Below are positions 1 through 32,859 of a DNA stretch of 32,859 nucleotides, one piece after another. The translations under genes were made by a program, and so were the position numbers. The notes below the pieces were generated by a model. That model was not told the origin of the DNA. It made no database searches and worked only from the letters and a program-made list of their open reading frames with translations. Each line of letters begins with the position of its first letter. The first letter of the stretch is position 1. This DNA is from Desulfobacteraceae bacterium (lineage in GTDB: Bacteria; Desulfobacterota; Desulfobacteria; Desulfobacterales; Desulfobacteraceae): contig PIVS01000010.1 of NCBI GenBank assembly GCA_003353855.1, positions 1 through 32,859 on the forward strand. The letters are read 5' to 3'.

Positions 1-72
1 AAGAGTTGTCCGGTTAATATCGACATCCGAGAGGTCTGTCATACCATGAACACTTATGAGAAAAAAGATTAG
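1..72 (+). CDS. C-terminal end of a probable 4Fe-4S electron-transfer protein (truncated by window edge)
   Basis: Open frame from base 1 reads KSCPVNIDIREVCHTMNTYEKKD*; 'CPVNID..EVC' resembles the end of a ferredoxin-type Fe-S motif; 20 bp upstream of the next gene. Confidence 0.55.
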   Translation, partial: KSCPVNIDIREVCHTMNTYEKKD

Positions 73-92
73 CGAACAAAAGGAGAACAGAC

Positions 93-938
93 ATGGAAAA
101 CCCCTATATGCCGTATCCAGTTCGCATTGATGATATTGAAATTGCAACTGAAGACAGATCCCTTAAAACATTTAAATTTGTTTTTCTCAATGAAGGGGAT
201 GAAGAAAAATTTGCCTACCAGGCTGGACAATTTGCTGAATTATCTATTCCCGGTGTGGGCGAAATTCCCATTGGCATTGCCTCATCCCCCGTTGAAAAAG
301 GATTTGTGAAATTTACGGTTTTCAGAACCGGCGTGGTCACTTCCCATCTCCACGACATGAAGGTCGGAGACATCATGGGATTAAGAGGTCCCCTGGGCAA
401 CTGGTATCCCTGGGACAAGCTTGAGAACAAAAATGTGGTCATCATTGGTGGAGGATTTGCATTTACCACCCTGAGATCCTCAATTGTTTACATGCTGGAT
501 CCTGCCAACCGATCCAAGTTCAAAAATATTGACGTGGTATACGGGGCCAGATCCCCGGGCATGCTCCTCTACCGCGAAGAACTCTTTGAATGGGAAAAAC
601 GGGATGACATCAACATGCACATCACCGTAGACGGCACAGATGATCCTTCATGGAAATACCACACGGGCTTTGTTCCCCAGGTGGTTGAGGATAATGCCCC
701 CAAGGCCGATGAAGATACCTATGCCATCATCTGCGGACCGCCGATTATGATTAAGTTCACCCAGCCCTCTCTTACAAAACTGGGGTATGAACCGGACCAG
801 ATTATCATGTCATTGGAAAACAGAATGAAGTGTGGTATCGGGATGTGCGGCCGATGTAATATTGGAAAAGAACTGGTGTGTAAAGACGGGCCGGTCTTTA
901 CTCTTGATGAAATTAACCAGACCCCGAAGGAGTATTAA
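93..938 (+). CDS. FAD/NAD(P)-binding oxidoreductase with C-terminal 2Fe-2S cysteine motif (AsrB / hydrogenase gamma-subunit / FlxA-like)
   Basis: 281 aa; ferredoxin-reductase-like fold (GQFAELSIPGVGEIPIGIAS, GGGFAFTTLRS, YGARSPGMLLYREEL, CGPPIMIKF) and C-terminal CGIGMCGRCNIG...C; RBS aaggaga upstream. Confidence 0.9.
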   Translation: MENPYMPYPVRIDDIEIATEDRSLKTFKFVFLNEGDEEKFAYQAGQFAELSIPGVGEIPIGIASSPVEKGFVKFTVFRTGVVTSHLHDMKVGDIMGLRGPLGNWYPWDKLENKNVVIIGGGFAFTTLRSSIVYMLDPANRSKFKNIDVVYGARSPGMLLYREELFEWEKRDDINMHITVDGTDDPSWKYHTGFVPQVVEDNAPKADEDTYAIICGPPIMIKFTQPSLTKLGYEPDQIIMSLENRMKCGIGMCGRCNIGKELVCKDGPVFTLDEINQTPKEY

Positions 939-988
939 ATTTACCGGTTTAAGAGAGGGTGATTTTTTCAAAATTGCCTTATTCTTTG

Positions 989-1017
989 TTGACAAGCATT
1001 CGATGCTGAGATATGTT
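989..1017 (+). promoter_or_regulatory. Candidate sigma-70 promoter for dsrC
   Basis: TTGACA - 17 bp - TATGTT, about 90 bp upstream of the dsrC start. Confidence 0.45.
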
Positions 1018-1106
1018 TAGCTTTCAATTATTGATGTGAATATTGAAGCCAAGACAGTACGTCTTAAAAATGATAGAAAAAAACTTTTTACTGGAGGAAA
1101 TTTTAA

Positions 1107-1424
1107 ATGGCAACAACTGAATTTAACGGAAAAACATTCGAAATCGATGAAGACGGATTCCTTCTTGATTACAATCTTTATTGTGACGAGTGGGTAGAAT
1201 ATGTAAAAGGCCAGGAAGGGATTGAAGAGCTGTCCGACGAACATTGGCAGCTGATTAAAGTTCTTCAGGATTACTACGAAAAAAACGGTATTGCTCCCAT
1301 GGTTCGTGTTCTGTCCAAACTTACCAAGTTCAAACTCAAACACATCTATGAATTGTTCCCCTCAGGTCCCGGTAAAGGTGCTTGTAAAATGGCCGGTCTT
1401 CCGAAACCGACCGGATGTGTATAG
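1107..1424 (+). CDS. dsrC: DsrC/TusE family sulfur-carrier protein
   Basis: 105 aa; GFLLDYNLYCDEWVEYV, ending GPGKGACKMAGLPKPTGCV with both conserved C-terminal Cys spaced as in true DsrC; RBS ggagg. Confidence 0.95.
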   Translation: MATTEFNGKTFEIDEDGFLLDYNLYCDEWVEYVKGQEGIEELSDEHWQLIKVLQDYYEKNGIAPMVRVLSKLTKFKLKHIYELFPSGPGKGACKMAGLPKPTGCV

Positions 1425-1460
1425 TTAGATACCTATCCACACTTTTTTTTTAGTTTATAG

Positions 1461-1492
1461 AGGCTCTGTTTTTTTCAAGCAGAGCCTTTCTT
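1461..1492 (+). terminator. Rho-independent terminator after dsrC
   Basis: Inverted repeat AGGCTCTG...CAGAGCCT followed by a T-rich tail, directly downstream of the dsrC stop. Confidence 0.75.
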
Positions 1493-1514
1493 ATATATTG
1501 CCCCGGAGTTGATT

Positions 1515-1970
1515 ATGCCCTTACTCGATGAAACCAACAAAAAAATTCTTAACAGTATCCAGCTCGATTTCCCCATTGATCCAAGGCCATTTAAAAAAAT
1601 CGCAGAAAAACTTAATTTTTCTGAAGATGAGCTACTGGACAGAATAAATGCAATGAAAGATGAGATGCTGATCCGGAGAATCGGGGGAAATTTCAGTCCT
1701 GATCGCCTCGGTTACCATTCTACCCTTTGCGCTGCCATGGTGGAAGACGAAAAAATTGATCTGTTTACAAAAACGGTTAACACCTACTCAGGGGTTACCC
1801 ATAATTATCGCCGGGATCATAATTTTAATATTTGGTTTACCTTTATAGCTCCCTCCATGGAGATCATCAAAAAAAACCTTGAAGAAATATCGGAAAAGAC
1901 CGGTGTAAAGACCATTTTAAACCTGCCTGCCACACGGGTATTTAAAATCTCTGCCAATTTTAAGGTATGA
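1515..1970 (+). CDS. AsnC/Lrp-family siroheme decarboxylase-like subunit (AhbA/AhbB family)
   Basis: ORF listed from TTG 1509; ATG at 1515. HTH N-terminus plus 'GVTHNYRRDHNFNIWFTF', characteristic of AhbA/B. Cannot tell A from B. Confidence 0.85.
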   Translation: MPLLDETNKKILNSIQLDFPIDPRPFKKIAEKLNFSEDELLDRINAMKDEMLIRRIGGNFSPDRLGYHSTLCAAMVEDEKIDLFTKTVNTYSGVTHNYRRDHNFNIWFTFIAPSMEIIKKNLEEISEKTGVKTILNLPATRVFKISANFKV

Positions 1971-2776
1971 AAAATCTCAGGGTTGCCCTTGTGGTTCAGA
2001 AGAGCATCCCCGGCGCCTTTGAACAAAATCTGCTGGCAAGCTTGGAAGCAGTCTCCCATGCCTCTTCAAAAAATGCTCATATGGTGGTCTTTCCTGAAAT
2101 GAACCTGACCGGATATTACGCAGGCCCGAAAATTCAATCCATTGCACAACCCCTTGGTCCGGAATTAATTCATACACTTTCCAATGCTGCCGAGAAATTT
2201 GACATAACCATCCTGACCGGCATGGCAGAACAGGCAGAAAGCTCTTCGCCTTATGCATCCCATCTTGTCTTTTCGCCCCACAAAAGTGTGGAGCGATACC
2301 GAAAAATTCATATGGCTCCCAATGAAAAAGACTATTTCTCTCCGGGAAATCAGATCCCGATATTTCAATACAAAGCCGTTAATTTTGGTATTCAGCTTTG
2401 CTATGATGCGCACTTTCCCGAACTTTCCACTGCCATGGCCGTGAAAGGGGCAGATATTATTTTTATCCCCCATGCCTCGCCCCGTGGCAGTTCAAGGGAA
2501 AAATACAAGTCATGGATGAGGCATTTAACTGCCAGGGCTTTTGATAACGGGGTTTTTATTGCTGCGGTAAATCAGACCGGTGATAATACCTGCGGACTTA
2601 ATTTTCCTGGTCTTGCTCTATTGATCGGACCCGACGGAAACATCGTTTCCAATTTTCTTGATCCAGATGAAAAAATTAATTATGTCAATATTGACTTGAC
2701 CGCTCTGGACAGGGTGAGATCCCACAAAATGCGTTATTTTCTGCCCAACAGACGCCCTGACCTATTCAACAAATAA
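1967..2776 (+). CDS. Carbon-nitrogen hydrolase (nitrilase superfamily)
   Basis: 269 aa; catalytic Glu (VFPEMNLTGY), Lys (YRKIHMAPNE) and Cys (GIQLCYDAHFPE) motifs; start overlaps the upstream stop (ATGA). Confidence 0.9.
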   Translation: MKNLRVALVVQKSIPGAFEQNLLASLEAVSHASSKNAHMVVFPEMNLTGYYAGPKIQSIAQPLGPELIHTLSNAAEKFDITILTGMAEQAESSSPYASHLVFSPHKSVERYRKIHMAPNEKDYFSPGNQIPIFQYKAVNFGIQLCYDAHFPELSTAMAVKGADIIFIPHASPRGSSREKYKSWMRHLTARAFDNGVFIAAVNQTGDNTCGLNFPGLALLIGPDGNIVSNFLDPDEKINYVNIDLTALDRVRSHKMRYFLPNRRPDLFNK

Positions 2777-2792
2777 AAAACTCTGATCCATT

Positions 2793-3653
2793 CTATTTTT
2801 CAATTTTGCTTCTGCGGTTTTGAATATAGGCATTTCTGAGGGCCACATAGGGATCCAGGGATGCATCCTTTAATGCTTCATAATCCCCAATTCGAAAAGT
2901 GGTTCTGTTAATTTGATCATAGGCGTATATGCCCAGGTTAAGCTCCCAGGGTTCAACATAGTTGACCGGGGTGATAAAGTAGTCCCCTGCCCTTCCCAAC
3001 GCATCCCGAAGAGTTGAGGGCCCAAGTATCGGCAATACCAGATAAAATCCATCACCAATTGCATAAGATCCAAGGGTTTGTCCCAGGTCCTCATTGGAGG
3101 TTTTCATATTCAAATGCTTTTGGGCAAACTGGTTAAACCCCAGAACCCCCAGGGTTGAGTTGGTAAGAAAAACACCTATTTCATCCGAGGCCTCCAGAAG
3201 CTTACCCTGGAGAAGATTGTTGACAAATCTTACCGGAAACAAAAGATTATAAAAAAAATTATTAACCCCGTTGCGCAGGGGAACGGGTGCAATATATTTA
3301 TACCCCAGGGCAACTGGTTTTAGTGCATAAAAATAGAAGAAATCATTAAATGAATACATTGCATAGTTAAAATAATAGAGCGGATCCGCTACCATTTGTA
3401 CTTCTTCGACCTCATCATCATACTCATCAAAAAAATCCTCGTCAAAACCCTCGTCAGGTATAGTCTCATCACCCTCGGCCACCTGGGTCAAAATAATGGG
3501 GTTACCTGGAAGCGAATCAAGGAGTAAGCCTGATATATTTTTTTCAAGAACGGGGCTGATCCGAAAGAGGTTTTCTTCTGCCGAGCCTATTGAGATCTTA
3601 ACAAAAAACCCGATGAACAATAAAAAGAGCAGGATAAAAACTGATTTTTTCAT
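2793..3653 (-). CDS. mlaA: MlaA/VacJ family outer-membrane lipid asymmetry protein
   Basis: DPLYYFNYAMYSFNDFFYFYALKPVALGYKYIAPVPLRNGVNNFFYNL, GQTLGSYAIGDGFYLVLPILGPSTLRDALG motifs; last gene of an mla cluster. Confidence 0.93.
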   Translation of the reverse strand: MKKSVFILLFLLFIGFFVKISIGSAEENLFRISPVLEKNISGLLLDSLPGNPIILTQVAEGDETIPDEGFDEDFFDEYDDEVEEVQMVADPLYYFNYAMYSFNDFFYFYALKPVALGYKYIAPVPLRNGVNNFFYNLLFPVRFVNNLLQGKLLEASDEIGVFLTNSTLGVLGFNQFAQKHLNMKTSNEDLGQTLGSYAIGDGFYLVLPILGPSTLRDALGRAGDYFITPVNYVEPWELNLGIYAYDQINRTTFRIGDYEALKDASLDPYVALRNAYIQNRRSKIEK

Positions 3654-4306
3654 TTTTCAACCTTTTCCCTGAGTTCCTTGATAATGGCTTCAGGCGTTTG
3701 GGATATCTGCTGTCTGTATTGTTCTCTATAGTTGGCAGCCATACTGACACCTGCCACTGTTATGTCGTAAATTTTCCAGTTTGAACTCTCTTTTTTTATC
3801 ATCCGATAGGTTACCGGAATTTGATTTACTCCCTGGACAATCTGTGTTGAGATATCTGTTCTGAAAATATTTTTTTTGGGGGTTAATGGGGTATTTTCCA
3901 GATAGTTAATGGTAATATTTTGAACATCCTGCCCTGCCAGCCTGGTGAAATAGGTCTGGCTTATAAGTTTGGAAAAACAATAGACAAATTCCTCTTTTTG
4001 ATCCTTGGAAAAAGATCGAAATTTTCTACCAAGTGAGAGCATGGAAAATGTCTTAAAATCAAATAGCACCATGGCTCTGCCATAAAGAACTTTTTCCTGC
4101 TCATTTGGGTTTTTTGCGAATTTGGGGTCCTGGATGGTTTCAAGGATTTCATCCACAGATGTTTTTAGATAATCCTGGGCCTCAATTTCCAGTGAAAGAG
4201 CCTCACCTGGTTGATTCCCCTGCCCAGCTTGGCTTGTCAGACCAATGGATACTTGGAAAAAACAGATAAAAACACAAAGAAAGGAAATAAAAATCTTTAA
4301 CTGCAT
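3650..4306 (-). CDS. mlaC: MlaC family phospholipid-binding protein
   Basis: ORF listed to 4360; internal Met (MQLKIFISFLCVFICFF) gives a better signal peptide, so start ~4306. Ttg2D/MlaC-like body (FSKLISQTYFTRLAG..., VPVTYRMIKKESSNWKIYDITVAGVSM). Confidence 0.9.
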   Translation of the reverse strand: MQLKIFISFLCVFICFFQVSIGLTSQAGQGNQPGEALSLEIEAQDYLKTSVDEILETIQDPKFAKNPNEQEKVLYGRAMVLFDFKTFSMLSLGRKFRSFSKDQKEEFVYCFSKLISQTYFTRLAGQDVQNITINYLENTPLTPKKNIFRTDISTQIVQGVNQIPVTYRMIKKESSNWKIYDITVAGVSMAANYREQYRQQISQTPEAIIKELREKVEK

Positions 4307-4375
4307 AAACAGGCCTGCTTTATAATATGTTTTTGGGTTTATCATTCTGGAGCTTACCATTATAGTGGTTTACCG

Positions 4376-4831
4376 TTACTGAGGTTTATCATTGGAGAAG
4401 ATAAATTTTCTTACCAAAGATTCAATATCCAGAGAAGATTCGGTATTGCTTATTTCATCCCCATCAACCAGTATATCATCGGAACCACCCGGTAAAATGT
4501 CAATATACTTCTGACCTATTATACCAGAAGTTTTTACAGAGGCAATACTATCATCAGATAATTCAATGTCTCCATTAAGACTAAATATTAGCTTTGCAAC
4601 AAGCCGTTCCCTGTCTATACTGATTTTTGAAACATTTCCGATTTCAACCCCGGCTAATTCCACTCTGGCCCCTTGTTTTAGTCCGGAGATGGAGGAAAAA
4701 TAGCCATAAACAGAATAGGTGTTTTTAGGGTAAAAACTGACTTCTCCGATGGTTAAGATCAAATATCCCATGCTGATAATGCCTATCATAACAAATAGGC
4801 CCACATATAATTCTAAATTTCGTCTGTTCAT
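4376..4831 (-). CDS. mlaD: MCE-domain protein MlaD
   Basis: Single N-terminal TM and MCE domain (YSVYGYFSSISGLKQGARVELAGVEIGNVSKISID...GIIGQKYIDILPGG). Confidence 0.93.
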   Translation of the reverse strand: MNRRNLELYVGLFVMIGIISMGYLILTIGEVSFYPKNTYSVYGYFSSISGLKQGARVELAGVEIGNVSKISIDRERLVAKLIFSLNGDIELSDDSIASVKTSGIIGQKYIDILPGGSDDILVDGDEISNTESSLDIESLVRKFIFSNDKPQ

Positions 4832-4859
4832 ATTTATCCTCTGGCTGAAATCTTCCGGT

Positions 4860-5618
4860 TCAGGTATTGGTGCTGCACGCTATTTCATCGCCACGGATGA
4901 AAGCATTTACAACCTTGCTGTGTGAGTGTAGGATATCATCCCTGCTGCCTTCAAAAACAATCCGGCCCTCATCAAGCATGGCTATGTGCTGGGCAACATC
5001 AAAAATTTCCGGAATATCGTGACTGACAATAACTGCGGTAAATCCAAATTGTTTCTGGTATTCTTCGATCATGGCGTGAACTTTTTTTTTCCTCACAGGG
5101 TCAAGCCCTGTGGTCGGCTCATCAAATAATACCACCTTGGGATCTGTGACAAGGGCCCTTGCAAGGGCAACCCTTTTTCGCATTCCCCCGGAAAGCTGGG
5201 AGGGAAATTTTTCACCAATGGGCCCAAGACCCAGCTGTTCCATTCTTGTTTTTACTTTTTCCTGGATGACAGCTTTTGCATAGTGGGATGTCTCAGTCAA
5301 GGGCAGAGCAATATTCTCAAAAATATTCAGAAAATCAAACAAGGCATTTTCCTGGAACATATAGCTTAAGTTTTTTTTAAAAAGAAGCTTTTCCTTTTTG
5401 GGCATCCCATGAAGTGGTTTACCCTGGATCAACAGTTTTCCCGAATCCTGAAGAATGAGTCCGATAATATGCTTGAGCAAAACGGATTTTCCCGTACCGC
5501 TCTTTCCAATCACCGCCATGATTTCGCCTTTATATATGGAAAGATTAACCCCCCGCAGCACATGGTTTTGGCCAAAACTTTTTTTTATATCGACAAATTG
5601 AATCAAAGGTGAGGTCAT
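4860..5618 (-). CDS. mlaF: MlaF ABC transporter ATPase
   Basis: Walker A GKSGTGKSVLLKHI, signature LSGGMRKRVALARAL, Walker B VVLFDEPTTGLDP; likely start at internal Met (MTSPLIQF), since the listed ORF start overlaps mlaE. Confidence 0.93.
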   Translation of the reverse strand: MTSPLIQFVDIKKSFGQNHVLRGVNLSIYKGEIMAVIGKSGTGKSVLLKHIIGLILQDSGKLLIQGKPLHGMPKKEKLLFKKNLSYMFQENALFDFLNIFENIALPLTETSHYAKAVIQEKVKTRMEQLGLGPIGEKFPSQLSGGMRKRVALARALVTDPKVVLFDEPTTGLDPVRKKKVHAMIEEYQKQFGFTAVIVSHDIPEIFDVAQHIAMLDEGRIVFEGSRDDILHSHSKVVNAFIRGDEIACSTNT

Positions 5619-5622
5619 TTTT

Positions 5623-6459
5623 TTAAACCAGAAAATAGGTAATAATATAATCAACAATCAGTATATAGATACAAGACTGGACCACAGAGTTTGTAGTTGC
5701 CATGGATACCCCCTTGGCACCATGGCCTTCCCCGGTGGTCAAATGGGTGTAATAACCGCGATAGCAGCAGATGGTGGTTACAACAATTGCAAATACAAAT
5801 GATTTTAAAAAACCGCCGCCAATGTCAACCATTTGCACGCTTTCTATCACTTTGTCCATGTAAACCGCCTGGTTAATTCCCAGCATTAATGATCCTGTCA
5901 GGTATCCGCCAAAAATTCCCACCACGTCAAAAACAGAGGTTAACAAAGGAAAACTGATAAGGGCTGCCACAATGCGAGGAGAAAACAAAAAGCGAATGGG
6001 ATCTATCTGCATGGTTTTCAGGGCGTCAATCTGCTCTGATATACGCATGACACCAATTTCGGCAGCCATGGCAGATCCGGCTCTTGCTGTAATCATAATG
6101 GCAGCAAGAACAGGGCCAAGCTCCCTGATAATTGTCAGGGATACGGCTGAACCCAATGCAGCTTCGGAGCCGAAGGTAACAAGGGTATAATATCCCTGGA
6201 GGCCCAGGACCATGCCGGTGAATAATCCGGTCAATACAATGACAAACAGGGATTTTGCACCGACAAACCAGGTCTGGTCAAGAATCTTGTCAAATTGAAA
6301 TGGGATGACAAAAATATTAATCACACCCGAAATAAAAAAGATAACAATCCGCCCAATGGATTCAATGATATCCAGAGTTGATCCGCCCAGTTTTTCAATA
6401 TATTTTACAACCATGGCTCGTTTTATATAAGGTTTATCCGTAAAATACAAGTTACACAT
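5623..6459 (-). CDS. mlaE: MlaE ABC transporter permease
   Basis: MlaE core motifs (GMVLGLQGYYTLVTFGSEAALGSAVSLTIIRELGPVLAAIMITARAGSAMAAEIGVMRISEQIDAL); alternative start MVVKYIEKLGG at 6414. Confidence 0.93.
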   Translation of the reverse strand: MCNLYFTDKPYIKRAMVVKYIEKLGGSTLDIIESIGRIVIFFISGVINIFVIPFQFDKILDQTWFVGAKSLFVIVLTGLFTGMVLGLQGYYTLVTFGSEAALGSAVSLTIIRELGPVLAAIMITARAGSAMAAEIGVMRISEQIDALKTMQIDPIRFLFSPRIVAALISFPLLTSVFDVVGIFGGYLTGSLMLGINQAVYMDKVIESVQMVDIGGGFLKSFVFAIVVTTICCYRGYYTHLTTGEGHGAKGVSMATTNSVVQSCIYILIVDYIITYFLV

Positions 6460-6529
6460 GGTGTCAATTTGGTATCAGTTTGTCGAAAATTGTAAATAAG
6501 TGTGAAGCCGTATGGATAATAATTGACAC

Positions 6530-6574
6530 GTGGGATAAAAACCAATACGTATAGGTTACGTACTTTATACCCAC
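6530..6574. promoter_or_regulatory. Imperfect dyad-symmetric operator-like sequence in the 6611 gene promoter region
   Basis: GTGGG-ATAAA-AACC...GGTT...TTTAT-A-CCCAC, centred on ATACGTAT; overlaps a TTGACA (6523-6528) upstream of the RHH-like gene. Confidence 0.4.
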
Positions 6575-6610
6575 GCTATAAAATAACCTCTTCATTTACA
6601 GGATAAAAAT

Positions 6611-7084
6611 ATGGCTCAGAAAATAACATTGAGCATACCCGATTTGCTCCATAAAAAGCTTAAAGAGTGGCGAAATTCATTCAATTTTTCAAAGATGTTC
6701 CAGGAAACTGTAACCGATGCTATTCAAAAGAAAGAGGAATTTCAAAAACGCTTTTCAGAAGATTTTGATATATCAGAAATCATTAAGCGGCTTCAACACG
6801 AAAAAATGATCTGGGAAAAACAATTTTTTAAATCCGGAAAGAATGAAGGGCTGAAATGGGCACGGTCTGCCTACTATGAAGACCTTTTGTACGTAATCAA
6901 CTTTGAAGATAGGTATAAATTAACAAATGATGTCAAATTTAAACCTTATTTTGAAGAGCTCCACAACACAAATGAACTGGAAAAATATGCAAGTGATGCT
7001 GCCGTTGCTCACGAGGTGATGTTTATTGACGGATGGTTTTTGGGTGTGAATGAATTTTGGAACCAGATAAAGGAACAAATTTAA
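6611..7084 (+). CDS. Hypothetical protein with ribbon-helix-helix-like N-terminus
   Basis: 157 aa; KITLSIPDLLHKKLKEWRNSFNFSKMFQETVTDAI fits a beta-alpha-alpha RHH pattern; stop lies 1 bp before the next ATG. Confidence 0.65.
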   Translation: MAQKITLSIPDLLHKKLKEWRNSFNFSKMFQETVTDAIQKKEEFQKRFSEDFDISEIIKRLQHEKMIWEKQFFKSGKNEGLKWARSAYYEDLLYVINFEDRYKLTNDVKFKPYFEELHNTNELEKYASDAAVAHEVMFIDGWFLGVNEFWNQIKEQI

Positions 7085-7085
7085 T

Positions 7086-10000
7086 ATGAAATCTGAAATA
7101 AAAAAACAAGGGTCTTGCATTCTCGGTGTTGATGTGGGATCTGTATCTGTAAGCATTGCAGCCATAGACTCCACAGGGAAAGTTTTTCATAGGGCTACGG
7201 CCTATCACCACGGGGATGTAAAACCATGCCTTTCAAATCTTTTAACAGATGATGCCCTCGAGAACATAGGCTTTATATCAAAAACGGCTTCAACCCCTTC
7301 CCATATCTTCTCCCATGCAATTTTTGATGAGCAGGTTTCAATCATTCGCACATCAAATCACCTCCATAAAAATTCATTTGGCGGCATTTTACACATAGGG
7401 GGAGAAAAATTTTCATTAAGCCTCTTTGATGAGTTGAGCAATTACATCGGTGCAAAACATAATACCTCCTGTGCAGCCGGGACTGGTAGTTTTCTTGACC
7501 AGCAGGCAGGACGTCTTAATCTTTCAGATTCCCAACAAATAAGTAAACAAGCTTTGACCAACAAGAAAAATCGCCCGGATATTGCTACCCGATGTGCTGT
7601 TTTTGCAAAAACCGATTTGATCCATGCCCAGCAGGAAGGCTATGACATTGGGCAAATTTGCGACGGCCTTTGTTTCGGTCTTGCAAAAAACATCGCCAAT
7701 ACCCTGTTCAAGCAAAATGGATTGGTCAAACAAAATGTTGATTCCAAAATTCTTTTCTGCGGCGGTGTGTCCAAAAATATTTGTGTAAAGAATCATTTAG
7801 AATCCATTACCGGCATAGATTTTTTTCTTGATGAATACTCCCAGTTTTATGGTGCTGTCGGGGCGGCTCTTTGCCTCAAGGATCAATTGGGCCAAGGCAG
7901 TCATAAACCCAAATTTTTTACCAGCATCGATGACTATTTTTTGAAAAACTCTATAAAAGAGACCTACCGCTATCCAAAGCTTGCGTTAAAATTATCTGAT
8001 TATCCCGATTTTACATGTTTTAAATCCCATATTTTTGAAGAAGTAGAAATAGACATTTATGAAGACCCTGAAGCCTCCCCCATTACCCATGGATTCCTGG
8101 GTCTGGATGTGGGCTCCACCAGCACCAAGGCCATTTTAATTGACCAGAACTCTCAACCAATTGCCGGGTTCTATACCAAAACATCATCAAGACCCGTGGA
8201 GGCAGTAAAAAAACTTTTTAAAGCCTGTGACACATTTTTAAAAGATTATGATCTGGATTTGGAAATCAGAGGCTGTGGAACCACTGGTTCCGGCAGACGG
8301 ATCTCCGGCAAAATTATTGGTGCGGATATTGAACCCGATGAAATTACAGCCCACGCAACCGCTGCCGTGAACCTGGACCCAGAGGTGGATACCATTATTG
8401 AGATTGGCGGCCAGGATGCAAAATTTACCCTGCTCAAGGACGGAATGGTAACCTCATCTGTTATGAACACCGTCTGCGCGGCCGGAACCGGCAGCTTCAT
8501 TGAAGAACAGGCAAGTAAGCTTGATTGTCCCCTTCCTGATTATTCCGCAAGAACAGAGGGCGTAACCTCACCGGTCTCAAGTGATCGATGTACTGTATTC
8601 ATGGAACGGGATATTAATCATTTTTTTGCCGAAGGATATGAAAAAAATGAAATCCTTGCCTCTGTGCTCCATTCAGTGCGGGATAACTACCTGACAAAGG
8701 TGGCCAATATAAGCAAAATCGGCAACACCATTCTTTTTCAGGGGGCTACCGCCCGAAACAAGGCCCTGGTTGCCGCATTTGAGCAAAAGCTGAACAAACC
8801 CATCCATGTATCCAAATTTTGCCACCTGACCGGTGCTCTTGGAGTTGCGTTTTTAGTCCGGGAGCAGGAACAAAATCAGAAAATTGACCAGACAAATTTC
8901 AGAGGATTTGACCTGTGGACAAAGGATATTCCTGTTCGCCAGGAAACCTGCCTTCTGTGTACCAACAATTGCAAGTTAACCATTGCTGACATTGATGGAG
9001 ATCCCCAGGCCTATGGATTTTTATGCGGCAGGGATTATGGGACCAAAAAAATGGTTCCTCAAAAGAACCGCTATGATTTACTAAAATTGCGGAGACAGCA
9101 AACACGCATCAATTGTAAACCACCTGTTAAACATGATTTTACCATTGGAATTCCTGCTGCTCTTCATCTATTTGAAGACTTAAAATTCTGGGAGCATTTT
9201 TTTTTAAACCTTGGAATACGAACCATCACCAGCAGAGGATTAAAGAACCCGGTAAAATTGGGGAAAAGTGTTGCAAATGCGGAATTTTGTGCCCCGGTTG
9301 TATCTTTACACGGCCATGTATCCCATTTGATGGAAAAAGCTGATTATGTATTTCTTCCCTTTTATTTTGAAAACAAATCAAAGAAAAAGGAAGCCCGACG
9401 TCAACATTGTTATTATACCCAGTTTACCCCTTCCATCATGTCATGTTTACAGGCCTCGGACCAAAAGAAACTGATCTCACCCATCATTCAATATTTATAC
9501 ACCAATTTCCATACCAAAATGGAATTATTTAAATCCTTAAAAGCTTTATCTAAAAACCTTTCTTTTTCTTTTTTTGATATTGTTATGGCCTATGACAGGG
9601 CAATTGAATTCAAACAACAAAACCAAAAAAAATTAAAGGATTTATACCTGAACCAGACCAAAGATACACCTGGCATAAAAACAGTTTTTTTGGGACGGCC
9701 ATACACTGTTCTCTCGGAATCAATGAACAATAATATCCCTGGAATTTTTTCAAATCTCGGGATAAAAACTTTTTTCCAGGACATGCTGGACAGGAAAAAT
9801 CATGATTTTACATTGATCCGCCCCCTGCTCAAGGAGGTCCACTGGAAGTATGCAGCCCAGATTTTGGAAGCCGCCTATATCGCTGCCACCACCAAGGATC
9901 TATACCCTGTCTATATTTCTTCATTCAAATGTGCCCCGGATTCTTTTGCGGTGGATTATTTTAAAGAGATCATGGAACATTTTAACAAGCCCTATCTGGT

Positions 10001-11342
10001 ACTTGAGCTGGATGAACATGATTCAAGTGTCGGGTATGAAACACGGATAGAAGCAGCTGTTCGCTCTTTTACCAATCATTATAATCAAGCAGATAAAAAA
10101 ACGATCAACCAAAACAAATCCTTTAAGCCGTCCTACGCCTCCTCCCTGGAAGGAAAAACCATTATTTTCCCCAACTGGGATTCATTTACAGGGCAATTGC
10201 TTGTGGCAACGCTGAAAAATGAAGGATTAAATGCCCTGCTGATGGAAGAAACCGAAAAAACCCTTAAACAAAGCATTTTAACCAATACTGGCCAATGCAT
10301 TCCCCTCAATGCCATTGGTGCAGGATTTATCCATACGGTTAAAAAACATAATATAGATCCTTCCCAGGCTATTCTCTGGCTCAATCAATCTGAGATTGCC
10401 TGTAACATAAAGATGTATCCATACCATATCAATAAAATTTTTGAACGTGAACAGAACGGATTTGAAAATTCACAAATTTATAGGGGAGAATTGTCCTTAT
10501 TTGATATTTCCTTTAAGGCATCCACAAATGCCTATTATGCTTACATGTTCGGCGGGCTGCTAAGAAGCATTGGATGCAAAATCCGACCCTACGAAATCAA
10601 GAAGGGGGAGACAGACAACATCCTTGCCTCAGCCCTGTCCATCATCGGAGCCGCCTTCCTCACCGGAGGATCCAAGGAAAAGGCCCTGGAAGAAGCCATT
10701 TCCATGGTTACCAAAATTCAGGTACAAAAGGAAAAAAACCGCCCCAAGGTTGCGATATTCGGGGATCTCTATGTCAGGGATAATGATACTATGAATCAGG
10801 ATTTGGTCCATTTTATTGAAGAAAATGGAGGAGAAGTTGTCACCACCCCCTATTATAAATATGTCAAAATTATTGCCAATTCATATTTTAAAAAATGGTT
10901 CAAAGAGGGCAAATATCTGAGTCTGATTTCAAACAAAGCACTGCTCACAGCCATGCAGGCAATGGAGAAAAAATACTATAAATATTTTGAAGTTATCCTG
11001 AATGAAACCGATCTTATTGTCAACGATTCCTATGAAAAGCTTTTAGACCAATATGGAATCTTGCCTGAACACACCGGCGAATCCATGGACAATATCTTGA
11101 AAATTCATCACATAGTCACCGAACACCCTGATTTAAGACTCCTGGTCCAGACCAACCCGGCATTTTGCTGTGCCGGACTTGTCACCGAGGCCATGGCAGC
11201 CAAGATAGAGACAAAAACAAAGGTGCCCATTGTCAGCATCACCTATGATGTATCAGGCGGGAATAAAAACAAGGTGATAATTCCATTTCTCAAAACATTG
11301 CGCAAGACTTCCTATTCCCACAACATGAAAGCGTCGGTCTGA
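7086..11342 (+). CDS. Giant 2-hydroxyacyl-CoA dehydratase activase-related protein (two BadF/BcrA/BcrD ASKHA ATPase domains plus DUF2229/HgdB-like C-terminus)
   Basis: 1418 aa; two ASKHA repeats (ILGVDVGSVSVS...SCAAGTGSFLDQQAGRL and FLGLDVGSTSTKAIL...IEIGGQDAKFTLL...VCAAGTGSFIEEQA), Cys motif CLLCTNNC...C, large C-terminal region with CAPV/NPAFCCAGL motifs. Confidence 0.9.
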   Translation: MKSEIKKQGSCILGVDVGSVSVSIAAIDSTGKVFHRATAYHHGDVKPCLSNLLTDDALENIGFISKTASTPSHIFSHAIFDEQVSIIRTSNHLHKNSFGGILHIGGEKFSLSLFDELSNYIGAKHNTSCAAGTGSFLDQQAGRLNLSDSQQISKQALTNKKNRPDIATRCAVFAKTDLIHAQQEGYDIGQICDGLCFGLAKNIANTLFKQNGLVKQNVDSKILFCGGVSKNICVKNHLESITGIDFFLDEYSQFYGAVGAALCLKDQLGQGSHKPKFFTSIDDYFLKNSIKETYRYPKLALKLSDYPDFTCFKSHIFEEVEIDIYEDPEASPITHGFLGLDVGSTSTKAILIDQNSQPIAGFYTKTSSRPVEAVKKLFKACDTFLKDYDLDLEIRGCGTTGSGRRISGKIIGADIEPDEITAHATAAVNLDPEVDTIIEIGGQDAKFTLLKDGMVTSSVMNTVCAAGTGSFIEEQASKLDCPLPDYSARTEGVTSPVSSDRCTVFMERDINHFFAEGYEKNEILASVLHSVRDNYLTKVANISKIGNTILFQGATARNKALVAAFEQKLNKPIHVSKFCHLTGALGVAFLVREQEQNQKIDQTNFRGFDLWTKDIPVRQETCLLCTNNCKLTIADIDGDPQAYGFLCGRDYGTKKMVPQKNRYDLLKLRRQQTRINCKPPVKHDFTIGIPAALHLFEDLKFWEHFFLNLGIRTITSRGLKNPVKLGKSVANAEFCAPVVSLHGHVSHLMEKADYVFLPFYFENKSKKKEARRQHCYYTQFTPSIMSCLQASDQKKLISPIIQYLYTNFHTKMELFKSLKALSKNLSFSFFDIVMAYDRAIEFKQQNQKKLKDLYLNQTKDTPGIKTVFLGRPYTVLSESMNNNIPGIFSNLGIKTFFQDMLDRKNHDFTLIRPLLKEVHWKYAAQILEAAYIAATTKDLYPVYISSFKCAPDSFAVDYFKEIMEHFNKPYLVLELDEHDSSVGYETRIEAAVRSFTNHYNQADKKTINQNKSFKPSYASSLEGKTIIFPNWDSFTGQLLVATLKNEGLNALLMEETEKTLKQSILTNTGQCIPLNAIGAGFIHTVKKHNIDPSQAILWLNQSEIACNIKMYPYHINKIFEREQNGFENSQIYRGELSLFDISFKASTNAYYAYMFGGLLRSIGCKIRPYEIKKGETDNILASALSIIGAAFLTGGSKEKALEEAISMVTKIQVQKEKNRPKVAIFGDLYVRDNDTMNQDLVHFIEENGGEVVTTPYYKYVKIIANSYFKKWFKEGKYLSLISNKALLTAMQAMEKKYYKYFEVILNETDLIVNDSYEKLLDQYGILPEHTGESMDNILKIHHIVTEHPDLRLLVQTNPAFCCAGLVTEAMAAKIETKTKVPIVSITYDVSGGNKNKVIIPFLKTLRKTSYSHNMKASV

Positions 11343-12148
11343 CGTTTTCCGGGTAGGTAGGGTTTAATCTCCGGATCTTTGAGTAAAAATTGGTTTTGAA
11401 ATTCAATCCGCTTAACATTAAACTTATTGTGGGTGTCGACAGCCCTGCGGTATCTGAGATAATATTCATCATAATTTTTTAAATGCTCTTTGGTTTTTGC
11501 CTCTGTGATATTATAAAAATTGGTGTGGGTATAGATGAGCAGAGCTTCAAAATCATTCAGATACGCCTGAAGGCTTTTGTAATGGAGCTGAACATTACGA
11601 TTGGTGTAAAAAAGTTGAACCTGATAGACCCAATTCAGATCTTTTTTGACAAAATAAGATTTATAATCGGTTGTAAATTTGACAAACCGATTTATGGATG
11701 ACTGGTTTTTAGACATAATTACCCTGAGGGTTTCAATAAATTCAATGGTCCGTTTCAGTTCTTTGATCCGTGATTCAACCTTTGAGATCAGCTCAAGGTG
11801 TACCAGGCCTTGATCCAGTTCAATAGTGGTTTGTTTCAGGTTTTCACTCAAACGGATGACCTGTCGGGTAATTGGGGGCAGATGGGTATATTTATTTTTT
11901 TCCCTCATGTTTGAATAGAGATAAAATTCAGAAGCAGACACTGCTGTGAAGGTGGCCAAAAATATCATAAACAAAATCATCCCTTCGCTCTTCCGGGATT
12001 TGAAAAGAAAATAGGGCGTGGTGATGGGGGCCAGGAGAACCACACCTGCCCACCATTTGGGATGTTTTTTTATATGGCATTCAAAAAGCATCAGGCCGGA
12101 CAACAGCAGAACATATGGAAAATAAATATAATACAAGGTTTTATCCAC
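11312..12148 (-). CDS. Hypothetical protein with N-terminal TM helices and a long helical C-terminal region
   Basis: 278 aa; hydrophobic N-terminus (YYIYFPYVLLLSGLMLF, WWAGVVLLAPITTPYFLF, MILFMIFLATFTAVSASEF); start overlaps the comEC end. Confidence 0.75.
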   Translation of the reverse strand: MDKTLYYIYFPYVLLLSGLMLFECHIKKHPKWWAGVVLLAPITTPYFLFKSRKSEGMILFMIFLATFTAVSASEFYLYSNMREKNKYTHLPPITRQVIRLSENLKQTTIELDQGLVHLELISKVESRIKELKRTIEFIETLRVIMSKNQSSINRFVKFTTDYKSYFVKKDLNWVYQVQLFYTNRNVQLHYKSLQAYLNDFEALLIYTHTNFYNITEAKTKEHLKNYDEYYLRYRRAVDTHNKFNVKRIEFQNQFLLKDPEIKPYLPGKRQTDAFMLWE

Positions 12149-14600
12149 CTTTGCGGGTTAAAATGTTGTAGACAATGCCATCTGAAGAGATGGTAACAGC
12201 ACCATTAATATCGGTCCGGAACACCTTATATCCCCTTTTCCTGTATCTTTTCAGGACATCCGGGTGTGGAAAACCATACTGGTTATTATAGCCACAGGAT
12301 ATTACTACACTTTCAGGGTTTACTTTATCAAGAAAAATTTTACTGCTTGAGGTCAAACTGCCGTGGTGGGGTGAAATAAGAATACTGGATTCAAGATTAC
12401 AAGCCTGCATACCGGCAAGTGTCATTTCCCTTTCATTGAGTATGTCACCGGGAAAAAGCAGGGTAAATTCATCAAACCATAATTTAAAAACCAAAGAATT
12501 ATTGTTCAGGTTTTGGTTGACTGGCCCAATGGCATCTTGAAAAAATATCAGGGATGTTTGATCAAAATTAAGGGTTGAATCGGTATGGGACGGATGCCAA
12601 ACCTTAATTTTTTTTTTATTACACAGATCCATTAGATCCATATAGGGTCTGCTTGAACGGGTATCTCTATTTTTTACCAGCAGGTTAACCTTAAAATTTT
12701 CAAGAATATATAAAAGGCCGTTCATGTGATCGGATTCCGGATGGGTTAAAATAACGGCATCCAGGGAAAAAATTCTTTGGTCCCACAAAAACGGCCCCAC
12801 CACGTAGCGGCCAATGTCAAAACTGGAATAGTCTGAAAAGCCCCCGCCGTCAACCAAAATATTTTTCCCCTCAATGGTCTGAATCAAAGCTGCATTCCCC
12901 TGCCCCACATCCAAAATTGTAACGGTCATTTTTTTTGATAATAAGGTTGTTTTAAGTCCGATTCCAAAATGAACAGACCCTGCTAAAACTGTAATTACCA
13001 TGAGCACAAGACCTGTTTTTTTTTGGCGGGAAATGAATAAACCAACTGCAACAAGAAAAAGATAGACCCATATGACCGTAAGTGAATCAAAGCCAATAAT
13101 TCTGGACCATGACAACTTAAAACCGGTTAAAAATTGAATATAAACGAGGCAAAAAGCAAGAATGCTCTGACAAAGGCTGACAATAATTTCAGCCAGCCCA
13201 GGAAATAAAGGAAGAGATAAAAGGGCAATAAATCCAAGGGGCAGACAGACAAACCCCATCAACGGAACCAATATCAGGTTTGACAATATTTGCACATATG
13301 AAATCAGGTTAAAATAATGTGCAATCAAAGGAAAGGTTCCAAGCCCGGCAAAAAAGGTTACCAGAGCTGCGCCAAGGACTATTGTTATCAAATTCTTCCT
13401 GGATATCCATCCTTTGGCCCCGGTGATTGAATATTTGATGGAAGGTAATCGGACCATTGAAAATCCAATGATTATAAAGAGTAATGCGACAAAAGATAAT
13501 TGAAAGGATATCGAAAACAGAGCAGCACTGTCGATGATTAGAATAACTATTCCTGCCAGGGCCAGGGTATTTAATGGATTCTTTTCTTTTTCACCCAAAA
13601 AAGAGATCATAAAAATACCGGACATGATAAAGGCTCGCTGGGTAGAAGGAGAAAATCCTGAAAAAATCCCATAAAAAAGCAAGGGGATCAGGGTCATAAT
13701 CCCTGCTATTTTTTTGGCACTTCCCTTCATTAAAAGCAGGGGAAATTGGGCAAGAAGGGAGTAGAAAAAGGAAAAAAAGCCCAGGGCAACAATGGAAAGA
13801 TGGAACCCTGAAATAGCAAGAATATGGGAAGCCCCTGCCTTTGAAAACAAGTCTTTTATTTTTAAGGGGATTGCTTCTTTTTTACCGGTAATCAAGGCCA
13901 CCAGGATTGCTGCCGCATTTTTATTTTCCATTCTGTCCATGGCAAAATAAAAAAAACGATTGCGAACCTCTTCAAGGGTACGGATTATTTTAATGGGAAA
14001 CGTTATTGGATTGTCTAACACCAGGATATTATCGGCGCTTACATAGGCTGATCCAAAAACTTTTTGAAATTTCATTTGTTTTTGATAATCAAATCCCTGG
14101 GGGTTTGAAAAATTTCTAATGGGCTTTAAAGGGCTTGTAAATTGAATATGATCTCCGTATTGAAGGAGCTTTTTGCCATAGATATTTAGAATAATCTTCC
14201 CATTGACATTTACAGGCTTCATCCCTTTTTTTTCAAGGAAACGGCAGAACAGGAGGACCCTTTTTTTTCGAGAATAATCCTTTGAAAACGAATTGATTTC
14301 TCCGGTAATGATATACTTGGATGAATCTGCAAACTGTGAAATTGAGTTTAAAGAGTAATTCGGACTTAAAATCCCCGCAATTGAATAAAAGCCCCAGACC
14401 ATTGCGATAAGACTAATACCCATTACAAATGGTTTTAGTTTAAGAAAAAAAATGGAGGCTGCAATGAGAAGAACCAGGGAGAATAGAACAAAAATCCCAA
14501 TTGGCAGATCAGGAAAAAAATTCCCTGTGATGATTCCGGTTATCAGTGACAAGATAACTGGAATCAACGGTGGAAAAGCTGTATTTAATAGTCTTTTCAC
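12141..14600 (-). CDS. comEC: ComEC/Rec2-family DNA internalization protein
   Basis: 819 aa; competence TM domain (HILAISGFHLSIVALG, FSPSTQRAFIMSGIF) and C-terminal metallo-beta-lactamase domain (ILDVGQGNAALIQTIEGKNILVDGGG, LTHPESDHMNG, ISPHHGSLTSSS). Confidence 0.93.
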   Translation of the reverse strand: MKRLLNTAFPPLIPVILSLITGIITGNFFPDLPIGIFVLFSLVLLIAASIFFLKLKPFVMGISLIAMVWGFYSIAGILSPNYSLNSISQFADSSKYIITGEINSFSKDYSRKKRVLLFCRFLEKKGMKPVNVNGKIILNIYGKKLLQYGDHIQFTSPLKPIRNFSNPQGFDYQKQMKFQKVFGSAYVSADNILVLDNPITFPIKIIRTLEEVRNRFFYFAMDRMENKNAAAILVALITGKKEAIPLKIKDLFSKAGASHILAISGFHLSIVALGFFSFFYSLLAQFPLLLMKGSAKKIAGIMTLIPLLFYGIFSGFSPSTQRAFIMSGIFMISFLGEKEKNPLNTLALAGIVILIIDSAALFSISFQLSFVALLFIIIGFSMVRLPSIKYSITGAKGWISRKNLITIVLGAALVTFFAGLGTFPLIAHYFNLISYVQILSNLILVPLMGFVCLPLGFIALLSLPLFPGLAEIIVSLCQSILAFCLVYIQFLTGFKLSWSRIIGFDSLTVIWVYLFLVAVGLFISRQKKTGLVLMVITVLAGSVHFGIGLKTTLLSKKMTVTILDVGQGNAALIQTIEGKNILVDGGGFSDYSSFDIGRYVVGPFLWDQRIFSLDAVILTHPESDHMNGLLYILENFKVNLLVKNRDTRSSRPYMDLMDLCNKKKIKVWHPSHTDSTLNFDQTSLIFFQDAIGPVNQNLNNNSLVFKLWFDEFTLLFPGDILNEREMTLAGMQACNLESSILISPHHGSLTSSSKIFLDKVNPESVVISCGYNNQYGFPHPDVLKRYRKRGYKVFRTDINGAVTISSDGIVYNILTRKGG

Positions 14601-14634
14601 ATATTCACACCTGCCGACCTATTTAATAAGCTGG

Positions 14635-15888
14635 TTACTGAATACGCCGGATATCAGCCCCCAGGGATGAGAACTTTTTTACTATGCCTTCATATCCTCT
14701 GTCCATATGATAAACCCTTGAAATCACAGTTGTGCCTTCGGCAATCAACCCGGCTATTACCAAAGAGGCACTGGCCCGAAGATCAGATGCCATAACAGGG
14801 GCAGCCTGGAGCCTGTCTATTCCTCTGACCATTGCATAATGCCCGTTGGAAATGGAGATATCAGCCCCCATGCGCAACAGCTCATTGGCATGGATGAACC
14901 GGTTTTCAAAAATAGACTCATGGATCATGCTGTTTCCCTTGGCAATAGTCATCATTGCCATGAACTGAGCCTGCATGTCTGTTGGGAAGCCAGGATAGGG
15001 CTGGGTTTTAATATCAATGCTTTTAATGATATCGCTTCCTTGCACCCGGATCTGATTTTCATCCACATCAAGAGTTGCACCTGTGCTCTTGAGTTTGTTG
15101 ATAATTCCGCTAATATGATCTGGAACACAACCCTTGATCAACACATCACCCCGGGTTGCGGCTGCAGCCACCATAAAGGTGCCGGCTTCAATCCTGTCCG
15201 GGATAACATTTACCTTGGCCGGATGAAGCTTTTCCACGCCCTCAATGGAAATAATGGCGGTTCCCGCTCCTGAAATTTTAGCCCCCATCTGAATCAGGGC
15301 ATTTGCAAGACATACAATTTCAGGCTCCCTGGCTGCATTTCGTAACACTGAAGTCCCCTTTGCAAGGACAGCAGCCATCATGAGGTTCTCGGTCCCGGTA
15401 ACTGTGGGAATATCAAAATAAATCTCATTGCCTATCAGGCGGTCGGCTTTTGCCTCTATATATCCGTGGTCCATGCTAATCTCAGCCCCCAGGGCTTCAA
15501 GACCTGAAAGATGCATATTAACAGGGCGTGCACCAATGGCACATCCTCCGGGCATGGAAACCTTTGCATGGCCGAATCGGGCAACCAAGGGTCCCAGAAC
15601 AAGAATGGAAGCCCGCATTTTCCGGACAAGCTCATATTCTGCTTCAATTTTATTAATGCCGGCCCCATCCACAGTTAAGGTGTTGTTTTCAAAATTGCAA
15701 CTTGCCCCTAGATCTTCAAGCAGCATCTGGATGCTGGCAATATCCATAAGTTTGGGAACATTTGTAAAAGTTGATGTCCCGTTGACCAGTATGCTGGAAG
15801 CAATAAGGGGCAGTGCCGCATTTTTGGCACCACTGATGAAGACTTCGCCACGAAGTCGCCTGCCACCGTTGATCTGAATTTTATCCAT
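14635..15888 (-). CDS. murA: UDP-N-acetylglucosamine 1-carboxyvinyltransferase
   Basis: 417 aa; [20 protein letters not shown], active-site loop [32 protein letters not shown]. Confidence 0.96.
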
Positions 15889-15921
15889 AGGAAAGATTAG
15901 CTTTTTAATGATTAAAAAAAG

Positions 15922-15958
15922 AAGGGTTTTGTTAAAAGGTCAAAACCCTTTTTTTATT
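15922..15958. terminator. Bidirectional terminator-like hairpin
   Basis: Perfect 10-bp stem AAGGGTTTTG/CAAAACCCTT (15922-15931 / 15941-15950) with T-run on the plus strand (TTTTTTT) and A-run on the left flank giving a T-run on the minus strand. Confidence 0.65.
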
Positions 15959-15962
15959 ATGA

Positions 15963-15990
15963 TGGTACCTGGGACGAGAATTGAACTCGT
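15963..15990 (-). other. tRNA-like 3' fragment (T-arm + acceptor 3' strand + CCA), no recognisable 5' half
   Basis: Minus strand reads ACGAG-TTCAATT-CTCGT-CCCAGGT-A-CCA: 5-bp T stem, T-loop fitting TTCRANY, 7-nt acceptor strand, discriminator and CCA. No D-arm or matching 5' acceptor at tRNA distance. Confidence 0.5.
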
Positions 15991-16492
15991 ACAACAGGAG
16001 TTAATTGCCTGTAATTATTATAATTTTTTTTACCCGGGACAACTTGTGGGCAACCTTTAACAAAAACACTTTTAAAACAAGGAGCAATTTCGGGGTAATT
16101 TCCCACCCCTCTCCTCTTATAAATCTTAAGCCGCTTATACACTAAAAAAAGATCTAATGCAAATAGCCGTATTGAGCTTTGAAAGTATACTTGAACAACC
16201 TTAATAATAAACAGCCCGGGATCTTTACAAAACCATCCAGTTGATCCCATTCTGCCGTCGGCAAAATATTTTAAAGACTCACCCATGGCACTGGAATTTT
16301 CCTATATGAAAAAGCATTTTGGATTTTCATATTTTCTATTGCAACATGATATAGATTCGTTCATTTAATGTATGAGTCTATTTTCATGTTGCCCTTCCCT
16401 ATGGAATCAGTGATTTCTTCAATTTTAATTTTTTTGTGCAAGATCACACCCAAAGAACGGTAAGAGTATAAATCTTGTGATAGTGAAACATT

Positions 16493-16508
16493 TGGCACAA
16501 CAATTGCT
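16493..16508 (+). promoter_or_regulatory. Sigma-54 (RpoN) promoter
   Basis: TGGCACAACAATTGCT fits the -24/-12 consensus TGGCAC-N5-TTGCW; upstream of the 16563 smORF and adenylate cyclase. Confidence 0.75.
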
Positions 16509-16562
16509 AAATTATTTTTTAAACAAAAATCATACAACCTATAAAAAAAGAGGAGGAAAATT

Positions 16563-16649
16563 ATGATATCTTCGTTTTTATTTTTAGTCTTGGTCGCTGG
16601 TTTTTTAGGGCTCATGGGATATGCTTTGTACTGTGTAGGATCCCAATAA
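16563..16649 (+). CDS. Small (28 aa) predicted single-pass membrane protein (unlisted smORF)
   Basis: ATG...TAA encodes MISSFLFLVLVAGFLGLMGYALYCVGSQ; AGGAGG Shine-Dalgarno 6 bp upstream; downstream of the sigma-54 promoter. Confidence 0.6.
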   Translation: MISSFLFLVLVAGFLGLMGYALYCVGSQ

Positions 16650-16697
16650 ATAAATTCAAAATTATTCAATTTACTCTTCAGAGATGGAATTTTTATT

Positions 16698-18416
16698 ATG
16701 CTTATCGAAAGATTAAATTTTAAAACCCTTCAGGGAAGACTCATCGTATTGTTATTGTTTCCAGTCTTTTTGATCATATTTTCCGGAGGAATTTTAAGTT
16801 TTATATATACTCGAAATGCTATTCTCGATCAGTGGAATGAATCGGCTGTGCTAAAGCTTCAACGGGCAGCCCACTATATTGAAATGCGTCTTTTAAAACC
16901 CATTGAATTAATGGAAATGCTGTTTCAACTTTCTAAAAAAAAGGAGACACCGATATCCCCGGATACCATTGTGGATCATATAAAAACCCTGGAAGGCGTT
17001 ATTAATGTTGAGTTTCAAAATTTATCAGAAAATGATCACCTCATTTCAGTTCCTGAAAATTCAATGATGGCTAAACATGGGATAATGCATTTCCAGTACA
17101 GCCGAATATCCAAAATTTCTGATCCGGAATATGATAGCGATGTAGGGCATGAAACCGTGACGCTTATTTTGACCTTAATTGATGTCAGAGGAAATGATAG
17201 CGGTCAAATTAAGGTAAAAATGAGCTTTAATTACTTGCTCAAGGACATCATAAAGCTTGGATGGTGGCAAAGTGATATGGCCTGTATTGTTGATCAGGAT
17301 GGCAAATATATGGCTCATACCAATATGACAATGCAAGGCCGCCAGACTCTGGGTGGGGAAAATGACCCATTGGAAAAGGCAATTTTAAATAAAATGGAGG
17401 CCGATCCCTTTGGCACGGTTCAATCAGAAGGACATCCTCCGAATATGGTGGCAGGATTTTATAAACTCGAACAAATTCCCTGGACAATTATATTATTTGC
17501 AAAGGGAGAAAGTATTCTCAAGCCAATTATCCAATACAGAAATGTTTTTGCTTTAGGAAGTGCTGGTCTAATTTTTATCATCCTCCTGCTCATAAGACGG
17601 CATGTTGGCGAAATCGTCAGTCAGATAAAAATGTTGTCGAGAAATGCTAAAAAGGTCGCAGGCGGGGAATATGGTTCTCCCATCAAAGTGAGCAGCAAGG
17701 ATGAAATCGGGCAATTGGTGGGTAACTACAATAACATGGTAAAAGGTTTGATAGAACGGGATTTCATTCGGGATTCCTTTGGCCGATATGTTGACCCGGA
17801 GTTTGCAAAATATTTGTTAAAACATCCAGATGCTGGAGAACTGGGAGGCAAAAGAAGGGAAGTGGTCATGATGATGTCTGATATCAGGGGTTTTACAGCT
17901 CTTTCAGAAACCTTTAGCCCTGAAATTATCATCCGGGTTCTGAATCAGTATTTTTCCCACATGATAAAAATCATTCAGGAGCACAATGGTATTATTGTTG
18001 ATTTTTTTGGAGATGCGATACTGGTATTTTTTGAGCCGCTGTCGGGATCTACCTCTGACACATCGCTTTGCTGCATTCAGTGTGCCTCTCGTATGCAGTC
18101 TGAAATGGCAGCTTTTAATAAAAAAATGCAAGAAGAAAAATTGCCCGGCCTGGGTATGGGCATTGGAATAAATGCTGGCCAGGTAATTGTCGGGAATATC
18201 GGATCTGATACCCGGGCAAAATATGGGGTTGTGGGATCAGCAGTAAATATTACAAGCCGTATTCAGGCCAAGGCAGAGAAGAAGGAAATCATTATCTCTG
18301 AATCAGTATATCACTACACAAAGGATCAAATTCAGATTAAAAAAACATTTTCCACTGAATTGAAAGGGGTGGATGAACCAATGTCTCTACGGATAATAGA
18401 AGACATTATTGGCTAA
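16698..18416 (+). CDS. Class III adenylate/guanylate cyclase with extracytoplasmic sensor domain and HAMP
   Basis: 572 aa; two TM segments, Cache-like region, HAMP (AKKVAGGEYGSPIKVSSKDEIGQL), cyclase domain (MMSDIRGFTALSE...DFFGDAILVFFEP...GINAGQVIVGNIGSDTRAKYGVVGSAVNITSRIQ). Confidence 0.92.
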   Translation: MLIERLNFKTLQGRLIVLLLFPVFLIIFSGGILSFIYTRNAILDQWNESAVLKLQRAAHYIEMRLLKPIELMEMLFQLSKKKETPISPDTIVDHIKTLEGVINVEFQNLSENDHLISVPENSMMAKHGIMHFQYSRISKISDPEYDSDVGHETVTLILTLIDVRGNDSGQIKVKMSFNYLLKDIIKLGWWQSDMACIVDQDGKYMAHTNMTMQGRQTLGGENDPLEKAILNKMEADPFGTVQSEGHPPNMVAGFYKLEQIPWTIILFAKGESILKPIIQYRNVFALGSAGLIFIILLLIRRHVGEIVSQIKMLSRNAKKVAGGEYGSPIKVSSKDEIGQLVGNYNNMVKGLIERDFIRDSFGRYVDPEFAKYLLKHPDAGELGGKRREVVMMMSDIRGFTALSETFSPEIIIRVLNQYFSHMIKIIQEHNGIIVDFFGDAILVFFEPLSGSTSDTSLCCIQCASRMQSEMAAFNKKMQEEKLPGLGMGIGINAGQVIVGNIGSDTRAKYGVVGSAVNITSRIQAKAEKKEIIISESVYHYTKDQIQIKKTFSTELKGVDEPMSLRIIEDIIG

Positions 18417-19030
18417 CGCTTTATTCCCCTACCCCAATAATTAAACGTTAAGGGCCTCGGACCTGGCAAATACGTGGTCTTCATCTCCTGAATATAAAAA
18501 CCTTCTCCTTCAATAAGCTCTGGTATTCTCCGGTTCAAATGACACCCCCCGGCAATATACCTCCACAGGGAAGTCAACCTGTTTTGCCATTTTAGAACAG
18601 CCTTGTCAGGTGCCAGACCATGTTCACAAAAATATAATTTTCCTCCAGGCTTAGGCACACGGTACATCTCTTTTAGAGCTGACAGAATATCAGGAATGGT
18701 GCAAAGGGTATATGTCACCACCACAGAGTCGATGCTATTACTTTCCAGGGGGATCTGGCAGGCAGAAGCATCTAAAAAGGAAACCCTGTCCATTCGTCGT
18801 TGAGCCCTCTTTTCGGCCATGGAAATCATTTTTAAAGAAGGCTCAAGACCTATGAGGAGAGATACTTTTCGATGATCATAAAAAGGGAAATTCAGACCTG
18901 AACCCACACCTATCTCAAGGACCCTTCCAGTTGCCTGGCGAACGATTTTTTCCCGTTGTCGAGTGATTGGACTGCTACTGCATAAATGGTTAACGATTCC
19001 AGGCAAAATATACTCTCTATAAAAACTCAT
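18413..19030 (-). CDS. Class I SAM-dependent methyltransferase (UbiE/METTL7-like)
   Basis: 205 aa; VLEIGVGSGLNFPFYDH, IGLEPSLKMISMAEKRA, SIDSVVVTYTLCTIPDILSALKEMYRVPKPGGKLYFCEHG. Confidence 0.9.
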   Translation of the reverse strand: MSFYREYILPGIVNHLCSSSPITRQREKIVRQATGRVLEIGVGSGLNFPFYDHRKVSLLIGLEPSLKMISMAEKRAQRRMDRVSFLDASACQIPLESNSIDSVVVTYTLCTIPDILSALKEMYRVPKPGGKLYFCEHGLAPDKAVLKWQNRLTSLWRYIAGGCHLNRRIPELIEGEGFYIQEMKTTYLPGPRPLTFNYWGRGIKR

Positions 19031-19118
19031 TCTTTGTACTCATTCTATATAATTGCGTTTACCCTGGCGGAGCAGAAAATTCAATCCGGTTAATTTTTAA
19101 TCACCTTTATCTATACGC

Positions 19119-19135
19119 TGTCTAAAAATTAGACA
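19119..19135. promoter_or_regulatory. Perfect palindrome, candidate activator (UAS) or repressor site 1
   Basis: TGTCTAA-AAA-TTAGACA, perfect 7-3-7 dyad, about 150 bp upstream of the inferred sigma-54 start site. Confidence 0.5.
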
Positions 19136-19156
19136 ATACATAAATACAAAACCGGG

Positions 19157-19172
19157 TTGATAAAGGTATCAA
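19157..19172. promoter_or_regulatory. Perfect palindrome, candidate regulatory site 2
   Basis: TTGATA-AAGG-TATCAA, perfect 6-4-6 dyad about 110 bp upstream of the inferred start site. Confidence 0.4.
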
Positions 19173-19252
19173 TATTTCCAAGATAGTCGCAAAAAGTTTA
19201 AAAGTAATGGCTTTTATCCAGAAATGATTCTTTTTTTCAAATCTAAAAGACT

Positions 19253-19268
19253 TGGCATACCTTGTGCA
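19253..19268 (+). promoter_or_regulatory. Sigma-54 (RpoN) promoter of the metal efflux operon
   Basis: TGGCATACCTTGTGCA: GG at -24 and GC at -12 with correct 10-bp spacing; about 60 bp upstream of the 19330 smORF. Confidence 0.65.
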
Positions 19269-19329
19269 GAATATTGTTTTCATATTGGCGAAATAACCGA
19301 CTAAATTCCCAAAACTTATGGAGAAAAAC

Positions 19330-19458
19330 ATGAGTGATCAGCAAATGTTGGACAGCCAGCATTTGAATGACCAAGATATGAATCATGATGCTGTAGACCA
19401 TGATAAAATGGGCCATGAGTCCAACCAGAAAATGGCAGAGGATTTTTTCCAAGAGTGA
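19330..19458 (+). CDS. Small (42 aa) His/Met/Asp-rich putative metal-binding peptide (unlisted smORF)
   Basis: ATG...TGA encodes MSDQQMLDSQHLNDQDMNHDAVDHDKMGHESNQKMAEDFFQE; GGAG about 7 bp upstream; first ORF after the sigma-54 promoter. Confidence 0.6.
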   Translation: MSDQQMLDSQHLNDQDMNHDAVDHDKMGHESNQKMAEDFFQE

Positions 19459-19481
19459 TGCAGAAAACCTGGAGCGACTCT

Positions 19482-19596
19482 ATTTTAAAGATTGTAAGGG
19501 CGTGTAAAAAAAAGTATACTTTGTACGTTACCTTAAGCCGAATACGGACTACTCGCCCTTTCCTTTAAAATTTTAGAACAATTCTTTTAAGGTAAC
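19482..19596 (+). other. Structured leader RNA candidate with interleaved inverted repeats
   Basis: ATTTTAAAG..AAGGGCG (19482-19502) pairs with CGCCCTT..CTTTAAAAT (19554-19571); GTTACCTTAA (19527-19536), inside that loop, pairs with TTAAGGTAAC (19587-19596) outside it. Confidence 0.5.
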
Positions 19597-19686
19597 TTCT
19601 GTTCAATCGATTCAATGCAGCCAGACTGAAGAATAAGTCCGGTGTTGGTTTATAGTCTTTATATCTCTAACCCACAAGGAATTGTA

Positions 19687-21033
19687 ATGAAACAGTTTAT
19701 TATCTTAGCAGTTTTTCTATGTTTTGGAGTCTTGGCCTTTTCGCCGGACAATTCTTTTGCATCAGAAAAGGGGGGGCTTCCTGAAATAGAGGACAGGTTG
19801 TCTGAGAGCCTTGATCTGTCAGATCTACTCCACTATGCATATTTGTCAAATCCCTCTATTACAGCTTCACGGGAATCCTGGCAGATCTTTATCGAGAACT
19901 ACAGGATTGGAAAAAGCTATCCAGATCCCCAGCTCATGACTACTTATTTCCCCAATCCCATCGAAACAAGATTAGGGCCCCAGGACTGGAACCTGACTCT
20001 GTCCCAGGCAATTCCCTTTCCCGGGACCTTGTCACAAAAGGGCAAAGTACTGGAGGCCGATGCCAAGATTGCAAGGCTTATGGTGGATAAAACAGTTAAA
20101 AATATCGTTACCGCTGTTTCTTCTTCTTATTATGAATTGATTTACATCCAGAAAGCCATTGATGTTGCAACAGCAAACCTGACTTTAAACCAGAAATTAT
20201 TGAATATCAGTCACAACGCCTATGCTCAAGACAAAGCTCTTTTCTACGATGTGTCCAAGGCCCGGGCACAGACTGCACAGATTCAATATGACATCATGCT
20301 GTTGCAGGAACTGGAACAAACAGAAAAAACAAAGATTAATATCTTGTTAAACAGGCCCCCCAATGAAGCCATTGGCAAAGCAATGAATCTTGCCCCAAAA
20401 CAGGTGGTCTATTCATTGGACGAAATTTATGGCCTCTCCATGATTTACCAGGAAGATAATCTTATTGCCCAAGAAGCCATTCTAAAGTCAGAAGAAGCCA
20501 TTCAGCTTACCAAATATGAAAATCTACCCTCGTTCAAGTTTGGTCTTTTTTATGCCGGTATCGGCCAGCCGGATGTGGCATCTCCTCCAAAGGATGCCGG
20601 GGATGATGCTGTCGGGGTACAACTGGGTTTAAATCTTCCGTTGTGGTTTGGTAAAAATAAAAGCCGAACGGCAAAGGCAAAAGCTTTCAAAGCAAAAGCA
20701 ACGGCTGATAAAACCGTGACCGCTAACAGAACCAAAGCCAGGATCAGCCGCCTCTGGTTTAAGCTACAGAATTCAAATCGTTTGATTCTCCTTTATGAAA
20801 ACGATCTGCTGCCCCAGGCCCTTGCTTCCGTTAAAACCTCTGAGACCTGGTTCCGAGAAGGACAGGGAAATTTTGCTGATTTCCTGGAGATCCAGGCAAC
20901 CGCCTATAACTTTCAACTATCCCTTGAACGGGCAAAGACTGATTATAGCAAAACTCTTGTACAGCTTGAACAACTGGCCGGAGTAATTCTTGATAGAAAA
21001 AATCCTGAACCAGAAGGAGAGAAGGAGCAATGA
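19687..21033 (+). CDS. TolC-family outer membrane efflux protein (OMF 1)
   Basis: ORF listed from 19642; ATG 19687 (MKQFIILAVFLCFGVLAFSPDNSFAS) has RBS aagga and a signal peptide. TolC-like helical repeats (LSQAIPFPGTLSQKGKVLEADAKIA, LGLNLPLWFGKNKSRTAKAKAFKAKA). Confidence 0.88.
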   Translation: MKQFIILAVFLCFGVLAFSPDNSFASEKGGLPEIEDRLSESLDLSDLLHYAYLSNPSITASRESWQIFIENYRIGKSYPDPQLMTTYFPNPIETRLGPQDWNLTLSQAIPFPGTLSQKGKVLEADAKIARLMVDKTVKNIVTAVSSSYYELIYIQKAIDVATANLTLNQKLLNISHNAYAQDKALFYDVSKARAQTAQIQYDIMLLQELEQTEKTKINILLNRPPNEAIGKAMNLAPKQVVYSLDEIYGLSMIYQEDNLIAQEAILKSEEAIQLTKYENLPSFKFGLFYAGIGQPDVASPPKDAGDDAVGVQLGLNLPLWFGKNKSRTAKAKAFKAKATADKTVTANRTKARISRLWFKLQNSNRLILLYENDLLPQALASVKTSETWFREGQGNFADFLEIQATAYNFQLSLERAKTDYSKTLVQLEQLAGVILDRKNPEPEGEKEQ

Positions 21034-22559
21034 AAATAATAATAAGCGGTATATTTATTCTAAGTATTCTTTGTGTATCACTATTATATGCAGATTATGA
21101 CAGCATGAAAAAAGACCTGGAAGAATACACTCCGCAAAAGAGTTTTGCCATCATAGCCGAGCCTGGTGTTCAAGAAGCGAAGACGTTTCCTGGTAATGCT
21201 CCTATCGTTGCAGAAATAAAAACCTTGAAAAAGGGTTATGAAAAAGAAATTTCCAACCCGAACAGCCGGCTTATCGAGATAGGGGTGGATGAAAAAATCC
21301 TCAAACGGCTATCCGGGATATCTTCTGATCAAGATGCGCTCATTAAACATATTGAGCAAAAAATCCGTTTGAATGAGATTCGAGTCATTGCTGTCTTGCG
21401 CAATCCGGCTATCCAGGCCGCCCAAAAAAAAGTAATGGCTGAAATCCAGTCCTTTGACCAGGTCATGAACCTGGACAGCACGCTTAAGCAATATGCCTCT
21501 TTCACCAAGCCAATCAATAATAAGGTTGGTCCCCTGAAAGGGAAGGATTCCATTAAAATGAATTATCCTTTTCCAGGATTGTCCGCCCTTAAAGGCCGTA
21601 TTGTTCAAAGCCAGGTGGCCATGTTGATGGAAAAGATGAAAATTATTAACAAACAGGTTATCAGAGATGTCGAAAAAGCCTATTGGGACTTTATTTTTGT
21701 AGTAAAATCGACAAAGATCACCACGGAGACCATTGATGCTTTTGAACGTCTTGGGGGTGTCGCCACATCCCTGTACAAAAGCGGTAAAACCAGCTTCCAG
21801 GATGTGATCAAGATCAATATTAAGATAGAAGAACTCAAAGAAGATCTGGTTACCTTGAAAGCCAAAAAGAAAAATATAGAAATCCGGATTCTTGAACTTT
21901 TAAACCTACCGGCTAACATCCGTTTAGGCAAGGCTATTGTCGCCCAGCAGCCTCCCAAAACGCCCCGGGCTGAAGCTCTTTTTTCCCTTGCCAGGGAGCA
22001 CCGCCAGGAACTCAAAGCAATCCGGTTTCAGATCAGCAAACTTGAGTCCATGGTGGAAATGTCGGAATCCATGATAGAAGCTCCGCTTACCCTGGGATTT
22101 TCAACTTCTGAAAATGATATCGTCAACACAACTGGTACCGACGCCCCCAATGAGGCCTTTGCCACCAAGACCATGGCGGCCATGAAAAATAACACCCCTG
22201 CCAAACCCTTATACGGGTTGGATGAACCCTGGCTTGCGCAAACAAGGCAGAATCTGTCAAGCCTTCGACAAACTCTGCTAACCCAGGAAAATGCCACAAC
22301 CAGGATGGTGAGAAATGCCTGGTTTAAAACAGACAAAAATCGAAGGGAATTCAGCTTATATCAAAACCGAATTCTGCCTTTGGCAAAATCTGCTCTGGAT
22401 GTGTCCACCAAGGAGTACGAAGCCGGGTCCATCCCATTTTCCCAAGCCATTGATTCCTATACCTATTGGCTGAAAGTTAAATTGACCATCGCAAAAAAAC
22501 AGGCTGACCTTGGCACCTCCTTTGCTGAACTGGAAAATATTGTGGGAAAACAATTATGA
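21030..22559 (+). CDS. TolC-family outer membrane efflux protein (OMF 2)
   Basis: 509 aa; signal peptide; YPFPGLSALKGRIVQSQVAML, ELLNLPANIRLGKA, KEYEAGSIPFSQAIDSYTYWLKVKLTIAKKQADLGTSFAELENIVG; overlaps the upstream stop (ATGA). Confidence 0.8.
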   Translation: MKIIISGIFILSILCVSLLYADYDSMKKDLEEYTPQKSFAIIAEPGVQEAKTFPGNAPIVAEIKTLKKGYEKEISNPNSRLIEIGVDEKILKRLSGISSDQDALIKHIEQKIRLNEIRVIAVLRNPAIQAAQKKVMAEIQSFDQVMNLDSTLKQYASFTKPINNKVGPLKGKDSIKMNYPFPGLSALKGRIVQSQVAMLMEKMKIINKQVIRDVEKAYWDFIFVVKSTKITTETIDAFERLGGVATSLYKSGKTSFQDVIKINIKIEELKEDLVTLKAKKKNIEIRILELLNLPANIRLGKAIVAQQPPKTPRAEALFSLAREHRQELKAIRFQISKLESMVEMSESMIEAPLTLGFSTSENDIVNTTGTDAPNEAFATKTMAAMKNNTPAKPLYGLDEPWLAQTRQNLSSLRQTLLTQENATTRMVRNAWFKTDKNRREFSLYQNRILPLAKSALDVSTKEYEAGSIPFSQAIDSYTYWLKVKLTIAKKQADLGTSFAELENIVGKQL

Positions 22560-24064
22560 AAAACACAGGGGAAAACTTCATGAAAATAACAAGGTTTGGA
22601 TTGACCATTATCTTCACTGCGCTGATAACCGGTACAGCCGTTTTTTATATAATGACTGCCCTCACTACCTTCGCCCCGGCAACAGGGCAAGCAACCAAAG
22701 AAGGCACTAAAGAACGGAAAATCATCTATTGGAAAGCCCCCATGGATCCCACTGAGATCTATGAAGAGCCAGGCAAAAGTAAGATGGGTATGGATCTTGT
22801 CCCTGTATACGAGGATGAGATGGCAGGAGAGGACGATGACAAGGAACGAAAAATAGTTTATTGGAAGGCCCCCATGGATCCAACCGAGATCTATGATCAA
22901 CCAGGTAAGAGCAAGATGGGCATGGACCTTGTCCCGGTGTATGAGGACGAACTGGTGGGCGGAGTGGACATTAAAATCAATCCTGTGGTGGAACAGAACA
23001 TGGGGTTGAAAGTTGAGTCCGTTGAAAAAGGCCCCTTGAACCATATCGTCAGAACCTATGGGCATGTTACCTTTGATGAGACCCTGACAGGTATTATCAG
23101 TCAGAAATCTTCTGGCTGGATAGAAACGCTTTATGCAGACTATACTGGCTTTATGGTTAAAAAGGGGGACCCCTTATATGAGATTTATTCTCCCTCCCTA
23201 CTGGCCTCCCAGGAAGAATACCTCTCTGCCTATAAAAATCACCAGAGAAGCAAAAGTAAATTAAACAAAGAACTGCTTGAATCAGCCAGGAAAAGGCTCC
23301 AGTATTATGATATTGCGGACCAGGAAATCAGACGCATTGAAAAATCGGGTCAGGTTCAAAAAACCTTGACCGTCAGATCCCCTTACCAGGGTGTGATAAC
23401 CCATAAAAATGTCATTGAAGGGAGCTATGTCAAAACCGGCGCAAGCCTCTTTACCATTGCCGATCTGTCCACTGTATGGGTAGAAGCCCATATCTTTGAA
23501 TATGAACAAAATCTGGTTTATGAAGGGCAGGAAGTTGAAATGATCTTGTCCTATAATCCAGATAAGGTCCACACCGGTAAAATCTCTTATATTTTCCCAT
23601 ATTTGCAGCCAAAAACCCGGGATGTGATCATCCGGATTTCCTTTGAAAACACAAAAGATGAATTAAAGCCGGACATGTTTGCCCAGATTAAGATCAATAC
23701 CAACACTGATAATGCAGGATTATTTATCTCTTCCCAGGCCGTCATTCATTCTGGAGAGAAAAAAATAGTCTTCGTGGCAAAGGGCAAAGGGACTTTCACT
23801 CCCAGACAGATCACCACAGGAATATTTCTGGAACAGGGAAGAGTTCAGGTATTAAGCGGTCTTGCTGCAGGAGAAAATATTGTGGTGTCCGGACAGTTTC
23901 TACTGGATTCTGAGTCCAAGCTCAAAGAGGCAATTCAAAAAATGATCGAATCAAAATCCGGTCTTGCAGCGGTGGGACAGACAGCGACAAAAGAGGGTCC
24001 AGATGACTTCTTTGATGAGATGGATGAAAAGCCAAAAGACGACTTCTTCAAGGACATGGAATAG
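22556..24064 (+). CDS. CusB-like RND periplasmic adaptor with two tandem heavy-metal-binding-like modules
   Basis: YWKAPMDPTEIY..PGKSKMGMDLVPVYEDE twice, then barrel-sandwich/beta-barrel adaptor (MGLKVESVEKGPLNHIVRTYGHVTFDE..., VRSPYQGVITHKNVIEGSYVKTG, VVSGQFLLDSESKLKEA). Alternative start ATG 22580. Confidence 0.92.
   Translation: MKNTGENFMKITRFGLTIIFTALITGTAVFYIMTALTTFAPATGQATKEGTKERKIIYWKAPMDPTEIYEEPGKSKMGMDLVPVYEDEMAGEDDDKERKIVYWKAPMDPTEIYDQPGKSKMGMDLVPVYEDELVGGVDIKINPVVEQNMGLKVESVEKGPLNHIVRTYGHVTFDETLTGIISQKSSGWIETLYADYTGFMVKKGDPLYEIYSPSLLASQEEYLSAYKNHQRSKSKLNKELLESARKRLQYYDIADQEIRRIEKSGQVQKTLTVRSPYQGVITHKNVIEGSYVKTGASLFTIADLSTVWVEAHIFEYEQNLVYEGQEVEMILSYNPDKVHTGKISYIFPYLQPKTRDVIIRISFENTKDELKPDMFAQIKINTNTDNAGLFISSQAVIHSGEKKIVFVAKGKGTFTPRQITTGIFLEQGRVQVLSGLAAGENIVVSGQFLLDSESKLKEAIQKMIESKSGLAAVGQTATKEGPDDFFDEMDEKPKDDFFKDME
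22712..22954 (+). repeat. Tandem in-gene duplication (copies 22712-22822 and 22844-22954, 132-bp period)
   Basis: Both encode ERKI(I/V)YWKAPMDPTEIY(E/D)(E/Q)PGKSKMGMDLVPVYEDE with clear nucleotide identity. Confidence 0.9.
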
Positions 24065-24080
24065 ATAAGGAATTGAGCAG

Positions 24081-27000
24081 ATGATAGATAAAATAATTGA
24101 GTGGTCCGTAAACAACAAATTCATGGTGGTCCTGGCAACTTTTTTCGTCATTGTCGGCGGAATTCTGGCCATGATCAACACGCCTCTGGATGCCATACCC
24201 GATCTTTCCGATGTCCAGGTAATCATCTATACGGAATACCCGGGCCAGGCCCCCCAAGTGGTGGAAGACCAGGTCACCTATCCATTGACAACCGCTATGC
24301 TCAGTGTACCTTTTGCCAAAGTGGTCAGGGGATATTCCTTTTTTGGTGTTTCTTTTGTCTACCTCATTTTTGAAGACGGTACCGATATCTACTGGGCCCG
24401 ATCCAGGGTAATGGAATATTTAAATTTTGTATCCGGTCGTCTACCTGACGGAGTCACCCCCAGCCTCGGGCCTGATGCCACTGGTGTGGGATGGGTCTAT
24501 GAATATATTTTAAAAGACACCACCGGTAAAACAGATCTGGCCGAACTGCGCTCCCTCCAGGACTGGTTTGTCCGCTACGAACTGACAGCCGTTCCAGGGG
24601 TGTCAGAAGTGGCCAGTATCGGCGGCTTTGTCAAACAATACCAGGTGGAGGTGGATCCTAACAAATTACTTTCTTATAATATTCCCATACAAAAGATCAA
24701 AAAAGCCATCCAGCGCTCCAATGCCGATGTGGGAGGTAAACTTATAGAGATGGGAGAAACCGAATTCATGGTCCGGGGCCTTGGATATATAAAATCGGTT
24801 GAAGACATTGAACAGGTTGCGGTCTCCGTTGATGACAAAGGCACCCCTATTTTATTAAAGGATATTGCCAATATCGGAATCGGGCCTGAGCTTCGTCGGG
24901 GAATTTTGGAGTGGAATGGCGAAGGTGAAACCGTTGGTGGTATCGTTATCATGCGGTTTGGTGAAAATGCTCTGGAGGTAATAAAACGGGTCAAAGAGAA
25001 ATTAAAAGATTTGGAAAAAGGATTGCCCGAAGGCGTCGAGATTGTCTCTGGATATGACAGATCCGCTTTAATTGAACGGGCGGTAGAAACCCTTAAAGTC
25101 AAGCTCACCGAAGAAATGATTGTGGTGGCCTTAATTTGTATCATATTCCTGCTTCATTTCAGATCTGCCTTTGTCGCCATTTTCACCCTTCCTGTTGGTA
25201 TATTGATGTCCTTTATGATCATGTTCCCCTTTGGTATTAATGCCAATATCATGAGCTTGGGCGGTATTGCCATCGCTATTGGTGTTATGGTGGATGCCTC
25301 CATCGTTATGGTTGAGAATGCCCATAAACACCTGGAACGGGATCGGGGCAAAAAAAGTCATACCCAGATCATCATCAATGCCTCCAAGGAAGTGGGACCC
25401 GCCTTGTTTTTCAGTCTTTTGATCATTACGGTTTCTTTTTTGCCCGTGTTCAGCCTTATGGAACAGTCGGGAAGACTTTTTAGACCCTTGGCCTATACCA
25501 AGACATCTGCCATGGCGGCTTCGTCTATTCTGGCTATTACCATCATTCCGGTGCTCATGACCTTTTTTGTCAGGGAAAACCCCATAGACCCTAAATTGCC
25601 GGGAAGACAAAAGACTAAAATCTGGATTCTTGCTTTGTCGGGTCCCCCTTTGGCTGTCATTATTGCCGGGTTTGCCGGCATTAAATTACCGGAACTAAGC
25701 CTTGTCTTTGCCCTTGGCTTTTCCATATTTCTTGGGATCTGTCTTTCTCCTCAAAAAATTATACCCGAGGGAAAAAATCCTTTGAACCGGTTCTTGATCC
25801 GAATATACCTACCAACAATTAAGCGGGTGCTAAAATGGCGGAAAATTACAGTATTGGTTTCCCTGGCCGCTATAGCCGTTACCTGGTACCCCATGAGCCG
25901 TGTGGGAAGTGAATTTATGCCGCCCTTAAACGAAGGGGATCTCTTGTACATGCCCACAACCCTGCCAGGTATTTCCATTACCAAGGCAAAGGAACTATTG
26001 CAGCAAACCGATAAGATCATCAAACGGTTTCCTGAAGTGAAAAGCGTCATGGGAAAAATCGGCCGGGCCGAGACCTCCACAGATCCGGCACCCCTGTCCA
26101 TGATCGAAACAGTGATCGTATTGAGGCCCCAGGTCGAGCATGAAATGATTGATAAAAAACGATTTTTTTCTAATTGGGCTGTCTGGTTGAAAAAACCACT
26201 GACCTGGGTCTGGCCGGAACAGGTAAAAGGAAAGATTCTCCATGAATGGCGAAAGAAACCAATCAAATGGTTTTATTCCAATTGGCCAAAGATATTTAAA
26301 GTTCCCTTTACCTGGATAATACCCCAGGAACGGTATATTACTATCCACGAACTGGCTGATGATCTGGAGCAGGCCGTTAAGTTTCCCGGGCTTACAAATG
26401 CCTGGACCATGCCCATTAAGACCCGTATAGATATGCTCTCCACAGGCATCAAAACCCCGGTGGGTATTAAGATCATGGGACCAGATCTTGAGATCCTGGC
26501 CAACCTCGGCGAACAGATTGAGGCACTGCTTAGAAATAAAAAAGGGACTATGTCCGTATTCTCCGAGCGGGTCACCGGAGGCAATTACCTTGATTTTACC
26601 ATCAAAAGAGAAGAGATCGCCCGGTACGGTCTCCATGTACAGGATGTCCAAGACATTATAAAAACGGCCATCGGAGGTATGAATGTGACCTATACAATTG
26701 AGGGCCTGGAAAGATATCCGGTCAATCTGCGTTACAATAGAGAGTTCCGTGATAATATTGACATGATCAAACGAGTATTGATCCCCACCCCGTCCGGAGC
26801 CCAGGTGCCCTTAACCCAATTGGCTGATATTTCCATTAAAAAGGGGCCTGCCGGTATCAAGAGTGAAAACTCCAAACGGAGTGCCTGGGTCTTTGTGGAC
26901 ATTAAAAACATGGATATTGGTACCTATGTGAAACAGGCCCGCAAAATGGTAGATGAGAACATTGAGCTACCATCGGGATACTCACTGGTCTGGTCGGGCC

Positions 27001-27563
27001 AATATGAATATATGGAAAAGGCCAGAAAAACGTTGAACATCATTATCCCGGCCACCCTGCTGGTGATTTTTATTCTGCTTTTTATCCACTTTAACAATAT
27101 CATTGAAGTGGTTATTGTAATGGCCAGCCTTCCTTTTGCCCTTCTGGGCGGGTTCTGGCTTATCTATCTTCTGGGCTATAATATGTCCGTTGCCGTGGGC
27201 GTCGGGTTCATTGCCCTGGCAGGTCTTTCTACGGAAACCGGTATTGTCATGCTGGTCTACCTGGATGAAGTTTTTAAACGGAAAAAAGAAGAAAACCGAA
27301 TGAAAACAGCCGCAGACCTCAATGCCTCCATTGTTGAAGGGGCTGTAGAGAGGGTCCGCCCCTTAATCATGACCGTTGCCACCACCCTGATTGGTCTTTT
27401 GCCGGTTATGTATGGTAGTGGAGCTGGCTCCCAAATCATGAAACGGATCGCAGCCCCCATGGTGGGTGGGCTTATCTCCTCCACTATTATGACATTAATC
27501 ATCATCCCGGTGTTCTACGATATATGGAAAACCCGGGAAATTAACAACAAAAACAAACCTTAA
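24081..27563 (+). CDS. CusA-like heavy-metal RND efflux pump (HME family)
   Basis: 1160 aa; MIDKIIEWSVNNKFMVVLATFF, TPLDAIPDLSDVQVIIYTEYPGQAPQVVEDQVTYPLTTAM, RIDMLSTGIKTPVGIKIMGPDLE, GVGFIALAGLSTETGIVMLVYLDE. Confidence 0.96.
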   Translation: MIDKIIEWSVNNKFMVVLATFFVIVGGILAMINTPLDAIPDLSDVQVIIYTEYPGQAPQVVEDQVTYPLTTAMLSVPFAKVVRGYSFFGVSFVYLIFEDGTDIYWARSRVMEYLNFVSGRLPDGVTPSLGPDATGVGWVYEYILKDTTGKTDLAELRSLQDWFVRYELTAVPGVSEVASIGGFVKQYQVEVDPNKLLSYNIPIQKIKKAIQRSNADVGGKLIEMGETEFMVRGLGYIKSVEDIEQVAVSVDDKGTPILLKDIANIGIGPELRRGILEWNGEGETVGGIVIMRFGENALEVIKRVKEKLKDLEKGLPEGVEIVSGYDRSALIERAVETLKVKLTEEMIVVALICIIFLLHFRSAFVAIFTLPVGILMSFMIMFPFGINANIMSLGGIAIAIGVMVDASIVMVENAHKHLERDRGKKSHTQIIINASKEVGPALFFSLLIITVSFLPVFSLMEQSGRLFRPLAYTKTSAMAASSILAITIIPVLMTFFVRENPIDPKLPGRQKTKIWILALSGPPLAVIIAGFAGIKLPELSLVFALGFSIFLGICLSPQKIIPEGKNPLNRFLIRIYLPTIKRVLKWRKITVLVSLAAIAVTWYPMSRVGSEFMPPLNEGDLLYMPTTLPGISITKAKELLQQTDKIIKRFPEVKSVMGKIGRAETSTDPAPLSMIETVIVLRPQVEHEMIDKKRFFSNWAVWLKKPLTWVWPEQVKGKILHEWRKKPIKWFYSNWPKIFKVPFTWIIPQERYITIHELADDLEQAVKFPGLTNAWTMPIKTRIDMLSTGIKTPVGIKIMGPDLEILANLGEQIEALLRNKKGTMSVFSERVTGGNYLDFTIKREEIARYGLHVQDVQDIIKTAIGGMNVTYTIEGLERYPVNLRYNREFRDNIDMIKRVLIPTPSGAQVPLTQLADISIKKGPAGIKSENSKRSAWVFVDIKNMDIGTYVKQARKMVDENIELPSGYSLVWSGQYEYMEKARKTLNIIIPATLLVIFILLFIHFNNIIEVVIVMASLPFALLGGFWLIYLLGYNMSVAVGVGFIALAGLSTETGIVMLVYLDEVFKRKKEENRMKTAADLNASIVEGAVERVRPLIMTVATTLIGLLPVMYGSGAGSQIMKRIAAPMVGGLISSTIMTLIIIPVFYDIWKTREINNKNKP
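26163..26330 (+). repeat. Degenerate internal repeat in the CusA-like pump (copies 26163-26222 and 26271-26330)
   Basis: FFSNWAVWLKKPLTWVWPEQ and FYSNWPKIFKVPFTWIIPQE, 108-bp period. Confidence 0.75.
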
Positions 27564-27579
27564 AAAAAGGATCTTACCC

Positions 27580-28038
27580 ATGAACTCAATTTTGAAACCC
27601 ATTATTACCATTACTTTTACCGCATTACTATTAACCAGTGCTGCCTTCGCCGGTGATGACATGAAAAACCACGACATGTCTTCGTCAGATAAAATCGGAG
27701 ACCTTTTCCATGAATCCATAGTGGACGGTTATATGCTTTCTTATTACCTCATGGATCTTCGTGATCAGAAAGACGCTGACAAAAAAGATATGGATAAGCC
27801 CCATCACATCATGGTTTATATCATGGATAAAGATCATAAACCCGTTCATGAGGGAAAGGTCGGATTCATGATCAAGAAGGATGATATGGCACCCCCCCAG
27901 AAAGCCATGGCCATGTACATGAGCAAAGGATTCGGTATTACGGCTGATATGAAACAAAAAGGAGTATACTCCATTACTGCCAAGGCACTGTTGGGAGATG
28001 CCAAACTCATAGACAGCTTTACCTATGAGATGAAATAA
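27580..28038 (+). CDS. Exported Met/His-rich protein, putative periplasmic metal-binding protein
   Basis: 152 aa; signal peptide (..LLLTSAAFAGDD), DDMKNHDMSSSD, PHHIMVYIMDKDHKPVH, PPQKAMAMYMSKGFG; last-but-one gene after cusA-like. Confidence 0.75.
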   Translation: MNSILKPIITITFTALLLTSAAFAGDDMKNHDMSSSDKIGDLFHESIVDGYMLSYYLMDLRDQKDADKKDMDKPHHIMVYIMDKDHKPVHEGKVGFMIKKDDMAPPQKAMAMYMSKGFGITADMKQKGVYSITAKALLGDAKLIDSFTYEMK

Positions 28039-28050
28039 TACCTTTAATCT

Positions 28051-28092
28051 CCAAAGGACACGGAGAGTCTGAAAATTTGCCGTGTCCTTTGG
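28051..28092 (+). terminator. Strong hairpin (terminator or attenuator/processing site)
   Basis: Perfect 13-bp inverted repeat CCAAAGGACACGG / CCGTGTCCTTTGG between the 27580 and 28119 genes; no T-run follows. Confidence 0.55.
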
Positions 28093-28118
28093 ACGTCAAT
28101 TAATTAGGAGCCCAAAAG

Positions 28119-28583
28119 ATGAAAGGTTACCGAAAACATGCGTCTACCTTGATGCTGATTTTTTTTCTTTTATCTGGGTCCTATCTATGGGCCCAAGGAG
28201 ACAAGCAAAAAAAGCCAAAAGAACAAGGAATGCACCACTGGACAGCACCACAGGAGGAAAAACTTCGCATTAACCCCATTCCTCTGACAGACGAATCCAT
28301 TCTTCGAGGCAAGAATCTGTACACCAAAGACTGCACAGGCTGTCATGGTGTTAAAGGTGACGGAAAAGGGCCGGATGCATCATATATAACTCCAAGGCCC
28401 AGCAACCTTAAGGCCATGGCCGGCCATCATCGAGATGGGGGTCTGTCCTGGAAAATCAGGAAGGGTAAAGGAGCCATGCCTGCCTGGGAAGAACTCTTTT
28501 CTGAAGAACAAATATGGGATCTTGTTAATTATATTCAGAGCCTGAAATCCTTTGATCAAAAGACTCCTTTGAAACAAGAATAG
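28119..28583 (+). CDS. Exported c-type cytochrome (class I, single heme)
   Basis: 154 aa; signal peptide; LYTKDCTGCHGVKGDGKGPDA heme motif; distal Met candidate GAMPAWEELFSEEQIWDLVNYIQSL. Confidence 0.9.
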   Translation: MKGYRKHASTLMLIFFLLSGSYLWAQGDKQKKPKEQGMHHWTAPQEEKLRINPIPLTDESILRGKNLYTKDCTGCHGVKGDGKGPDASYITPRPSNLKAMAGHHRDGGLSWKIRKGKGAMPAWEELFSEEQIWDLVNYIQSLKSFDQKTPLKQE

Positions 28584-28619
28584 GTTTTGAGGTCACCACG
28601 CCATTTGGAGGAGAAGGAA

Positions 28620-30008
28620 TCACTTTTCCCCCTTGGGTAGTATGTGGTCAAGGGACAGGTGATGTCGTTTCATTTTATTGTTCAGAGTTGTTCGGGTGAT
28701 ATTCAAAATTTTGGACGCTTCACTCTTATTCCCTTTTGTTTGTTTTAAGGTCTCAACAAGTGCCAGGCTTTCAATTTCATCAAGGGACTTTCCGCCCAGG
28801 GATAACTGAGTTTTAAACGAGGCTTCCGGACGATACTCTTTCATCACATTTATCGGCAGGTCCTTTTCAGATACATATTGCCCCATGGATAAAATGACGG
28901 CTCTTTCAATGGCATTTTCAAGTTCTCGCACATTGCCGGGCCATTGATATTTTGTCAGGGCATCCATTGCCATGGGGGTGAATCCCTTCAGGGCTTTCCT
29001 GTTCTTTTTGGTATATTTTTTTAGAAATTTTTGAGATAGAAGGGGGACATCGCCTGTTCGGTCTTCTAGCGGCGGGATCTCTATGTTTACAACATTCAGG
29101 CGGTAAAATAGATCTTCTCTGAAGGTCTTTTTTTTGACTTCTTTTCCCAGATTACGGTTTGTTGCGGCAATAATACGAACATTCACTTTTATGGTTTTGT
29201 CGCTGCCTACACTTTGAATCTCTTTTTCCTGAATGGCTCTGAGCAACTTTACCTGCATGGAAAGAGGCATCTCTCCGATTTCATCTAAAAAAATAGACCC
29301 CTTATCCGCCTGTCTGAACAGGCCGTCACGTTTCTTGTCCGCACCGGTGAAAGCTCCTTTTTCATGACCAAACAATTCTGATTCCAGAAGGGTTTCGGTC
29401 AAGGCAGCACAATTTACAACCACCAGCATGTGGTCTCGCCGGTAACTGGTTTTGTGGATCGCCTTTGCAAAAAGTTCTTTGCCTGTGCCACTTTCACCAG
29501 TAATAAGAATATTGGCATCAGATTTGGCTGTGATTTTAGCTGTTTCCATGACCCTTTCCATGGTCCGGCTTGATCCAATGATGTCCGAAAAACTGCTTCC
29601 TGATAAAAGTTTCTCTTTAAGGACCTTATTTTCTATGGATAGCTTTAAATGGCTCATGGCCCTGTCGATTATAATTTTAAGTTCTTCAAAATTTAGCGGT
29701 TTGGTTAAATAATCATAGGCCCCAAGCTTCATGGCTTCTACTGCTTTGTCCACTGAGGAATACGCCGTCATAATAATGATAGGGATGGATGGATTGAATT
29801 CTTTGATCTGTTGTAATGCCTCTATACCATCAATACTGGACATCCTGACGTCCATAAGAATCAAATCATAGGGATTTTCTCGGGCTGACTCTATGGCCTG
29901 GCCTCCATCGGTTGCCTTTTCAACCTTGTGACCCAAGCTGCCCAGAACGGTATTGAGCATGGTAAGATGCCCTAAATCATCATCTACGACTAAGATACGT
30001 CCTTTCAT
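28620..30008 (-). CDS. NtrC-family sigma-54-dependent response regulator (ZraR/AtoC-like)
   Basis: 462 aa; receiver (VVDDDLGHL..LILMDVRM..MTAYSS..LTKPLN), AAA+ (GESGTGKELFAKAIH, GAFTGADKKRDGLFRQADKGSIFLDEIGEM), Fis-type HTH (NKSEASKILNITRTTLNNKMKRHHL). Confidence 0.95.
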   Translation of the reverse strand: MKGRILVVDDDLGHLTMLNTVLGSLGHKVEKATDGGQAIESARENPYDLILMDVRMSSIDGIEALQQIKEFNPSIPIIIMTAYSSVDKAVEAMKLGAYDYLTKPLNFEELKIIIDRAMSHLKLSIENKVLKEKLLSGSSFSDIIGSSRTMERVMETAKITAKSDANILITGESGTGKELFAKAIHKTSYRRDHMLVVVNCAALTETLLESELFGHEKGAFTGADKKRDGLFRQADKGSIFLDEIGEMPLSMQVKLLRAIQEKEIQSVGSDKTIKVNVRIIAATNRNLGKEVKKKTFREDLFYRLNVVNIEIPPLEDRTGDVPLLSQKFLKKYTKKNRKALKGFTPMAMDALTKYQWPGNVRELENAIERAVILSMGQYVSEKDLPINVMKEYRPEASFKTQLSLGGKSLDEIESLALVETLKQTKGNKSEASKILNITRTTLNNKMKRHHLSLDHILPKGEK

Positions 30009-31756
30009 ATCGGGTTTTCCTTTTCCCCAGTAATGGGCAATGACATTGAAATTGTTGTGCCATAGTTTTCTGTGCTTTCTACCTGTATAAAACCATTGTG
30101 GTTTTCTATAATTTTATGGGCAATGGCCAACCCCAGACCGGTACCTTTATTTTTAGTGGTAAAATAGGGGTCAAATATATGTTTTAAATTTTCCACGGGG
30201 ATCCCCCCCCCCGTATCAGATACATTAATAATAATGCTTGATCCTTTTTTTTCTGCCTGCGCTATAAGATTGCCTCCTTCGGCCATGGCTTGAATGGCAT
30301 TGAGATATAAATTTAAGAGAACCTGAGTCAACCGGTCCGGGTCCGCTTTAAGATCCGGCAGGTCTGATTTTATAATTTTTTTAATTTGAATACCAGCGGT
30401 TTCGGCTTCGTGAGTGACAATTCGTATGGAATGATCAATCAAGTCTCTTACCTTGATTTTTTTAAATTTGAGATCAGAGGGCCTTGCAAATTCAAGGAGC
30501 TCGGAAATCACACGATTTACCCGGTCCACCTCTTCTGCCATGAGATTTGCGGCTTGTTTATTTTCACTGCTGTCCTCGAACAGGCTGCCAAAATAGGTGA
30601 CATACCCTTTTATAGAGCTTAACGGGTTTCTAATTTCATGGGCAATACCAGCGGCCAGGTTTCCAACTGTGGCCAGTTTTTCAATGCGCTGTGTTTTTAT
30701 TTCCAGTTCCCTGATTTCTGTTAAATCTTTAAGAACAATCATAAAACCAATGTATTTTCCACCTTCTCCGTGGATGTCTGTTGCACTGACAGCCACCGGA
30801 ACCGATTTGTTTTTTTCTATTAAAAGACAAATCTCTTTTTCTGCTACCGGCTGGCCTGATTTGATCATACCATGCAAACTCCATATATTATCTGGAAGAA
30901 GCTCTTTGGCATCCACACCTTGCACTGCCTGTTCATTTGTCCCAAGAAGATCCCATGCAACAGCATTGCTGTATATGACCCGATACCGGGTATCCATAAC
31001 AAGAATCCCTACAGGCAGATGGGTTACCACTTCCGATGCCAGTTTTTGGGTGTCCTGAAGAAGTTTGCGAGAACGGGTATAGTTTTGTGCCCAGAAGAGT
31101 GAGATAACCCCTGCAAGACCGAGAGAAAAAATAATTGCGGCCATCACAATATTATGTTTCAAATCTTCTCTCATGGCTATTTCAAAAGGGGCGATATTCA
31201 TTCCAATAAAAATATAGGGGCGATTGGTAGGGTCCAGAATTTTTCGGGTTGTGACACTGTTTCCCCAGTCTTGATGATCATGCCCCGGATGGTCGAAAAT
31301 CGGCAAAAAGGTCTTGTATACTTCAAAATATTTTATCCCGTTCTCCTGGCCCACTATTCTCCATTGGGGCAGGTTGGATGGGGAAAGGATCTCTAAAATA
31401 TCGGAATCTACAAATTTTTTCCCAATCAGAGATTTTTTATTATGGGCAAGAATTACCCCTGAACTATCCACTATGCTAATATAAGAAATATCAGACTGCC
31501 CAGCAGTCTCCTCCAGAAGTACCTGTAAATGAATTTCATTTGCAAACACCCCCATTTTTCCCATCATACCCATCATACCGGTGCGTGTGCCTGCTTCAAA
31601 GGAACGAATCAGAGCAGCCCCCTTTTCTTTCAAAAGCTGTCCCATCTGCTCTTTATCCCGATTGTAATTAACAACCCCCAAGAATCCCACAACCGTAATA
31701 AGAACCAAACTGATCCCAATGGTCATCCAGGGGGATATATGAATTTTAGATTTCAT
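30005..31756 (-). CDS. Membrane sensor histidine kinase with PAS domain (ZraS-like), cognate of the 28620 regulator
   Basis: 583 aa; two TM segments flanking an extracytoplasmic domain, PAS, HisKA (AAGIAHEIRNPLSSIKGY), HATPase (GGGIPVENLKHIFDPYFTTKNKGTGLGLAIAHKI); 4-bp overlap with the regulator. Confidence 0.94.
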   Translation of the reverse strand: MKSKIHISPWMTIGISLVLITVVGFLGVVNYNRDKEQMGQLLKEKGAALIRSFEAGTRTGMMGMMGKMGVFANEIHLQVLLEETAGQSDISYISIVDSSGVILAHNKKSLIGKKFVDSDILEILSPSNLPQWRIVGQENGIKYFEVYKTFLPIFDHPGHDHQDWGNSVTTRKILDPTNRPYIFIGMNIAPFEIAMREDLKHNIVMAAIIFSLGLAGVISLFWAQNYTRSRKLLQDTQKLASEVVTHLPVGILVMDTRYRVIYSNAVAWDLLGTNEQAVQGVDAKELLPDNIWSLHGMIKSGQPVAEKEICLLIEKNKSVPVAVSATDIHGEGGKYIGFMIVLKDLTEIRELEIKTQRIEKLATVGNLAAGIAHEIRNPLSSIKGYVTYFGSLFEDSSENKQAANLMAEEVDRVNRVISELLEFARPSDLKFKKIKVRDLIDHSIRIVTHEAETAGIQIKKIIKSDLPDLKADPDRLTQVLLNLYLNAIQAMAEGGNLIAQAEKKGSSIIINVSDTGGGIPVENLKHIFDPYFTTKNKGTGLGLAIAHKIIENHNGFIQVESTENYGTTISMSLPITGEKENPI

Positions 31757-31915
31757 AGGTGCACCTGATTAAAAATTAAACATTTTCTCAAATGATTGGA
31801 TAATTATTAAACACCTTCAGAAAATTAACAAGATATTTCCTAAGTGAAGGAACCGCACGTTACATTTACAAAAAAAACGGACAACTATTGGTAAGTCATC
31901 CGAATGAAAAATCGT

Positions 31916-31948
31916 CACTGTATCTACTGGGGATACGTAGATACAGTG
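31916..31948 (-). terminator. Hairpin downstream of the 31972 gene
   Basis: Perfect 12-bp inverted repeat CACTGTATCTAC / GTAGATACAGTG, 9-nt loop; short T-run (ATTTTTC) on the minus strand. Confidence 0.55.
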
Positions 31949-31971
31949 AGGAAAATTTGCTGATGAAAGGC

Positions 31972-32463
31972 TTATACGTTATCGTTTGGCCGATAGGGGC
32001 TGAACACCTTTAGTTTATTGTTGGATTCAAATCTCACGATTGTGGACCGATACTCTGAAAACCAAAGGCCGATCTGATTGCCACCTGAATTCAGTATTCT
32101 CCCGTATATTACAGGGCCCCCTCGTATGGGCATGAGATTATTAATCTTTTTACCGATTTTATTTTTAAACTCAATTTTATGCCAAAATTTACTATTCAGT
32201 GTGTATTTGGGGTCGATTCCTATAACAGCATAGGGCAGGTTGGATCGGCCGGTATAATAATAATTGTACTCTGTAGATAATTGATTTTGTTTAAAAAGGC
32301 TTTCAACAGCAAGGTCAGCACGAGTTACAGCATACTCACCCGGACTTCCAGCAAAGGCTACCTGAAAATAAAGCATGGTAAAAAGTCCGATTGAAAATAG
32401 AATAGTTGTCCTAATGATATTTCCTTTTTGTTTTAACCAATTTATTTTATATGATTTTTTCAT
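31972..32463 (-). CDS. Hypothetical exported protein
   Basis: 163 aa; TM/signal segment (TTILFSIGLFTMLYFQVAFAGSPGEYA); RBS aggagg just upstream of the start (minus strand). Confidence 0.65.
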   Translation of the reverse strand: MKKSYKINWLKQKGNIIRTTILFSIGLFTMLYFQVAFAGSPGEYAVTRADLAVESLFKQNQLSTEYNYYYTGRSNLPYAVIGIDPKYTLNSKFWHKIEFKNKIGKKINNLMPIRGGPVIYGRILNSGGNQIGLWFSEYRSTIVRFESNNKLKVFSPYRPNDNV

Positions 32464-32562
32464 AACAATCCTCCCTTCTTAAATGATATACGCAATCTGT
32501 AAAATTGCTGTGTTGAAAATGAAAAATGCATAACTCATACCAACAGTGCAAGCTTGGATATA

Positions 32563-32820
32563 TTACTTTTTTAAAAAAATGGAATAGTGATCGAATGGAT
32601 TTTTTTCTGATAGCGAATATTGATGGTATAATTTCTGACCAACGATGATTTCAAAATAGGCAGGACTGGAAGAAGCAATGTTGAGGGTGGAGCTGTCCGT
32701 TTTGAGCAAACTTTTCCAAGATTGAAAGTTGCGACTAAGTAATGAAAACAAAATAAACTGACCATAATTATGTTTTCCCCGGTATCGCTCTATAATTCCA
32801 CTGCCCCAGATAATCATCAA
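32563..32820 (-). CDS. Possible small hypothetical protein
   Basis: 85-aa ORF at the window edge; no recognised motif; could be a fragment. Confidence 0.25.
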   Translation of the reverse strand: MMIIWGSGIIERYRGKHNYGQFILFSLLSRNFQSWKSLLKTDSSTLNIASSSPAYFEIIVGQKLYHQYSLSEKNPFDHYSIFLKK

Positions 32821-32859
32821 AAACTATTCTCATGGTCTCTTTAAAATTATCAGCATATT

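Follow-up and report, generated by a model that had tools for sequence, protein, structure and literature searches.

A small acidic Met/His-rich gene at the head of a Cus-type efflux locus in Desulfobacteraceae, possibly encoding a cytosolic metal-binding peptide

Results and Discussion

Gene Organization of the Efflux Locus

The window (the whole stretch of 32,859 nt that was analysed) carries on its forward strand an efflux operon coding for two outer membrane efflux proteins of the TolC type (Pfam OEP; TolC-like 1 at positions 19687-21033 and TolC-like 2 at 21030-22559), a CusB-like adaptor with two heavy-metal-binding (HMBD) motifs (22556-24064), an RND pump of the CusA/CzcA family (TIGR00914; 24081-27563) and, as the last gene, a probable periplasmic protein of 152 amino acid residues (27580-28038), which is conserved with CusA in most of the relatives and belongs to no Pfam family. 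In the genomes G054 and G102 the homologue of this last protein is encoded ahead of the TolC gene instead. A second CusB-CusA-152-aa cluster, about 62-86% identical, was found elsewhere in the assembly, on a different contig (L071, G000:C403), and is either a paralogue or contamination.

The operon is adjoined downstream, on the reverse strand, by the genes for an NtrC/ZraR-type sigma-54 response regulator (28620-30008), the likely activator, and for a ZraS-like histidine kinase (30005-31756). ZraR and ZraS were the best NCBIfam models for these two proteins, with scores below the curated cut-offs, and the regulator and kinase also adjoin the operon in G001, G002 and G003. In its N-terminal sensor region the kinase contains a Met-rich (MMGMMGKMG) and a His-rich (FDHPGHDHQDW) stretch, which may serve as its metal sensor. 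On the other side, a HAMP-adenylate/guanylate cyclase gene (16698-18416) lies upstream of the efflux operon in the window and in many relatives, and a regulatory link is possible. A methyltransferase gene (18413-19030), flanked by the cyclase gene on one side and by the palindrome described below on the other, was found in the window lineage only among the loci compared, and is probably a recent insertion relative to G002.

Promoters and Leader Region

A sigma-54 (-24/-12) promoter, TTGGCATACCTTGTGCA, which matches the consensus and has the GG-N10-GC spacing, is located on the forward strand at 19252-19268 and ends 61 nt ahead of the ATG (19330) of a small ORF, in agreement with the original prediction that such a promoter precedes the ORF. 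The promoter is kept in G002 (L038) and G001 (L039), and in G101 (L083) as TTGGCACGGCCTGTGCA; its spacing to the ATG, about 60-65 nt, is near-equal in the window, G001 and G101. The palindrome TGTCTAA-AAA-TTAGACA (TGTCTAAAAATTAGACA; 19119-19135) is present as a single exact copy per genome in the window assembly (G000), G001 and G002, always 114-118 nt ahead of the sigma-54 promoter, and as a near-copy in G003. It is a good candidate operator for the ZraR-like regulator, which would bind it as the activator of the sigma-54 promoter.

A sigma-70-like promoter (TTGTAA-17-TATACT; 19492-19520, forward strand) lies between the ORF and tolC. On its own this element was not above chance (not significant), and it was found in the same place and with the same 17-nt spacing in G002, G001 and G101, and in a weaker form in G003 (L082). 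Because of this conserved element between the ORF and tolC, the pump genes probably own a promoter downstream of the peptide. Together, the sigma-54 and sigma-70-like elements would give the operon two promoters in the relatives sharing this arrangement of the slot. The ORF had been described as the first gene of the efflux operon; it does head the locus, but the conserved sigma-70-like promoter separates it from tolC.

The 431-nt leader folds better than its shuffled versions (z -3.2), and an Rfam scan of the leader gave no match. Base pairing is possible between the tolC ribosome site and a pyrimidine tract upstream of it; inspection of the alignments by eye revealed that 2 of the 10 pairs are lost without compensation in G002, and that the pairing is absent in G003 and G101.

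The 42-Residue ORF

The ORF (19330-19458, forward strand; TGA stop codon at 19456-19458) codes for an acidic His/Met-rich peptide of 42 amino acid residues with a pI of 4.3, containing four His, five Met and no Cys. A GGAG sequence at 19320-19323 on the same strand is a plausible ribosome-binding site, as judged from the sequence, and is not conserved in G001. An alternative in-frame ATG at 19318 would extend the peptide to 46 residues, but lacks a ribosome site. The sequence and the coordinates are exactly those predicted. The peptide has a single HxxM (H24-M27) followed by MxH, and its C-terminus is AEDFFQE; Pro is absent from the short forms of the family. No signal sequence was found in frame upstream of the short ORF in either the window or G001, and the lack of a signal peptide is thereby confirmed. 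No match to the short-form peptides was obtained in Pfam or NCBIfam, and the peptides of this family are probably disordered.

An ATG-initiated ORF of at least 42 codons arose by chance in 61% of the Markov-generated versions of the intergenic region (both strands; P 0.61), and therefore the length of the ORF is no evidence for a gene. An ORF with at least 22% His plus Met arose in 0.03% of such versions (P 0.0003), which bears out the Met/His character attributed to the peptide.

Homologues in Related Genomes

A search of 98 related genomes gave a sole clear match, a 41-aa homologue (MNSQDMNNQHMDETTLNHGAIDHENMNHEAGQNMAEDFFKD; E 5e-8) in the identical slot of G001, a genome of the same genus, so that the frame is conserved in a relative. 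The G001 homologue is spaced from the downstream CusB gene almost as in the window and is preceded by a near-identical promoter; its start codon has no clear ribosome site. When the order was searched with a profile and with the long form described next, convincing homologues were those of G001, G021 and G101 only, and weak matches in G093, G011, G065, G077, G234 and G392, located in long open frames or in unrelated places, were taken as chance.

In G101 (CAJWHT010000246.1) the same slot, after the sigma-54 promoter, contains an ORF of 113 amino acid residues with the ribosome site AAGGTGG. Its N-terminus, MKVRTILTVAVILIWGITETGFA, is by eye a typical Sec signal, and from this probable signal peptide the long form is probably exported. 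The signal is followed by a Met/His-rich stretch ending in DHEYMDHDHTDHGDIHGNGREDEAEAFFND (...DHEYMDHD...AEAFFND), the same C-terminal stretch as in the window peptide, and the mature form contains no Cys. The long form had no match in NCBIfam, PDB or plasmids. At the protein level the G101 and the short forms are only modestly similar (shuffle P 0.012 and 0.023). The homologues suggest that the window peptide may be a shortened form of a protein which in G101 still has its signal peptide. The window, G001 and G101 forms have in common a core H-[DE]-x-M-x-H-[DE].

The G021 copy (L048) is broken, with YA-MMESGMGNGSNNHINQQGMDDTDIDHE followed by NMNHETAQNKADDFFKE one base out of frame and the core spread across the frameshift; neither a signal nor a sigma-54 promoter was recognisable there. 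The DNA alignments of G021 with G001 and with the window, and of G101 with G001 and with the window, all beat their shuffles (P <=0.018). The nearest relative, G002, whose TolC1 is 91% identical, has lost about 120 nt with most of the ORF, and the ORF tail is frameshifted; despite this loss the palindrome, the sigma-54 promoter and the downstream leader are kept. The ORF is also absent from G003, where the downstream leader is kept, and is missing from most of the family. The intact forms known are two short ones and one long one.

Two other genes were considered as relatives of the peptide and rejected. The 152-aa product of the last operon gene is also His/Met-rich, and inspection of its homologues failed to reveal the common C-terminal stretch. 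In the genus g13 (L041, L045, L096 and L097) the slot before TolC1 is occupied by a gene for a SHOCT-like small membrane protein, unrelated by sequence.

Selection on the Frame and Direction of Change

The window and G001 ORFs differ at 44 of 123 aligned sites, with 15, 8 and 21 differences at the first, second and third codon positions, respectively (5, 3 and 14 in the last 25, C-terminal codons). The comparison of synonymous and nonsynonymous changes, proposed as a check in the original prediction, gave by the NG86 method a dN of 0.36 with dS saturated, and by maximum likelihood a dN of 0.53 and a dS of 1.84 (dN/dS about 0.29). When as many changes were scattered at random, an open frame and an equal protein similarity were retained in 0.7-0.8% of the trials, and therefore selection has acted on the encoded protein during some or all of the period after the two lineages separated. 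The ORF is a real, previously overlooked small gene.

Since the window and G001 ORFs have the same start point and resemble each other in the DNA ahead of it, the ancestor that they share probably already had no signal, which, on the basis of these two sequences, would favour some function without export. In the TolC1 tree G101 is a near-basal branch of the clade (support 83/41) and G021 is in another branch; the window pairs with G002, and G001 with G003. The simplest reading would be that the ancestor was exported, that the signal was lost once and the gene several times, with a direction of change that is not firmly rooted and depends on one long form and the weakly supported node (83/41).

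Proposed Function and Alternatives

The interpretation preferred here, tentatively, is that the ORF encodes a dispensable cytosolic metal-binding peptide of a narrow, acidic, Met/His-rich family found at a ZraSR/sigma-54 Cus-type locus of Desulfobacteraceae. Under metal stress the response regulator would fire the sigma-54 promoter and the peptide would be made; it would then loosely bind a soft metal, Cu(I)/Ag(I) and perhaps Zn, through the H-[DE]-x-M-x-H-[DE] core, and may serve as a cheap, dispensable buffer. In the window genus the peptide should stay in the cytosol, since it has no signal peptide and matches a portion of the mature long form. In favour of a metal-binding gene were counted the G001 and G101 homologues in the same slot, the pattern of substitutions between the window and G001, the DNA alignments that beat their shuffles, the His/Met core, the promoter spacing, the ZraR/ZraS best models beside the operon and the restriction of the palindrome to this locus. 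Against it were counted the deletions in G002 and G003, the broken G021 copy, the absence from most of the family, the start of the G001 ORF without a clear ribosome site, the small number of known forms and the modest similarity to the G101 protein. A more specific version, in which an accessory protein exported alongside the Cus pump lost its signal in one genus and was kept by selection as a sigma-54-controlled cytosolic buffer, is conceivable but rather unlikely.

A close rival, nearly as likely as the cytosolic metal-binding peptide, is that the ORF is an eroding relic, whose job was lost with the signal peptide and whose remaining frame is drifting away, being deleted or frameshifted in sister genomes. 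The four states seen in a small clade (long with a signal, short without it, frameshifted and deleted) are in line with such decay, as are the weak ribosome site in G001 and the deletion in the nearest relative, which spares the promoter, the palindrome and the downstream leader. It is harder to reconcile with erosion that the common ancestor was probably signal-less already, and yet the frame, the His/Met core and the C-terminus have stayed intact under saturated synonymous change. That the ORF merely arose by chance within an untranslated leader is very improbable: its length is to be expected in such a region, but its composition is not, and conservation speaks strongly against it, since homologues occupy the slot in three further lineages, including the long form with a signal peptide.

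The original prediction had also considered a leader peptide whose translation senses metal. In such a mechanism metal on the nascent chain would alter translation or termination and so control tolC-cusBA, as in the copper-responsive upstream ORFs CruR and CutF (DUF2946) (PMC9426467, PMC9973294). The short ORF at the head of a metal operon resembles these systems, and the folding of the leader and the possible pairing of the tolC ribosome site count in its favour. The proposal did not hold up well and is considered improbable: the ORF is gone from G002 and G003, which retain the leader and the downstream promoter, a sigma-70-like promoter lies 3' of the ORF, and the ribosome-site pairing decays in the relatives. 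Unlike CruR and CutF, moreover, the peptide has no CXXC (Cys being absent from the window, G001 and mature G101 forms), no signal peptide for export, and no RAPP or other proline-rich stall motif, ending instead in AEDFFQE. Finally, the peptide might leave the cytosol without a classical signal or act in the envelope, the probable site of the long form. The probable signal peptide of the long homologue and the periplasm-facing pump, adaptor and sensor would suit such a location, but neither the window nor G001 has an in-frame signal sequence upstream, and this reading is very improbable.

Very short Met/His-rich genes escape gene callers. Within a few genera, the slot at this one metal pump holds a gene whose product has an export signal, one whose product lacks it, or a frameshifted copy, or has been cleanly deleted. 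In this natural series it can be asked whether losing the signal yields a new cytosolic metal-binding peptide or only begins the loss of the gene.

Comparison with Known Systems

In its proposed function the peptide is most like SilE/PcoE, ZraP or CopM; by sequence or motif it is a member of none of them, and represents a new, narrow variant among the small Met/His-rich accessories of metal-efflux loci. CopM of Synechocystis is likewise a Met/His-rich protein found alongside an HME-RND pump and a two-component system (PMC4335983), but it contains DUF305 domains and is made with a signal peptide, and the short form has neither (no Pfam match). ZraP of the ZraPSR system is also encoded by an accessory gene at a sigma-54 promoter under a ZraR-type regulator (PMC7657598); in contrast, the present locus is that of an RND pump, and its peptide has no ZraP/Metal_resist domain (Pfam, NCBIfam) or signal peptide.

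SilE contains the repeated motifs MxxHxxxxxHxxMxx and HxxMxxxHxxMxx (PMC5008109), whereas the window peptide, at 42 residues much shorter, has one HxxMxH core. It also differs from SilE/PcoE in its sigma-54 control and in the lack of a signal peptide; the export of SilE/PcoE to the periplasm is not matched by the window and G001 forms, while the G101 form has a probable signal by eye. No sequence match to SilE/PcoE was obtained for the short forms in Pfam and NCBIfam, or for the long form in NCBIfam, PDB and plasmids. With these periplasmic Ag/Cu sponges, which fold upon metal binding, the peptide shares the character of a small, His/Met-rich, probably disordered accessory to a Cus/Sil-type RND pump, the presence of a two-component system and the HxxM spacing (PMC5008109).
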